Positions 1 to 64,000 of a DNA stretch of 64,000 bases are shown one piece after another. Source of the DNA: Stutzerimonas stutzeri (GTDB lineage: Bacteria; Pseudomonadota; Gammaproteobacteria; Pseudomonadales; Pseudomonadaceae); assembly GCF_024448695.1 (NCBI RefSeq), contig NZ_JAMOHY010000004.1, forward strand, positions 1 through 64,000, in the 5' to 3' direction. The notes beneath the pieces were generated by a model that saw only the letters and a list, made by a program, of their open reading frames with translations, was not told the origin of the DNA and did no database searches. The position numbers and the translations under genes are program-made. Each line of letters opens with the position of its first letter. Position 1 is the stretch's first letter.

Positions 1-74
1 CCATCCGCTAATCCTGCCTACAGAAACGGGGCCATGCCTATGCGTCATTTACCCAGGGAACACGGACTAACACC

Positions 75-1226
75 TTGAGCCAATCCACTTCGCGACCCGG
101 ACACCTGCAGCGGCAACCGGCCTCAGACAGTCAGGCCGCGACCCTTGTCATCGGCGGCGACTGGACCCTGTTGCACTACGCGGCGCTGCGCAGCGAAGTC
201 GAGCAGGCACGGCGGCAGATCAGCGACGAAGAACATATTGAGCTGCACACCCTCGGCGAACTGGATACTGCGGGCGCCGGGCTGCTGGTGGAGCTGCTTG
301 GCCCGGCCCGTATCGCTCGCCTGAATGAGTGGGCGCCGCAACTGCCCCCCGAGCGCCAGGCCCTGCTGCACACCCTGGCCAGCGCCATGGACCAGCCGCC
401 AGCCAGCCTGCCGCCGCAAACCAATGGCCTGGCGGATGTTCTGGCCCATATCGGCGGCACCCTGGCCGGGCTCTGGAACCAGCAGCGCACCCTGCTCGGC
501 TTTATCGGCCTGACCCTGCAGACCCTCCTGCTTGTTCTCTTCAACCCTCGCCGCTGGCGTATCACCTCGCTGGCCGCGCATATCGAGCAGACCGGCCTGG
601 ACGCCATTCCCATCGTCGCTCTGCTGACCTTCCTGGTCGGCGCAGTGGTGGCCTTCCTTGGTGCCACGGTGCTCGCCGACTTCGGTGCGACTATCTATAC
701 GGTCAATCTGGTGGCGTTTTCCTTTCTTCGAGAATTCGGCGTGCTGCTCGCGGCGATCCTGCTCGCCGGACGCACCGCCAGCGCCTTCGCCGCGCAGATC
801 GGCGCGATGAAGGCGAATGAGGAAATCGACGCCATCCGCGCCATCGGCCTGAGCCCCATCGAGCTGCTGGTGCTGCCCAGGGTGCTGGCGATGCTGATCA
901 CCCTGCCCATCCTGACCTTTATCGGCATGCTCAGCGGCATCATTGGCGGCCTGGTGGTCTGCGCCCTGGCGCTGGATATCTCACCGGCAATGTTCTTCAA
1001 CATCCTGCAGCGTGACATTTCCATCAGTCACTTTCTGGTCGGGCTGGCCAAGGCGCCGGTGTTTGCCTTTCTGATCGCCGTGATCGGCTGCCTGGAAGGC
1101 TTCAAGGCCAGCGGCAGCGCACAGTCGGTGGGCGAGCACACCACCTCCAGCGTGGTGCAGTCGATCTTCATGGTGATCCTCATCGATGCGGTTGCAGCGC
1201 TGTTCTTCATGGAGATGGGCTGGTGA
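75..1226 (+). CDS. MlaE-type ABC lipid-transport permease with N-terminal STAS domain
   Basis: Inner-membrane permease of an MCE (Mla-like) system that moves lipids between the inner and outer membranes. Residues ~20-100 look like a STAS domain (DTAGAG stretch near residue 64). Residues ~125-383 are a hydrophobic MlaE/DUF140 permease with the family core EFGVLLAAILLAGRTASAFA and the EEIDAI loop. At 383 aa it is longer than stand-alone MlaE (~260 aa) because of the fused STAS. The start is TTG at 75; an in-frame TAA at 9-11 excludes a longer protein, and no ATG or GTG lies in frame between. The ribosome site (AGGGA at 55-59) is rather far away. It overlaps the ATPase gene by four bases. Established: permease-ATPase-MCE-lipoprotein cassettes are lipid transporters. 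Inferred: the lipid is unknown. Confidence 0.85.
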   Translation: MSQSTSRPGHLQRQPASDSQAATLVIGGDWTLLHYAALRSEVEQARRQISDEEHIELHTLGELDTAGAGLLVELLGPARIARLNEWAPQLPPERQALLHTLASAMDQPPASLPPQTNGLADVLAHIGGTLAGLWNQQRTLLGFIGLTLQTLLLVLFNPRRWRITSLAAHIEQTGLDAIPIVALLTFLVGAVVAFLGATVLADFGATIYTVNLVAFSFLREFGVLLAAILLAGRTASAFAAQIGAMKANEEIDAIRAIGLSPIELLVLPRVLAMLITLPILTFIGMLSGIIGGLVVCALALDISPAMFFNILQRDISISHFLVGLAKAPVFAFLIAVIGCLEGFKASGSAQSVGEHTTSSVVQSIFMVILIDAVAALFFMEMGW

Positions 1227-2011
1227 AATCAGATGAACCCGTCATCCAGGTCCGTGGCCTGGTCAATCGTTTCGGCAGCCAGGCGGTACACGTCAATCTC
1301 GATCTGGATATCCGCCGCGGGGAAATCCTCGGCGTGGTCGGCGGCTCCGGTACTGGCAAATCGGTGCTGCTGCGCAGCATCGTCGGTTTGCGTCAGCCCA
1401 ACGCCGGCAGTGTCATGGTATTCGGTGAAAACCTGCTGAAACTGCCCCCCCAGCGCCGCTCGGAAATCGAACGACGCTTCGGTGTGCTGTTTCAGCGCGG
1501 CGCCCTGTTCACTTCGCTGAACCTGCAGGAGAATGTGGCCCTGCCGCTGATCGAGCATGCCGGCCTCACGCGCTCCGACGCCGAATTCCTGGCCCGACAG
1601 AAGCTCGCCCTGGCCGGCCTGCCGCCCGATGCCGCCTGCAAGTATCCCGACGAACTGTCCGGCGGCATGGTCAAGCGCGCCGCTCTGGCCCGCGCCCTGG
1701 CCCTGGACCCCGAGGTGCTGTTTCTCGACGAACCCACCGCCGGCCTCGACCCCATTGGCGCGGCGGCCTTTGATCAGCTGATCCTGACCCTGCGCGACGC
1801 CCTGGGTTTCAGCGTGTTCCTCGTGACCCACGATCTGGATACGCTCTACACCATCTGCGACCGTGTTGCCGTGCTGGCGCAAAAGCGCGTGCTGGCGGTC
1901 GACACCCTGGAAGCCGTCGCCGCCACCGATGACGACTGGATTCGTGAATACTTCCATGGCCCACGTGGCCGCGCCGCGCAGGATGCTGCACAAATGCTGG
2001 AGACACCCTAA
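1223..2011 (+). CDS. ABC transporter ATP-binding protein of the MCE lipid-transport system (MlaF-like)
   Basis: Cytoplasmic ATPase that powers the MlaE-like permease. Walker A is GGSGTGKS (~residue 40), the signature is LSGGM, Walker B is LFLDEPTAGLDP and the switch His lies in LVTHD. Its 262 aa match the MlaF family. GTG at 1223 is the start: GGAG sits about seven bases upstream and the start overlaps the permease stop (GTGA), which implies translational coupling. The C-terminus (DDWIREYFHGPRGRAA) is the usual MlaF tail that contacts the partner subunit. The stop overlaps the next ATG as TAATG. Confidence 0.88.
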   Translation: MKSDEPVIQVRGLVNRFGSQAVHVNLDLDIRRGEILGVVGGSGTGKSVLLRSIVGLRQPNAGSVMVFGENLLKLPPQRRSEIERRFGVLFQRGALFTSLNLQENVALPLIEHAGLTRSDAEFLARQKLALAGLPPDAACKYPDELSGGMVKRAALARALALDPEVLFLDEPTAGLDPIGAAAFDQLILTLRDALGFSVFLVTHDLDTLYTICDRVAVLAQKRVLAVDTLEAVAATDDDWIREYFHGPRGRAAQDAAQMLETP

Positions 2012-2949
2012 TGGAAACCCGTGCCCATCATGTCCTGATCGGACTCTTCACCGTGATCGCGGTCGGTTGCGCGCTGCTCTTCGCCCTCTGGCTCGGCAAG
2101 TCGAGCATGGACCGCGAATACAGCTACTACGATGTCGGCTTCCGGCAGGCGGTCAGCGGGCTGTCTACCGGTAACTCGGTGGAATACAGCGGCATCAAGG
2201 TCGGCGACGTAACCGACCTGTGGCTCGATCCCGAAGACCCGCGCAAGGTTGTCGCCCGCATTCGCGTCTATGGCGACACGCCGATCAAGCAGAACACCCA
2301 GGCGCGTCTGGCCCTGGCCAATATCACCGGCAGCATGGTCATCCAGCTGCACGGCGGTACGCCAAGCAGCCCACGGCTGGAAGGCTCACGCGACGATCCA
2401 CCGCTGATCATCGCTGATCCTTCACCGCTCAGTGCGCTGCTGGAAAACGGCGAAGACCTGCTGAGCAACATCAACAACCTGCTGCTCAGCGCCAACCAGA
2501 TCTTCTCCGAAGAGAACACCACGCGCCTGTCGCGCACCCTGGAACATCTGGAACAGGCCACCAGCGTGCTGTCCGAACAGCGTGGCGACATCGGTCGCGC
2601 TCTTCAGCAATTCGGCCAGCTCAGCGAGCAGGCCAACACCCTCATGACCGAACTTTCCAGCCTGGCGCACAATGCCAACGGCCTGCTCGACGACCAGGGC
2701 CGCAGCGTCCTCGACAGCGCCGCGCAATCGATGAACGCCCTGAACCGCAGCACCTCCCGGCTGGATACCCTGCTGGAAGAAAACGAAGGTGCGCTGAACA
2801 ACGGCCTGCAGGGCTTCAACGAGCTGGGGCCGGCGATCAACGAATTGCGCAGCACCCTCGGCGCACTGCGTCGCGTCACCCAGCGTCTGGAAGACAACCC
2901 GAGCGGCTTTCTGCTCGGACGCGAAAAACTGCAGGAGTTCACCCCATGA
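2011..2949 (+). CDS. MCE-domain lipid-binding protein (MlaD/PqiB-like)
   Basis: Periplasmic lipid-binding subunit anchored in the inner membrane. Residues ~7-30 form one membrane anchor. The single MCE domain follows (~40-120), with SGLSTGNSVEYSGIKVGDV as its conserved start. Residues ~135-300 are a long hydrophilic helical region rich in Leu, Asn and Gln, predicted to form a coiled-coil stalk. At 312 aa it is longer than E. coli MlaD (~183 aa) and resembles pseudomonad MCE proteins with a C-terminal helical extension that could span the periplasm. The ATG overlaps the upstream TAA, and the 3' end overlaps the lipoprotein gene by four bases. Confidence 0.85.
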   Translation: METRAHHVLIGLFTVIAVGCALLFALWLGKSSMDREYSYYDVGFRQAVSGLSTGNSVEYSGIKVGDVTDLWLDPEDPRKVVARIRVYGDTPIKQNTQARLALANITGSMVIQLHGGTPSSPRLEGSRDDPPLIIADPSPLSALLENGEDLLSNINNLLLSANQIFSEENTTRLSRTLEHLEQATSVLSEQRGDIGRALQQFGQLSEQANTLMTELSSLAHNANGLLDDQGRSVLDSAAQSMNALNRSTSRLDTLLEENEGALNNGLQGFNELGPAINELRSTLGALRRVTQRLEDNPSGFLLGREKLQEFTP

Positions 2950-3578
2950 GCATTCGACTTCACTCGTTTTCCCGCCTTGCCTTGCTGGGTGGGCTGCTGA
3001 CGCTGCTCTCGGCCTGCTCGATCCTTCCTTCACCCGAGCCTCTGCGCATCTTCCTGCTGCCGACCAGCGCCACCTCATCAGCGCCACTCGCCGAACAGTC
3101 GCCGCACTACGCGCTGCGTATCAATACCCCGCAGGCCAGCCGCATCCTCTCCAGCCCGCGCATCGCCGTAGTCCCTCGCGGCAACGAGATCAGCGCCTAT
3201 CAGGGCGCACGCTGGAGCGATGCCGCGCCCGTGCTGCTGCGCGATCGCCTGATCGAAGCCTTCCAGCGCGATGGCCGCATGCCCTCGGTGAGCAACGAAG
3301 ACGACAACCTACCCGCCGACCTGGCCCTGCACAGCGACCTGCGCGCCTTTCAGAGCGTTTACGTCGATGGCTCACCGCAGGTGGTGATTCGTCTGGATGC
3401 GCGCCTGGTGAACCAGCACGACCATCGCACCCTGGCCAATCGCCGTTTCGAGATTCACCAGGCCAGCACCGATCCCGGCGTGGAAAGCGTGGTCGAGGCC
3501 TTCGGCCAGGCCAGCGACCGCCTGAGCCGCGAACTGCTTGACTGGACCTTCGAGCAGGCACGCAAGATACCCAGATGA
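2946..3578 (+). CDS. ABC-type transport auxiliary lipoprotein (PqiC-like)
   Basis: Outer-membrane lipoprotein partner of the MCE transporter. A lipoprotein signal is visible: charged N-terminus, hydrophobic stretch, then lipobox LSAC with Cys24 as the acylation site. The mature part (~185 aa) has the PqiC/ABC_trans_aux pattern, including YALRINTPQASR, VVPRGNEISAYQGARWSDAAPVLLRDRLIEAF and a late RRFEIHQAS strand. It is the last gene of the cassette; its ATG overlaps the MCE stop (ATGA). The family is thought to form an outer-membrane platform that receives the lipid; the substrate here is not readable from sequence. Confidence 0.82.
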   Translation: MSIRLHSFSRLALLGGLLTLLSACSILPSPEPLRIFLLPTSATSSAPLAEQSPHYALRINTPQASRILSSPRIAVVPRGNEISAYQGARWSDAAPVLLRDRLIEAFQRDGRMPSVSNEDDNLPADLALHSDLRAFQSVYVDGSPQVVIRLDARLVNQHDHRTLANRRFEIHQASTDPGVESVVEAFGQASDRLSRELLDWTFEQARKIPR

Positions 3579-3619
3579 CGGGCAGCATCCGTCGGACATG
3601 TCTCCCAGCGTGACCAGAA

Positions 3620-3636
3620 CATGAACAATGTTCATG
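3620..3636. promoter_or_regulatory. Perfect palindrome upstream of the HlyD/RbbA exporter operon (candidate repressor operator)
   Basis: CATGAACA-A-TGTTCATG is an exact 8-bp inverted repeat around one base. It lies about 90 bases before the HlyD-family gene, in the only non-coding gap between the MCE cassette and the exporter operon. Size and symmetry suit a TetR-type repressor, and such regulators often control HlyD/ABC drug exporters. No TetR gene is visible next to it in the window, so the binding protein is unknown. Confidence 0.4.
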
Positions 3637-3722
3637 AGTTTCAGCGATATTGATCTGAATGAACACGTCTCGGACGGGCCTGCTACATACTGGCCCGGAC
3701 CATCAGGCCAGCGGAGTGCTCC

Positions 3723-4790
3723 ATGAACAAGGCTCGAACCCTCAGAACCCTGGCCATCGTTGGCGTTGTCGCCGTCATCGCCGCACTGCTCTGGAACGAG
3801 CTGCGCCCCAGTGGCCTGGGTGACGGCTTCGCCAGCGGCAATGGACGCATCGAGGCCACCGAGATCGACGTAGCCACCAAGCTGGGCGGACGGGTGCTGG
3901 AAATCAACGTCGATGAGGGCGACTTCGTTCAGCCAGGCCAAATTCTCGCGCGGATGGATACCGAGGTGCTGCAGGCACAGCTCAATCAGGCCCGCGCCCA
4001 GGTGCGTCAGGCCGAGAATGCCATCCTCACCGCCCAAGCCATGGTCGCCATGCGCGAAAGCGAAAAGACCACGGCCGAGGCCGTAGTACACCAGCGCCGC
4101 GCCGAGTTGACTGCGGCGCAGAAGCGCCATCAGCGCACCGAAACCCTGGTGGCGCGCAACGCCATGGCACGGCAGCAGCTGGACGATGACCTGGCGACCA
4201 TGCAGAGCGCTCAGGCGGCACTGGCTGCGGCACGCTCGCAGGTGCTGTCGGCGACAGCGGGAATTGCCGCGGCGAAATCCCAGGTCATCGAAGCGCAATC
4301 GGCGGTCGAGGCCGCACAGGCCAGCGTCGCCCGGCTGCAGGCGGACATCCGTGACAGCGAGTTGAAAAGCGACCGCATCGCACGCGTGCAATACCGCGTG
4401 ACCCAGCCGGGCGAAGTGCTGGGTGCCGGAGGCAAGCTGCTCAACCTGGTGGACCTGGCCGATGTCTACATGACCTTCTTCCTGCCCGAACGCCAGGCAG
4501 GGCGCGTGGCCATTGGTGCCGACGTGCATCTGGTGATCGATGCGGCGCCGCAGTACGTGATCCCGGCCAAGGTCAGCTACGTGGCCAGTGTTGCGCAGTT
4601 CACACCCAAGAGCGTCGAGACCGAAAGCGAGCGCGAGAAACTGATGTTTCGGGTCAAGGCGCGGCTCGATCCGGCGCTGCTGAGCAAGCACATGGAGCAG
4701 GTCAAGACCGGCCTGCCCGGCATGGCCTATCTGAAGCTCGACGCCGAGGCCGAATGGCCTGAGCACCTGCGCATCAACGTATCGCCATGA
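3723..4790 (+). CDS. HlyD-family membrane-fusion (periplasmic adaptor) protein of an ABC exporter (YhiI-like)
   Basis: Periplasmic adaptor linking the inner-membrane exporter to an outer-membrane channel. Residues ~8-24 are a single N-terminal anchor. The first lipoyl/barrel half follows ([40 protein letters not shown], ~residues 39-78). A long Ala/Gln-rich helical hairpin occupies ~85-215, then the second barrel half ([21 protein letters not shown]). Its 355 aa are normal for the family. ATG at 3723 has a GGAG site seven bases upstream. The stop overlaps the next gene (ATGA). Gene order matches the E. coli yhiI-rbbA-yhhJ set. Confidence 0.85.
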
Positions 4791-7528
4791 GCCCGAGTGC
4801 ACCGCCGGTGGCACGGGTCGAGAAGCTGACCCTGCGCTACGGCCAGACCCTTGCTCTGGACGATCTGAGCCTGGAGTTGCCGGCAGGCTGCATGGTCGGT
4901 CTGATCGGCCCGGATGGTGTCGGCAAATCCAGCCTGCTGGCGCTGATTGCCGGAGCGCGCCGCCTGCAACAGGGCCGGGTACTGGTGCTGGACGGCGACA
5001 TGGCCGATGCTGCGCATCGCCGCCAGGTGTGTCCGCGCATCGCCTATATGCCTCAGGGTCTTGGCAAGAACCTCTACCCCACCCTCACCGTGTTCGAGAA
5101 CCTGGATTTCTTCGGTCGGCTATTCGGCCAGGATGCCGAGGAGCGCCAGCAGCGCATCACCGACCTGACGCGCAGCACCGGCCTGGCCACCTTCATCGAG
5201 CGCCCGGCAGGCAAGCTCTCCGGCGGCATGAAGCAGAAGCTCGGCCTGTGCTGCGCGCTGATCCACGACCCTGATCTGCTGATCCTCGATGAACCCACCA
5301 CAGGCGTCGACCCGCTGGCACGCAACCAGTTCTGGGAACTGATCGCACGCATTCGGGCCAATCGCCCGCAGATGAGCGTGCTGGTAGCCACCGCCTACAT
5401 GGATGAAGCCCAGCGTTTCGACTGGCTGGTAGCCATGGACGAAGGCCGTGTACTGGCCACCGGCACACCGACCGAACTGCTGACCAGCACCGCCAGTGAT
5501 GATCTGGAAGCCGCCTTTATCGCCCTGCTGCCCGAAGAAAAGCGTCGCGATCACCGCGCGCTGGTGATCCCCCCGCGCCAGCAGAGCGAAGGCCAACCTG
5601 ATATAGCCATCGAAGCCCACGACCTGACCCTGCGCTTCGGCGATTTCGTCGCGGTGGACAAGGTGAGCTTTCGCATCGAGCGCGGGGAAATCTTCGGCTT
5701 CCTCGGCTCCAACGGTTGCGGCAAGACCACCACCATGAAGATGCTCACCGGCCTGCTGCCGGCCAGCGAGGGTGAAGCCTTCCTGTTCGGCCAGCCGGTG
5801 GACCCGCGGGATATCGATACCCGTCGGCGGGTGGGCTACATGTCCCAGGCCTTCTCGCTGTATGGCGAGCTGAGCGTCGTGCAGAACCTGGAACTGCATG
5901 CCCGGCTGTTCCACATTCCCGCTGACCAGCGCGCCGGTCGGGTGCGCGAGATGCTGACGCGCTTCGGCCTGGAATCGCTCGCCGGCAGCCTGCCCGCCGA
6001 CCTGCCGCTGGGGGTGCGCCAGCGCCTGTCACTGGCGGTGGCGGTGATCCACAAACCGGAAATCCTGATCCTCGACGAACCGACTTCGGGCGTCGACCCG
6101 GTTGCCCGCGACGGCTTCTGGAAACTGCTGGTGGAGCTGTCACGCGAGGATGGCGTGACCATCTTCATCTCCACCCACTTCATGAACGAAGCGCTGCGCT
6201 GCGACCGCATGTCGATGATGCACGCCGGTCGGGTACTGGACAGCGACTCGCCACGCGCGCTCATGGCCAGGCGCGGCCTGCCAACGCTGGAACAGACCTT
6301 TATCGCCTATCTGCAGGACGCCACTGCCGAACAGACCCCCACCGAAGCCGCACCGCAAACACCCCGCAGCGGGCCGCCGGCTGGCAATGCCGCTCTGCAA
6401 TCGCGCTTCAGCCTGCAACGCCTGCTCAGCTACAGCGGACGCGAGGCGATGGAACTGCGCCGTGATCCGATCCGCGCCACCCTGGCCCTGCTGGGCACCC
6501 TGATGCTGATGTTCATCATGGGCTACGGGATCAACCTGGATGTGGAAAACCTCACCTACGCGGTGCTCGACCGCGACCAGACCACCACCAGCCAGGCCTA
6601 TACGCAGAACATCGCCGGCTCGCGCTACTTCAGCGAACAAGCGCCGCTGCACGATTACGACGAGCTGGAACGACGCATGCGCAGCGGCGAGATCAGTCTG
6701 GCGGTGGAAATTCCGCCCAATTTCGGTCGTGACCTCAAACGCGGCAGCCAACCCGAGGTGGGCTTCTGGATCGACGGCGCCATGCCCATGCGCGCCGACA
6801 CCATCAAGGGCTATGTGCAGGGCATCCACGTCAGCTACCTGCAGCAGCTGGCGCGCGAAGCCAGCCAGAACGCCGCCACCAGCCAGGTGGATATCGCCCT
6901 GCGCTACCGCTACAACCCGGACGTGCAAAGCCTGCCAGCCATGGTGCCGGCGGTGATTCCGCTGCTGCTGATGCTGATCCCGGCGATGCTCACCGCCCTG
7001 GGCGTGGTGCGCGAAAAAGAGCTGGGCTCGATCACCAACCTCTACGTCACACCGGTGACCCGCCTGGAATTCCTGCTCGGCAAGCAACTGCCCTATATCG
7101 CCCTGGGCATGATCAACTTCTTCATGCTGGTGGCGCTGGCGGTGCTGGTCTTCGGCGTGCCGGTCAAGGGCAGCCTGCTGACGCTGACACTCGGCGCGCT
7201 GCTCTATGTGATCTGTGCCACCGCGCTGGGCCTGCTGATGTCGTCGATTCTCAACAGCCAGATCGCCGCCATCTTCGGCACGGCCATCGCAACCCTGGTG
7301 CCCGCAGTACAGTTCTCCGGCCTGATGCACCCCATCTCGGCCATGGAGGGAGCCAGCGCCTTCATCGGCAATATCTACCCCACCAGCCATTTCCTGATCA
7401 TCAGCCGTGGCGTGTTCTCCAAGTCGCTGGGGCTGGTGGAGCTGTATCCCTATTTCATTCCCCTGCTGCTGGCGATTCCGCTGCTGACCCTGCTCAGCGT
7501 CGCCGGCCTGAAGAAGCAGGAGAAATGA
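4787..7528 (+). CDS. RbbA-like fused double-ATPase/permease ABC transporter
   Basis: One 913-aa polypeptide holding two ABC ATPase domains and one ABC-2 permease. ABC1 (~8-240): Walker [10 protein letters not shown], signature LSGGMKQK, Walker [17 protein letters not shown]2 (~265-500): Walker [10 protein letters not shown], Walker [14 protein letters not shown], and a non-canonical signature [12 protein letters not shown] where LSGGQ is expected. The permease (~545-913) has one early membrane helix, a periplasmic domain (~580-700) and five or so C-terminal helices. E. coli RbbA/YhiH has the same architecture. With the flanking adaptor and permease it should form an exporter; the cargo is unknown. 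RbbA itself has been linked to ribosomes, which this sequence cannot test. Confidence 0.87.
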
Positions 7529-7529
7529 G

Positions 7530-8645
7530 ATGAGAAAGCTCTCCAATATCCTGCAACTGGGCATCAAGGAACTGCGCAGCCTGTATCGCGATCCGGCACT
7601 GCTGCTGCTGATCGTCTACGCTTTCACGCTGGGCATCTACTCAAGCGCCACCGGCGTACCGGAAGCACCACACCGTGCCACCATCGGCATCATCGACGAG
7701 GACCAGTCACAAGCCTCGACACGCATCGTCAATGCCTTCCAGTTGCCCTACTTCCTGCCGCCGAAAGCCATCGACCTGGCTGAAATGGACAGCGGCATGG
7801 ATGCGGCGCTCTATACCTTCACCCTGAACATTCCGCCGAATTTTCAGCAGGACCTGCTCGCCGGGCGGCAGCCAATCATTCAGCTCAACGTCGATGCCAC
7901 CCAGGTCAGCCAGGCCTTCACCGGCGCCGGGCACATACAGCAGATCATCAATGCGGAAGTCGCCGAATTCATCAGCCGTTACCGCAAGATCGATGCCTAT
8001 CCGATCCAGGCGGTGATACACACGGCGTTCAATCCGAACCTGCTGCGTGCCTGGTTCGGTGCGGTAAACGAAGTGATCAACCAGATCACCATGCTCTCGA
8101 TCATCCTTACCGGCGCGGCCCTGATCCGCGAGCGCGAACACGGCACCATCGAGCATCTGCTGGTGATGCCGGTGACGCCCTTCGAGATCATGTCGGCCAA
8201 GGTCTGGTCGATGGGGCTGGTGGTGCTGCTGGCCTCGGCGTTCGCCCTGCGCTTCGTCGTCGAAGGCTGGCTGCAGGTGCCGATCCAGGGGTCGATCCTG
8301 CTGTTCATGGCCGGCGCAGCGCTGCACCTGTTCGCCACCACCTCCATCGGCATCTTCTTCGGCACCCTCGCGCGCTCGATGCCGCAGCTGGGCCTGCTGA
8401 TCATTCTGGTGCTGATTCCGCTGCAGATTCTCTCGGGCGGCATGACCCCACGCGAAAGCATGCCCGCAATGGTGCAGCACATCATGCTGCTGGCCCCGAC
8501 TACGCATTTCGTCGAACTGGCCCAGGCAATCCTGTTCCGGGGTGCTGGAGCCGATATCGTCTGGCCGCAACTGCTGGCACTGGCGGCCATTGGCAGTACC
8601 TTCTTCATCGGAGCGCTGTCGCGGCTGCGTAAATCCCTGCGCTAG
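7530..8645 (+). CDS. ABC-2 type exporter permease (YhhJ-like)
   Basis: Second permease of the exporter. 371 aa: an N-terminal helix (~25-45, RDPALLLLIVYAFTLGIY), a large periplasmic domain (~50-175) and about five C-terminal helices, including ALIREREHGTIEHLLVMPVTPFEIMSAKVWS, the hallmark ABC-2 membrane motif. It starts one base after the RbbA-like stop, so it is co-translated. It probably pairs with the permease half of the fused upstream protein. Its TAG stop shares CTAG with the stop of the convergent GGDEF gene, so the two coding regions overlap by four bases at their 3' ends. Confidence 0.85.
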   Translation: MRKLSNILQLGIKELRSLYRDPALLLLIVYAFTLGIYSSATGVPEAPHRATIGIIDEDQSQASTRIVNAFQLPYFLPPKAIDLAEMDSGMDAALYTFTLNIPPNFQQDLLAGRQPIIQLNVDATQVSQAFTGAGHIQQIINAEVAEFISRYRKIDAYPIQAVIHTAFNPNLLRAWFGAVNEVINQITMLSIILTGAALIREREHGTIEHLLVMPVTPFEIMSAKVWSMGLVVLLASAFALRFVVEGWLQVPIQGSILLFMAGAALHLFATTSIGIFFGTLARSMPQLGLLIILVLIPLQILSGGMTPRESMPAMVQHIMLLAPTTHFVELAQAILFRGAGADIVWPQLLALAAIGSTFFIGALSRLRKSLR

Positions 8646-9580
8646 GCCGTGAGGGTGCGATTGCGCCCTTCGCGCTTGGCCTGCAGCAGGGCCTGGTCGG
8701 CCTCGCCCAGCAGCGTATCGAGGCAGACCGCTTCGTGCTCGTGCACCGCTACGCCGAAGCTGGCAGTGCAACCAATGGCTCGGCCCTCGCACTCGACCGC
8801 CAGCGCTTCGATACTCATCCGTAGCCGCTCGGCAATCAACCACGCCTGTTGCGCATCAGTATCGGGCAGCATCACCGCGAATTCCTCGCCGCCCATGCGG
8901 CCCAGCACATCCGCGGGTCTCAGCAACGGTGGCAGCCGCTGGCCAATGGCACGCAGCACGGCGTCACCGGCAGCATGGCCGTAGGTGTCATTGATGCGTT
9001 TGAAGTGATCGACATCGAACATCAGCACGGCAACCGGATAGCCGACACGCGCACGCCGGCAGAAGCGCTCGCCCAGATCGAAAAAGGCGCGGCGGTTGTT
9101 CAGCCCGGTCAGCTCATCGGTGCGCGCCAGCGCCTCGGCACGGTCAACCGCCTTTTCCAGGGCCTGCTCCATACGCTTTCGATCAGTGATGTCGGTGGCG
9201 ATTTCCAGCCGCACGATGCGCCCGTCAGTCCATTCGATGGCCTGGTCGCGGCACTGATACCAGTGGCCATTGCGAGTGTTCTGGAATTCCCAGACATGCA
9301 CACCGGACGGCTTGCCATCGGCATCCAGCAACCGCGAATTACTGCAGAAGCCACAAGGGCCGGGTTGCTCGTCCTGCAAGATCTGCCAGCATCTGCGCCC
9401 CTGGAATTCACCCCATTTCTGGCGACCGTAGGCGTTCACGAACAGCAGCTCGTAGGTGTCCATATCCGCCACATAGACCAGTGCGTCCAGGCTGTCGAGA
9501 ATGGTCGCCAGCCCAACCTCGCCACGTCCCTTGTCGACTGACGGATCACCCCCCGAGGGGACATTGGAATCGAGAGGCAA
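8642..9580 (-). CDS. PAS-GGDEF diguanylate cyclase with a CxxC-containing PAS domain
   Basis: Predicted cytoplasmic diguanylate cyclase (312 aa, no membrane helix). Residues ~25-135 form a PAS domain (LDALVYVADMDTYELLFVN ... EIATDITDRKRMEQ) with the unusual stretch PGPCGFCSN and a later Cys in WYQCRD. Residues ~150-310 are a GGDEF domain: active-site GGEEF intact, and an RPAD inhibitory site (RxxD) five residues before it, so product inhibition by c-di-GMP is expected. The start is read as TTG at 9580, with AGGAG eight bases upstream. Convergent with the exporter operon and divergent from rmlB. The cysteines could sense redox state or bind a metal; that is inference. Confidence 0.85.
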   Translation of the reverse strand: MPLDSNVPSGGDPSVDKGRGEVGLATILDSLDALVYVADMDTYELLFVNAYGRQKWGEFQGRRCWQILQDEQPGPCGFCSNSRLLDADGKPSGVHVWEFQNTRNGHWYQCRDQAIEWTDGRIVRLEIATDITDRKRMEQALEKAVDRAEALARTDELTGLNNRRAFFDLGERFCRRARVGYPVAVLMFDVDHFKRINDTYGHAAGDAVLRAIGQRLPPLLRPADVLGRMGGEEFAVMLPDTDAQQAWLIAERLRMSIEALAVECEGRAIGCTASFGVAVHEHEAVCLDTLLGEADQALLQAKREGRNRTLTA

Positions 9581-9817
9581 GGCGCCTGCTCCTGCATTTT
9601 ATGGGCGGTAGATCGAGCACTGCTTTCGCCCGGAAACGGCACAGCTTGCCGACGTCGGCGTCATGATGCAAGGTTGCCGCCATCAGCGTTTTTCGCCCTG
9701 TTATGATGCCGCCGGCTGCAAGCAGACCACCTGCACCCGTCACGGGAATTTTTATCTACCCACCGGGTCTATCAGCCGACACGCCGCTCTGCAACACGTC
9801 AAGGAAGCTCACCCATC

Positions 9818-10888
9818 ATGCGTATTCTCGTTACCGGCGGAGCCGGTTTTATCGGTTCGGCGCTGATCCGCCATCTTATTCGCGACACCGGGCATCACGT
9901 GCTCAATCTCGACAAGCTGACCTATGCCGGCAACCTCGAATCGCTGACAGAGGTGGACAGTAGCGATCGCTACCGCTTCCTGCAGGCCGACATCGCCGAC
10001 CGCGACCGCGTGGCCGAAGCACTGCTGGAATTCCAGCCGGACGCCATCATGCATCTGGCCGCCGAGTCCCACGTTGATCGCTCCATCGACGGCCCGGCGG
10101 AATTCATCCAGACCAACATCGTCGGCACCTACCAGCTGCTCGAAGCCGCCCGCGCCTACTGGCAGAGCCTGCCGACTGAACGACGCGACGCATTCCGCTT
10201 CCACCACATCTCGACCGATGAGGTGTACGGCGACCTGCACGGCGTCGACGACCTGTTCACCGAAACCACGCCGTACGCGCCCAGCTCGCCCTACTCGGCC
10301 AGCAAGGCCTCCTCGGACCACCTGGTTCGTGCCTGGCAGCGTACTTACGGGCTGCCGGTGCTGATCACCAACTGCTCGAACAACTACGGCCCGTATCACT
10401 TCCCCGAGAAGCTGATCCCGCTGGTGATCCTCAACGCCCTCGATGGCAAGCCGCTGCCGGTGTATGGCGATGGCTCGCAGATTCGCGACTGGCTGTTCGT
10501 CGAAGACCATGCCCGTGCGTTGTTCAAGGTGGTCAGCGAAGGCAAGGTCGGCGAGACCTACAACATCGGCGGGCACAACGAGCAGAAGAACATCGAAGTG
10601 GTGCGCGGCATCTGCGCGCTGCTGGAAGAACTGGCGCCGGGCAAGCCTGCCGGGCTTGCGCGCTATGAAGACCTGATCACCTTCGTCAAGGATCGCCCGG
10701 GCCACGACCTGCGCTATGCCATCGATGCCAGCAAGATCGAGCGTGAACTGGGCTGGGTACCGGAAGAGACCTTCCAGACCGGCCTGCGCAAGACCGTGCA
10801 GTGGTATCTGAACAACCTCGAATGGTGCCGTCGCGTCCAAGACGGCAGCTATCAACGTGAGCGCCTTGGCGCGCTGGAGAACGCATGA
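9818..10888 (+). CDS. rmlB: dTDP-glucose 4,6-dehydratase
   Basis: Second step of dTDP-L-rhamnose synthesis: dTDP-glucose to dTDP-4-keto-6-deoxyglucose, NAD-dependent, cytoplasmic. The N-terminal Rossmann motif is GGAGFIGS. The catalytic TDE of the family is seen in ISTDEVYGD, and the SDR Tyr-Lys pair in YSASK. The [17 protein letters not shown] block is family-specific. 356 aa is the usual length. AAGGAAG lies upstream of ATG 9818. First gene of a four-gene operon in which each gene overlaps the next by four bases. Confidence 0.96.
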
Positions 10889-11757
10889 AAGGAATCATCC
10901 TCGCCGGAGGCTCCGGCACTCGTCTGCACCCCATCACCCTTGGCGTATCCAAGCAGCTGCTGCCGATCTACGACAAGCCGATGGCCTATTACCCGATTTC
11001 GGTACTGATGCTCGCTGGCATCCGCGACATCCTGCTGATTTCCACCCCACAGGATCTGCCGCAGTACAAGAACCTGCTGGGCGATGGCAGCCAGCTCGGC
11101 GTCAACTTCAGCTATGCCGAGCAGCCTTCGCCGGATGGCCTGGCGCAGGCGTTTCTGATCGGTGAAGCGTTCATCGGTGATGACTCGGTGTGCCTGATCC
11201 TCGGCGACAACATCTTCCACGGCCAGCACTTCACCGAGATGCTGCAGCGTGCCTCGGCACAGAAGAGCGGCGCGACGGTATTCGGCTACTGGGTCAAGGA
11301 CCCCGAGCGCTTCGGCGTGATTGACTTCGACGAGACCGGCAAGGCGCTGTCCATCGAGGAAAAACCGAAGAAGCCCAAGTCCAGCTATGCGGTAACGGGG
11401 CTGTATTTCTACGACAACGATGTGATCGAGATCGCCAAGTCGATCAAGCCATCGCCACGCGGCGAACTGGAAATCACCGACGTCAACATGGCCTACCTCA
11501 AGCGTGGCGACCTTAATGTCGAGCGCTTCGGTCGCGGCTTCGCCTGGCTCGACACCGGCACCCACGACAGCTTGCTGGAAGCCTCGCAGTACGTGCAGAC
11601 CATCGAACATCGTCAGGGCCTGAAAGTCGCCTGCCTGGAAGAAATCGCCTACCAGAACAAATGGATCGATCGCGAGCAGCTGCTGCGCCGCGCCGACGCG
11701 CTGGGCAAGACCGGCTACGGCCAGTACCTGTTCAAACTGGCAGGCGAGGACGCATGA
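10885..11757 (+). CDS. rmlA: glucose-1-phosphate thymidylyltransferase
   Basis: First step of the rhamnose pathway: glucose-1-phosphate plus dTTP gives dTDP-glucose and pyrophosphate. The nucleotidyltransferase motif GGSGTRLHP is at residues ~8-16, followed by [15 protein letters not shown]; the metal-binding Asp is in [10 protein letters not shown]. 290 aa matches RmlA. ATG overlaps the rmlB stop (ATGA). The enzyme is normally feedback-inhibited by dTDP-rhamnose. Confidence 0.96.
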
Positions 11758-12299
11758 AGATCATCGAAACCGACATTCCCGACGTACTGATCATCGAGCC
11801 CAGAGTGTTCGGTGACGAGCGCGGCTTCTTCTACGAAAGCTTCAATGCAGCCGCTTTCGAAGCGGCGACGGGGCTCAGGCGAAACTTCGTTCAGGACAAC
11901 CACTCCAAATCCCAGCGCGGCGTGTTGCGCGGGCTGCATTACCAGATCCGGCAGCCGCAGGGGAAACTGGTGCGCGTCGTGGCCGGCGAGGTGTTCGATG
12001 TCGCCGTTGACCTGCGCAAGAGCTCACCGAGCTTCGGCCGCTGGGTCGGCACCCATCTGAGTGCGCAGAACCAGCGCCAGCTGTGGATTCCCGAAGGCTT
12101 TGCCCACGGTTTCGTGGTGCTCAGCGAAAGCGCCGAGTTTCTCTACAAGACCACCGACTACTACGCCCCGGAACACGAGCGCAGTCTGTTGTGGAATGAC
12201 CCGGAGGTGGGCATCGAATGGCCCATCGCCGAACCGCCGCAGCTGTCCGCCAAGGACAGCGCGGGTAAACGCCTGAGCGAGGTTGAACTCTTTCCATGA
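11754..12299 (+). CDS. rmlC: dTDP-4-dehydrorhamnose 3,5-epimerase
   Basis: Third pathway step: double epimerisation at C3 and C5 of the 4-keto sugar, by a small cupin. ATG at 11754 gives 181 aa, the family length; a longer in-frame reading from 11661 would run inside rmlA and lacks homology. Motifs: [13 protein letters not shown], the substrate-binding [18 protein letters not shown] block carrying the catalytic His, and [10 protein letters not shown]. Overlaps rmlA and rmlD by four bases each. Confidence 0.96.
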
Positions 12300-13210
12300 A
12301 AATCCTGATCACCGGCAACAAGGGGCAACTGTCGCAAGAGCTGCAGCTGGCGCTCGCCGGTGAAGGAAAGGTGCTCGCACTCGGTCATCAAACCCTGAAC
12401 CTGGCCGAACCGGAGCAGATTCGCCAGCAGGTTCGCTTGCTGCGTCCCGACCTGATCATCAACGCGGCGGCCTATACCGCGGTCGATCCCGCGCAGGACG
12501 ACCGGCAACAGGCTTTCGCCGTCAATGCCACAGGCCCCGGCGTGCTGGCCGAAGAAGCAGCACGCCTCGATATTCCGCTGATTCACTACTCCAGTGATTA
12601 CGTCTTTGACGGACGCAAGCCCGCGCCTTACCAGGAGCATGACCAGGCGGCGCCGCTGAGTGTCTATGGCGAAAGCAAGCTGGCCGGCGAACAGGCAATC
12701 CAGGCCGTTGCAGGCGAGCATCTGATCCTGCGCACCAGCTGGGTCTATTCGTTGCACGGGCGCAACTTCCTGCTGACCATGCAACGCCTCATGCAGGAGC
12801 GTGACACGCTGTCGATCGTCGACGACGAAATCGGCGCACCGACCTGGGCCGGCACCATCGCCTCGGTTACCGCAGAGATCGTGCAGCAGTGGCGCACTGG
12901 CAAGGGCAACCTCAGCGGCCTGTATCATCTGTCCGCAACCGGTGAAACCTCCTGGTACGGCTTCGCCTGCAGCATTGCCGAACACCTGCAGCAACAGGGC
13001 CTGTTACGCGCCAGACTCGAGCCGATCGCCTCCAGGGACTATCCAACCGCTGCCCAACGCCCACTCAACTCACGCCTGGACTGCTCTCGGCTGCAGCACA
13101 ACTGGAATCTCCAGCTGCCCGACTGGGAAGCGGCGCTGGAGGATTGCCTGTCCACTCCGCGCTGCCCTCAGACTGCCGCACACGGCATGAAGGCCCCCCA
13201 GAACGCCTGA
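12296..13210 (+). CDS. rmlD: dTDP-4-dehydrorhamnose reductase
   Basis: Last step: NAD(P)H-dependent reduction giving dTDP-L-rhamnose for LPS core, O-antigen or rhamnolipid. N-terminal ITGNKGQLSQEL is the family version of the Rossmann motif; NAAAYTAVDPAQDD, the SSDYVFDG stretch and catalytic YGESK are present. 304 aa. It is the last gene here, giving the order B-A-C-D, whereas P. aeruginosa has B-D-A-C; the downstream neighbour dctB is the same in both. Confidence 0.95.
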   Translation: MKILITGNKGQLSQELQLALAGEGKVLALGHQTLNLAEPEQIRQQVRLLRPDLIINAAAYTAVDPAQDDRQQAFAVNATGPGVLAEEAARLDIPLIHYSSDYVFDGRKPAPYQEHDQAAPLSVYGESKLAGEQAIQAVAGEHLILRTSWVYSLHGRNFLLTMQRLMQERDTLSIVDDEIGAPTWAGTIASVTAEIVQQWRTGKGNLSGLYHLSATGETSWYGFACSIAEHLQQQGLLRARLEPIASRDYPTAAQRPLNSRLDCSRLQHNWNLQLPDWEAALEDCLSTPRCPQTAAHGMKAPQNA

Positions 13211-13307
13211 CGGTTCATCAGCACTCATGGCTTTGATGCAGCCCCTGCGGACGCCCCTGCAGACGCCCTGACTGTGCATAATGTGCGCGAATCCCAGGCG
13301 CATCCGC

Positions 13308-15107
13308 ATGACTCCACCCGAATCCCCCCGTCGTCCACGCTGGCGTAACCTGGCGCTGCTGGCGCTGCTGCTTGTGCCGCTACTCTGGCCGCTGCAACAG
13401 CTCGCCGAGCGTTACTACCGCAACGAACGGATCGAACAGAACCGCCAGACGCTGGACCTCTACGTCGCCAACCTGCTCGGCACCCTGCGTCAATACGAAG
13501 TGTTGCCACGCATTCTCGGTGACCTGCCGGACCTGCGCAGCCTGTTGCGCGACAGTTCGAGCCCCGCCGTGACCGACCAGGCCAATCGCCTGCTCAAGCG
13601 CCTGCGCAACCAGACCGGCGCTGACGTCATCTATCTGATGGATACCGATGGGCTGACCCTGGCAGCCTCGAATTGGGATGCCGAAGACAGCTTCATTGGC
13701 CGCAACTTCGCCTTCCGCCCCTATTTCCGGCAGGCAATGGAAGGCCAGCTCGGGCGCTTTTACGGGCTGGGCAACACTTCTGGCAAGCGCGGCTACTATT
13801 TCGGTGCGGCGGTAGAAGACGATCAGGGCATCCTCGGTGTACTGGTGGTCAAGGTCGATCTGGACCACACCGAAACGCTCTGGGGCAACACCCCCGAACA
13901 ACTGCTGGTTACCGACAGTTTCGGCGTGGTGATCCTCACCTCCCGCCCCGACTGGCGCTTCCGCGCCAGCCGTGCCCTGGATATCGAGGAGCGCGAACAG
14001 ATCGCCTTCGACCAGCCTTACCCAACGATCACACCGCAGAACCTCACGCTGGATATCGAACGCTGGCTGATCCAGAGCCGCGAGCTGAAGGAAACCGGCT
14101 GGACGGTACGCATCCTCGCGCCCATCACCCTGCTCGAACGGCCCGTACGCACCGTGGTAGCCATTGGCGGCGCTACCCTCGCTGCGCTGTTGCTGCTGGT
14201 CGGCCTGTGGATGCAGCGACGGCGGCATTATCTGGAGCGCATCGCACTGGATGCCAGGGCGCGTCAGCAATTGGAGCGGCGCGTGCAGGAGCGCACCCAG
14301 GATCTGGAGGCGCTCAACAGCCGCCTCAGGCAAGAGGTTCTGGAGCGCGAGCAGGCTCAGCAGGAACTGGTTCGCGCACAGGACGAACTGCTACAGGCCG
14401 GCAAGCTTTCGGCGCTGGGCACCATGAGCGCCAGCATCAGCCACGAGCTCAACCAGCCGCTCGGCGCCATCCGCAGCTATGCCGACAATGCGCGTGTGCT
14501 GCTCGACCAGCAGCGCAACGACGAGGCGCGCGACAACCTCAAACTGATCAGCGAACTCACCGCACGGATGGCCTCGATCATCGCCCACCTGCGTGCCTTC
14601 GCCCGGCGTGATCGGCATGCGCCCGAGCGGGTGGCGCTGCAGCCGGCGCTGGACGATGCCCTGGCACTGCAGGCCAAACGCAGGCAGGCGATGGGCGTCG
14701 AGCTGATTCGCGATGTTCCCGAGGCGACTCTCTGGGTCCAGGCCGGCGAGACCCGGCTGCGTCAGATACTCTCCAACCTGCTGGCCAACTCCCTCGATGC
14801 CCTCAACGAGCGACCACCGGGGCGACGCATCTGGCTGCGTGCCGAGCGCAAGGATGACGGTGTACTGCTGACCCTGCGTGACAACGGCCCCGGCTTCAGC
14901 GCCGAGGCTCTGCAACGCGCCCGCGAGCCCTTTTTCACCACCAAGACCAGCACTCAGGGTCTGGGCCTCGGCCTGGCCATTTGCGATACCCTTGCGCGCG
15001 CCCTGGATGGCGAGTTGAGCATGGCCAACCATCCTGAAGGCGGTGCCCAGATCTGCCTCTACCTGCGCAGCGCCGATCCGGGCGTGACCTTTCCGAGCGA
15101 GGACTGA
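13308..15107 (+). CDS. dctB: C4-dicarboxylate-sensing histidine kinase
   Basis: Membrane sensor kinase for succinate, fumarate and malate. One helix near the N-terminus (~12-30), a periplasmic double-Cache sensor (~35-280, with RPYFRQAMEGQLGRFYGLGNTSGKRGYYF), a second helix (~283-305), a coiled coil (~315-370), then HisKA with SISHELNQPLGAIRSYADNA and a HATPase with NLLANSLDA and GLGLGLAICDTLA. Two starts fit: ATG 13281 and ATG 13308. I prefer 13308, because 13281 falls inside a CATAAT that could be a -10 element and the proline/arginine-rich start then leads straight into the helix. dctD follows after six bases. Confidence 0.93.
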   Translation: MTPPESPRRPRWRNLALLALLLVPLLWPLQQLAERYYRNERIEQNRQTLDLYVANLLGTLRQYEVLPRILGDLPDLRSLLRDSSSPAVTDQANRLLKRLRNQTGADVIYLMDTDGLTLAASNWDAEDSFIGRNFAFRPYFRQAMEGQLGRFYGLGNTSGKRGYYFGAAVEDDQGILGVLVVKVDLDHTETLWGNTPEQLLVTDSFGVVILTSRPDWRFRASRALDIEEREQIAFDQPYPTITPQNLTLDIERWLIQSRELKETGWTVRILAPITLLERPVRTVVAIGGATLAALLLLVGLWMQRRRHYLERIALDARARQQLERRVQERTQDLEALNSRLRQEVLEREQAQQELVRAQDELLQAGKLSALGTMSASISHELNQPLGAIRSYADNARVLLDQQRNDEARDNLKLISELTARMASIIAHLRAFARRDRHAPERVALQPALDDALALQAKRRQAMGVELIRDVPEATLWVQAGETRLRQILSNLLANSLDALNERPPGRRIWLRAERKDDGVLLTLRDNGPGFSAEALQRAREPFFTTKTSTQGLGLGLAICDTLARALDGELSMANHPEGGAQICLYLRSADPGVTFPSED

Positions 15108-15113
15108 ACCCCC

Positions 15114-16499
15114 ATGAGCCAGATCGATTCCCGCACCCAGGTGCTGCTGGTCGATGACGACCCCTATCTGCGCAAGGCGCTGAGCCAGACGCTCGACCTG
15201 GCCGGGCTGCGCGTGGTCGATCTGGACGATGCACGCAGCCTGACGGCAAGGCTACCGGCGGACTGGCCGGGCGTGGTGGTCAGCGATATCCGCATGCCGG
15301 GGATTGATGGCCTGCAGCTGTTGCAACAACTGCAGAGCCACGACGCGGAGTTGCCGGTGCTGCTGATCACCGGCCACGGCGATATCCAGCTGGCCGTGCA
15401 GGCCATGCGTGCCGGCGCCTATGACTTTCTGGAAAAACCCTTCCCCAGCGAAGCGCTGCTTGACAGCGTGCGCCGCGCCCTCGCTCTGCGCCAGTTGGTG
15501 CTGGACAACCGCAGCCTGCGCCTGGCCCTGGCCGATCGTCAGCAGTTGTCGGCGCGCCTGCTCGGCCAGTCACCCGCCATGCAGCGGTTGCGCGAACAGA
15601 TTGGCGCGCTGGCCGGCACCCAGGCCGACGTGCTGATACTCGGTGAAACCGGTGCAGGCAAGGAGGTTGTCGCCCGCGCGCTGCACGATCTGTCCAGCCG
15701 CCGCAACGGCCCCTTCGTCGCCATCAATGCCGGCGCGCTGGCCGAGTCGGTGGTCGAAAGCGAGCTGTTCGGCCACGAGGCCGGAGCCTTCACCGGCGCG
15801 CAAAAGCGCCGCATCGGCAAGTTCGAGTTCGCCAACGGCGGCACGCTGTTCCTCGACGAGATCGAGAGCATGAGCCTGGACGTGCAGGTCAAACTGCTGC
15901 GCATGCTGCAGGAACGGGTGGTCGAGCGACTGGGCGGCAACCAGACCATCAGCCTGGATATCCGCGTGATCGCCGCCACCAAGGAGGATTTGCGCCTGGC
16001 TTCCGATCAGGGCCGCTTCCGCGCCGACCTTTATTACCGATTGAATGTCGCGCCGTTGCGCATTCCACCCCTGCGCGAACGCAGCGAGGATCTCCTGCTG
16101 CTGTTCCGGCACTTCGGCGAAACCGCCGCCGAGCGCCACGGGTTGCCCATTCGCGAGCTGCGCCCACAGCAGCGTGCGCAGTTGCTGCGTCATTCCTGGC
16201 CAGGCAACGTGCGTGAGCTACAGAACACCGCCGAGCGTTTCGCGCTGGGGCTTGAACTGGGGCTGGATGAGCCGGGCCAGCTCACCGAAGCAGTGCCGAC
16301 CATCGGCCTTGCCCTTGGCGAACAGGTCGATGCCTTCGAGCGCGCCCTGATCGCGGCAGAACTGGCGCGCCTGCACAGCTCGCTGCGCAGCGTCGCCGAG
16401 GCGCTTGGCCTGCCACGCAAGACCCTGCACGACAAACTGCGCAAACACGGTCTGAGCTTTGCCGATACTGGCGGAAGCTCGCCGGAAGAGGCGGATTAA
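15114..16499 (+). CDS. dctD: sigma-54-dependent C4-dicarboxylate response regulator
   Basis: NtrC-type activator of dicarboxylate transport genes. Receiver (~10-125) with VDDDP acidic pocket, phospho-Asp in VSDIRMPG and Lys in EKPFPSE. AAA+ domain (~145-375): Walker A GETGAGKE, the sigma-54 contact loop GAFTGA, Walker B TLFLDEIE. C-terminal Fis-type helix-turn-helix (~430-455, SVAEALGLPRKTLHDKLRKHGL). 461 aa. All elements needed for phosphorylation, sigma-54 contact and DNA binding are present. The likely target is the sigma-54 promoter before dctP. Confidence 0.95.
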   Translation: MSQIDSRTQVLLVDDDPYLRKALSQTLDLAGLRVVDLDDARSLTARLPADWPGVVVSDIRMPGIDGLQLLQQLQSHDAELPVLLITGHGDIQLAVQAMRAGAYDFLEKPFPSEALLDSVRRALALRQLVLDNRSLRLALADRQQLSARLLGQSPAMQRLREQIGALAGTQADVLILGETGAGKEVVARALHDLSSRRNGPFVAINAGALAESVVESELFGHEAGAFTGAQKRRIGKFEFANGGTLFLDEIESMSLDVQVKLLRMLQERVVERLGGNQTISLDIRVIAATKEDLRLASDQGRFRADLYYRLNVAPLRIPPLRERSEDLLLLFRHFGETAAERHGLPIRELRPQQRAQLLRHSWPGNVRELQNTAERFALGLELGLDEPGQLTEAVPTIGLALGEQVDAFERALIAAELARLHSSLRSVAEALGLPRKTLHDKLRKHGLSFADTGGSSPEEAD

Positions 16500-16616
16500 T
16501 TGGCGGATTCCCGCCGCGCGATACGCAAAAATTTCTTTCCAGCGCAAAAGAGCCTCTTCCCCCGCCCTTCACAGAGACGTGAGGCGTGTACGGCAGCGGT
16601 GTCGTTATTCGACTAA

Positions 16617-17870
<1,254 letters not shown>

Positions 17871-17878
17871 GCCTTACA

Positions 17879-17905
17879 GGGAGGGCAGGTAACACCTGCC
17901 TTCCC
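17879..17905 (+). terminator. Stem-loop between dctP and dctQ
   Basis: GGGAGGGCAGGT and ACCTGCCTTCCC pair as a 12-bp stem with one G-T pair and a three-base loop, eight bases after the dctP stop. There is no T tract, so full termination is unlikely. It more probably protects the dctP 3' end or attenuates read-through. The remaining ~225 bases before dctQ show no other clear signal. Confidence 0.55.
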
Positions 17906-18131
17906 CGCCTTTCGCACAGGCAACACCGACAGACCAGTGAAAAGCGGAGCACTCGCGAAGGCCAGACTCAATCCCGGTCAGCGCTGATGCAGCAAGCACC
18001 ATCAAACCGCTACACGGGTAATACAGGCGCTTTTTACTGCTCTGTCATACCGGTCGCCACGGCTGGTTACGGCGAACGCTCAAGTCGCTCACATCGGCAC
18101 ACACTGTCAATCCATACGGGAGATGTCATCC

Positions 18132-18761
18132 ATGAACGCCCTGCGGCGCGCCTGGGACCACTTCGAGGAAGGTTTTATTGCCTTCTTGCTGGCCGCCATG
18201 ACCCTGGTGACCTTCGTCTACGTGATCCTCAACAATCTCTATACGCTGTTCTACGATCTGGGCGACCGGTTCGAGGGCAGCGCCGACTTCTGGTTTGCCA
18301 TCGGCGACTTCATTATCGGACTGGCCCAGTCCATGACCTGGAGCACCGCGCTGACCAAGGCCCTGTTCGCCTGGCTGATCTTCACTGGCTTGTCCTATGG
18401 CGTGCGCACCGCCGGTCACATTGGCGTGGACGCCCTGGTCAAGCTTGCTCCGCGGCATATCCAGCGGGTCATTGGCATCATCGCCTGTCTCATCTGCCTG
18501 GGTTATTCCGGGCTACTGAGCGTCGCCAGCTTCGAGTGGATCCAGGCCCTGTTCGTCGCCAACATCGGCGCCGAGGATCTGGGTCATGTCGGCATCAAGC
18601 AATGGCATATCGGCATGATCGTGCCCATCGGCTTCGCCATGATGTTCATCCGTTTCGCTGAAATATTCGTGCGCATCCTGCGCGGCCAACAGACCGGCCT
18701 CGGGCTGGCTGACGAAGCCGCAGAAGCGGTCAAGCTGACCGAGCACGAGGAGCACAAGTAA
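18132..18761 (+). CDS. dctQ: TRAP transporter small permease
   Basis: Small inner-membrane subunit of the C4-dicarboxylate TRAP transporter, with four predicted helices (~18-40, ~68-90, ~108-130, ~148-170). The N-terminal WDHFEEGFIAFLLAAMTLVTFVYVI is typical of DctQ. Two ATGs are in frame (18123, 18132). GGGAGA at 18118-18123 runs into the first but lies eight bases before the second, so 18132 is preferred (209 aa). TAATG overlap with dctM. Confidence 0.92.
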   Translation: MNALRRAWDHFEEGFIAFLLAAMTLVTFVYVILNNLYTLFYDLGDRFEGSADFWFAIGDFIIGLAQSMTWSTALTKALFAWLIFTGLSYGVRTAGHIGVDALVKLAPRHIQRVIGIIACLICLGYSGLLSVASFEWIQALFVANIGAEDLGHVGIKQWHIGMIVPIGFAMMFIRFAEIFVRILRGQQTGLGLADEAAEAVKLTEHEEHK

Positions 18762-20041
18762 TGACCATTCTGTTCCTGTTCGTCGTCCTCTTCCTGCTGA
18801 TGTTCATCGGTGTGCCGATTGCCGTCTCTCTGGGCCTCGCCGGCTCGCTGACCATCATGATCTTCAGCGAAGACTCGGTGCGTTCGCTGGCGATCAAGCT
18901 GTTCGAGACCTCCGAGCACTACACGCTGCTGGCGATTCCGTTCTTCCTGCTGGCAGGCGCCTTCATGACCACCGGCGGCGTGGCCCGTCGTCTGATCGAC
19001 TTCGCCAACGCCTGCGTCGGCCACATCCGTGGCGGCCTGGCCATTGGCGCGGTACTGGCGTGCATGCTGTTTGCCGCACTGTCCGGCTCCTCACCCGCCA
19101 CCGTTGCCGCAGTAGGTTCAATTGCCATTGCCGGCATGGTGCGCTCCGGTTACCCGCAGGCGTTCGGTGCCGGCATCGTGTGTAACGCCGGCACCCTGGG
19201 CATCCTGATTCCACCCTCAGTGGTGATGGTGGTCTACGCCGCCGCTACCGAGCAATCAGTGGGCAAGCTGTTCATGGCCGGCGTTGTTCCGGGCATCCTG
19301 CTGGGCAGCGCTCTGATGCTGGCCATCTACATCATCGCGGTGAAGAAGAACCTCCCCGCTCTGCCGCGCGCCAGCGTCCGCGAGTGGCTCTCGGCAGCAC
19401 GCAAGGCCATGTGGGGTCTGCTGCTGATGGTGATCATCCTCGGCGGCATCTACTCGGGCATGTTCACGCCAACCGAAGCCGCTGCCGTGGCTGCCGTGTA
19501 CTCGGCTTTCATCGCGCTGTTCGTCTACAAGGACATGACCCTCCGTGAATGCCCGAAGGTGATCATGGAGTCAGGCAAGCTGAGCATCATGCTGATGTTC
19601 ATCATCGCCAACGCCATGCTCTTCGCCCACGTATTGACCACCGAGCAGATTCCGCAGGCGATCACCGCCTGGGTCATCGAGGCAGGCCTGCAGCCCTGGA
19701 TGTTCCTGCTGGTGGTGAACATCGTACTGCTGGTGGCCGGTGCCTTCATGGAGCCCTCGGCGATCATCCTGATCCTGGCGCCGATCCTCTTCCCCATCGC
19801 CGTACAGCTGGGCATCGACCCGATCCACCTGGGCATCATCATGGTGGTCAACATGGAGATCGGCCTGATAACGCCACCCGTTGGCCTGAACCTGTTCGTC
19901 GCCTCGGCAGTGACGGGCATGCCGGTCACTACCGTGGTCCGCGCAGTACTGCCGTGGCTGGCCCTGATGCTGAGCTTCCTGGTGGTCATCACCTACGTGC
20001 CGTCGATTTCCCTGGCACTGCCGAACTGGTTGGGCATGTAG
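18761..20041 (+). CDS. dctM: TRAP transporter large permease
   Basis: Main ion-coupled transport subunit that accepts substrate from DctP and drives uptake with a cation gradient. 426 aa with 11-12 predicted helices of the DctM/IT superfamily; hallmarks are ALSGSSPATVAAVGSIAI, CNAGTLGILIPPSVVMVVYA, and the C-terminal half-repeat EIGLITPPVGLNLFVAS. ATG overlaps the dctQ stop. Last gene of the operon, followed 28 bases later by a strong intrinsic terminator. Confidence 0.95.
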   Translation: MTILFLFVVLFLLMFIGVPIAVSLGLAGSLTIMIFSEDSVRSLAIKLFETSEHYTLLAIPFFLLAGAFMTTGGVARRLIDFANACVGHIRGGLAIGAVLACMLFAALSGSSPATVAAVGSIAIAGMVRSGYPQAFGAGIVCNAGTLGILIPPSVVMVVYAAATEQSVGKLFMAGVVPGILLGSALMLAIYIIAVKKNLPALPRASVREWLSAARKAMWGLLLMVIILGGIYSGMFTPTEAAAVAAVYSAFIALFVYKDMTLRECPKVIMESGKLSIMLMFIIANAMLFAHVLTTEQIPQAITAWVIEAGLQPWMFLLVVNIVLLVAGAFMEPSAIILILAPILFPIAVQLGIDPIHLGIIMVVNMEIGLITPPVGLNLFVASAVTGMPVTTVVRAVLPWLALMLSFLVVITYVPSISLALPNWLGM

Positions 20042-20068
20042 CGACATACACCTACCCTCTTCCCTTTT

Positions 20069-20095
20069 GCCCGGCCCTTGCGCCGGGCTTTTTTT
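20069..20095 (+). terminator. Intrinsic terminator after dctPQM
   Basis: GCCCGGC-CCTTGC-GCCGGGC forms a perfect 7-bp GC stem with a six-base loop and is followed by seven T residues. It lies between the convergent dctM and 2OG-oxygenase genes. Confidence 0.92.
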
Positions 20096-20103
20096 CGCCC
20101 GGC

Positions 20104-20712
20104 TCAAAGGCCCAGGACATCCTCCGGGCGACGGCGGAACCAGCCGGTCAGGGACAGGCGCTCAGCTTCGGTGACCAGTACTTCATGGGGAAAGTCGCCG
20201 GACATGAACACCACCAGATTGCCGGCCAGCGGCGCGATATCCCGCGACGAATCATCGGCAAAGTGAATGCGCAGGGCGCCGCCATGCTCGGGCTGCCAGC
20301 CCGGGTTGAGATAGAGCACGGCGGTGACGCAGCGGCTGTCGTCATCGCGAAAGCGATCCAGATGGGTCTGGTAGAAGGCGCCGGGCGGATAGAAGGCGAA
20401 ATGGCACTCGAACTCCTCAAGGCCGAGGAAGAGTTCGCGGTTGAGCGTCTGGCGCAATTCATCCATCAGTTGAAGATAGGCATCGCACACTTCGGACTGC
20501 CCCGGCTCCAGCCACTGGATCTGGTCACCGCGAATGCCTTCGCGCACCGCCTGTGCCTCGCCACGACCGACCCCGGCTGGAGCCAGCGCGCCCTCGGCCT
20601 CGCGTCTGCGGCACTCGTCAGCCAACTTGTGGGTCACAGCATGGGAAAGAAAGGAACTCTGCAGCGACCAGCCACGCTCGGCCAGGTCATCGATGATGGT
20701 TGAGAACTGCAA
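20104..20712 (-). CDS. 2-oxoglutarate/Fe(II)-dependent oxygenase-like protein
   Basis: Probable non-haem iron dioxygenase (prolyl 4-hydroxylase-like fold); substrate unknown. The iron triad is visible: HLD in YQTHLDRF and a distal His in GDFPHEVL, followed by the 2-oxoglutarate-binding region with RLSLTGWFRRR. VLYLNPGWQPEHGGALRIH is the usual core strand pair. The start is read as TTG at 20712, with GGAG eight bases upstream, giving 202 aa; a longer reading to 20868 would cross into the divergent gene's start region. Family members hydroxylate protein or small-molecule substrates; nothing nearby points to one. Confidence 0.8.
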   Translation of the reverse strand: MQFSTIIDDLAERGWSLQSSFLSHAVTHKLADECRRREAEGALAPAGVGRGEAQAVREGIRGDQIQWLEPGQSEVCDAYLQLMDELRQTLNRELFLGLEEFECHFAFYPPGAFYQTHLDRFRDDDSRCVTAVLYLNPGWQPEHGGALRIHFADDSSRDIAPLAGNLVVFMSGDFPHEVLVTEAERLSLTGWFRRRPEDVLGL

Positions 20713-20809
20713 GAAAGTGACTCCGAAGGGATACCGAAAGAGTCTAGCAGCGCCTCGACAAGCATGCTTCGGGCGCCGAAAATAAACCGCCCGCCAGACA
20801 GGAGCTTCC

Positions 20810-21574
20810 ATGCGCGCCCTTATTACCTGTGTATTACTCGCCTTCAGCCTGAACAGCCTGGCCGACATCCACGACGAACTCTACGAAACCGCCGGCTGGA
20901 CCGAGCAGCGGAGCAACTTCAATGATGCCCTGACTGCCGCCCAGCAGCGCTACAAGAGCAGCCTGCCACCTGCGGTTTATCAGGCACTGGTGACCAACAG
21001 CAATAAGCGCTTCGCCGCCGATGCCATGGACCGGCGCGCCAAACAGGCGCTGCGCCAGTCTCTGGATGACCCGCAGCCGGCGCTGGAGTTCTTCCAGACC
21101 CCTCTGGGCCACAAGATCGTCGCTGCCGAAACCCTGGCCGCGCGCAAGGAACAGTTGGCCCGCTATGAAAGCGGCCTGCCACGCATGGAAGCCGGCAGCA
21201 ATCGGCAACTGCTGATTCGTCATCTGGCCCAGGCTCTGCCTGCCGCGCAAGCCGGTGCCGAGGTCAGCCTGGCGCTGGCCGGCGTCGCAGCGGACAGCCT
21301 CAGCCAGATGATCCCCGGCCTGCTCGGCGGTACTCAGGCCCAGGGACTGCTGGACACCCAGCGCGAGCGTCTGCAGCAGCAGATCGAGGCTGATCTGGAC
21401 AACACCCTCCTGTATGTCTATCGCAACCTGTCGGATGTGGAGCTGGACGAGTTTGTCACCTTCGCCCAGTCCCCCGCTGGCAAGAATTACTACCAGGCGG
21501 CGCTGGAAACCCTGCGCGCAGGTCTGGCCGTCGGCCTCAGCGGTGCCGATATCCAGACGCAGCAGGGTATCTGA
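20810..21574 (+). CDS. Exported DUF2059-domain protein of unknown function
   Basis: Predicted periplasmic protein: signal peptide ~1-18 (MRALITCVLLAFSLNSLA). The C-terminal ~70 residues carry the DUF2059 pattern with LSDVELDEFVTFAQSPAGKNYYQAALETLRAGL. The rest is mostly helical and hydrophilic with an earlier related stretch (ALEFFQTPLGHKIVAAE), so the protein may contain two copies of the helical unit. 254 aa; CAGGAG precedes ATG 20810. No functional assignment can be made. Confidence 0.8.
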   Translation: MRALITCVLLAFSLNSLADIHDELYETAGWTEQRSNFNDALTAAQQRYKSSLPPAVYQALVTNSNKRFAADAMDRRAKQALRQSLDDPQPALEFFQTPLGHKIVAAETLAARKEQLARYESGLPRMEAGSNRQLLIRHLAQALPAAQAGAEVSLALAGVAADSLSQMIPGLLGGTQAQGLLDTQRERLQQQIEADLDNTLLYVYRNLSDVELDEFVTFAQSPAGKNYYQAALETLRAGLAVGLSGADIQTQQGI

Positions 21575-21586
21575 GCCTTTAGCACC

Positions 21587-21612
21587 GTAAGGCCGAACCC
21601 GTTCGGCCTTAC
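21587..21612. terminator. Hairpin between convergent genes
   Basis: GTAAGGCCGAA-CCCG-TTCGGCCTTAC is a perfect 11-bp stem with a four-base loop, lying between the stops of the DUF2059 gene and the convergent hydrolase gene. T-rich flanks are poor on both strands, so it is a probable but atypical bidirectional terminator. Confidence 0.6.
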
Positions 21613-21619
21613 GAGCGGG

Positions 21620-22558
21620 TCATCTCAGACGCTCGCTGAGGAAGTCGAAATACTGCCGGCGCAGTGCTTCACTTTCATTGACCAGATGATGCCGCGCCGC
21701 GGGCAAGCGCAGGACCTCCGGCGCAGCGAACTTGCTTTCCAGCACCGGCAGGTTGTGTTTCCAGTCGACGGTCATGTCGGCTTCGCCCTGGACAATGATC
21801 GGACTGTGCATGCTTGACGCGGCACCTTCGATGCGTGGTATCCAGCGCGACAGCGCACCCACCCAGGCCGTGGGCAGGATGTTCGCCTGTAACGGGTCGC
21901 GACGCTGGACGAAGTCGAGAAAGACCGGATCGCCGGAGTTGTCGGAAAACGTCCGCGGGATCTGCCTGACGAAGCGGCGCATCACTTCATAGCTCAGACG
22001 TGATCTGCCCCAGGCACGCGGTCGCACCAGGGGAGCCAGCAGGATACTGCGCCCCAGATTCTGATCCTGCGGCTGGCTCAGCAGATGATCGAGAACGATT
22101 GCCGCCCCGGTGCTCTGCCCCAGCAGATGCCAGGGACGCGGTAGATCCAGTTCGGCGGCTTCATGCAACAGGCCCTGCAACACTGCCTGGTATTCATCGA
22201 ATTCGTTGATGCTGGCGCGCAACCCACTGGACAGCCCGTGCCCTGGCAAGTCACAGGCCAGCACTGCAAACCCCATCTGCAGCCCCCACTCCACCACATG
22301 CCGGTACAGCCCCATGTGGTCGTAGTAGCCATGCAGAATCAGCAGGGTGGCCACCGGCTGCTCGGGACGCCAGAGCTGTGCCACCACCTCGTAATCATGC
22401 ACGCCAAAGCGGCCCAGCCGGGGGTGCACGCTACCCGGACCAGGCATGTCCAGGCCGTAGTAGGACTGGTAGAAAAGCGCGTCCGGGGTGAGGATGGCAT
22501 CTTCGCCGAGGGGGCTCAGTTGGGCACGCAGTGAGTCGGGATCGATTCGCGAGGGCAT
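21620..22558 (-). CDS. Alpha/beta hydrolase, monoglyceride/lysophospholipase-like (Hydrolase_4/S33)
   Basis: Serine hydrolase, 312 aa, with no signal peptide, so probably cytoplasmic. The oxyanion region is LILHGYYDHMGLY. The nucleophile elbow is GQSTG (Ser within LLGQSTGAAIVLDHLL). The acid is likely the Asp of VQGEADMTVDW and the catalytic His lies in PAARHHLVNES. LACDLPGHGLSSG is the usual monoglyceride-lipase strand. Substrate unknown; lysophospholipids or monoacylglycerols fit the family. Confidence 0.8.
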   Translation of the reverse strand: MPSRIDPDSLRAQLSPLGEDAILTPDALFYQSYYGLDMPGPGSVHPRLGRFGVHDYEVVAQLWRPEQPVATLLILHGYYDHMGLYRHVVEWGLQMGFAVLACDLPGHGLSSGLRASINEFDEYQAVLQGLLHEAAELDLPRPWHLLGQSTGAAIVLDHLLSQPQDQNLGRSILLAPLVRPRAWGRSRLSYEVMRRFVRQIPRTFSDNSGDPVFLDFVQRRDPLQANILPTAWVGALSRWIPRIEGAASSMHSPIIVQGEADMTVDWKHNLPVLESKFAAPEVLRLPAARHHLVNESEALRRQYFDFLSERLR

Positions 22559-22678
22559 AGGGTTTTCTTACGGGGATTGCACGGAATATTCAGCTCTGCG
22601 ACGCAACATGGCAAGCTGTGACCGTTTCACTACACCCGCGACGAAACGCAGAAGTCTTCCCCCCGGTGAGCACCTTTC

Positions 22679-23248
22679 ATGTCCGTGCGCAGCAAATACC
22701 TTGTCATCTGCCTGAGCCTGCTGCTTGGAGCCGGCGCGATGCTATCCGCCTATCAGTGGTTCGAGTCGCGCTACCTGCGGACTTTCGACGGCGAACGCAC
22801 TGCGCTCTTCAATGGCGAGGCCTTGCAACTGCCCGCCGAGCTTCAGGGTCCGGGGCCCGTACGCTTCGTACATTTTTGGGACCCCGGCTGCCCGTGCAAC
22901 GTCGGCAACCAGCAGCATCTGCAGGAGCTGCTGGAGCATTTCGACAAACAACCGGTGGAATTCTTCGAAGTCCGCAAACCGGGCAGCAAGGGTCGTCTGC
23001 CACCACAACTGGCGGCGCTGCAACCCCTCGCCGGACTGACAGGCACCGAACAACTACCGGCCAGCCCCGCAGTCGGCATCTGGGACAGCAATGGTGAACT
23101 GGCCTATATCGGCCCCTACAGCGAGGGTGCGGTGTGCAGCTCGGACAACAGCTTCGTCGAACCCATCCTCGAAGCACTGCTGGCCGGGCGCAAGGTTCTC
23201 GCCACCCAATCCCTCGCGGTGGCCTGCTTTTGCGACTGGCAGCCGTAA
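22679..23248 (+). CDS. Membrane-anchored thioredoxin-like protein (DUF6436 type)
   Basis: 189 aa. Residues ~7-26 are an uncleaved signal anchor. The rest faces the periplasm and looks like a degenerate thioredoxin fold: VRFVHFWDPGCPCNVGNQQHL places CPC where thioredoxins have CxxC, so a classical disulfide exchange pair is absent. Further cysteines occur at AVCSSDN and near the C-terminus (VACFCDW). ATG 22679 has only a weak ribosome site. It ends 13 bases before the Fur-like palindrome of the TonB receptor operon, so it is probably separate from that operon. Function unknown. Confidence 0.7.
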   Translation: MSVRSKYLVICLSLLLGAGAMLSAYQWFESRYLRTFDGERTALFNGEALQLPAELQGPGPVRFVHFWDPGCPCNVGNQQHLQELLEHFDKQPVEFFEVRKPGSKGRLPPQLAALQPLAGLTGTEQLPASPAVGIWDSNGELAYIGPYSEGAVCSSDNSFVEPILEALLAGRKVLATQSLAVACFCDWQP

Positions 23249-23261
23249 CAGGGAAAACTTG

Positions 23262-23280
23262 ATTATCATCAAATGATAAT
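23262..23280. promoter_or_regulatory. Fur-like operator before the TonB-ABC-NnrS operon
   Basis: ATTATCATCAAATGATAAT is a perfect 8-bp inverted repeat around CAA. It consists of the GATAAT/ATTATC half-sites recognised by Fur, in AT-rich DNA that stands out from the surroundings, ~75 bases before a TonB receptor start. A TAGAAT at about 23290 could be the -10 element it covers. The match to the 19-base Fur consensus is partial, so another metal-responsive regulator is possible. Confidence 0.5.
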
Positions 23281-23354
23281 TGTTACTATTTAGAATAAGG
23301 TTGACTCCACGCACCCGGTCTCTCACTGCCGGAACTCATCCTGGGAGTCGTACC

Positions 23355-25388
23355 ATGATTTTCCGCCTTCATCCCCTGGCCCTGGCCTGCCTCGCCGTCA
23401 GCGCATCCACCCTCGCCGCTCCGCTGGAATTGCAGGAAACCGTCATCACTGCAAAGGGCTACCAGGCTGCAACCCAGGACATTCCGCAAGCCATCGAGGT
23501 GTTACAGGCACAGCCAACCGAAACAGCGGCAGCGGCTGGCAGCCTGTTTCGCGGCAAGCCCGGGCTCGCCGTGCACAGCGACGGCGCCTGGGGGCAGAAC
23601 CCGGTGCTGCGCGGCATGAAAAAGGAAAGCACCGTGCTGATGGTCGATGGCGTGCGCGTCAACTCGGCACAGCCACAAGGCTCGCTGGCCTCCTTCCTCG
23701 ATCTCGGCCTGCTGGAACGCGCCGAGGTGGTCAAAGGGCCGAGCTCGGTGCTCTACGGCAGCGGCGCCATGGGCGGCGTGGTCAACCTGATCACACCCGA
23801 GGCGCGCTTTACCGAGCAGGCGCAGCAGGGCGGGCGTTTCGGTCTGTCCGCCAGCAGTGTCGATGAAGGCTTCAACGGTGCGGTGCTGCTGCGCGACTCC
23901 AGCAGCGATCACGCGTTGGTGCTGGGCGCCGCCGGACGCAAGGTCAACGACTATGACAGCCCCAGTGGTACCGAGGAGCGTACCGGCTACAGCTCCGACA
24001 GCCTGCTACTCAAGTACAAGCAGCGCCTGAGCGACGACGTCAATGTCAGCCTCAATATCCAGCGCCACACCGACCGTGACGTCTGGTATCCCGGCTCGAC
24101 GCGTTCCGCCCCCTCGGCGCTGATCGGCCAAACGACCATCCATTCGCCGGAACAACGCCGTGAGCTCTATCAGCTCGGGCTGGAGAACCGTCTCGGCGAA
24201 GGCACGCTGAATACCGAGGTCTATCGCCAGGAGGTCTACCGGGAAATCCGCGCCTACTCCTCAACGCTCGACCGCAACCAGGTACGCAACGATGTCAGCT
24301 TTATCACCCACGGGCTGCGCACTTCATATCTGGTACCGATCGGCTCGCATCTGCTAACCGTTGGCGGCGAAGGCTGGAAGATGACCGGCGATCCGGAACG
24401 GCACATGCACAACAACCCACCGCTGTTCAACAACGACCAGCGCAACGACCCGTTCAAGGATGGTGAAGTCAACTCTTACGGCCTGTTCGTGCAGGATGAG
24501 TTCGAGCTGGGCCGCACCGCCATCGTCGCCGGTGCCCGCCTGGACCGCGTCAGCGGCGACGCCAAGCAGAAGGGCGCCACCCAGACCAGCGGCCTCAGCA
24601 GCAGCGACAACAGCCTGTCCTGGTCATTAGGCGCCACCCATCCGCTGACCGATACCCTCAACCTCTACGCCAACGTCGGCCAGGCTTACCGTGCCCCCGA
24701 CCTGCGCGAACGCTTCGAGGATGCGGCGCGCGGCGACGGCTACTACCACATCGGCAATCCAAAGCTCGACCCCGAGCGCTCCACCAGTTTCGAAGTCGGT
24801 CTCAAGGGCCGCGGCAGCGACTTCGATTACCGTCTGGCGGCCTTCCACACCCGCATCGACGACTATATCGCTGGCCGTGTGACCAACGAGCCGCCACAAA
24901 GCGGTCTGCCGGTCAAACGTACCGGGAACCTTGACGAGGTGGTGATCTACGGTCTCGAAGGCAGCGCCAGCAAGGCCGTTGGCGCCTTCGTGGTGGATGG
25001 CAGCTTCACCTGGCTGCGCGGCGAGAACAAACAGGACGACGAAGCGCTGTACCAGATGCCCGCCCACGAGCTGACACTGGGCATTGGCCAACCCTCCGAG
25101 CGCGGCTTCTACTGGCACGCCCAGCTGCGCGCCGTAGCCGAGCAGGACCGTGTCGCCACACGCTTCTCCAACGGCACCGAGGACGAAACGTCCGGCTTTG
25201 TCACCGCCGACGCCAGCCTCGGCTGGGGCTTCGGCAAGGTTGGCGTGCTGCAGACAGCCAATCTTGACGCCAAGCTGAGCAACCTCTTCGACAAGACGTA
25301 CCATGAGCACCTGGCCGACGGCGTCAGTGGCTACGAACTGGAAGCACCAGGCCGTGGCATCACCCTGGCATTGAGTGGGAGTTTCTAA
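23355..25388 (+). CDS. TonB-dependent outer-membrane receptor
   Basis: Outer-membrane gated porin for a scarce ligand. Signal peptide ~1-21 (ends TLAAP); a TonB-box-like ETVITA follows. The plug domain (~35-160) has NPVLRGMKKESTVLMVDGVRV and VEVVKGP-like EVVKGPSSVLYGSGAMGGVVNL. The 22-strand barrel region ends in the aromatic Phe (LSGSF). RAPDLRERFEDAARGD and IGNPKLDPERSTSFEVGLKG resemble the haem/cobalamin receptor subgroup, though the haem FRAP motif reads YRAP. GGGAG precedes ATG 23355 by seven bases; 677 aa. Followed three bases later by a substrate-binding protein gene, so its ligand is likely handed to that ABC importer. Confidence 0.85.
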   Translation: MIFRLHPLALACLAVSASTLAAPLELQETVITAKGYQAATQDIPQAIEVLQAQPTETAAAAGSLFRGKPGLAVHSDGAWGQNPVLRGMKKESTVLMVDGVRVNSAQPQGSLASFLDLGLLERAEVVKGPSSVLYGSGAMGGVVNLITPEARFTEQAQQGGRFGLSASSVDEGFNGAVLLRDSSSDHALVLGAAGRKVNDYDSPSGTEERTGYSSDSLLLKYKQRLSDDVNVSLNIQRHTDRDVWYPGSTRSAPSALIGQTTIHSPEQRRELYQLGLENRLGEGTLNTEVYRQEVYREIRAYSSTLDRNQVRNDVSFITHGLRTSYLVPIGSHLLTVGGEGWKMTGDPERHMHNNPPLFNNDQRNDPFKDGEVNSYGLFVQDEFELGRTAIVAGARLDRVSGDAKQKGATQTSGLSSSDNSLSWSLGATHPLTDTLNLYANVGQAYRAPDLRERFEDAARGDGYYHIGNPKLDPERSTSFEVGLKGRGSDFDYRLAAFHTRIDDYIAGRVTNEPPQSGLPVKRTGNLDEVVIYGLEGSASKAVGAFVVDGSFTWLRGENKQDDEALYQMPAHELTLGIGQPSERGFYWHAQLRAVAEQDRVATRFSNGTEDETSGFVTADASLGWGFGKVGVLQTANLDAKLSNLFDKTYHEHLADGVSGYELEAPGRGITLALSGSF

Positions 25389-25391
25389 ATC

Positions 25392-26387
25392 ATGCATATC
25401 GCCATCCGCCTGCTGTTGGCTGTCCTGCTGCTCGCCAGCGGGCCGGTCATGGCGGAGAAACTGCCGCGTCTGATCCTGGCCGGCCCGTCCTCATCGGTGT
25501 CCAACCCGCTGATCCACATGGTCGAGTCCGGGGCATTGAATGATCTGGCCGACAAGGTCGAGTTCGTCAGCTGGCGCGATCCGGATCAGTTGCGGCTGAT
25601 GGCGCTCAACGGCCAGGCCGACGTGCTGGCCATGCCGGTCAACGTCGCCGCCAATCTCTACAACCGGGGCGCCAAGCTGCGCCTGCTCAACGTCTCCACC
25701 TGGGGCTTGCTCTGGCTGGTGTCCCGCGATCCCGGCCTGACGACCATAGCCGACCTGCGCGGCAAGGAAATCACCATGCCGTTTCGCGGCGACATGCCGG
25801 ACATCCTCTTCGGCCTGCTGGCCGAGCGCGCGGGCCTGGATGTGCGCAAGGACCTGCGCCTGCGCTACGTCGCCACGCCCATCGACGCCATGCAGCTACT
25901 GCTGATGCGCCGCACCGACCATGCCCTGCTGGCCGAACCGGCCATTTCCATGGCGCTGCGCAAGGCCGACTCGGGACCACTGAGTCTGGTCGCCCCGGAG
26001 CTGCACCGCAGCATCGACCTGCAACAGGAATGGGGTCGGCTGCTGCAACGTGAGGCACGCATTCCCCAGGCCGGCATCGCCCTGATGGCCAGCGTGAAGG
26101 ACAACCCGGTCGTTGCTGCACGTATCGCCGCAGCTTATGCCGACTCCCTGCAATGGTGCGGCGAACAAGCCCAGGCCTGTGGAGAAATGGTGGCCCAACA
26201 CCTGACCATGCTCAGCGCCGAGGCCATTACCGACTCGCTGGCCGTGGCACAGATGGAGGCCGTCCCCGCCGAGCAGGCACAGGCAGAAGTCGAGTTCTTC
26301 TTCGACCAACTGCTGCAGAGAAACCCGGCGCTGATCGGCGGCAAACTGCCCCCGGCAGACTTCTACACCGCTCCGGCAACGCCATGA
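25392..26387 (+). CDS. Periplasmic substrate-binding protein, NitT/TauT (NMT1/THI5-like) family
   Basis: Receptor of the ABC importer in the TonB/NnrS operon. Signal peptide ~1-21 (ends VMAEK). The mature fold follows the NMT1-like pattern: LILAGPSSSVSNPLIHMVESGAL, a central ADVLAMPVNVAANLYNRGAKLRLLN, and DLRGKEITMPFRGDMPDILFGLLAERAGL. 331 aa. A pair of cysteines (WCGEQAQACGEM) lies near residues 256-263. Ligand unknown: family members bind sulfonates, nitrate, pyrimidine precursors and others, and coupling to a TonB receptor suggests a larger or metal-bound ligand here. It overlaps the permease by four bases. Confidence 0.75.
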   Translation: MHIAIRLLLAVLLLASGPVMAEKLPRLILAGPSSSVSNPLIHMVESGALNDLADKVEFVSWRDPDQLRLMALNGQADVLAMPVNVAANLYNRGAKLRLLNVSTWGLLWLVSRDPGLTTIADLRGKEITMPFRGDMPDILFGLLAERAGLDVRKDLRLRYVATPIDAMQLLLMRRTDHALLAEPAISMALRKADSGPLSLVAPELHRSIDLQQEWGRLLQREARIPQAGIALMASVKDNPVVAARIAAAYADSLQWCGEQAQACGEMVAQHLTMLSAEAITDSLAVAQMEAVPAEQAQAEVEFFFDQLLQRNPALIGGKLPPADFYTAPATP

Positions 26388-27175
26388 ACCTGCTGCACAG
26401 CTGGCTACGTGGCCTGCCGGCCTATCTCTGGAGTGGCTGGGGTGCGCTGGCCAGCCTGTTCCTGTTTCTCACCCTGTGGGAAGCCGGCGCCCTCTACTAC
26501 GGCGCGCTGGTATTGCCCTCACCGCTGGAAACCTTCGCCCGCCTGCAACAGCTGATCGCCGAAGGCAGCGCCTGGCCGGAACTGCTGACCACCGGCCGCC
26601 GCGCCCTGCTCGGCTTTGCACTTTCAGTGGTGGTTGGTAGCACGCTGGGCCTGGCTGCCGGCGTGTCGATGACCGCTTCAATGATGTCGCGGCCCCTGGT
26701 CACGGTACTCATGGGCATGCCGCCGATTGCCTGGCTGGTGCTGGCAATGCTCTGGTTTGGCGCCAGCGATGGCACCCCGGTGTTCACCGTGTTTATCGCC
26801 AGCTTCCCGCTGATCTTCGTCGGTGCCCTGCAGGGGACACGTACCCTGGACAACCAGCTCAAGGACATGGCCAGGGCCTTTCGCCTGCCGCGGCGGATGC
26901 TGTTCTTCGACGTTTACCTGCCCCACGTGGTGTCCTACCTGTTCCCAGCGTGGATCACCGCGCTGGGCATGTCCTGGAAGGTGGTGGTGATGGCCGAGCT
27001 GCTGGCAACCCAGGACGGCGTCGGCGCCGCCCTGGCAGTGTCGCGCTCACACCTGGATACCAGCGCCACCATGGCCTGGATCGTCGCTGTGGTGGGCCTG
27101 CTGCTGGCGGTGGAATATCTGCTGCTGGAGCCGATCAAGCGCGAAGTGGAACGCTGGCGCGAGGTCTCGACATGA
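26384..27175 (+). CDS. ABC importer permease, NitT/TauT (SsuC/TauC-like) family
   Basis: Inner-membrane permease with about six predicted helices and the BPD_transp_1 EAA loop near FVGALQGTRTLDNQLKDMARAFRLPRRMLFFDVYLPHVVSYLF. ATG 26384 overlaps the receptor stop (ATGA) and gives 263 aa, the family length; a longer reading from 26153 would lie inside the receptor gene. The downstream ATPase overlaps by four bases. Confidence 0.85.
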   Translation: MNLLHSWLRGLPAYLWSGWGALASLFLFLTLWEAGALYYGALVLPSPLETFARLQQLIAEGSAWPELLTTGRRALLGFALSVVVGSTLGLAAGVSMTASMMSRPLVTVLMGMPPIAWLVLAMLWFGASDGTPVFTVFIASFPLIFVGALQGTRTLDNQLKDMARAFRLPRRMLFFDVYLPHVVSYLFPAWITALGMSWKVVVMAELLATQDGVGAALAVSRSHLDTSATMAWIVAVVGLLLAVEYLLLEPIKREVERWREVST

Positions 27176-28008
27176 AGCGCCTGGAGATCATCGGCCTGGA
27201 CCACGCCTTCGGGCGCGACGAGATCCTGCAAGGCATCCGTCTCGACCTGAACGCCGGTGAAGTTGTCGCCCTGGTCGGTCCTTCCGGCTGCGGCAAGACC
27301 ACCTTGCTGCACCTGTGCGCAGGCTTGCTCGATGTGCAGGAAGGCCGCATCGACAACAGCTTCCAGAACCCCGCCTGCATGTTCCAGCAACCGCGCCTGC
27401 TACCGTGGAAAACCACCGTCGACAATATTGCCCTGGGTCTCAAGGCACGCGGCATGCGCGGCAGCGAACGCCTGCGCCAGGCCGAAGCGCTGGCCTTGCG
27501 CCTCGGTCTGGCCAGTGGCGATCTGGGCAAATTTCCGCACCAGCTGTCCGGCGGCATGCAGAGTCGGGTCTCGCTGGCCCGAGCGCTGGTGTTACAACCG
27601 GATCTGCTGCTGCTCGACGAACCTTTCGCCGCGCTGGATATCGGCCTCAAGGAAGAACTCTACGCGCTGCTCATCACCGAGCAGGCCGCGCGGGGCATGG
27701 GCGTACTGATGATTACCCACGATCTGATGGAGGCCGTGCGCCTGGCCGACCGCATCCTGGTGATGGCCGCGGAGCCGGGGCGTATCGTCAGTCATCTGGC
27801 GTTGCAACTGCCCGCGCTGCAACGCAGCGATGCCTGGATCTACCAGCACACCGCCGAGTTGCTGCAAATACCTGCCGTGCGCCAGAGCTTCGGCCTGAGC
27901 ACACGGACATCAATCGGGGCAGACGCCCCAACAGCAATACCCGGCCAATCGTCCATCCACGAGATGGCCGCTATCGCCAGCCCCTTCAAGGTGCGTTCAG
28001 GATGCTGA
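27172..28008 (+). CDS. ABC importer ATP-binding protein, NitT/TauT (SsuB/TauB-like) family
   Basis: Cytoplasmic ATPase of the importer. Walker A is GPSGCGKTT (~residue 37), Q-loop MFQQPRLLPWKTT, signature LSGGMQSRVSLA, Walker B LLLLDEPFAALD and switch His in ITHDLMEA. 278 aa, with ~40 extra C-terminal residues after the conserved core. Starts at the ATGA overlap with the permease and overlaps the NnrS start by seven bases, so the operon is tightly coupled. Confidence 0.88.
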   Translation: MKRLEIIGLDHAFGRDEILQGIRLDLNAGEVVALVGPSGCGKTTLLHLCAGLLDVQEGRIDNSFQNPACMFQQPRLLPWKTTVDNIALGLKARGMRGSERLRQAEALALRLGLASGDLGKFPHQLSGGMQSRVSLARALVLQPDLLLLDEPFAALDIGLKEELYALLITEQAARGMGVLMITHDLMEAVRLADRILVMAAEPGRIVSHLALQLPALQRSDAWIYQHTAELLQIPAVRQSFGLSTRTSIGADAPTAIPGQSSIHEMAAIASPFKVRSGC

Positions 28009-29261
28009 CTCCGTCCCTCTCCAATCGCCTCGCCGCCTGGCCACTGTTGCTGTGCAGCTTCCGTCCACTGTTTCTGGTGACGACGCTGCTGGCAATTCTC
28101 GGCATCGTGTTGTGGCTGGGCTTTCTCGGTTTCGGCCTGGCGTTGCCGACGGTGCCGGGCGGGCCGCTGGTGTGGCACGCCCATGAACTACTGTTCGGCT
28201 TCGGGCTGGCGGCGGTGGCCGGCTTCGTCCTGACCGCTGTGCCGGAATTCACCGCAACCGCCCCCTTTGGCCGGCATGTCGGGCTGGCCTTCGTGCTGCT
28301 CTGGCTATTGGCGCGCCTGAGCTTCTGGCTGTCCGGCCTGCTCGGCTCCTGGCCGGCGGCGCTGTGTAATGTCGCCTTCGCCCTGGCCCTGCTGGTGCTG
28401 CTGACACCCCGCCTGCTGGGCGATCCGCTGCGACGCCAGTGGGGCTTCTTTGGTGGTCTGAGCGCACTGGCGCTGGTGCTAATCGGCTTCCAGTTCGACG
28501 TGCTGCGCGATCTCTATCCGATGCGCTGGCTGCATGCGACAGTCGGCGTGATGATGGTGCTGATCGTTGTGGCCATGAGCCGGATCTCCATGCGCATCGT
28601 CAACGACGCCATCCAGGCCCGTCGCGATGCCGGCCACGAAGTGGATGAGGATTATCGTGCCCGCCCACCCCGACGCAATCTGGCGATCTTCTGCATCACG
28701 CTGTTCAGCCTTGGCGAATGGCTGGCACTGCCTGGCGCGCTCAATGGCTGGCTGGCGCTGGCCGCAGCGGCTGCCGTATTCAACCTGCTCAATGACTGGC
28801 ACGTCGGACGTGCCCTGCTGGAGCGCTGGTCGCTGATGCTCTATAGCGTCTATGGGCTGATGGCGCTGGGTTATGCACTGCTTGGCATCGCACAGCTTTC
28901 CGGGGATTTTGGCGCCAGCGTCGGGCGCCACCTGCTGACAGTGGGCGCGATGGGCATATCGGTACTCGCGGTGCTGTGTATTGCCGGTCGTACCCATAGC
29001 GGCTTCGCGCTGGATCAGCGTCGCTGGGTGCCATTGGCAACCACTCTGCTGGTACTGGCGGCATTGCTGAGGGCAGGCGCTGGACTACCGGGTTTACCGA
29101 CCCAGGCCATGAACCTGCTGGCGGGCCTCGGCTGGCTGATCGCCTTCGCACTCGCCTGTCGCTACCTGGTGCCGATCTGGCTGAGCCCGCGACCCGATGG
29201 CGGGCAGGGCTGTGAAGAGCCGATGAGCGAGCACAGCACAGGGTCTGGCTGTCGGACCTGA
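28002..29261 (+). CDS. NnrS family membrane protein
   Basis: Polytopic inner-membrane protein (419 aa, ~12 predicted helices) of the NnrS family. Known members bind haem (and copper) and are tied to nitric-oxide stress and denitrification. Motifs: SFRPLFLVTTLLA near the N-terminus, the HAHELLFGFGLAAVAGFVLTAVPEFTAT block with conserved histidines, MRWLHATVGVMMVLIVVAMSRISMR, and GRTHSGF near the end. ATG 28002 lies inside the ATPase 3' end; no NO-responsive regulator or denitrification gene is in the window. Placement at the end of a TonB/ABC operon suggests it uses or protects the imported compound; that is inference. Confidence 0.85.
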   Translation: MLTPSLSNRLAAWPLLLCSFRPLFLVTTLLAILGIVLWLGFLGFGLALPTVPGGPLVWHAHELLFGFGLAAVAGFVLTAVPEFTATAPFGRHVGLAFVLLWLLARLSFWLSGLLGSWPAALCNVAFALALLVLLTPRLLGDPLRRQWGFFGGLSALALVLIGFQFDVLRDLYPMRWLHATVGVMMVLIVVAMSRISMRIVNDAIQARRDAGHEVDEDYRARPPRRNLAIFCITLFSLGEWLALPGALNGWLALAAAAAVFNLLNDWHVGRALLERWSLMLYSVYGLMALGYALLGIAQLSGDFGASVGRHLLTVGAMGISVLAVLCIAGRTHSGFALDQRRWVPLATTLLVLAALLRAGAGLPGLPTQAMNLLAGLGWLIAFALACRYLVPIWLSPRPDGGQGCEEPMSEHSTGSGCRT

Positions 29262-29297
29262 AAGTAGAAGGACACAACGATGTGCCCTTCTACTTTC
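29260..29297 (+). terminator. Terminator after nnrS-like gene
   Basis: GAAAGTAGAAGG and CCTTCTACTTTC pair as a perfect 12-bp stem; the 14-base loop can extend the stem by CAC/GTG. The stem starts within the stop codon of the NnrS gene and is followed by TGTTTTCT. It separates this operon from the convergent spu operon. Confidence 0.8.
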
Positions 29298-29313
29298 TGT
29301 TTTCTGCTTCTAC

Positions 29314-30192
29314 TCAGCTATGCGCTGGCGGCGGCATCATCACTTTTCGCTCAGCGCCCAGGTCGCCATCCATAGCCTGCTGCATCGCACGGATCCGCCG
29401 TTTCTCTGCACGACGGCTCAGGTACCAGGCGATGAAGGTGAACAGCGAAATGACCAGCAGGATCAGGCTGGCGACGGCGTTGATCTCGGGTTTCACGCCC
29501 AGCCGCACGGCGGAGAAGATCTCCATCGGCAGGGTCGTCGAGCCAGGCCCCGAGACGAAGCTGGCCAGCACCAGGTCGTCCAGCGACAGCGCAAACGAGA
29601 GCATGCCGCCGGCGGCCAGCGAGGGCGCGATCATTGGCATGGTGATCACGAAGAACACCTTCCAAGGTCGTGCACCCAGGTCCATCGCCGCTTCCTCGAT
29701 GGACAGGTCCAGCTCACGCAGACGGGCCATCACCACCACCGCCACGTAGGCCGAGCAGAAGGTGGTATGGGCAATCCAGATGGTCACCAGACCGCGCTGT
29801 GCCGGCCAGCCCAGCAGTTGCGCCATGGCCACGAACAGCAGCAGCAACGACAGGCCGGTAATCACCTCGGGCATCACCAGCGGCGCCGTGACCAGTCCGC
29901 CGAATAGCGTGCGCCCACGAAACACCGGGATGCGCGTGAGTACGAAGGCGGCCATGGTGCCCAGCGCCACCGCGGCGATGGCGGTGTAGAAGGCCACTTC
30001 CAGCGAGCGCATCACCGCGCCCATCAGTTGGCTGTTGTCCAGCAGGCCGATGTACCACTTCAGCGACCAGCCGCCCCACACCGTCACCAGCCGCGAGGCG
30101 TTGAACGAGTAGATGACCAGAATCACCATCGGCAGGTAGATGAACAGCAGCCCGAGCACCAGGATCAGGTTGGAAAAGCTCCAGCGCCTCAT
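29314..30192 (-). CDS. spuH: Polyamine ABC transporter permease
   Basis: Inner-membrane permease (PotI-type) of the putrescine/spermidine importer. 292 aa with six predicted helices. The N-terminal [18 protein letters not shown] and the EAA loop ([63 protein letters not shown]) are characteristic of PotI/PotC. GGAGGG lies six bases before ATG. Last gene of spuABCDEFGH. It is separated from spuG by 76 bases, unlike the four-base overlap between spuG and spuF. Confidence 0.93.
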
Positions 30193-30315
30193 GGCTTACC
30201 CTCCAGGTCCCTGGCTATGCATCTGGGTGAAAAGCCGGTTGAACAGGACAGGCAGCGACTTGGGTAGGTCATAGCTTGCCCTCCAGTTCCTTGGCTTGGT
30301 TCCGGTTGAACAGGA
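30190..30315. repeat. Imperfect direct repeat: decayed copy of the spuG 3' end between spuG and spuH
   Basis: The 27-base segments 30190-30216 and 30270-30296 differ at four positions. CCGGTTGAACAGGA then recurs exactly at 30235-30248 and 30302-30315. Read on the minus strand, the inner copy still encodes VLFNR and ends with a glycine-rich remnant before a stop, against ILFNRNQAKELEGKL in real SpuG. The spuG-spuH gap therefore looks like a duplicated and diverged spuG tail that carries the spuH ribosome site. Confidence 0.65.
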
Positions 30316-31165
30316 TGATCGGCACCAGCAGGATTGCGAGCATCACCACCGCCAGCGCCGAGGCCACCGGCCAGTCACGGTTGTTGAAGAATTCCTGCCA
30401 AAGCACCTTGCCGATCATCAGTGTCTCGGGGCCACCCAGCAGCTCGGGAATCACGAATTCGCCCACCACCGGGATGAACACCAGCATGCAGCCGGCAATG
30501 ATGCCGTTCTTCGACAGCGGCACGGTGATCTTCCAGAAACTGGTCAACCGCCGCGCACCCAGGTCGGACGCAGCCTCCAGCAGGCTCAGGTCATGCTTAA
30601 CCAGGTTGGCGTAGAGCGGCAGGATCATGAACGGCAGGTAGGAATAAACCACGCCGATATACACGGCCAGGTCGGTATTGAGAATCTGCAGCGGTGTATC
30701 GATCAGACCCATGCCCAGCAGCAGGCTGTTGAGTAGGCCGTTGCTGCTGAGGATGCCCATCCAGGCATAGACGCGAATCAGGATAGCGGTCCAGGTCGGC
30801 ATCATGATGAGCAGCAGCAGCACCGTTTGCAGGTCCTTGCGTGCGCGGGCTATCGCATAAGCCATGGGATAGCCGACCAGCAGGCACAGCAGGGTGCTGA
30901 AGAAGGCAATCTTCAGCGAACCGGCGTAGGCGGCCAGGTAAAGGTCGTCCTCACTGAGGAAGATGTAATTGCCGAGGTTGATCAGCACCTGCAGCTGCTG
31001 ATCGGCATAGGCGAAGATGTCTGTGTAAGGCGGAATCGCCACGTCCGCCTCGGCGAAGCTGATTTTCAGCACGATGGCGAACGGCAGCAGGAAAAACAGC
31101 ATTAGCCACACGAAAGGGACACCGATGACCAGCCGGCGACCCAGGCTCAGGCGCACGCGGTTCAT
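30269..31165 (-). CDS. spuG: Polyamine ABC transporter permease
   Basis: PotH-type inner-membrane permease, 298 aa, six predicted helices. VPFVWLMLFFLLPFAIVLKISFAE at the N-terminus; EAA loop LLEAASDLGARRLTSFWKITVPLSKNGIIAGCMLVFIPVVGEFVIPELLGG. It forms the membrane channel together with SpuH. ATG overlaps the spuF stop (ATGA). Confidence 0.93.
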   Translation of the reverse strand: MNRVRLSLGRRLVIGVPFVWLMLFFLLPFAIVLKISFAEADVAIPPYTDIFAYADQQLQVLINLGNYIFLSEDDLYLAAYAGSLKIAFFSTLLCLLVGYPMAYAIARARKDLQTVLLLLIMMPTWTAILIRVYAWMGILSSNGLLNSLLLGMGLIDTPLQILNTDLAVYIGVVYSYLPFMILPLYANLVKHDLSLLEAASDLGARRLTSFWKITVPLSKNGIIAGCMLVFIPVVGEFVIPELLGGPETLMIGKVLWQEFFNNRDWPVASALAVVMLAILLVPIILFNRNQAKELEGKL

Positions 31166-32313
31166 GCCTGCAGCACCACGCCGCTGTCACTGAGCCAGTG
31201 CAGGTACACCCGCTCTTCCCAAGTCGGCCATTTCACGTGACGCTCGGCGTTGGCGACGAAGGCCTGCAGCAGCATCCCCGACTCCAGCTTGATGTAATAC
31301 ACCGAATGCCCGCCGAGGTAGGCGATGTCATGCACGACGCCTTCGCACCAGTTGTAGTCGGCCAGTTCCAGTTCAGGCTTGTCGATGCTCATCAGCAGCT
31401 TTTCCGGACGCAGGGCGAAGGTCACTCGCTTGTCCTGGGCGCGGGTGCTGATGCCGTGCCCGACGTAGATCGGGCGTTCCAGCTGCGGACAGGCGATCAC
31501 CGCGTGGTCTTCAAGGTCTTCGACCAGCTCGCCGTCGAACAGGTTGACGTTACCGATGAATTCACAAACCAGCCGGCTGGCCGGGGTTTCGTAGATGTCC
31601 ATCGGGCTGCCGACCTGGGCGATCCAGCCCAGATGCATGATGGCGATGCGCTCGGCCATGGTCATGGCCTCTTCCTGGTCATGGGTGACCATCACGCAGG
31701 TCACGCCGACGCGCTCGATGATCTGTACCAGTTCCAACTGCATCCGCGAGCGCAGCTTCTTGTCCAGCGCACCCATAGGCTCATCAAGCAGCAGCAACTT
31801 GGGCCTTTTCGCCAGCGAACGCGCCAGGGCCACGCGCTGGCGCTGGCCACCAGACAGCTGATGCGGTTTACGCTTGGCGTACTGGGTCATCTGCACCAAC
31901 CCAAGCATTTCATTAACGCGCTCGTCGATCTCCGCCTTCGATAGACGATCCTGCTTGAGACCGAAAGCAATGTTCTGCTCCACGCTCATGTGCGGGAACA
32001 GCGCATAGGACTGGAACATCATGTTGATAGGCCGCTCGTAGGGCGGCATGTCGGTGATGTCCTGGCCATCGAGGAAGATGCGCCCCTCGCTGGGCCGCTC
32101 AAAACCGGCGAGCATGCGCAGCAGCGTGGACTTGCCCGAGCCCGAGCCACCCAGCAGGGCGAAGATTTCGCCCTGGTGAATACTCAGCGAAACATCATCG
32201 ACCGCTACCGTTTCGTCGAATTTCTTCGTGACGCGGTCGATCTTCAGCAGCACCTGCTTGTTCTGGCTCTCACCGGTGAGGGCCTTTTTGTAGGCGCTGG
32301 AGGCAACGGCCAT
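31162..32313 (-). CDS. spuF: Polyamine ABC transporter ATP-binding protein
   Basis: PotG/PotA-type ATPase, 383 aa. Walker A GGSGSGKST, signature LSGGQRQRVALA, Walker B LLLLDEPMGALD, switch His in MVTHDQEEAM, and a C-terminal TOBE domain (~300-375, VTFALRPEKLLMSI). GGGAG eight bases before ATG. It follows spuE after 87 bases that hold a terminator-like hairpin, so its expression is probably lower than that of the binding proteins. Confidence 0.94.
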   Translation of the reverse strand: MAVASSAYKKALTGESQNKQVLLKIDRVTKKFDETVAVDDVSLSIHQGEIFALLGGSGSGKSTLLRMLAGFERPSEGRIFLDGQDITDMPPYERPINMMFQSYALFPHMSVEQNIAFGLKQDRLSKAEIDERVNEMLGLVQMTQYAKRKPHQLSGGQRQRVALARSLAKRPKLLLLDEPMGALDKKLRSRMQLELVQIIERVGVTCVMVTHDQEEAMTMAERIAIMHLGWIAQVGSPMDIYETPASRLVCEFIGNVNLFDGELVEDLEDHAVIACPQLERPIYVGHGISTRAQDKRVTFALRPEKLLMSIDKPELELADYNWCEGVVHDIAYLGGHSVYYIKLESGMLLQAFVANAERHVKWPTWEERVYLHWLSDSGVVLQA

Positions 32314-32370
32314 GCGCGAACTCCCGATTGAAAATAAATGAGCCCGGACGGCGCCGGTTCTATCGTTTTG

Positions 32371-32391
32371 AAAAGACCGGGCGGCGCCCGG
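32371..32391 (-). terminator. Terminator-like attenuator between spuE and spuF
   Basis: On the minus strand CCGGGC-GCC-GCCCGG (32377-32391) is followed at once by TCTTTTC, ten bases after the spuE stop. It has the form of a weak intrinsic terminator, suitable for making more binding protein than ATPase and permeases. Confidence 0.6.
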
Positions 32392-32400
32392 CCACTGTCA

Positions 32401-33504
<1,104 letters not shown>

Positions 33505-33644
33505 TTACAGGCCGCGCGTGCAAAGCGGACGAAAGGCGGGCTATTTAGTGGAAAAACCTCGGGAAATCAACTGGCTGACACAAAAAAGCGATGCATCATC
33601 GACCCACGAGCGCTCCCCCTGAGCAGCAGAGAAGCAGCGGTCTG

Positions 33645-33679
33645 CCGGCTCGCACAGATCACCGACCTGCACGAGCCGG
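33645..33679 (-). terminator. Stem-loop after spuD
   Basis: CCGGCTCG and CGAGCCGG form a perfect 8-bp stem with a 19-base loop, starting nine bases after the spuD stop, with no T tract. Probably stabilises the spuD mRNA end or attenuates read-through into spuE. The remaining ~150 bases of the spuD-spuE gap show no other feature. Confidence 0.5.
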
Positions 33680-33687
33680 GCGAGGTA

Positions 33688-34785
33688 TCAGCGACCAGAC
33701 TTGATCTTGGTCCAGCTGCGGGTCATGGTCCGCTGGGTTTTCGCGTCCAGATCGGTGAAGGTGTAGAGCTTCTGCAGCACATCCTGGCTTGGGTAGACGC
33801 CCGGATCGGTGCGAATCGCCTCGTCCACCAGAGGCGTGGCGGCGGCGTTGGCGCTCGGGAACTGCACGTAGTTGACGATCGGCGCCATGACTTCCGGCTT
33901 CATCAGGTAGTCGAGGAATACGTGAGCACTTTCAACGTTCCGGGCATCCGCCGGGATCGCCAGCATGTCGAAGAAGCTGCCGGCACCTTCCTTGGGAATG
34001 TTGTAGCTGACGTTGACGCCGTTCTGGGCGTCCTCGGCGCGCGACTTGGCCTGGTAGATATCACCCGAGTAACCGATGGCTACACAGATGTTGCCGTTGG
34101 CCAGGTCGGAGATGTACTTGGAGGAATGGAAATAGGCTGTGTGCGGGCGAATCTGCAGGAACAGCTCCTCGGCTTTTTTCAGCTCGTCGGCCTTGCTGCT
34201 ATCCGGGGCGTAACCCAGGTAATGCAGGGCTGCCGGCAGCATTTCAGTGGGCGAGTCGAGGAAGGCGACCCCGCAGGATTTAAGCTTTTCCATGTTTTCC
34301 GGCTTGAACACCAGATCCCAGGAATTGACTGGCGCGTTCTCACCCAACGCAGCCTTGACCTTCTCGGCGTTGTAACCAATGCCGATGGTGCCCCACATGT
34401 AGGGGACCGAATACTGGTTGTCCGGATCGCTCGGCTGCAATGCCTTGAGCAGATCCTTGTCGAGGTTTTCCCAGTTCGACAACTTGCTGCGGTCCAGTTT
34501 CTGGAACACACCAGCCTTGATCTGCTTGGCCAGGAAAGGGTTGGATGGCACTACCACGTCATAGCCCGAGCTGCCGGCCAGCAGCTTGGCTTCCAGCACT
34601 TCGTTGCTGTCGAAAACGTCGTAGACCACCTTGATGCCGGTTTCTTGAGTGAAGTTGCTCAGGGTGTCTTCGGCAATGTAGTCGGACCAGTTGAATACGT
34701 GCAGCACCTTCTCCTGGGCCTGTGCAGCACCGGCTACCGCGCCGGCCAGCGTCATCGCTAAGAGGGTCTTGGCAAAGGGTTTCAT
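33688..34785 (-). CDS. spuD: Periplasmic polyamine-binding protein, putrescine type by position
   Basis: PotF-type receptor, 365 aa from ATG 34785, which has CAGGAG nine bases upstream; a longer reading to 34827 lacks a ribosome site. Signal peptide ~1-23 (ends GAAQAQ). [44 protein letters not shown] and [25 protein letters not shown] mark the family. SpuD of P. aeruginosa binds putrescine; same position here. Preceded by a 231-base gap after spuC that may hold its own promoter, and followed by a stem-loop. Confidence 0.9.
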
Positions 34786-35016
34786 CCGTGTTGCTCCTGT
34801 TGTAATCGTTTGTTGTTTGGCTGCCAATTTGGCACAGGTCAGCAGAAGGCCAAGCGCATCGCTAGCCTCGGCATACCCGAACAGTGAACAGGCTGTGCCG
34901 GCATCGACACAATCTCGGGAGGCCAGGCAAAAGCACGCGCGCAGTCTGGCAAGGTCAATGACGGTTTTTCAATAACCCGAGCGCAGTTCTCATGCATTCG
35001 TAACGATAGTAGCTCC

Positions 35017-36375
35017 TCAGCCAAGCGCTTCCCTGGCGGTTGCATCCAGGCAAAGCCGGGCCTTGTCGATCAGTTCGTCTATCTGCTCCTCATTTATCAC
35101 CAGCGGCGGCGAGATGATCATGGTATCGCCCACCGCGCGCATCACCAGGCCGTTGCGGAAGCAGTGCTCACGACAGAGCATGCCGACACCCGACGCGGCA
35201 AAGCGCTCACGGGTTTTCTTGTTCTTCACCAGCTCCAGCGCACCGAGCATGCCAACGCCACGCGCCTCACCCACCAGCGGATGCTCGGCCAGCTCCCGCC
35301 AGCGAGATTGCAAATAGGGTGCCGTTTTCGCCTTGACCTGCTCGACGATTCTTTCCTCGCGCAGGATGCGGATGTTCTCCAGCGCCACCGCTGCCGCCAC
35401 CGGGTGCCCCGAGTAGGTGAAGCCGTGATAGAACTCGCCACCCTCGTTGAGGGTCTGCACCACTTTGTCGCGTACCACCACGCCACCCATGGGGATGTAG
35501 CCCGACGTCAGGCCTTTGGCGATGGGCATCAGATCCGGTTCGAGGCCGTAATAATCGCTGCCGAACCATTCGCCGGTACGGCCAAAGCCGCAGATCACCT
35601 CATCCGCAACCAGCAGGATGTCGTAACGCGCAAGGATCTCCTTGATCTTCGGCCAGTAACTGTCCGGCGGAATGATCACGCCGCCGGCGCCCTGGATCGG
35701 CTCGGCGATGAAGGCGGCGACCCGGTCTTCACCCACTTCACGAATCTTCTGTTCCAGTTGCTCGGCAACCCGCACGCCGAATTCCTCCGGCTCCAGCTCG
35801 CCGCCTTCGCCGTACCAGTACGGCTGGTCGATATGCTCGATACCTGGAATTGGCCCGTCGCCCTGATCGTGCATGGCCTTCATACCGCCGAGGCTGGCGC
35901 CAGCGATGGTCGAGCCGTGATAGCCGTTCCAGCGACCGATGACCACCTTCTTCGCCGGCTGCCCCTTGATCGCCCAGTAATGGCGCACCATACGCAGTAC
36001 GGTGTCATTGGCCTCCGAGCCGGAACCGGTAAAGAACACGTGGTTCATTCCCTCCGGGGCGATATCGGCAATTGCCTTGGCCAGGGCGATTGCCGGCGGA
36101 TGCGCGGTCTGGAAGAACAGGTTGTAGTAGGGCAGTTCGCGCATCTGCCGGGTCGCCGCCTCGACCAACTCCTCACGCCCGTAACCGAGGTTGACGCACC
36201 AGAGCCCGGCCATGGCATCCAGAATCCTGTGGCCTTCGCTGTCCTGCAGATAAACGCCTTCGGCACGCGTGATCACCCGCGTGCCCTTGGCATTGAGCGC
36301 CTTGTAATCGGTGAACGGCGGCAGGTGATGGTCGCGGCTCAAGGCTTGCCATTGCAGGGTTTGCGAATCGCTCAT
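35017..36375 (-). CDS. spuC: Putrescine-pyruvate aminotransferase
   Basis: PLP-dependent class-III aminotransferase that converts putrescine and pyruvate to 4-aminobutanal and alanine (also acts on related diamines). 452 aa. FFTGSGSEANDTVLRMVRHYW, the PLP-phosphate region, the cofactor Asp in LLVADEVICGFGRTG, and the Schiff-base Lys in IAKGLTSGYIPMG are all present. Lies between spuB and the receptors. The 161-base gap to spuB holds a palindromic repeat element. Confidence 0.94.
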   Translation of the reverse strand: MSDSQTLQWQALSRDHHLPPFTDYKALNAKGTRVITRAEGVYLQDSEGHRILDAMAGLWCVNLGYGREELVEAATRQMRELPYYNLFFQTAHPPAIALAKAIADIAPEGMNHVFFTGSGSEANDTVLRMVRHYWAIKGQPAKKVVIGRWNGYHGSTIAGASLGGMKAMHDQGDGPIPGIEHIDQPYWYGEGGELEPEEFGVRVAEQLEQKIREVGEDRVAAFIAEPIQGAGGVIIPPDSYWPKIKEILARYDILLVADEVICGFGRTGEWFGSDYYGLEPDLMPIAKGLTSGYIPMGGVVVRDKVVQTLNEGGEFYHGFTYSGHPVAAAVALENIRILREERIVEQVKAKTAPYLQSRWRELAEHPLVGEARGVGMLGALELVKNKKTRERFAASGVGMLCREHCFRNGLVMRAVGDTMIISPPLVINEEQIDELIDKARLCLDATAREALG

Positions 36376-36428
36376 CAGTCACCTCTTTTATACGTGATGT
36401 TTGGTAGATGCAGCTCCACACCTTCGGC

Positions 36429-36533
36429 CAAACGTAGGGTGGATCACGCTTCATCGATCCACCGGGGCTCCGCGTGGCGCTCCACCCCACGAAGCCACGG
36501 TGGATGTAAAAAGCGACATCCACCCTACGTTTG
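36429..36533. repeat. 105-bp palindromic element with 16-bp terminal inverted repeats
   Basis: CAAACGTAGGGTGGAT (36429-36444) is repeated exactly in inverse as ATCCACCCTACGTTTG (36518-36533). Each end also forms its own hairpin: GGTGGATC-N10-GATCCACC at 36438-36463 and GGTGGATGT-N8-ACATCCACC at 36499-36524. It fills most of the spuB-spuC gap and belongs to the same family as the units at 40322, 42469 and 55532. It contains no coding capacity. Confidence 0.8.
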
Positions 36534-36536
36534 CTT

Positions 36537-37895
36537 TCAGACCGAGAGCATCAGAAACTCCCGCTCCCATGAGCTGATCACCCGGTGATAGTTCTCCTGC
36601 TCCGTGCGCTTGACCGCCACGTAGCCGGTGATGAACTTCGGGCTCAGGTATTTGCGCAGTTCGCGGCAGTTCTCCATGCGCTCCAGTGCGGCTTCCAGCG
36701 TCAGCGGCAGACGCAGGTTGCGGCGCTCGTAGCCGCGCCCCTTGACCGGCGGGCTAGGATTTAGCCCCTCGACCATGCCGATGTAGCCGCATAAAAGGCT
36801 GGCAGCGATGGCGAGATACGGGTTGGCGTCGGCGCCCGGCAGGCGGTTCTCCACGCGGCGATTCTGCGGATCGGAATCCGGCACGCGCAGCCCCACGGTG
36901 CGGTTTTCCTCGCCCCATTCGACGTTCACCGGCGCCGAGGTATCCGGCAGGAAGCGGCGGAACGAATTGACGTTGGGCGCGAACATCGGCAACAACTCGG
37001 GAATGTATTTCTGCAGCCCGCCGACGTGATGCAGGAATAACTGGCTCATCGAACCATCGGGATTGGAGAAGATGTTCTTCCCGGTTTCGATATCCACCAC
37101 GCTCTGGTGCAGGTGCATGGCGCTGCCCGGCTCACCGGTCATCGGCTTGGCCATGAAGGTCGCGGCCACGTTGTGCTTGAGCGCCGCCTCACGCATGGTG
37201 CGCTTGAACACCAGTATCTGGTCGGCCAGGTGCAGGGCCTCGCCGTGACGGAAGTTGATTTCCATCTGCGCGGTGCCTTCCTCGTGGATCAACGTATCCA
37301 GATCAAGACCTTGGGCCTCACACCAGTCGTACATGTCCTCGAACAGCGGATCGAACTCGTTGGCGGCATCGATGGAGAACGACTGACGGCCCGTCTCCTG
37401 GCGGCCCGAGCGACCAATGGGTGGCTGGAAAGGCAGGTCCGGGTCTTCGCAACGCTGGGTCAGGTAGAACTCCATTTCCGGTGCAACAATGGGCTGCCAG
37501 CCGCGGTCGGCATACATCTTCAGCACGCGCTTGAGGATATTGCGCGGTGATATCTCGATGGGATTGCCCATCTTGTCGTAGGTATCGTGAATCACCTGAG
37601 CGGTCGGCTCGATGGCCCAGGGCACCAGGAACATCGCATCGGGATCGGGACGACAGAACATGTCGATGTCCGCCGGATCCAGCAGCTCGTAATAGATGTC
37701 ATCCTCGACATAGTCGCCAGTGACCGTCTGCAGCAGCACGCTCTCCGGCAGGCGCATGCCCTTTTCACCGAGGAATTTGCTGGTCGGCGAGATCTTGCCC
37801 CTGGCGATGCCGGTCAGGTCGCTGATCAGGCATTCCACTTCGGTGATCTTGTGTTCTTTCAGCCAGCCGGTGAGCTGGTCGAGCTTGCTAGTCAT
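36537..37895 (-). CDS. spuB: Glutamine-synthetase-like gamma-glutamylpolyamine synthetase
   Basis: ATP-dependent ligase of the GS family that joins glutamate to polyamines, the first step of the gamma-glutamylation route. ATG 37895, with AGAGG five bases upstream, gives 452 aa; a longer reading to 38030 runs into spuA. The catalytic domain shows EMEFYLTQR, EEGTAQMEINFRHGE, the ATP-site FMAKPMTGEPGSAMHLHQS and RVPDSDPQNRRVENRLPGADANPYLA. Paralogue of spuI. It is separated from spuA by 38 bases. Confidence 0.92.
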   Translation of the reverse strand: MTSKLDQLTGWLKEHKITEVECLISDLTGIARGKISPTSKFLGEKGMRLPESVLLQTVTGDYVEDDIYYELLDPADIDMFCRPDPDAMFLVPWAIEPTAQVIHDTYDKMGNPIEISPRNILKRVLKMYADRGWQPIVAPEMEFYLTQRCEDPDLPFQPPIGRSGRQETGRQSFSIDAANEFDPLFEDMYDWCEAQGLDLDTLIHEEGTAQMEINFRHGEALHLADQILVFKRTMREAALKHNVAATFMAKPMTGEPGSAMHLHQSVVDIETGKNIFSNPDGSMSQLFLHHVGGLQKYIPELLPMFAPNVNSFRRFLPDTSAPVNVEWGEENRTVGLRVPDSDPQNRRVENRLPGADANPYLAIAASLLCGYIGMVEGLNPSPPVKGRGYERRNLRLPLTLEAALERMENCRELRKYLSPKFITGYVAVKRTEQENYHRVISSWEREFLMLSV

Positions 37896-37933
37896 GATGA
37901 CCTCTGATTGCGATTTGTGCGCGACGGGTCCGT

Positions 37934-38680
37934 TCAACGCTGTGCTGCACGTGCCTTGCAGGCCTCGGCGAAACCCTGGAACAGCGCCAGGTAAGCCGGG
38001 TGTTCGTGTACTTTCCATTCCGGGTGCCACTGCACGCCAAGGGCGAAACCCGGCGCTGCCTCGACGGAGAAGGCTTCGATCAGCCCGTCAGGCGCCAGCG
38101 CCTCGATGCGCAGCCCTGCCCCCAGCCGCTCGACACCCTGGCCGTGCACCGAATTGACCCGGATCTCGGCTGGCAGCCCGAGACGCGCCAGCAGGCCGCC
38201 CGGCTGCACATGCAGCGCGTGGCTCAGGCCGTATTGCACCTCGACCGGGTCCTCGGGACGCTCACGATGATCCTGATAAGGCCCGGCTTCATGCACCTTC
38301 TGGTACAGGCTACCGCCAAAGGCCACGTTCATTTCCTGAAAACCACGGCAGATACCCAGCACCGGTATGCCGGCATCCACCGCTTCGCGAATCAGCGGCA
38401 GCGTCAGCTGATCACGCGAAGGATCGTGCGGCGTCCCGGGTTCGCTGGCCGGCCCTTGATAATGATGGGGTTCGACATTGGATGGCGAACCGGTAAACAG
38501 CAGGCCATCAAGGCTTTCCAACAGTGACTGCCGGTCAATCAGCTCGCCCAGCGCCGGTATCACCAGCGGCACGCCGGCAATCGCCGCAGCACGCAGATAC
38601 TTGTCACCTGCGATATGAAAACCGTGGTGACCGATCTGCCGGGTACAGGCGCAAACGCCGATCAGGGGCACTCGAGACAT
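37934..38680 (-). CDS. spuA: Glutamine amidotransferase-like gamma-glutamyl-polyamine hydrolase (PuuD-like)
   Basis: Class-I amidotransferase-fold peptidase (C26). It is expected to cleave the gamma-glutamyl group from gamma-glutamyl-GABA and related products. The nucleophile Cys lies in VLGICRGFQEMNVAFGGSLYQ; the His-Glu pair is in GVQWHPEWK. VNSVHGQGVERL is also conserved. 248 aa. First gene of the minus-strand operon, divergent from spuI. Confidence 0.92.
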   Translation of the reverse strand: MSRVPLIGVCACTRQIGHHGFHIAGDKYLRAAAIAGVPLVIPALGELIDRQSLLESLDGLLFTGSPSNVEPHHYQGPASEPGTPHDPSRDQLTLPLIREAVDAGIPVLGICRGFQEMNVAFGGSLYQKVHEAGPYQDHRERPEDPVEVQYGLSHALHVQPGGLLARLGLPAEIRVNSVHGQGVERLGAGLRIEALAPDGLIEAFSVEAAPGFALGVQWHPEWKVHEHPAYLALFQGFAEACKARAAQR

Positions 38681-38839
38681 GGAATATCATCCTGGAAGCT
38701 GCAACTCACCGAAGAGTAGTCTTGTTCATTTTTATAGACAATAGATTGCAAGACGGCCTTCGTCAGGGGCGGCAAGAGAAGATTCCCGTGCCCCATAAAT
38801 GCCCGCTGCAGCCCATAATGAGGCACCCACGCGCTCCTA

Positions 38840-38876
38840 TTGACAGCTGCTGGGCTTTTCGATTGACTCCAGTCAA
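38840..38876. promoter_or_regulatory. Divergent spuA/spuI control region with a TTGACT-CC-AGTCAA dyad
   Basis: The 242-base gap 38681-38922 must hold promoters for both spuABCDEFGH (minus) and spuI (plus). TTGACA at 38840 could be a -35 element toward spuI. The dyad TTGACT-CC-AGTCAA at 38863-38876 lies close behind it and is a candidate operator. On the minus strand TTGTCT and TACTCT, 17 bases apart near 38720-38750, could form the spuA promoter. These calls rest on weak consensus matches. Confidence 0.3.
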
Positions 38877-38922
38877 ACCGTTTTGATGATTGAAATTTTT
38901 AACAATATTAAGGTGTCACATC

Positions 38923-40299
38923 ATGCAACCGCCGCCGCGTGCCGTTCAGCTCAACGAAGCTAACGCATTTCTCAAGGAACACCCGGAGGTCCAGTACGTC
39001 GACCTGCTGATCGCAGACATGAATGGTGTGGTCCGCGGCAAGCGCATCGAACGCGCCAGCCTGCACAAGGTGTATGAGAAAGGCATCAACCTGCCGGCCT
39101 CGCTGTTTGCCCTCGACATCAATGGCATCACCGTGGAAAGAAGCGGGCTGGGTATGGATATCGGCGATTCGGACCGCATCTGCTTCCCCATCCCCAACAC
39201 CCTGAGTAACGAACCCTGGCAGAAACGTCCTACCGCGCAGCTGCTGATGACCATGCACGAACGCGACGGCGTGCCCTTTTTCGCCGACCCGCGTGAAGTG
39301 CTGCGCCAGGTGGTGAGCAAGTTCGACGAGCTGGGTCTGACCATCTGTGCGGCCTTCGAACTGGAGTTCTATCTGATCGATCAGGAGAACATCAATGGGC
39401 GCCCGCAGCCGCCTCGCTCACCGATTTCCGGCAAGCGACCACACTCAACGCAGGTCTACCTGATCGATGACCTCGACGAGTATGTCGACTGCCTCCAGGA
39501 CATCCTCGAAGGTGCCAAGGAGCAGGGCATACCCGCCGATGCCATCGTCAAGGAAAGTGCGCCGGCGCAGTTCGAGGTCAACCTCCACCACGTCGCCGAC
39601 CCGATCAAGGCCTGCGACTATGCCGTACTGCTCAAACGGCTGATCAAGAACATCGCCTACGACCACGAGATGGACACCACCTTCATGGCCAAGCCTTACC
39701 CAGGCCAGGCAGGCAACGGGCTGCACGTGCACATCTCGCTGCTGGACAAGAAGGGCAACAACATTTTCGCCGCCGAAAACCTGCTGGAGAGCGAAACCCT
39801 GCGCCACGCCATCGGCGGTGTACAGGAAACCATGTCGGCATCGATGGCCTTCCTCTGCCCCAACGTCAATTCCTACCGCCGCTTCGGTGCGCAGTTCTAT
39901 GTGCCGAACGCCCCCTGCTGGGGCCTGGACAACCGCACCGTGGCCCTGCGCGTACCAACCGACAGCCCGGAGGCCGCACGTATCGAGCACCGCGTTGCCG
40001 GAGCCGACGCCAACCCTTATCTGCTGCTGGCCAGTGTGCTGGCCGGGATTCACCACGGGCTGACGAACAAGATCGAGCCGGACGCGCCCATCGAGGGCAA
40101 CTCCTATGAACAGGTCGAAGCGAGCCTGCCTTCCAACCTGCGCGACGCCCTGCGTCAACTGGACGACAACGAGATCATGGCGCGCTACATCAATCCGGAT
40201 TACATCGACATCTTCGTTGCCTGCAAGGAAAGCGAACTGGCCGAGTTCGAACACTCGATCTCCGATCTCGAGTACAACTGGTATCTGCATACGGTCTAG
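38923..40299 (+). CDS. spuI: Glutamine-synthetase-like gamma-glutamylpolyamine synthetase
   Basis: Second GS-family ligase of the polyamine cluster (458 aa). ATG 38923 has AAGGTG seven bases upstream and is preferred over TTG 38890. FELEFYLIDQENINGRPQPPRSPISGKRP, ESAPAQFEVNLHHVADP, FMAKPYPGQAGNGLHVHIS and RVPTDSPEAARIEHRVAGADANPYLLLA are the catalytic landmarks. It is divergent from spuA and likely differs from SpuB in the polyamine it prefers; the sequence alone does not say which. Confidence 0.92.
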   Translation: MQPPPRAVQLNEANAFLKEHPEVQYVDLLIADMNGVVRGKRIERASLHKVYEKGINLPASLFALDINGITVERSGLGMDIGDSDRICFPIPNTLSNEPWQKRPTAQLLMTMHERDGVPFFADPREVLRQVVSKFDELGLTICAAFELEFYLIDQENINGRPQPPRSPISGKRPHSTQVYLIDDLDEYVDCLQDILEGAKEQGIPADAIVKESAPAQFEVNLHHVADPIKACDYAVLLKRLIKNIAYDHEMDTTFMAKPYPGQAGNGLHVHISLLDKKGNNIFAAENLLESETLRHAIGGVQETMSASMAFLCPNVNSYRRFGAQFYVPNAPCWGLDNRTVALRVPTDSPEAARIEHRVAGADANPYLLLASVLAGIHHGLTNKIEPDAPIEGNSYEQVEASLPSNLRDALRQLDDNEIMARYINPDYIDIFVACKESELAEFEHSISDLEYNWYLHTV

Positions 40300-40321
40300 G
40301 AAGGCTGGACAGCTGACGTAA

Positions 40322-40347
40322 GGTGGATGTCGTCTTTTACATCCACC
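40322..40347. repeat. Dispersed palindromic repeat unit after spuI
   Basis: GGTGGATGT-N8-ACATCCACC, 23 bases after the spuI stop. Same unit as at 36499, 42469 and 55638. It could act as a transcription stop or RNA-end stabiliser for spuI. Confidence 0.75.
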
Positions 40348-40457
40348 ATTACCCCGTCCAGCGGTCGCCGCTTTAGGCTTACGGCTTCCAGCTGCTTCCC
40401 TGAACCCCATCGCCTAGAATCACTCCATTCTGAAACACCGAACTCAGCGAGGCCCCC

Positions 40458-41339
<882 letters not shown>

Positions 41340-41341
41340 CC

Positions 41342-42439
41342 ATGACCACCTTGATCAGCACCCCGCGCACCGACGGTTACTTCATGCCCGCCGAATGGGC
41401 GCCGCACAGCCAGACCTGGATGGTCTGGCCGCAACGACCGGATAACTGGCGCGAACAGGGCGTACCGGCGCAAGCCGCATTCGCCGCAGTAGCCAGGGCC
41501 ATCGCCCGCTTCGAGCCGGTGACGGTCTGTGCCAGCGCCGAACAGTACCTTGCCGCCCGTGCAGCACTGGACGACCCGCGCATCCGCGTAGTGGAAATGA
41601 GCACCGATGATGCCTGGGTCCGCGACACCGGGCCGACCTTCGTCGTCGACGGCAAGGGCGGCCTGCGCGGCGTCGACTGGACCTTCAATGCCTGGGGCGG
41701 CCTGGACGGCGGGCTTTATGCCAACTGGCAGCGCGACGACGAGGTCGCGCAAAAGATTCTCGACATCGAGCGCTGCGCTCGCTATCGCACCGAAGGCTTC
41801 GTACTGGAAGGCGGCGCGATTCACGTCGATGGCCAAGGCACCCTGCTGACCACCGAGGAGTGCCTGCTCAATCGCAATCGCAACCCGCACCTGTCGCGCG
41901 AGCAGATCGAGAACGTACTCGCCGAGCACCTGGCCATCGACAAGGTCATCTGGCTGCCCCAGGGTCTGTACAACGACGAAACCGACGGGCACGTGGACAA
42001 TTTCTGCTGCTACGTGCGCCCCGGCGAAGTGCTGCTGGCCTGGACCGATGATCCGACAGACCCCAACTTCGAGCGCTGCCAGGCGGCGATGGCCGTGCTG
42101 CAGAACGAGCGAGACGCCAAGGGTCGTGCGCTGACCGTACACAAGATGCCGATTCCCGGCCCGCTGCATGCCAGCGACGATGAATGTGCCGGCGTACTGG
42201 CCCTGGACGGCAGCCAGCCGCGCGATCCGTCGATCCGCCTGGCTGGCAGCTACGTGAACTTTCTGGTCGTCAATGGCGGAATCATCGCTCCAAGCTTCGA
42301 CGATCCGCAGGACAACGAAGCCGAAGCCATCCTTCGCCGGCTTTTCCCCGCGCATGAAGTGGTGATGGTACCGGGCCGCGAAATTCTGCTGGGCGGCGGC
42401 AATATCCATTGCATCACCCAGCAACAGCCGCTGCCATAG
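41342..42439 (+). CDS. aguA: Agmatine deiminase
   Basis: Hydrolyses agmatine to N-carbamoylputrescine and ammonia. 365 aa. [18 protein letters not shown] carries the substrate-binding Asp/Arg set, the catalytic His is in [17 protein letters not shown], and the nucleophile Cys is in [13 protein letters not shown] near the C-terminus. With aguB it delivers putrescine to the spu pathway. Followed by a palindromic repeat and a convergent GGDEF gene. Confidence 0.95.
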
Positions 42440-42468
42440 AGTGATCACGCCTCACTGGGTGCACCCAC

Positions 42469-42497
42469 GGTGGATGTAAAGAGCGACATCCACCCTA
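42469..42497. repeat. Dispersed palindromic repeat unit that supplies a stop codon
   Basis: GGTGGATGT-N8-ACATCCACC followed by CTACC, between the convergent aguA and GGDEF genes. The conserved CCCTAC end of the unit contains, on the minus strand, the TAG stop (42495-42497) of the GGDEF gene, so the repeat touches a coding boundary. Probably doubles as a bidirectional terminator. Confidence 0.75.
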
Positions 42498-43535
42498 CCC
42501 GACAATCACCTGATTCTTGCCAAGTCGCTTGGCGGTGTACATCGCCGCATCGGCGCGGGCAAACAGCGCGCCCAGATCGGGATCGCCAGCTCTGATATAG
42601 GTCACGCCCAGACTGATGGTTACAGCAAAACGCTTGCCGTCGCCGGTGGTAAACAGCAGACGCTGGATTTCCCGTTGCAGACGCTCGGCGATCTGCTCGG
42701 CCAGACCAGGCTGGCAACCTGGCAGCAGCAGCGCAAACTCTTCGCCGCCGATACGCCCGAACAGATCACCACGACGCAGCACCGCCGCGCCACACCGGGC
42801 AACGCGCTGCAACACCTGATCACCCATCTGATGCCCGTAGGTATCGTTGATACGTTTGAAGTCATCGATATCCAGCAGCTGGAATGCCAGCGGCGTGGCG
42901 TACTGCCTGGCCAACTCGAATTCGCGCTGGGCACACTCGAAGAAATGCCGACGGTTGCTGCTCTGGGTCAATACGTCGGTGGTGGCCAGGCGTTGCAACT
43001 CACCTTCGAGCTGTTTCTTGTCGGTGATGTCTTCAGCGATGCCGACGATGATCGGCCCATGTGTGCTGTCGATGCCTCGTGCGACAAAGCATTTATCACT
43101 GATCCAGCGCAGCTGACCGTCGCCACGAATGATGCGGTACTCACGCCCTTCTATGGCGCCCAGTTCAAGCACATCCTGCAGGCCCTTTTCGGCAAACTCC
43201 AGATCGTCGGGATAGACACTGCTGCGCCACTCATCGAAATCCGCTAGCAGAGACGCTGCCGGGCGACCGAATATCCGCTCATACGCCGGGCTGACATAAA
43301 CCATCTGCCGAGACTGACAGTCGAACGCCCAAAGCACTGCATTGACAGCGCCCATCAGCGTGCTGAACAACTGCTCGCGCTCGCTCAGCCGGGCAACCTC
43401 GGCACGGGCATGCATCAAGCCCAGAAGGGTTTGCGTTTCGGTCGGTGGCTCGGTTCCAGTCGCCAGGCCGCTTTGCTGCTTCAAGGGATCCATACCTGCC
43501 ATCCAAACAGGCGTCCGGCACCGGCGAAAATGCAC
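42495..43535 (-). CDS. PAS-GGDEF diguanylate cyclase
   Basis: Predicted soluble diguanylate cyclase, 346 aa. A short coiled region (~40-55) precedes a PAS domain with PAC motif (~60-175, MVYVSPAYERIFGRPAASLL ... GIAEDITDKKQLEGEL). The GGDEF domain (~185-345) has GGEEF intact and an RRGD inhibitory site five residues upstream. The start is uncertain: ATG 43535, 43502 and 43493 are in frame and none has a good ribosome site. Its stop lies in a dispersed repeat. Convergent with aguA and divergent from the kinase array. Confidence 0.85.
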   Translation of the reverse strand: MHFRRCRTPVWMAGMDPLKQQSGLATGTEPPTETQTLLGLMHARAEVARLSEREQLFSTLMGAVNAVLWAFDCQSRQMVYVSPAYERIFGRPAASLLADFDEWRSSVYPDDLEFAEKGLQDVLELGAIEGREYRIIRGDGQLRWISDKCFVARGIDSTHGPIIVGIAEDITDKKQLEGELQRLATTDVLTQSSNRRHFFECAQREFELARQYATPLAFQLLDIDDFKRINDTYGHQMGDQVLQRVARCGAAVLRRGDLFGRIGGEEFALLLPGCQPGLAEQIAERLQREIQRLLFTTGDGKRFAVTISLGVTYIRAGDPDLGALFARADAAMYTAKRLGKNQVIVG

Positions 43536-43772
43536 CCGGCTACGACGCTACGCAGTTCAGAGAGTGGCGAAGATGCAAAGTTCCGAGTACTGCGATTTCC
43601 TCACGGGATCATCACACTGGAAAGCGGGAGTCATAAGCCCATACAGATGTTCGGGTCATCGACCTCCGAAGCTGACGTTTCGACGCACGGCATGCGAGAA
43701 TGATCCGCTCAGGTAGCATTTAGCCATTAGTGCGTAAAACCCTTGCTCTTTCAGATTCCTACAGCCGGTGCC

Positions 43773-46688
43773 ATGCCCATCACCCGTACTTCCCGCCCCA
43801 CCGATCCACGCTGGTTTCTCAGTCTTGGCAGCTTGTTGCTGGCCATGCTCTTCGGCGGCCTGGCGCTTAACGACTACGTTGCACGCGATGCGGTGCTGAA
43901 GCTGCAGAACGAAAACCAGGGCAAGCTGCAGGCACTGGCGGTCCAGAGTGCGCAGCAGAACCTGCGCCAGCAAGGCGAACTGATTGCAGCGACCCTGGCG
44001 ACAAAACCTGAAATACTGCGTCTGGTACGCCAGGCCGATCGACGACTGCGCCAGGGAGCTTCGTGGGATGGAGCAAACTTGCAACCTGTTCGCGAGCACC
44101 TGATACAGGCGCTGTCTCCGGCCTGGGAAGCACTGCGCAACCATCAGGCGCTGCAGTTGCAGATTTACTGGGGCAAGTCCGGCATCGCCCTGCTGCGCAT
44201 GCAGGACCCCGAAGCCTTCGGTGATGCCGTCGCCGATCATCGGCCATTGCTCTATGCGGCGCTTCATCAGGGCCGGCCAATGTCCGGCATGGACATTGGC
44301 CGGCACAGCATCGGTAATCGGGCCATCGTCCCGCTGCGCGCCAGCGACGACCCTGACAGCCCGGTCATCGGCGCGCTGGAAGTCGGCTTCGGCATACTCC
44401 CCGAGCTTTCCACGCTGGGCAACCAGCTCGACGCAGGGCTGGGTCTTCTGGTCAATCAGGCCGAGCTGGAAGAGGTGTTCTGGACGCAGCCTGTCGGCAT
44501 CCGCCTCGATGGCCTTAAGGGCTGGCTGTTGCAGGCCCACTCGACGCCGCAGATTCTGCATTGGGCAGCGCGGCGTGCACTGCTGGCGCCGGAGTCGGGC
44601 CACACGCTACAAGTACTGGAGTCTGACGGACGCCGCTTTCTGCTCAACCAGATACCCCTGCACGACAGCCGTGTACTGAACGATCCGTCACGTCCGGCTA
44701 TGGCCGTAGCACTGGTCTGGCGAGACATCACAGCGACATTCGAGGAGCATCGGCTGACCGAGCGCCTGCTGCTGGTAAAATGGGCGCTGGCCTGGCTGAC
44801 CACCGAGGTCCTGCTGCTGGTGCTGGTGTGGCTGCTCTACCGGCACACCACCGTCCAGCGCCAGCACGACATCGCCCTGCGCGATAGCGAAAGCCGGTTC
44901 CGCAGCATGGTCAGCAACCTGCCTGGCGTGGTCTACCGCCGCGGCAGCGATGCCGCCCGCACCATCAACTACCTGAGCACCGGCATTGAACGCCTGACCG
45001 GCTATCCCGCCCGAGATTTCATCACGCCGGGCCAGCGCAGCTACCTCAGCCTCGTCCATCCGGACGACCGCTCCCGAATTGAGCAGGATGACGGCGATTT
45101 CGAGCGCACCTATCGACTCATAAATGCCTGCGGCGAAACTATCTGGGTGCAGGAAAACCGACGCGCACTGCATGACGCCGAGGGCAACCTGCTCTGGTAC
45201 GACGGCTTCATCTGGGATGTGACCCAGCGCGTAATCACGGAAACAGCCCTGCGTACCAGCCAGGAACACCTCTCCTCGCTGTACCGCCTGGCCCCGGTGG
45301 GCATCATGCTCAGCCGCCTGGAAGACGGCGAACTGCTGGAGTGGAACCCCGAGCTGCAGCGGGTCAGTGGTTACGCCGAGGGGCAACTGACCGGATACAA
45401 CGTGCGCAACCTGCTGCCCGACTCCCGCAACGGCCATGCCACCGTCAAGCAGCTGTTGTGCAAGGGCTTCTACGGCCCCCACGAGACGGAGCTGCACCGG
45501 CAGGACGGGGCGCTGGTACCGGTACTGCTCAATGGTGCGCTGGTCACCGGGCCCGATGGCCGCCTGCTGGTCTGGTCCATTGTTCAGGACATCACTGCGC
45601 GGGTCACGGCCGAGCGTGAAGCCAATGAGCGCGAGCGCTATCTGCGCTTGCTGATCGCCAATGTGGTCGATGCCATCATCATCATCAATACGCGCGGCAT
45701 CATCGAAACCTTCAACCACGCCGCCGAACACATCTTTGGCTACGGTGAGCAGGAAGTGCTGGGCCAAAACCTGTCGATGCTGATGCCCGAGCCGCACCGC
45801 GCCGCCCATGACGGTTATCTGAACGACTACGAGAAGCGTGGTGAAGGCCGCGTTCTGGAACAGAACCGTGAACTGGTGGGCGTTCGGCGCAATGGCGAAA
45901 CCTTCACCATCGAACTGCGGGTATCGGAAATCAGCCATGGCGGCGAACGCAAGTTCATCGGCCTGGTGCGCGACATCACCGAACGCAAGCGCATCGAACG
46001 CATGAAGAGCGATTTCGTCTCCATCGTCAGCCATGAACTGCGCACGCCTTTGACCTCCATTTCCGGCGCACTGGGGCTAATGACCGGCGGCGCACTGGGC
46101 GAAATACCTGAGCCGCTCCGGCAGATGCTCGACATCGCGCAGCAAAACAGCATCAGGCTCGCATTGCTGATCGACGACCTGCTGGACATGGACAAACTCA
46201 TCGCCGGGAAAATGCAGCTGCAACTGCGAACCCAGCCATTGACGCCCCTGCTGCAGGAATCGCTGTGCGCCAATCAGGGCTACTTCGACCAGCACGGCGT
46301 GCGCTGCGAGCTGGGCGAACTGGAGACTGCGCAGGTGTCGGTAGATGAACATCGGCTGCAGCAGGTGCTGGCGAACTTCCTTTCCAATGCGGCGAAATTC
46401 TCACCAGCAGGTGAAGTCGTAACCTTGAGCAGCGAGCGTATGGGCAACCACATTCGCGTCAGCGTCACCGACCGCGGGCCAGGCATCCCGCAGACCTTCA
46501 GGGCGCGCATCTTCCAGAAGTTCTCACAGGCCGACTCCTCGGATACGCGTCAGAAAGGCGGTACCGGCCTGGGTCTGGCCATCAGCAAGGAGCTGATCGA
46601 ACATATGCACGGGCGTATCGGCTTCGACACCGAGCGTACTCAGGGCACCTGTTTCTGGTTTGAGCTGCCTATTCACGAGCCGTCATGA
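43773..46688 (+). CDS. Membrane histidine kinase with periplasmic sensor and three PAS domains, the third FixL-like
   Basis: 971-aa sensor kinase. Helix ~15-37, periplasmic sensor ~38-330, helix ~333-358, PAS-A ~369-490, PAS-B ~492-620, PAS-C ~622-735, HisKA with HELRTPL (His754), HATPase with NFLSNAAKFSP and GTGLGLAISKEL. PAS-C carries LMPEPHRAAHDGYL. His679 and Arg699 sit 20 residues apart, exactly as the haem-ligand His200 and distal Arg220 of Bradyrhizobium FixL, with a gapless match between them. Known: in FixL these residues bind haem and sense O2. Inferred: this kinase may do the same. ATG 43773 is preferred over TTG 43743. A single-domain receiver follows after 91 bases. Confidence 0.88.
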   Translation: MPITRTSRPTDPRWFLSLGSLLLAMLFGGLALNDYVARDAVLKLQNENQGKLQALAVQSAQQNLRQQGELIAATLATKPEILRLVRQADRRLRQGASWDGANLQPVREHLIQALSPAWEALRNHQALQLQIYWGKSGIALLRMQDPEAFGDAVADHRPLLYAALHQGRPMSGMDIGRHSIGNRAIVPLRASDDPDSPVIGALEVGFGILPELSTLGNQLDAGLGLLVNQAELEEVFWTQPVGIRLDGLKGWLLQAHSTPQILHWAARRALLAPESGHTLQVLESDGRRFLLNQIPLHDSRVLNDPSRPAMAVALVWRDITATFEEHRLTERLLLVKWALAWLTTEVLLLVLVWLLYRHTTVQRQHDIALRDSESRFRSMVSNLPGVVYRRGSDAARTINYLSTGIERLTGYPARDFITPGQRSYLSLVHPDDRSRIEQDDGDFERTYRLINACGETIWVQENRRALHDAEGNLLWYDGFIWDVTQRVITETALRTSQEHLSSLYRLAPVGIMLSRLEDGELLEWNPELQRVSGYAEGQLTGYNVRNLLPDSRNGHATVKQLLCKGFYGPHETELHRQDGALVPVLLNGALVTGPDGRLLVWSIVQDITARVTAEREANERERYLRLLIANVVDAIIIINTRGIIETFNHAAEHIFGYGEQEVLGQNLSMLMPEPHRAAHDGYLNDYEKRGEGRVLEQNRELVGVRRNGETFTIELRVSEISHGGERKFIGLVRDITERKRIERMKSDFVSIVSHELRTPLTSISGALGLMTGGALGEIPEPLRQMLDIAQQNSIRLALLIDDLLDMDKLIAGKMQLQLRTQPLTPLLQESLCANQGYFDQHGVRCELGELETAQVSVDEHRLQQVLANFLSNAAKFSPAGEVVTLSSERMGNHIRVSVTDRGPGIPQTFRARIFQKFSQADSSDTRQKGGTGLGLAISKELIEHMHGRIGFDTERTQGTCFWFELPIHEPS

Positions 46689-46779
46689 CGAATTATTTTT
46701 CCTGCATGGCAATCGATCTTGGCAAACTGTGCAGGCCTGACTCGAACGACCCACTGGCCCTGCTCCGCGGAGGTATTGC

Positions 46780-47166
<387 letters not shown>

Positions 47167-47199
47167 GCCTTCTTTTCAGTCCAGCGAGACGGAACACAC

Positions 47200-49599
47200 A
47201 TGGCGTCACCGAAAGCCAATCCGGCGTCTTCTCGCGAACTGTCCCGACTCGCCGCACTGCTGCGCTACGAGATTCTGGACACCCCGGACGAATCCGCTTT
47301 CGACGATTTCACTCATCTGGCGGCACATATCTGCAATACGCCCATCGCGCTGATCTCGCTGGTCGACGACCATCGTCAGTGGTTCAAGAGCCGCCTGGGG
47401 CTGGAGGTCAACCAGACCCCACGCGAAATTTCCTTTTGCACCCATACCATCGATGGCCAGGGCCTCTTCGAGGTCAGCGATGCGCAGCAGGACTTTCGCT
47501 TCCAGCACAACCCGCTGGTCACAGACGATCCGAACATACGCTTCTACGCCGGCATGCCGCTGACCTCGCCGGACGGCTACAACCTCGGCACGCTGTGTGT
47601 GATCGACCGCCAGCCACGCCAGCTCGATGCCTCCCAGCGCGACGCGCTGGCTCGCCTGAGCAGACAGATCATGCGGCTTTTCGAGGAGCGCCTGCAGGCC
47701 CAACGCCATGCAGAACAGGCCGCGCTGCAGCAGGCGCTGCTCAACAACGCCGCCAGCGCCATGCTGGTGACCACCCCCGAGGGATATATTTCGAGTGTCA
47801 ACCCGACCGCCGAGCGCCTGTTCGGTTACACCGAATCAATGCTGATCGATCATCCCCTGACTTCGGCTCTGTTTCCCCAGGCGACACTGGCACGCCGTGC
47901 CACCATGCTCAGTGAGGCGCTGGGTGAAACCATCACCCCGGATTTTGCCGTCCTTACTGCACCGCTGCTCGAAGGTCAGCGTGAAATGCATGAATGGCAA
48001 CTGCGCCATCGCAACGGTACAGCCGTGCCAGTGCTGGTCAGCGTCTCGGCAATCCATGACGAACGCGAATTGCTGCGCGGCTATATCGTCAGCGCCTATG
48101 ACCTGGCTCATCAGGAAAATCTGCAGTTGCGTCTGCAGCAGATTGCGGCACAGGTGCCGGGCATGCTGTTCCAGTTCTGCTGGCGTCCCGATGGCAGGAG
48201 TTCGTTTCCCTACATCAGCGAAGGCGTCGAGGCGATCTACGGCCTGGGCGCCACCGAGATGGAGTCGAGTATCGGACCGATCTACGCGATGGTGCATCCC
48301 GCTGACCGCGCACGGCTGCTGACCAGCATCCGTCTGGCAGCCAGCACCCTCACCCCCTGGCATTTCGAGCACCGCATCGACCATCCGCGCAAGGGCCTGA
48401 TCTGGGTCGAAGCGCGCGCCACACCGCTGCGCCAGGCCGACGGCTCGATACTCTGGCATGGCTTGGTGACCGACATCACCGAGCGCAAGGCCGAGCAGCA
48501 GGAGCTGGATAAACAGCAGGAAATGAATCGACGCCTGCTCGAAGCGCTCTCCGAAGCCGTAATTGCCTGCGATGGCGATGGCAGGCTGACACTGTTCAAC
48601 AACACCGCACGCCGCTGGCATGGCCTCAATGAGGCACAGCACCTACCGCCGCAGAAATGGTCCGAGTACTACCATCTCTACCAGGCCGATGGTGTGACAC
48701 CGCTAAGCCCTGATGAAGTACCGTTGATGCGCGCCTTGCGAGGCGAGCATATCCGCAACGTCGAGATGACCATCGTGCTCCAGGGCAACGCACGCCACGT
48801 GCTGGCCAATGCCGACCCGATGTACGCCTGCAACGGTCAGCGAAACGGCGCGGTGGTGGTCCTGCACGACATCACCGAACGCAAGCACATTGAGAAACTG
48901 CAACGCGAATTCGTGTCCATGGTCAGTCACGAACTGCGTACGCCACTGACCTCCATCACCGCCTCGCTGGGACTGATCTGTGGCCAGGTGATGGGCGAAG
49001 TGCCCGAACATCTGCAGGAACTGCTCAATATCGCCCACCAGAACAGCAAACACCTGAGTGCCCTGATCGACGACCTGCTGGACATCGACAAGCTGAACGC
49101 CGGCAAGATGCGCTTCAGGTTCGAGCGGCAGCCGCTGCGCCCCCTGCTGGAACAAGCCATGCGCAACAACCAGGGCTACGCCAGTAGCTACACTGTGAGC
49201 ATCAGGCTTGGCGAATGCCCGTCGGTGCAGGTCAGGGTGGATACGATGCGGCTGGTACAGATATTGAGCAATCTGCTATCCAACGCGGCCAAGTTCTCAC
49301 CGGCGGGAGAGCGTATCGACCTGTTTGCTGAAAGCATTGCCATAGACCGGGTGCGTATCAGCGTCCGCGACCGGGGACCGGGCATCGCCGACAATTTCCG
49401 CGAACGGATCTTCAGCAAGTTTGCCCAAGCGGACTCATCCGATACACGCCAGCAGGGCGGAACCGGCCTCGGCCTGGCCATCAGCAAGGAGCTGACTGAA
49501 CACATGGATGGACAGATAGGGTTCGACTCCACGCCCGGTGCGGGCGCCTGCTTCTGGATCGAACTGCCCTGTCAGACCGCCAGTGAGCAGCCGTCATGA
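47200..49599 (+). CDS. Soluble histidine kinase with GAF and three PAS domains
   Basis: 799-aa kinase without a membrane helix. GAF domain ~1-165 (RYEILDTPDESAFDDFTHLAAHIC ... GTLCVIDRQPR), PAS ~175-300, PAS-PAC ~310-440 (VPGMLFQFCWRPDGRSSFPYISEGVEAIYG), PAS ~445-565, HisKA with HELRTPL (His577), HATPase with NLLSNAAKFSP and GTGLGLAISKEL. The catalytic half closely resembles the upstream membrane kinase (both continue LTSI.. and G.MGEVPE/GALGEIPE). The inputs differ: no periplasmic part and no FixL-type PAS here. The stop overlaps the next receiver gene (ATGA). Confidence 0.9.
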   Translation: MASPKANPASSRELSRLAALLRYEILDTPDESAFDDFTHLAAHICNTPIALISLVDDHRQWFKSRLGLEVNQTPREISFCTHTIDGQGLFEVSDAQQDFRFQHNPLVTDDPNIRFYAGMPLTSPDGYNLGTLCVIDRQPRQLDASQRDALARLSRQIMRLFEERLQAQRHAEQAALQQALLNNAASAMLVTTPEGYISSVNPTAERLFGYTESMLIDHPLTSALFPQATLARRATMLSEALGETITPDFAVLTAPLLEGQREMHEWQLRHRNGTAVPVLVSVSAIHDERELLRGYIVSAYDLAHQENLQLRLQQIAAQVPGMLFQFCWRPDGRSSFPYISEGVEAIYGLGATEMESSIGPIYAMVHPADRARLLTSIRLAASTLTPWHFEHRIDHPRKGLIWVEARATPLRQADGSILWHGLVTDITERKAEQQELDKQQEMNRRLLEALSEAVIACDGDGRLTLFNNTARRWHGLNEAQHLPPQKWSEYYHLYQADGVTPLSPDEVPLMRALRGEHIRNVEMTIVLQGNARHVLANADPMYACNGQRNGAVVVLHDITERKHIEKLQREFVSMVSHELRTPLTSITASLGLICGQVMGEVPEHLQELLNIAHQNSKHLSALIDDLLDIDKLNAGKMRFRFERQPLRPLLEQAMRNNQGYASSYTVSIRLGECPSVQVRVDTMRLVQILSNLLSNAAKFSPAGERIDLFAESIAIDRVRISVRDRGPGIADNFRERIFSKFAQADSSDTRQQGGTGLGLAISKELTEHMDGQIGFDSTPGAGACFWIELPCQTASEQPS

Positions 49600-49982
49600 A
49601 GCCTCTGCAGCGCATCCTGCACGTCGAAGACGTACCCTCGATCCAGGTAGTGACCCGTATCGCCCTGGAGAAGCTCGGTGGCTTCCAGATCCTCAGCTGT
49701 GCCAGTGCCGCCCAAGCACTGGCGCAGGTCCGCCAGTTCGATCCGGACATGATTCTGCTGGATGTCGAACTGCCGCAGATGGACGGTATTGAACTGCTGC
49801 ATCAACTTTCGCAACTGGTCGACCTGCAACGCACGCCAGTGGTGCTCCTCACCGGGCAAAAGCAACCTGCCGAGCTGGCCGAACTGCGCCATCTAGGGGT
49901 TCGCCAATTGCTGCTCAAACCCTTCGATCCACTGCAACTGGCGTCACAGCTCAACGCAATATGGGAAGCCGAACATGAGTAA
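49596..49982 (+). CDS. Single-domain response regulator (receiver only)
   Basis: 128-aa receiver, paralogue of the one at 46780 (RILHVEDxPSIQ and the C-terminal LKPFDPxxLASQLxAIW are shared). Acceptor Asp56 in ILLDVELPQMDG; pocket E11-D12; Val13 replaces the extra Asp of the paralogue. Overlaps both neighbours, so it is translated together with the kinase and the Hpt-GGDEF protein. Confidence 0.9.
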   Translation: MKPLQRILHVEDVPSIQVVTRIALEKLGGFQILSCASAAQALAQVRQFDPDMILLDVELPQMDGIELLHQLSQLVDLQRTPVVLLTGQKQPAELAELRHLGVRQLLLKPFDPLQLASQLNAIWEAEHE

Positions 49983-51603
49983 CGCCGAAGCGCTGCACAG
50001 CCAGCTGCAAGCACTGACCGACAGGTTTGCCGAGCGCCTGCAGCAGGAACTGCCGGAGCTCGATCAGCTTGCCGAAGCCCTGCAGCAGACCCGTGAGGGC
50101 GAGCAGCGCCGACAACTGATGCTGGTCATCCACGAACGCCTGCACCGGCTCGCGGGCACCGCCGGCACTTTCGGTTTCACCACCCTCGGCCAGCAGGCGC
50201 GCCTGCTTGAGCAGCGCGCCGACCGCTGGCTGGAAGCCACCAAACCCAGCGGCCAGGCCCTTACCGCCTTTGTCCGAGCAATCCGCCTGTGGACTGCCGA
50301 AACCCAGACCCGCCCACCCGAAAACCTGCCCGACACGCTCCCCGAAAGCCACGAACAGCTCCAGGCCGGCTGCCGTATCTTCCTGCTCGAAAGCGACCCT
50401 GATGCCGGCCATGAAATGTGCCAGACGCTGGGAAACTTCGGCTACGACGTGTTGCGCTTTACCCAGCCGGAACAGGTGCAGACCGCCATCCAGGGACAAC
50501 TGCCCGACGCCCTGATCGTCAGCCAGCACGATAACGAACTGGCCGCCATCAGCGACCTGCAGCAAAGCCTGGATACCCCGCTGCCACTGCTGGTGATCAG
50601 CCAGCGCAGCGACTTTGACAGCCAGCTGGCCGCGGTGCGCGCCGGAGCGCAGGGCTATTTCACCCGGCCCGTGGATATCACGCAGCTGGAAAACAGCCTG
50701 GAGCAGTGCCTGAACCTGCAACAGAGCGAGCCCTACCGCATCCTTATCGTCGATGACGATGCCGACCTCGCGGCGCGCTACAGCCTGGTGCTGCGCAATT
50801 CGCAGATGCTGGTGCAGACGCTTACCGATCCCAGCCAGCTGTTCGACACCCTGCATGCATTCAATCCCGAAGTGCTGCTGCTGGATGTCAACATGCCGCT
50901 TTGTTCCGGCCCCGAGCTGGCGCAGATGATCCGTCTGAATGATGAATGGCTACGCCTGACCATCATCTATCTGTCCGCCGAAACCGACATCAACCGACAG
51001 ATGGCCGCACTGCTCAAGGCCGGCGACGACTTCATCACCAAGCCGATCAGCGACAACGCGCTGATCGCCGCAGTATTTTCCCATGCCCAGCGCGCCCGCT
51101 CGTTGAGCACCGCGCTGTCGCGCGACAGCCTTACCGGCCTGCTCAAGCATGCCGATATCAAGGAGCAGGTGATTCTCGAAGCGCAGCGCGCGCAACGCAG
51201 CGGCAAGCCGACCAGCGTGGTGATGCTCGACCTTGATCACTTCAAACAGGTCAACGACCAGTATGGCCACGCGGCGGGCGACAACGTCATCCGTTCCCTG
51301 GCCAATCTGCTACGCCAGCGCCTGCGACGTATCGACAGCCTGGGCCGTTATGGTGGCGAAGAGTTCGTTGCCGTACTGCCTGAATGCAGCGCCAAGCAGG
51401 CCAAGGTCATTTTCGACGAAATTCGCCAGCGCTTTGCAGCACTCAGCTTTCATGCCGGCCCGCGCACCTTTAGTGTCTCGCTCAGCGCTGGCATCAGCGA
51501 AACCAGCGACGAGACCCAACCCGGAATCCTGCTCGAACGCGCCGACCAGGCGCTCTATGTCGCCAAGCACAATGGCCGTAACCAGGTTCAGATAGCGCGG
51601 TAA
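49975..51603 (+). CDS. Hpt-pseudoREC-REC-GGDEF protein (phosphorelay-controlled diguanylate cyclase)
   Basis: 542 aa, four domains. Hpt ~10-105 with phospho-His57 in HRLAGTAGTFGF. First receiver-like domain ~132-245, where the acceptor position reads ALIVSQHD, so the Asp is missing and it is likely a pseudo-receiver. A true receiver follows at ~258-375 (ILIVDDDAD, Asp304 in LLLDVNMP). GGDEF ~385-540 has GGEEF at 460-464 and an RRID inhibitory site before it. Expected role: accept phosphate through its Hpt and/or REC from the two kinase-receiver pairs and adjust c-di-GMP. The start overlaps the preceding receiver gene by eight bases. Confidence 0.9.
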   Translation: MSNAEALHSQLQALTDRFAERLQQELPELDQLAEALQQTREGEQRRQLMLVIHERLHRLAGTAGTFGFTTLGQQARLLEQRADRWLEATKPSGQALTAFVRAIRLWTAETQTRPPENLPDTLPESHEQLQAGCRIFLLESDPDAGHEMCQTLGNFGYDVLRFTQPEQVQTAIQGQLPDALIVSQHDNELAAISDLQQSLDTPLPLLVISQRSDFDSQLAAVRAGAQGYFTRPVDITQLENSLEQCLNLQQSEPYRILIVDDDADLAARYSLVLRNSQMLVQTLTDPSQLFDTLHAFNPEVLLLDVNMPLCSGPELAQMIRLNDEWLRLTIIYLSAETDINRQMAALLKAGDDFITKPISDNALIAAVFSHAQRARSLSTALSRDSLTGLLKHADIKEQVILEAQRAQRSGKPTSVVMLDLDHFKQVNDQYGHAAGDNVIRSLANLLRQRLRRIDSLGRYGGEEFVAVLPECSAKQAKVIFDEIRQRFAALSFHAGPRTFSVSLSAGISETSDETQPGILLERADQALYVAKHNGRNQVQIAR

Positions 51604-51613
51604 GAATGAATCC

Positions 51614-51641
51614 ACAAGGCAGGCGAACTGCCGGGCCTTGT
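51614..51641 (+). terminator. Hairpin after the signalling operon
   Basis: ACAAGGC-A-GGC-GAACT-GCC-GG-GCCTTGT forms an interrupted 10-bp stem ten bases after the Hpt-GGDEF stop. A second small hairpin (CCTG-N-AAGG/CCTT-NN-CAGG) lies at ~51668-51695. No T tract follows the first stem. Together they probably end transcription between these convergent genes. Confidence 0.45.
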
Positions 51642-51722
51642 CGAGGCGGACGCCTCCTGTGGCGGGTCCTGCAAGGCTCACACCTTGACAGGACCTGGCA
51701 GCTTTATTGCCGAATCAGCATG

Positions 51723-53198
51723 TCACAGATCGAGACGGAACGACTCGAACAGCGCCGGAATACCAGGAAACATGCCGATCCCAAGCATCACACCGCAGAG
51801 CACGACGAATACCACCAGCGGAATGATCCAGCGGTGCAGACGGCTCAGCGACTGACTGTGCTCCTTGTCACCAATCAGCCCCATGTTGTCCAGCAGCACG
51901 GTCAGTGACCAGCCGAACACCGGGTTCACCAGCGCCGATGAGAACACGACAATGGCAGCCGACTGCGAAGTCTTGCCTTCACGGGTCATCTGCATGCCCG
52001 CCTCCAGCAGCGGCAGGAACACCCCTACCAGCAGCGCCACACTGAGCACCGGCGGCCAGACCGCCAGGTCCATCGGATAGCCCCAGAGCGCGGCAACCAC
52101 ACACAGCAGCCCCGTCAGCAGCGCACCCGCCGGGATCGGTCGCTTGGCGATGGCTGCCGGCACCAGAAAGGTGCCCCAGGAAGACGCCAGATTGCCGCCA
52201 CCGAGCGCAGTCCCGACCACCTGCCGCGCGGCAGCTACACACATGGTGTCATCGATGTTCATCAGCACTTTCTGCGCCTTCGGCGGGTAGTTGAGCTGTT
52301 GAAATATCCGATGGCCAAGGAAGTCCGGTGACCACATGGCAACAGCCAGCACGGCAAAGGGAAATACCGCGACAAAGTGGTGCAGCTCCGGCAGACCTAA
52401 CTGCCAGCCGGTATCCTCGCCCCACCAGTAGGCAGGGTTGAGCGTGGGAATGCCCGGCTCGGTCTGAAATTCAAACGGCGCACCCAGCGCCAATGCAATC
52501 ACCGCCGCCAGGGTGCAGCCAAGGGGAATTGCCAGCCAGCGCAGGCGGATGTGCTCCAGATAGGCATACATCACGATGGTCGCGAACACCACGACGAAGG
52601 CGATGTAACCCATGTCAAAGCCATTGGCCCAGTTGAACAGCACCTTGATCTGCGACGTCATGCCGATAAAGCCCAGATACAGCAGCAAGCCGCCACAGAC
52701 CCCGTCACTGGTCAGGCGCGCCAGCAGGCTGCCGCCTTTGAACACGCCGAGGGTGAAGCCCAGCACGCCGACCATGATCCCCAGCGCCATCGGGTGTCCG
52801 CCCGACGCGACGATCAGCGGAATCAAGGGAATCAAAGGACCGTGGGTACCCGCCAGGTTGGACGTCGGGTTAAGAAAACCGGAGAACACCACCACGAACA
52901 GGAGTGCGGCGATCAGCATCTCGAAACGGACGTTTTCGATAACGAAGTCGTTGGACAGCCCCAAGGGACCGGCAAAGGCCGCGACAATCGCCGCGACCAT
53001 GACGATCTTGCCGATGGTTGCCGCCATCGCCGGGACCCAGTCCTCGTACTCGAAACGGTAATCGCGAAACGGCAGGTTAATCCCCCACCGTTTCGGTGCC
53101 ATGATCTCCAGCTCATGCTCGAGATATTCCGAGCGAGTGGCAAAATTTTCCTTTGGCTTGTGGAGCTCCTGGTAACTGCTTAGGTTCCTATCATTCAT
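51723..53198 (-). CDS. Polytopic membrane transporter, probably DUF3360 family
   Basis: 491 aa from ATG 53198 (a TTG 18 bases earlier is also in frame), with 12 or more predicted helices. NPTSNLAGTHGPLIPLIPLIVASGGHPMALGIMVGVLGF resembles the half-helix region of the UraA/SulP (7+7 inverted repeat) fold, and a late DDTMCVAAARQVVGTALGGGNLASSWGTFLVPAAIAK may be the matching second repeat. I recall this as DUF3360, an uncharacterised family; the family name could not be verified here. Substrate unknown. Monocistronic, convergent with the signalling operon; the 211-base upstream gap shows no clear regulator site. Confidence 0.6.
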   Translation of the reverse strand: MNDRNLSSYQELHKPKENFATRSEYLEHELEIMAPKRWGINLPFRDYRFEYEDWVPAMAATIGKIVMVAAIVAAFAGPLGLSNDFVIENVRFEMLIAALLFVVVFSGFLNPTSNLAGTHGPLIPLIPLIVASGGHPMALGIMVGVLGFTLGVFKGGSLLARLTSDGVCGGLLLYLGFIGMTSQIKVLFNWANGFDMGYIAFVVVFATIVMYAYLEHIRLRWLAIPLGCTLAAVIALALGAPFEFQTEPGIPTLNPAYWWGEDTGWQLGLPELHHFVAVFPFAVLAVAMWSPDFLGHRIFQQLNYPPKAQKVLMNIDDTMCVAAARQVVGTALGGGNLASSWGTFLVPAAIAKRPIPAGALLTGLLCVVAALWGYPMDLAVWPPVLSVALLVGVFLPLLEAGMQMTREGKTSQSAAIVVFSSALVNPVFGWSLTVLLDNMGLIGDKEHSQSLSRLHRWIIPLVVFVVLCGVMLGIGMFPGIPALFESFRLDL

Positions 53199-53409
53199 GA
53201 TGATCAGCCATACCAAAAAAAGGCTGCAACGGTACAGGCTGATTCAAGGCAACTCACCTCGACCTTGAAACAATTGAGCTAGAGCGGTCGATGTGATAGC
53301 AAGCAAGCTATGCATTTGCACAAGCAACGCTTTGCGCGCTTTGCTTTTTTACTGCAGAAAGAAAGATCCGACGTGATTTCGCTGCGGGAACAGGCAGAGA
53401 ACCTAGCCT

Positions 53410-54003
53410 TTACGGGGTTTTCCCCAGCAGCTCGGCAATCCGCTGGCGATCACCGGCAAAACTGATCTGCGCCTCGGCACGGACCGTCTCGTATCGCTTC
53501 AGATCCCGTTGCAGACTGGCCTGCTCCTGCTCCATGTTGGCGATCTGTGCCAGCAGATTTTCCGGGACGCCACGCCCAGCCCGCTCATGATCGGCTGCCT
53601 GCTTCTGCAGATTGCGTTGCTGGCTGCGCAGCGCCTGCAGATTGCCCTGGGTCAGGCCGATGATACTGTCCAGCTCGGCAAGCCGGCGCGCCTCGGCCCG
53701 CTCCACATCCTCGACACTGGCATACAGCCGCAACAGCTGCGCATCTGCGCTGGCACGCGCCCTGTCGGCCTGCAACCGCTGAAACTCCTCAGCCGTAGGC
53801 GCCGGGGGAACCTCCCGGATAACGCGCCCCTGCTCGTTGAGCACCTGATAGCCGCGACCAATATGCTGCGGTGGAACACCATGCCGGTCGAGCACGACCA
53901 CGCCACGATCATCCACATAACGATAGAGTTCAGCGGCAGTCGCCAAAACAGGCAACAGCAGGCCCAGCATCAATAACGAGCGAATGACTGGCGGTTTGCG
54001 CAT
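53410..54003 (-). CDS. Exported DUF4124-domain coiled-coil protein
   Basis: 197 aa. Signal peptide ~1-23 (ends ATAAE). DUF4124 domain at ~24-65 (LYRYVDDRGVVVLDRHGVPPQHIGRGYQVLNEQGRVI). The rest (~70-190) is a charged, Gln/Leu/Ala-rich region predicted to form long coiled coils. Such proteins are periplasmic and of unknown function. It lies 15 bases after pyrE on the same strand and may be co-transcribed with it. Confidence 0.75.
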   Translation of the reverse strand: MRKPPVIRSLLMLGLLLPVLATAAELYRYVDDRGVVVLDRHGVPPQHIGRGYQVLNEQGRVIREVPPAPTAEEFQRLQADRARASADAQLLRLYASVEDVERAEARRLAELDSIIGLTQGNLQALRSQQRNLQKQAADHERAGRGVPENLLAQIANMEQEQASLQRDLKRYETVRAEAQISFAGDRQRIAELLGKTP

Positions 54004-54018
54004 GCCGAAACTCCAGGG

Positions 54019-54660
54019 TCAGATCCCGTATCGCTCGCGGTAGGCCTGCACTGCGGGCAAGTGCTGCTTCAGCTGAGCGTCATCCGCCAGATATTCCAGC
54101 ACTTGCGCCAGGGACACAATACTGATCACCGGCATTCGATAATCACGTTCCACTTCCTGAATGGCCGACAGCTCACCCTGCCCTCGCTCCTGCCGGTCGA
54201 GTGCAATCAGCACGCCGGCGGCCTCGGCGCTCTGAGCCTGGATGATCTGCATCACTTCACGAATCGCGGTGCCGGCAGTGATCACGTCATCGACGATCAA
54301 AACGCGCCCGGTCAGCGGCGACCCCACCAGGGTGCCGCCCTCGCCATGATCCTTGGCTTCCTTGCGGTTGAAGCACCAGGGCAGGTCACGCTGATGATGC
54401 TCGGCCAGCGAAATCGCTGTGGCCGCCGCCAGCGGAATGCCCTTGTAGGCCGGCCCGAAAATCACCTCGAAGTCGATGCCACTGTCAACGATAGCCGCCG
54501 CATAGAAACGGCCCAACTGCGCCAGGGCCGAGCCACTGTTGAACAGACCGGCATTGAAAAAATAGGGGCTGGTACGCCCGGACTTCAAAGTGAATTCACC
54601 AAAGCGCAAAACTCCGCGCTCGATGGCGAAGCGAATGAACTCGCGCTGATACGCCTGCAT
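54019..54660 (-). CDS. pyrE: Orotate phosphoribosyltransferase
   Basis: Fifth step of pyrimidine synthesis: orotate plus PRPP gives OMP. ATG 54660 gives 213 aa, the standard size; a longer reading to 54741 would cross the crc promoter region. The PRPP-binding motif is [29 protein letters not shown] and [11 protein letters not shown] are family blocks. Divergent from crc, as in P. aeruginosa. Confidence 0.96.
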
Positions 54661-54743
54661 GAAAATATTCCCGGAAGACACTGATTTCGCTAATTGCGAA
54701 GAGCTTGGGTTATCATACACACACGTGTTTTCAGGGGCCATTT

Positions 54744-55523
54744 ATGCGGATTATCAGCGTCAACGTGAATGGCATTCAGGCGGCGGCACAGCGGGGTCTG
54801 CTCAGCTGGTTGCAAGCACAGAATGCCGATGTCATCTGCCTGCAGGATACCCGCGCCTCCGTAGTAGAACTCGACGACCCTGCCTATCAGCTCGACGGCT
54901 ACTTTCTCTATGCCTGCGATGCCGAAATTCCCGAGCAGGGTGGTGTTGCGCTGTATTCCCGACTGCAGCCCAAAGCCATCATCATGGGCCTTGGCTTCGA
55001 AACAGCCGACCGTTATGGCCGTTATCTACAGGCCGATTTCGACAAGGTCAGTATTGCCAGCCTGCTGCTGCCTTCCGGTCGCGGCGGTGACGAGGAGCTG
55101 AACCAGAAATTCAAGTTCATGGACGATTTCGCCCACTATCTCGACAAGCAGCGCCGCAAACGCCGCGAGTACCTGTACTGCGGCTCGCTGCATGTGGCGC
55201 ATCAGAAGCTGGATGTAAAAAACTGGCGAGAGTGCCAGCAGGATGTAGGCTTCCTGGCGGCGGAGCGTGCCTGGCTCGACGAGATTTTCGGCAACATGGG
55301 CTATATCGATGCGCTGCGTGAAGTCAGTCGTGAGGGCGATCTGTACAGCTGGTGGCCCGACACTGAACAGGCGCAGTTGCTCAACCTCGGCTGGCGCTTC
55401 GACTACCAGATTCTCACCTCGGGCATGCGTCGCTTCGTGCGCAACGCCCGCCTGCCGCGCCAGCCCCGCTTCTCCCAGCATGCGGCACTGATCGTGGACT
55501 ATGACTGGACGCTGAGCCTCTAA
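54744..55523 (+). CDS. crc: Catabolite repression control protein
   Basis: Acts with Hfq on A-rich mRNA sites to repress use of less preferred carbon sources in pseudomonads. 259 aa, the exact usual length. It has the exonuclease/endonuclease/phosphatase fold (MRIISVNVNGIQAAAQRGLLSWLQAQNADVICLQDTRA) but Crc is not an active nuclease. ATG 54744 has AGGGG eight bases upstream. Targets in the genus include transport genes of the dct and polyamine type found in this window. Confidence 0.96.
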   Translation: MRIISVNVNGIQAAAQRGLLSWLQAQNADVICLQDTRASVVELDDPAYQLDGYFLYACDAEIPEQGGVALYSRLQPKAIIMGLGFETADRYGRYLQADFDKVSIASLLLPSGRGGDEELNQKFKFMDDFAHYLDKQRRKRREYLYCGSLHVAHQKLDVKNWRECQQDVGFLAAERAWLDEIFGNMGYIDALREVSREGDLYSWWPDTEQAQLLNLGWRFDYQILTSGMRRFVRNARLPRQPRFSQHAALIVDYDWTLSL

Positions 55524-55531
55524 ACGCAGAG

Positions 55532-55663
55532 TAGACGCCGCTTTACATCCACCACACCCCCGCTCGGTGGATGGCCACCCCCTGGATCGATACACGCGTG
55601 ATCCACCCTACGAAAGCGTGCCGGCAGCGTAGGGTGGACGTCGCTTTTCACGTCCACCACGGC
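55532..55663. repeat. Cluster of dispersed palindromic repeat units between crc and the DUF4870 gene
   Basis: Several diverged copies of the same unit fill the 155-base gap: GCTTTACATCCACCA at ~55540-55554, GGTGGAT at 55566-55572 with ATCCACCCTACG at 55601-55612, and CGTAGGGTGGACGT...ACGTCCACC at 55628-55658. TCCACCCTACG and CGTAGGGTGGA (55602-55612 / 55628-55638) are perfect inverted copies. The block separates two convergent genes. Confidence 0.75.
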
Positions 55664-55678
55664 CCTGACAGCTTACCG

Positions 55679-56047
55679 CTATCTGACGATCCGCCAGCAG
55701 AACGGATAGCGATAGGGCTTGCCCTCGTTGGCGCGAATGCCGGCGATCACCACCAACACCAGCGCCACCACGCTGACCAGCACCATCAGCGGAAAGCCGA
55801 TGAGAATCCAGGCGAGCACACCACAGACCATCAGCAGGATGCTGAAGGTGAGCTGGAAATTGAGCGCTTCCCTGCCCTGCTCATCGACGAAGGGGTCCAT
55901 GTCCTTCTTCAGCTGCCAGACAATCAGCGGCCCAAGCACGTTGCCGATCATCGGCGCCAGAAACCAGAAAAACGCCGAGTAATGGCAGAGCATTGCCCAG
56001 CGTCGCGCACGGGGCGAAGGTTGTGGAATCGGCAGCTGATCAGTCAT
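55679..56047 (-). CDS. DUF4870 small membrane protein
   Basis: 122 aa, three to four predicted helices, Pro-rich N-terminus. MLCHYSAFFWFLAPMIGNVLGPLIVWQLKKDMDPFVDEQGREALNFQLTF is the DUF4870 core. Function unknown. AGGGAG precedes ATG by six bases. Eleven bases downstream of rph on the same strand, so probably co-transcribed. Confidence 0.82.
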   Translation of the reverse strand: MTDQLPIPQPSPRARRWAMLCHYSAFFWFLAPMIGNVLGPLIVWQLKKDMDPFVDEQGREALNFQLTFSILLMVCGVLAWILIGFPLMVLVSVVALVLVVIAGIRANEGKPYRYPFCWRIVR

Positions 56048-56058
56048 GTCGTCTCCCT

Positions 56059-56781
56059 TCAGTCGGCCAGTGCGGCCTGCTGCAAGGTGAACAGTTCCTT
56101 CATACCCGCCTGCGCCAGAGCGAGCATGGCATTGAGCTCTTCCGGCTGAAATGGCGCGCCTTCGGCAGTACCCTGCACTTCGATGAAACCACCCGAGTCG
56201 GTCATCACTACGTTGAGGTCGGTTTCGGCGGCCGAATCTTCCAGATAATCCAGATCAAGCACCGGTTCGCCCTGGTACATGCCTACTGACACGGCTGCAA
56301 CCATTTGTTTAAGCGGATTGCCACCCTTGAGCGCGCCACGCTTCTTCAATACAGCCAGCGCATCCACCAGCGCCACCATGGCGCCCGTGATAGAGGCAGT
56401 GCGGGTACCGCCATCAGCCTGTATCACGTCGCAATCGATGTAGATGGTGTTCTCGCCCAGCTTGCTCATGTCCAGCGCGGCACGCAGCGAGCGCCCGATC
56501 AGCCGCTGGATTTCCAGGGTACGACCACCCTGCTTGCCGCGACTGGCCTCGCGCTGGTTACGCGAGCCGGTGGCGCGCGGCAGCATGCCGTACTCGGCGG
56601 TCAGCCAGCCCTGGCCCTGCCCTTTGAGAAAGCGTGGTACGCCGGCTTCGATACTGGCGGTGCAGATCACCCGGGTGTCACCAAACTCCACTAGCACCGA
56701 ACCTTCGGCATGCATGGTGTAGTGGCGGGTGATGCGGATCGAACGCAGCTGGTCGGCAGCGCGGCCACTGGGACGCTTCAT
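56059..56781 (-). CDS. rph: Ribonuclease PH
   Basis: Phosphate-dependent 3'-5' exoribonuclease that trims tRNA 3' ends. 240 aa from ATG 56781, with AGGAA six bases upstream; an ATG six bases earlier lacks that spacing. [55 protein letters not shown] and [20 protein letters not shown] are diagnostic and include the phosphate-binding Arg pair. Divergent from yicC. Confidence 0.96.
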
Positions 56782-56956
56782 GGACATTTCCTACTTCTAT
56801 GGATTCGAGGTGCCGGCATTATAGGAGGCTTTGCGGCAGATTCATGCAACCAGCCGGCTGATCGGCCCATGTTCTGCAAATTGATGGCCCAAGGCGTTGC
56901 GCGCCTTTTTGCTTTACAATCCTTCGCCTTTCGCAACGCCATCGAGAGGCTCCCTG

Positions 56957-58494
<1,538 letters not shown>

Positions 58495-58592
58495 AGGCTG
58501 TTTTATAGCTTCCCTAACCGCTGGTGATTTTTTAGACTATCCCGTCCGCTCGCCCACTTGGGCACGCTTTACCGAATCTGATGAGGAACACC

Positions 58593-58856
58593 ATGGCCCG
58601 CGTTACCGTTGAAGACTGCCTGGACAACGTAGATAACCGCTTCGAGCTGGTCATGCTCGCCACCAAGCGCTCGCGCCAGCTGGCCACCGGCGGCAAGGAG
58701 CCAAAGGTAGCCTGGGAAAACGACAAGCCAACCGTAGTTGCCCTGCGCGAAATCGCCTCTGGCCTGGTGGATTATGACGTCATCGCCCAGGACGAAATCG
58801 TCGATGACGAGCCGCTCTTCGCCCAGTACGAGGAAGAGCCCAACGAGGCCATCTGA
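58593..58856 (+). CDS. rpoZ: RNA polymerase omega subunit
   Basis: 87 aa. [30 protein letters not shown] is the near-invariant N-terminus, followed by the [16 protein letters not shown] helix. ATG 58593 has GAGGAA five bases upstream; an in-frame ATG at 58581 overlaps that site and is rejected. Omega assists polymerase assembly and forms part of a (p)ppGpp site, which suits its place before spoT. Confidence 0.96.
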
Positions 58857-58915
58857 TCGATGCCAGGCCGAAGTCGAACCGCAGACACAGCAGCCTGCCG
58901 GCAAGGAGCAGAGCC

Positions 58916-61024
58916 TTGCCAGCCATAGACACGCTTGCCGATCGCCTGTCGTCCTACCTCGGCCCGGAGCAGGTCAACCTGGTCCGCCGTGCCTATTTCT
59001 ACGCCGAGCAGGCCCACGATGGTCAGCGCCGGCGCAGCGGTGAAGCTTACGTCACCCACCCCCTCGCGGTAGCCAACATCCTTGCCGACATGCACATGGA
59101 CCATCAGAGCCTGATGGCCGCCATGCTGCACGACGTGATCGAGGACACCGGCATTCCCAAGGAAGCCCTGACCGCCCAGTTCGGCGAAACCGTTGCCGAC
59201 CTGGTCGATGGTGTCAGCAAGCTGACCCAGATGAACTTCGAGACCAAGGCCGAAGCGCAGGCCGAGAACTTCCAGAAGATGGCCATGGCCATGGCGCGCG
59301 ACATCCGCGTGATCCTGGTCAAGCTCGCCGATCGCCTGCACAACATGCGCACCCTGGAAGTACTGGCTGGCGAAAAGCGCCGCCGCATTGCCAAGGAAAC
59401 CCTCGAGATCTACGCACCCATCGCCAACCGGCTGGGCATGCACACCATGCGCGTGGAATTCGAGGATCTCGGTTTCAAGGCCATGCACCCGATGCGCTCC
59501 GAGCGCATCCGCGCCGCGGTACGTCGCGCTCGCGGCAATCGCAATGAGATCGTCGAGAAGATCGAACAGTCGCTGATCCACTGCCTCGAGCGCGAGGGCC
59601 TGCAAGGCGACGTGCTGGGCCGCGAAAAGCACCTGTACAGCATCTACAAGAAGATGCGCGGCAAGCGCAAGGCGTTCCACGAGATCATGGACGTCTACGC
59701 CTTCCGCATTGTGGTGGACAAGGCAGACACCTGCTATCGCGTGCTGGGTGCTGTGCACAGCCTGTACAAACCGCTGCCTGGACGCTTCAAGGATTACATC
59801 GCGATCCCCAAGGCCAACGGCTACCAGTCGCTGCACACCACCCTGTTCGGCATGCATGGCGTGCCCATCGAAATCCAGATCCGCACCCGCGAGATGGAAG
59901 AGATGGCCAACAACGGCATCGCCGCTCACTGGTTGTACAAATCCAGCGACGATGATTCGCCCAAGGGCACTCACGCCCGCGCCCGACAGTGGGTCAAGGG
60001 CGTGCTGGAAATGCAGCAACGCGCCGGCAACTCGCTGGAGTTCATCGAAAGCGTCAAGATCGACCTGTTTCCCGATGAAGTCTATGTCTTCACGCCCAAG
60101 GGTCGCATCATGGAGCTGCCCAAGGGCTCCACAGCTGTGGATTTCGCTTATGCGGTGCATACCGACGTCGGCAATACCTGCATCGCCTGCCGGGTCAACC
60201 GTCGCCTGGCACCGCTGTCGCAGGCACTGGAAAGTGGCTCGACGGTGGAGATCGTCACCGCACCCGGCGCGCGCCCGAATCCGGCGTGGCTGAACTTCGT
60301 CGTCACCGGCAAGGCACGCACGCATATTCGCCACGCACTCAAGCTGCAGCGTCGTTCAGAGTCGATCAATCTCGGCGAACGCCTGCTGAACAAGGCGCTT
60401 ACAGGCTTTGAAACCAACCTGGACGCGATCTCACCTGAGCGCATCAGGGCGGTGCTGGCCGAATATCAGATGGAGGTCATCGAGGACCTGCTCGAAGACA
60501 TCGGCCTGGGCAACCGCATGGCCTATGTCATCGCCCGTCGCCTGCTGGCCAGTGACGACGAAGAGCTGCCGAGCGACGAAGGCTCACTGGCAATCCGCGG
60601 CACGGAGGGCCTGGTGCTCAACTACGCCAAGTGTTGCACGCCGATACCCGGAGACCCCATTGTCGGGCACCTGTCCGCTGGCAAGGGCATGGTTGTGCAC
60701 ATGGACACCTGCCGCAATATCAGCGAAGTCCGGCACAACCCGGACAAGTGCATCCCGTTGTCCTGGTCCAAGGATGTCACCGGCGAATTCAATGTCGAGC
60801 TGCGCGTCGAACTGGAACACCAGCGCGGCCTGATCGCCCTGCTGGCCGGCAGTGTCAACGCTGCCGATGGCAATATCGAGAAGATCGGCATGGATGAACG
60901 TGACGGTCGTATCAGCGTGGTCCAGCTGGTAGTCAGCGTCCATGATCGTGTACACCTGGCTCGCGTCATCAGGAAACTGCGCACCATCCAGGGCGTAATA
61001 CGGATTACCCGAGTCAAGGCCTGA
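58916..61024 (+). CDS. spoT: Bifunctional (p)ppGpp synthetase/hydrolase
   Basis: 702 aa. HD hydrolase domain ~25-180 ([25 protein letters not shown]), synthetase domain ~230-345 ([26 protein letters not shown]), TGS ~385-445 ([29 protein letters not shown]), helical linker with CCTPIPGD, and ACT ~630-702. Starts with TTG at 58916, eight bases after AAGGAG; no ATG fits. Acts in the stringent response to carbon, fatty-acid or iron limitation. Confidence 0.96.
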
Positions 61025-61116
61025 AGCAAGCTGCAATAAACAGCGTGCACCCTCACCCAGAATACGTAACAGCTTTCTGTTGTTACCCAATGCCTGCTGC
61101 TACTGAAGGAGCTCCC

Positions 61117-61497
61117 ATGTCCCGCACTGTAATCAACACCGACAAGGCACCCGCCGCCATCGGCACCTATTCCCAGGCCATCAAAGCAGGCGATACCGTC
61201 TACATATCCGGGCAGATCCCACTGGACCCCAAAAGCATGGAGCTGGTCGAGGGCTTCGAGGCGCAGACCGTTCAGGTCTTCGAGAACCTCAAAGCGGTAG
61301 CCGAGGCGGCTGGCGGCTCGTTTCAGGACATCGTCAAGCTGAACATCTACCTCACCGACCTGGCCAACTTCGCCACCGTCAACGAAGTGATGAGCCGTTA
61401 CTTCCAGCAACCCTATCCGGCCCGCGCGGCCATTGGCATCTCCGCACTGCCCAAAGGCGCGCAAGTGGAAATGGACGCAGTCATGGTGCTTGCCTGA
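61117..61497 (+). CDS. ridA: RidA family reactive-intermediate deaminase
   Basis: 126 aa trimeric enzyme that hydrolyses reactive enamine/imine intermediates released by PLP enzymes. [31 protein letters not shown] at the start, the conserved Arg in [31 protein letters not shown] lies seven bases before ATG 61117. Conserved neighbour of spoT. Confidence 0.94.
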
Positions 61498-61506
61498 CGC
61501 CCCTGC

Positions 61507-61531
61507 GGCAGGCCGCTGAAAACGGCCTGCC
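61507..61531 (+). terminator. Hairpin after ridA
   Basis: GGCAGGCCG-CTGAAAA-CGGCCTGCC is a perfect 9-bp GC-rich stem ten bases after the ridA stop; no T tract follows, so it may be a rho-assisted stop. The rest of the 295-base gap to 61792 holds no RNA gene or clear promoter. An open frame from TTG 61605 ends in TGA overlapping the next ATG, but it has no recognisable homology. Confidence 0.5.
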
Positions 61532-61792
61532 AGCCCAAGCGCCAGCAATGACGTTCGTCTAAAAAGACCCGCCATTCGTCGAATCGCGGCTCACCTGCAA
61601 ACTCTTGCCGTATCCTCGTCACGGGTCGGTTCCCTCTCGCCGACCAGCGGTCGGCAATACAATCCACATCCGCATAAGCCGCACCGCCAGCGCCTGCCTT
61701 GGTGCCTTTACGGGCTACTCGCCCGAAACTGTGGTCCGCCTGCATGGGCGGTTGTTTTATGACGCCTCGGGCTCGCCCCGCCTGGATGTGAA

Positions 61793-62146
61793 ATGAAGAA
61801 ACCCCGCTTGTTGCAAGGCCGTCGCGGCCTGCTGCTGTCCATTGCGCTGATGCTTCTGGTCGCCGTTGCGCTGGGCTACTGGCAATTCAAACCCGGGACA
61901 CCGGTCACTTCCGCGCCGGATGCCAGCGCCAGCATGCTGCAGGAGCTGGACGCGTCCAAAGAGCCCTGGCTGGCCAACCGCCGCGACCTTTCGACCCTGC
62001 TGGGCGATCTGCGCGGCCAGAGCATAGCCAGCGCCGCGCTGAGCAGGGACGCCGTCTATATCAGTCGTGAGGATGGCCTGCGTTACTGGGTACCAGTCCG
62101 GGCACGTGGCGCAGTTGCTGTTGGAGCAGTACGCAGCAACGGATAG
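61793..62146 (+). pseudogene. FtsH-like AAA protease, 5' fragment (frameshifted)
   Basis: First part of an FtsH-like gene in a different frame from the rest. Residues ~13-30 are a membrane helix (LLLSIALMLLVAVALGYW). Residues ~60-100 match the FtsH periplasmic domain (RRDLSTLLGDLRGQSIASAALSRDAVYISREDGLRYWV). After that the frame loses homology and stops at 62146. The +1 frame continues the domain as GHVAQLLLEQYA from ~62105. One extra base (or two missing) around 62090-62110 explains this. A programmed shift or a base-calling error are alternatives. Confidence 0.7.
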
Positions 62147-63752
62147 CCAGCCGTTCCCGCTGACACTGTTCGAAACCGACGGCGAGGCGCCCTGGTATAC
62201 CTCGGTGCTGCCCTACACACCCTTTGTCCTGGCCCTGATCGGGGTACTGCTGTATCTGATCATGAAAAGCCAGTCGTTCAGCGTGCAGCGCAAGGGCAGC
62301 GGTATCGACTTCGATGATGTCATCGGCGCACGGGAAGCCAAGCAGGCGCTCAACGACGTCACCGCCTATCTGCGCGACCCCGCCGCCTATGCCGCGCTGG
62401 GCGCTCGACCACCCAAGGGCGTGTTGCTGACCGGCGAGCCCGGCACCGGCAAGACCCAGCTGGCCAAGGCGCTGGCAACCGAATCCAATGCCAGCTTCAT
62501 TCAGGTGACCGGCAGCGATTTTTCCTCAATGTATTTCGGCGTCGGCATCCAGAAGGTCAAGGCGCTGTTTCGCACCGCCCGCCGGCAGGCGCCCTGCATC
62601 ATCTTCATCGACGAGATCGACGGCATCGGCAAGCGCGCCGAGCAACAGCGCTCCAGCGACGCCGAAAGCAACCGGATCATCAACCAGTTCCTGGCCGAGA
62701 TGGACGGCTTCGATGCGGCCGCTGGCGTGCTGGTGCTCGGCGCGACCAACTTCCCCAACTCACTCGATCCGGCGCTGGTGCGTGAAGGCCGCTTCGACCG
62801 TTCAATTGCCGTGGGTCTGCCGGGCCTTGACGACCGCGAGTCGCTGTTCCGCCTTTATGCCGGCAAGGTTCGCACCGGCGACGGGCTGGATTATGCGCAA
62901 CTGGCGCGCAACACCGTGGGCCTGACGCCCGCCGCCATCGCCTATATCGTCAATCACGCCGCGCTCCTGGCGGCACGCGCAGGGGACAGTCAGGTCGAGA
63001 TGTCCCGCTTCGTCGATGCCATCGAGACTTGTCGTATTGGTGAGCAGCCCAGCGGCATCACACCCCTGTCGGCCACCGAGCGCAAGCGCATCGCCGTGCA
63101 CGAGGCCGGCCACGCACTGGTCGCCGCCGCGCTCAAGGTGGGCCGGGTAGAAAAGGTCACCATCCTGCCGCGCGGCCAGGCGTTGGGCGTTACTCTGGTC
63201 ACGCCGGTGGAAGACAAGCGCCTGCACATGACCTCCGAGCTGCGCAACCGGATCCAGATGCTGCTGGCCGGACGCGGCGCCGAGCTGCTGTATTTCCGCG
63301 AAGCCTCATCCGGCGCCGGGCAGGACCTGCAGGAGGCCTCGAAGATCGCCCTGTCGATGGTCGGTGCGCTGGGCATGGGGCCGACTGGCTCGCTGCTGAG
63401 TCTGCAGGCGGTACGCGACGCCCATATCGAGTTCGATTCGGGTGAGTCCATTCGTGCTGCTGACGATCTGCTCAAGCAACTGGACCGAGAGTGTCAGGCC
63501 CTGCTGCAACGCATGAAGCCGGCGCTGGACGAGATCACCGAGCGCCTGCTGGACAGGGAAACCGTCCCCGGTGAAGAGGTGCTGGCCGCCATTGAGCGTC
63601 TGCCCGAGCATCACCGCGATGCCAGCGTCAGCTCCATCATCGGCCACGCCATGAGCAGCATCGACCGCGTCGCCGCCAGCGCCCTGGAGCACGTTGAGCA
63701 ACTCGAACTGACGCCGGTAGAGCAGGAGGATGACGGGCCGGGGATGGCGTAA
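62067..63752 (+). CDS. FtsH-like membrane AAA+ zinc metalloprotease, main part (5' end in another frame)
   Basis: Contains the second half of the periplasmic domain, a second membrane helix (~50-68, SVLPYTPFVLALIGVLLYLIM), an AAA+ domain (Walker A GEPGTGKT, Walker B CIIFIDEIDGIG, second region of homology around NFPNSLDPALVREGRFDR) and an M41 protease domain with HEAGH zinc site and the third-ligand Asp in GAGQDLQEASK. All catalytic residues are intact. The 62067 start (GTG) lies inside the upstream fragment and has no real support; the true N-terminus is at 61793. It is shorter and more divergent than housekeeping FtsH, so likely an accessory copy. If the frameshift is real, the protein lacks its first membrane helix. 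Confidence 0.75.
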   Translation: MRMACVTGYQSGHVAQLLLEQYAATDSQPFPLTLFETDGEAPWYTSVLPYTPFVLALIGVLLYLIMKSQSFSVQRKGSGIDFDDVIGAREAKQALNDVTAYLRDPAAYAALGARPPKGVLLTGEPGTGKTQLAKALATESNASFIQVTGSDFSSMYFGVGIQKVKALFRTARRQAPCIIFIDEIDGIGKRAEQQRSSDAESNRIINQFLAEMDGFDAAAGVLVLGATNFPNSLDPALVREGRFDRSIAVGLPGLDDRESLFRLYAGKVRTGDGLDYAQLARNTVGLTPAAIAYIVNHAALLAARAGDSQVEMSRFVDAIETCRIGEQPSGITPLSATERKRIAVHEAGHALVAAALKVGRVEKVTILPRGQALGVTLVTPVEDKRLHMTSELRNRIQMLLAGRGAELLYFREASSGAGQDLQEASKIALSMVGALGMGPTGSLLSLQAVRDAHIEFDSGESIRAADDLLKQLDRECQALLQRMKPALDEITERLLDRETVPGEEVLAAIERLPEHHRDASVSSIIGHAMSSIDRVAASALEHVEQLELTPVEQEDDGPGMA

Positions 63753-63788
63753 GTTCGCTAAAGCGCCGGCGCCTGCCAATACCTGCCT

Positions 63789-63856
63789 GTGGGAGGGGAC
63801 TTGTCCGCGCGCTTTCCACTGCGCGGACCTAGCTTCGCGGACAAGTCCGCCCCCAC
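63789..63856. repeat. REP-like palindrome after the FtsH-like gene
   Basis: 21-base arms at 63789-63809 and 63836-63856 pair with two mismatches; the core is GGACTTGTCCGCG / CGCGGACAAGTCC. The TGGGAG...GACTTGTCCGCG type resembles the REP elements common between pseudomonad genes, and is a different family from the GGTGGATGT units. It lies between convergent genes. Confidence 0.75.
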
Positions 63857-63882
63857 GCACTGTCACGCAATCAGGGATACGC

Positions 63883-64000
63883 TCAAATCACCACCAGCCG
63901 ATTCGGCAACTCGTTGCGCTCATGGGTTGAGGGCACATGCTCCTTGAGCAGTGCACCGCAGGCGTCGATACAAATCAGGAAACCTTCCAGCACCTGGCCT
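63883..64000 (-). CDS. 3' end of a gene running off the window, possibly a TPM-domain protein
   Basis: The last 39 codons read ...QVLEGFLICIDACGALLKEHVP and end NELPNRLVVI before a TGA at 63883-63885. The pattern (helix with a central Cys-Gly, then a short loop and NELP near the end) resembles C-termini of TPM (YgcG-like) domain proteins. This is from memory of the family, and the rest of the gene lies beyond the window. Confidence 0.4.
   Translation of the reverse strand, partial: GQVLEGFLICIDACGALLKEHVPSTHERNELPNRLVVI

Follow-up and report, generated by a model that had tools for sequence, protein, structure and literature searches.

NnrS is a haem/copper-type membrane protein that is linked to NO and common in NO-handling bacteria. 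NnrS of V. cholerae is said to relieve iron-NO-complex stress (PMC10256816), NtrYX is reported to control nnrS in Paracoccus when iron is scarce (PMC9409073), and NnrS is listed among cuproproteins (PMC6769254). Described routes that resemble parts of the locus examined here include that of NosA, which in P. stutzeri serves nitrous oxide reductase (PMC1274295), and the uptake of PQQ, which is bound by PqqT in Methylobacterium and enters E. coli via the TonB receptor PqqU (PMC12124388). The combination of a TonB receptor, a NitT/TauT importer, and NnrS was not described in the literature covered by our search, which included few subscription journals, and the words TonB and ABC transporter are absent from the main text of PMC1274295. 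Here, an operon of Stutzerimonas stutzeri that joins these parts is examined in a stretch of 64,000 nucleotides (the window) and in related genomes.

Organization and Conservation of the Operon

The five genes follow one another with gaps or overlaps of 3, -4, -4, and -7 nucleotides (Table 1), exactly as described in a first-pass annotation of this DNA. The strong terminator that it placed at the end of the operon agrees with the predicted folding of the hairpin (-24.6 kcal/mol, z -4.4), although a simple terminator scan did not return it. A sigma-70 scan found no promoter, a result that carries little weight for FNR-type promoters.

Table 1. Features of the operon and its flanks, with positions in the window.
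Feature	Position	Strand	Details
FNR/ANR/DNR-type box TTGATTATCATCAA	23259-23272		Exact match to TTGATNNNNATCAA
Perfect 19-bp palindrome ATTATCATCAAATGATAAT	23262-23280		Overlaps parts of both boxes
Fur-type box TGATAATTGTTACTA, weak	23274-23288		3 mismatches to TGATAATNATTATCA
TonB-dependent outer-membrane receptor	23355-25388	+	677 aa; PF00593 179.8 bits, PF07715 70.2 bits
Periplasmic binding protein (SBP), NitT/TauT/MqnA fold	25392-26387	+	331 aa; weak PF02621 26.9 bits, cut-off 26
ABC permease	26384-27175	+	263 aa; PF00528 61 bits
ABC ATPase	27172-28008	+	278 aa; PF00005 100.9 bits
NnrS, operon-linked subfamily	28002-29261	+	419 aa; PF05940 260.3 bits, cut-off 28
Hairpin terminator	29260-29297	+	12 stem pairs and 4 beyond a small internal loop, then TGTTTTCT

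Because the simple gene caller often chose antisense shadows, five-gene counts were based on tblastn. They were taken over the 80 most similar of 438 relatives, 15 of which are near-copies from Stutzerimonas and kin. A total of 71 of these loci had sufficient flank; 67 carried all five genes in the same order, the remaining 4 lacked the TonB receptor only, and nnrS was present in all 71. The five-gene arrangement is far above chance expectation (67 of 71). The first-pass annotation had called for a search of this gene order across genomes and would have been refuted by rare conservation of the unit, an outcome that was not seen. The core, on the same comparison, is SBP-permease-ATPase-NnrS, with the TonB receptor as the variable part. 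Agrobacterium pusense and three Pseudomonadaceae stretches carry the core without a matching receptor, and the ligand may therefore not always require TonB. The locus of Nitrosomonas europaea lacks the receptor, the FNR-type site, and the Fur-type site. Across the class, an SBP profile search at E 1e-30 recovered 3 of 369 genomes, including that of the window itself, indicating that the system is scattered. A locus on a Bacteroidota plasmid (L165), identical in gene layout and spacing to that of Martelella (L171), was not counted as another phylum because it probably reflects contamination or a very recent transfer.

The Promoter Region

The first-pass annotation placed the operon under a 19-base Fur-like palindrome. 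The palindrome is perfect and a Fur-type site is present, but the element conserved in relatives is a pair of boxes, one matching TTGATNNNNATCAA, which we take to be the FNR/ANR/DNR-type consensus, and one approximating TGATAATNATTATCA, presumably the Fur-type consensus. A single Fur palindrome was rejected as the promoter element because relatives keep the two adjacent sites and not the palindrome, which is, on this comparison, a chance overlap of the two boxes. Exact boxes of the FNR type number 8 in the 3.70-Mb genome, that of the operon included; two lie no more than 3 kb from a nirS-like gene, and two are at most 15 kb away from nosZ.

With up to one mismatch, the FNR-type box was found in 62 of 80 upstream regions versus 0.6 of 80 expected from shuffles (18 regions lack it at this limit), and with up to three mismatches the Fur-type 15-mer was found in 28 of 80 versus 0.6, under a shuffle control that deals two-base blocks and is rougher than a true dinucleotide shuffle. 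Perfect Fur-type boxes occur in 12 of the 80 regions, all in near relatives (L047-L058). The spacing is fixed: at an offset of +15 from the FNR-type box, 43 of the 62 regions have a Fur-type site with at most five mismatches. Among loci L059-L123 together with the window (65 in total, 46 with an FNR-type box), 27 have the site at this offset, against a background of 0.6% of positions. A Fur-type site before the operon is supported by sequence; the first-pass annotation had proposed to check whether the operon tracks with such sites. Within 31 genomes of the genus, the composite site gave 14 matches, 13 of which lie, by position, upstream of this operon, whereas a reversed-composite control gave none; the search was limited to three Fur-type mismatches, the number present in the window's own site. 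The composite site was not found in one genus genome that carries the operon (G117), and the pair is mostly missing from distant relatives. The -10 region is weak in the upstream consensus. L092, for which no start was found, was left out of the upstream set, and L076, which is too short, out of the offset consensus.

Importer and Receptor Families

The importer is predicted to be of NitT/TauT type from the modeled fold of its SBP (pLDDT 92), its SsuC/TauC-like permease, and its TauB-like ATPase. The SBP model matches 3hn0 (Z 31.9), SsuA (26.7), PqqT (26.0-26.4), NrtA (25.0), and TauA (22.3), and it superposes on PqqT with an rmsd of 3.1-3.2 over 284-286 residues. Assignment to the named families for import of sulfonate, taurine, or nitrate was rejected, every score being under its curated cut-off: 19.4 for the SBP in the SsuA family (cut-off 163.5), values below the cut-offs of the SaoP, SsuC, NtrB, and TauC models for the permease (NtrB, 82.5 versus 209.05), and 172.9 bits for the ATPase in its best NCBIfam model, the taurine ATPase (cut-off 357). 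The first-pass annotation had held that NitT/TauT importers usually take their ligands through porins and do not need TonB; PqqT, which shares the fold, together with the TonB receptor PqqU provides at least a partial counter-example, albeit from different organisms.

The nearest solved folds to the receptor, ChuA, ZnuD, and OprC (Z 34.6), fall within 2 Z units of each other, and the fold search therefore does not choose a ligand; PqqU gave Z 33.2. The best named family is TonB-hemin (TIGR01785), at 278.6 bits and below its cut-off of 316.85, and scores in the TonB-copper (126.7, cut-off 472.45) and PqqU (44.9, cut-off 1200) models are also under threshold. In a distant alignment, the positions of H86 and H420, which we take to be the haem-ligand histidines of ShuA, are occupied by serine and R459; the latter is 99% conserved in 73 receptors, and conserved arginines are found in both the receptor and the SBP. 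At plug positions aligned with what is presumably the copper motif of OprC, the receptor has no Cys or Met. Assignment by named family to the haem receptors was rejected on the score and the absence of both histidines, and assignment to the copper receptors on the score and the plug, which covers copper ligands in part. For residue counts, sequences of unusual length were dropped, keeping 73 of 77 receptors, 81 of 81 SBPs, 78 of 80 permeases, 78 of 79 ATPases, and 76 of 79 NnrS.

NnrS, Denitrification, and Neighboring Genes

In a tree that took 57 of 110 NnrS rows, the operon NnrS proteins group together, and the two further types known from the genus fall outside that group (support 100/99). 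Residues H59, H61, H310, and H332 are 97-100% conserved in 76 operon NnrS; H310 is common to all three types and H332 to type 1 and the operon type, with many type-1 rows cut short at the N-terminus. In a draw of genus genomes, the NnrS class scoring about 260 bits was present in 11 of 11 SBP-carrying genomes versus 0 of 11 shared SBP-less genomes.

Judged by gene content, most family members with the SBP are denitrifiers, an association that the first-pass annotation had proposed to check. Among 198 family genomes, nosZ over cut-off was found in 30 of 33 carriers versus 40 of 165 others (p 5e-13, where co-occurrence p values ignore shared ancestry), and a nirS-like gene (E < 1e-90) in 26 of 33 versus 32 of 165. 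When only the 26 close SBPs are considered, nosZ is present in 24 versus 46 of 172 others. Counts of neighboring genes around the 80 loci are lower bounds, given a gene caller prone to antisense shadows. A CobN-like chelatase adjoins at least 5 of 80 genome loci and one plasmid locus. The locus of Nitratiruptor has FTR1, imelysin, and ferritin as neighbors, that of Arcobacter cloacae has ChaN, and haem genes are near relatives in Arcobacter and Cereibacter. In Agrobacterium, nor and nap genes are close by and the core stands beside UbiD/UbiX/U32 genes, while in the Gram-positive Paraclostridium a TonB-less relative of the ABC part is beside hcp and hemerythrin genes. As to the haem or copper genes that the first-pass annotation had also proposed to look for, haem genes, pseudoazurin, or oxidase subunits accompany some relatives; iron-storage, iron-uptake, and N-oxide genes also occur beside relatives.

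Possible Functions of the Operon

Taken together, side-by-side FNR-type and Fur-type sites, a conserved unit, and mostly denitrifying carriers suggest that low oxygen or NO would activate the operon via the FNR/ANR/DNR-type site and that iron would repress it via the Fur-type site. It is from this gene linkage and these promoter sites, both read from sequence, that we infer regulation, ligand, and a role for NnrS. The reading that we favor, at somewhat less than an even chance, is an importer spanning both membranes for anoxic, NO-producing, iron-poor conditions. The ligand would be scarce and anionic, most likely iron bound by a small chelator; the receptor would bring it inward with TonB energy, and the binding protein would pass it to the NitT/TauT-type ABC pump. 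In the least certain step, the co-made NnrS may shield incoming iron from trapping by NO or may act, at the inner membrane, on the ligand itself. A dedicated uptake route coupled to NnrS had been proposed in the first-pass annotation, and a conserved unit leading through both membranes with NnrS attached fits that proposal, except that the receptor is variable and not part of the core. That NnrS is more than a co-regulated guard, namely a working part of a route for an iron or other metal complex that is confined to anoxia or NO, acting on NO-ligated or chelated metal during its passage through the inner membrane, is doubtful; if true, the NnrS family would gain a function and denitrification would have an iron economy of its own.

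The ligand could instead be a small anion or an organic cofactor (PQQ-like, quinone, or N-oxide related) for anaerobic or NO metabolism, with apparent iron control arising from disturbance of Fur by NO. This is rather unlikely, even though the SBP fold is nearest to 3hn0, SsuA, and PqqT, the TonB-less relative of the ABC part in Paraclostridium is beside hcp and hemerythrin genes, the Agrobacterium core adjoins UbiD/UbiX/U32 and nap genes, and receptors of Alphaproteobacteria have their highest scores in models for siderophores and PqqU, none of which reach the cut-off. On its own it does not account for a Fur-type box that recurs at constant spacing or for the iron-storage and iron-uptake neighbors, and the low PqqU score of the window's receptor argues against it.

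Two further candidates are metals in other forms. Import of haem or another iron tetrapyrrole for the haem-rich enzymes of denitrification, with NnrS as haem user or guard, would fit the TonB-hemin score, the proximity of the receptor to ChuA and ShuA among solved folds, and the haem or CobN modules beside several relatives. It is nonetheless unlikely given the sub-threshold score and the substitution of both ShuA histidines; moreover, one relative (L100) keeps the operon-type receptor despite a neighboring receptor that scores over both haem-receptor cut-offs, and the haem ABC importers that we know of are all of the BtuCD type. Import of a copper chelate, supplying NosZ, NirK, haem-copper oxidases, or NnrS, is quite improbable. 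It would account for the co-occurrence of nosZ with the SBP, the pseudoazurin or oxidase subunits close to some relatives, the likeness of the receptor to OprC, and the listing of NnrS as a cuproprotein, but it is at odds with a recurring iron-responsive type of promoter site, the TonB-copper score, and the plug.

Iron-chelate import remains our preferred reading, and in many denitrifying bacteria the operon points to a nutrient, perhaps an iron compound, that is fetched during nitrate respiration. The pairing of one NnrS subfamily with one importer (71 of 71) makes the role of NnrS testable through the ligand of the binding protein. If the promoter pair functions as it looks, bacteria that both produce and use up N2O would have an AND gate combining oxygen/NO with iron, and the operon would therefore bear on the way in which iron supply shapes denitrification.

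Comparison With Known Systems

The closest solved structure is 3hn0 (BDI_1369 of Parabacteroides distasonis, annotated as a 'nitrate transport protein'), which has 24% identity to the SBP and shares with it, in a profile alignment, motifs such as AANLYN, EP.(L/S)..ALRK, and GG.LPD. We know of no NnrS associated with PqqU/PqqT systems. These resemble the operon in the folds of receptor and binding protein and serve, in different organisms, one scarce cofactor, PQQ (PMC12124388), whereas the operon receptor is far below the PqqU cut-off. The haem receptors ShuA, ChuA, and PhuR share its fold and are its nearest named family, but the operon receptor is below the family cut-off and lacks both aligned haem-ligand histidines. 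OprC is likewise similar in fold; against OprC/NosA, the operon receptor has no Cys or Met at the aligned plug positions and scores far below the copper cut-off. NnrS of the DNR/NsrR/NnrR regulons is also a PF05940 protein of denitrifiers, in some cases with an FNR-type site (PMC1274295); the NnrS of the operon, in contrast, is a separate subfamily that is linked to an ABC importer and has an additional Fur-type site.

Conservation of the gene unit

The window belongs to a Pseudomonadaceae genome. The five genes of the operon are separated by 3, -4, -4, and -7 bases (see table), and the closest named relative of its periplasmic binding protein (SBP; 93% identity) comes from Stutzerimonas stutzeri.

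Features of the operon and its flanks
Feature	Position	Strand	Remarks
DUF6436 gene	22679-23248	+	Co-directional, precedes the operon; ends 10 bases short of the promoter elements
FNR/ANR/DNR-type box	23259-23272		TTGATTATCATCAA; exact match to what we take to be the consensus
19-base palindrome	23262-23280
Fur-type site	23274-23288		TGATAATTGTTACTA; weak
TonB-dependent receptor, SBP, ABC permease, ABC ATPase, NnrS	23355-29261	+	Operon (five genes)
Hairpin	29260-29297		Closes the operon; -24.6 kcal/mol, z -4.4

The first-pass annotation had proposed searching genomes for the five-gene order. Genomes were scanned with an alignment of eight SBPs, and the best 80 of 438 relatives were used, 71 of which had sufficient flanking DNA for gene order to be read. 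The order is conserved: among these 71, 67 encode all five genes in identical order, the remaining 4 lack only the receptor, and all 71 carry nnrS. Median identity to the window genes ranged from 56% (NnrS) to 76% (permease). In annotated plasmid records of more distant relatives, NnrS lies within the cluster in 12 of 15 (a sixteenth, lacking a gene table, is outside this count); it is not among the listed genes of the Diaphorobacter, P. nitroreducens, and Paraclostridium records. The gene tables of the plasmid records are incomplete. In the NnrS-containing Sulfurimonas record, NnrS, permease, and ATPase lie on the strand opposite to the SBP. Two of the 12, from a Dysgonomonadaceae (Bacteroidota; L165) and a Martelella (L171) plasmid, look like the same DNA; across the cluster their genes are laid out and spaced alike, which suggests contamination or very recent transfer.

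SBP-permease-ATPase-NnrS is taken as the core of the system, and the outer-membrane component is its variable part. The nearest models were a haem receptor for the window and Arcobacter receptors and a siderophore receptor for those of four scanned Alphaproteobacteria, all scoring under the cut-off. Sulfurimonas and Nitratiruptor have a Phenol_MetA_deg protein as the outer-membrane part, and in still other clusters none is seen.

Several variants were also observed. Loci L158 (genome G080) and L159 (G117) have a variant core (49-66% identity), with no receptor matching the window's in the stretches examined around them. A more distant SBP subfamily (L029-L033, L037; 41-44% identity) occurs in other Pseudomonadaceae and on the P. 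nitroreducens plasmid, where a Crp/Fnr regulator gene and an orphan ccoN lie close to it. On the Paraclostridium plasmid (L168), the genes around an ABC importer relative include hcp and those for a Crp/Fnr regulator, cupins, and hemerythrin-domain proteins; no TonB gene is listed there. Finally, a 2.17-Mb Neisseria gonorrhoeae record catalogued as a plasmid (L169) has a stretch without listed genes that holds relatives of SBP, permease, and ATPase (31-40%), followed downstream by an NnrS-like stretch that may be interrupted.

Denitrification and NnrS types

SBP carriers (matches at E 1e-10) make up 33 of 198 family genomes. The suggested association with denitrification held: nosZ exceeded the cut-off in 30 of 33 carriers and 40 of 165 non-carriers (p 5e-13, a value that ignores shared ancestry), and in 24 of the 26 genomes with closer SBPs versus 46 of 172 others. 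Genes that are nirS-like by our own threshold (E under 1e-90) were found in 26 of 33 carriers and 32 of 165 non-carriers. Class-wide, the SBP is scattered, occurring in 3 of 369 genomes, the source genome included.

Three NnrS types occur in the genus. The operon type, scoring about 260 bits, is present in all 11 genus genomes with the SBP, is missing from all 11 SBP-free genomes common to both searches, and forms a single group in the tree (support 100/99; 57 of 110 rows included). Its H59, H61, H267, H310, H332, C18, and C404 are 97-100% conserved among 76 sequences.

The source genome has second and third NnrS genes (G000:C12:80924-82054 and G000:C3:221527-222588; loci L001 and L003/L153), the former about 4.4 kb from nosZ and the latter with a score resembling that of a third subfamily. 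In L112 and a few further relatives that have this gene cluster, the gene after nnrS encodes a DUF2325 protein; the Nitratiruptor cluster (L162) likewise has a DUF2325 gene in its vicinity.

Promoter elements

The 19-base palindrome described in the first-pass annotation exists, but its reading as a Fur site did not stand, since it is an overlap of two other sites, an FNR/ANR/DNR-type box and a Fur-type box. The source genome has eight exact FNR-type boxes, the operon's included; of the others, two are less than 3 kb away from a nirS-like gene, and another two have nosZ within 15 kb. Across 80 upstream regions (the window and 79 relatives), an FNR-type site with at most one mismatch occurs in 62 and a Fur-type 15-mer with at most three in 28, with 0.6 expected for each from block shuffles. 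All 12 perfect Fur-type 15-mers come from L047-L058, which are near relatives of the window. In 43 of the 62 regions that have the FNR-type site, a Fur-type site with at most five mismatches follows at offset +15. With the near relatives removed, 46 of the 65 regions in L059-L123 plus the window had an FNR-type box and enough sequence, and 27 of these 46 have the +15 site (background 0.6% of positions). The composite of both boxes at this spacing, searched with at most three mismatches in 31 genus genomes, gave 14 matches, 13 of them assigned by position to the operon upstream region and one elsewhere; the reversed-pattern control gave zero. The window's composite sits exactly at the three-mismatch limit, and operon-bearing G117 has no match within it.

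The simplest reading would be that an FNR-type regulator turns the operon on under low oxygen or NO and that Fur represses it. Counting against this reading, the FNR-type site at one mismatch or fewer is missing in 18 of 80 upstream regions and the box pair is mostly missing in more distant relatives. A gene for a Crp/Fnr regulator stands close to the cluster in 5 of the 15 annotated plasmid records, and a Fur-family gene in 1.

Putative ligand and role

The sequence itself provides the gene linkage and the promoter sites; operon regulation, the ligand, and the role of NnrS are what we infer. Our tentative reading, plausible if somewhat short of probable, is an importer for anoxic, NO-producing, iron-poor conditions: it would bring in a ligand, most likely an anionic iron chelate, and the operon NnrS would guard the arriving iron against NO. 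Arginines conserved in both receptor and SBP would suit an anionic ligand, and iron genes are among the neighbours of relatives. NnrS of V. cholerae reportedly eases the stress that iron-NO complexes cause (PMC10256816), and in Paracoccus short of iron, NtrYX is reported to control nnrS (PMC9409073).

The receptor model (pLDDT 83) is nearest to ChuA, ZnuD, and OprC, all inside 2 Z units. Haem, whose genes also neighbour relatives, is a live if rather unlikely rival: the histidines of ShuA that we take to be haem ligands align with serine and R459 in the window receptor. Copper, suggested by the likeness to OprC, is another such rival, somewhat less likely still; no Cys or Met aligns with the OprC plug positions. 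A PQQ-like or N-oxide-related ligand, to which N-oxide genes among the neighbours of relatives and the fold of PqqT would point, is a live if unlikely rival as well; the SBP model (pLDDT 92) has its nearest folds in 3hn0 (Z 31.9), SsuA (26.7), and PqqT (26.0-26.4).

In L082 (Pseudoduganella) and L100 (Massilia), a TonB receptor, a CobN-like chelatase, and an ExbB-type gene precede the operon, a set that presumably resembles Hmu haem loci; the L100 receptor exceeds haem-receptor cut-offs. A literature search, mostly without full texts, returned no description of a TonB receptor, NitT/TauT importer, and NnrS combined. Among known proteins, 3hn0 was also matched to the SBP in a profile search by sequence, with motifs in common.
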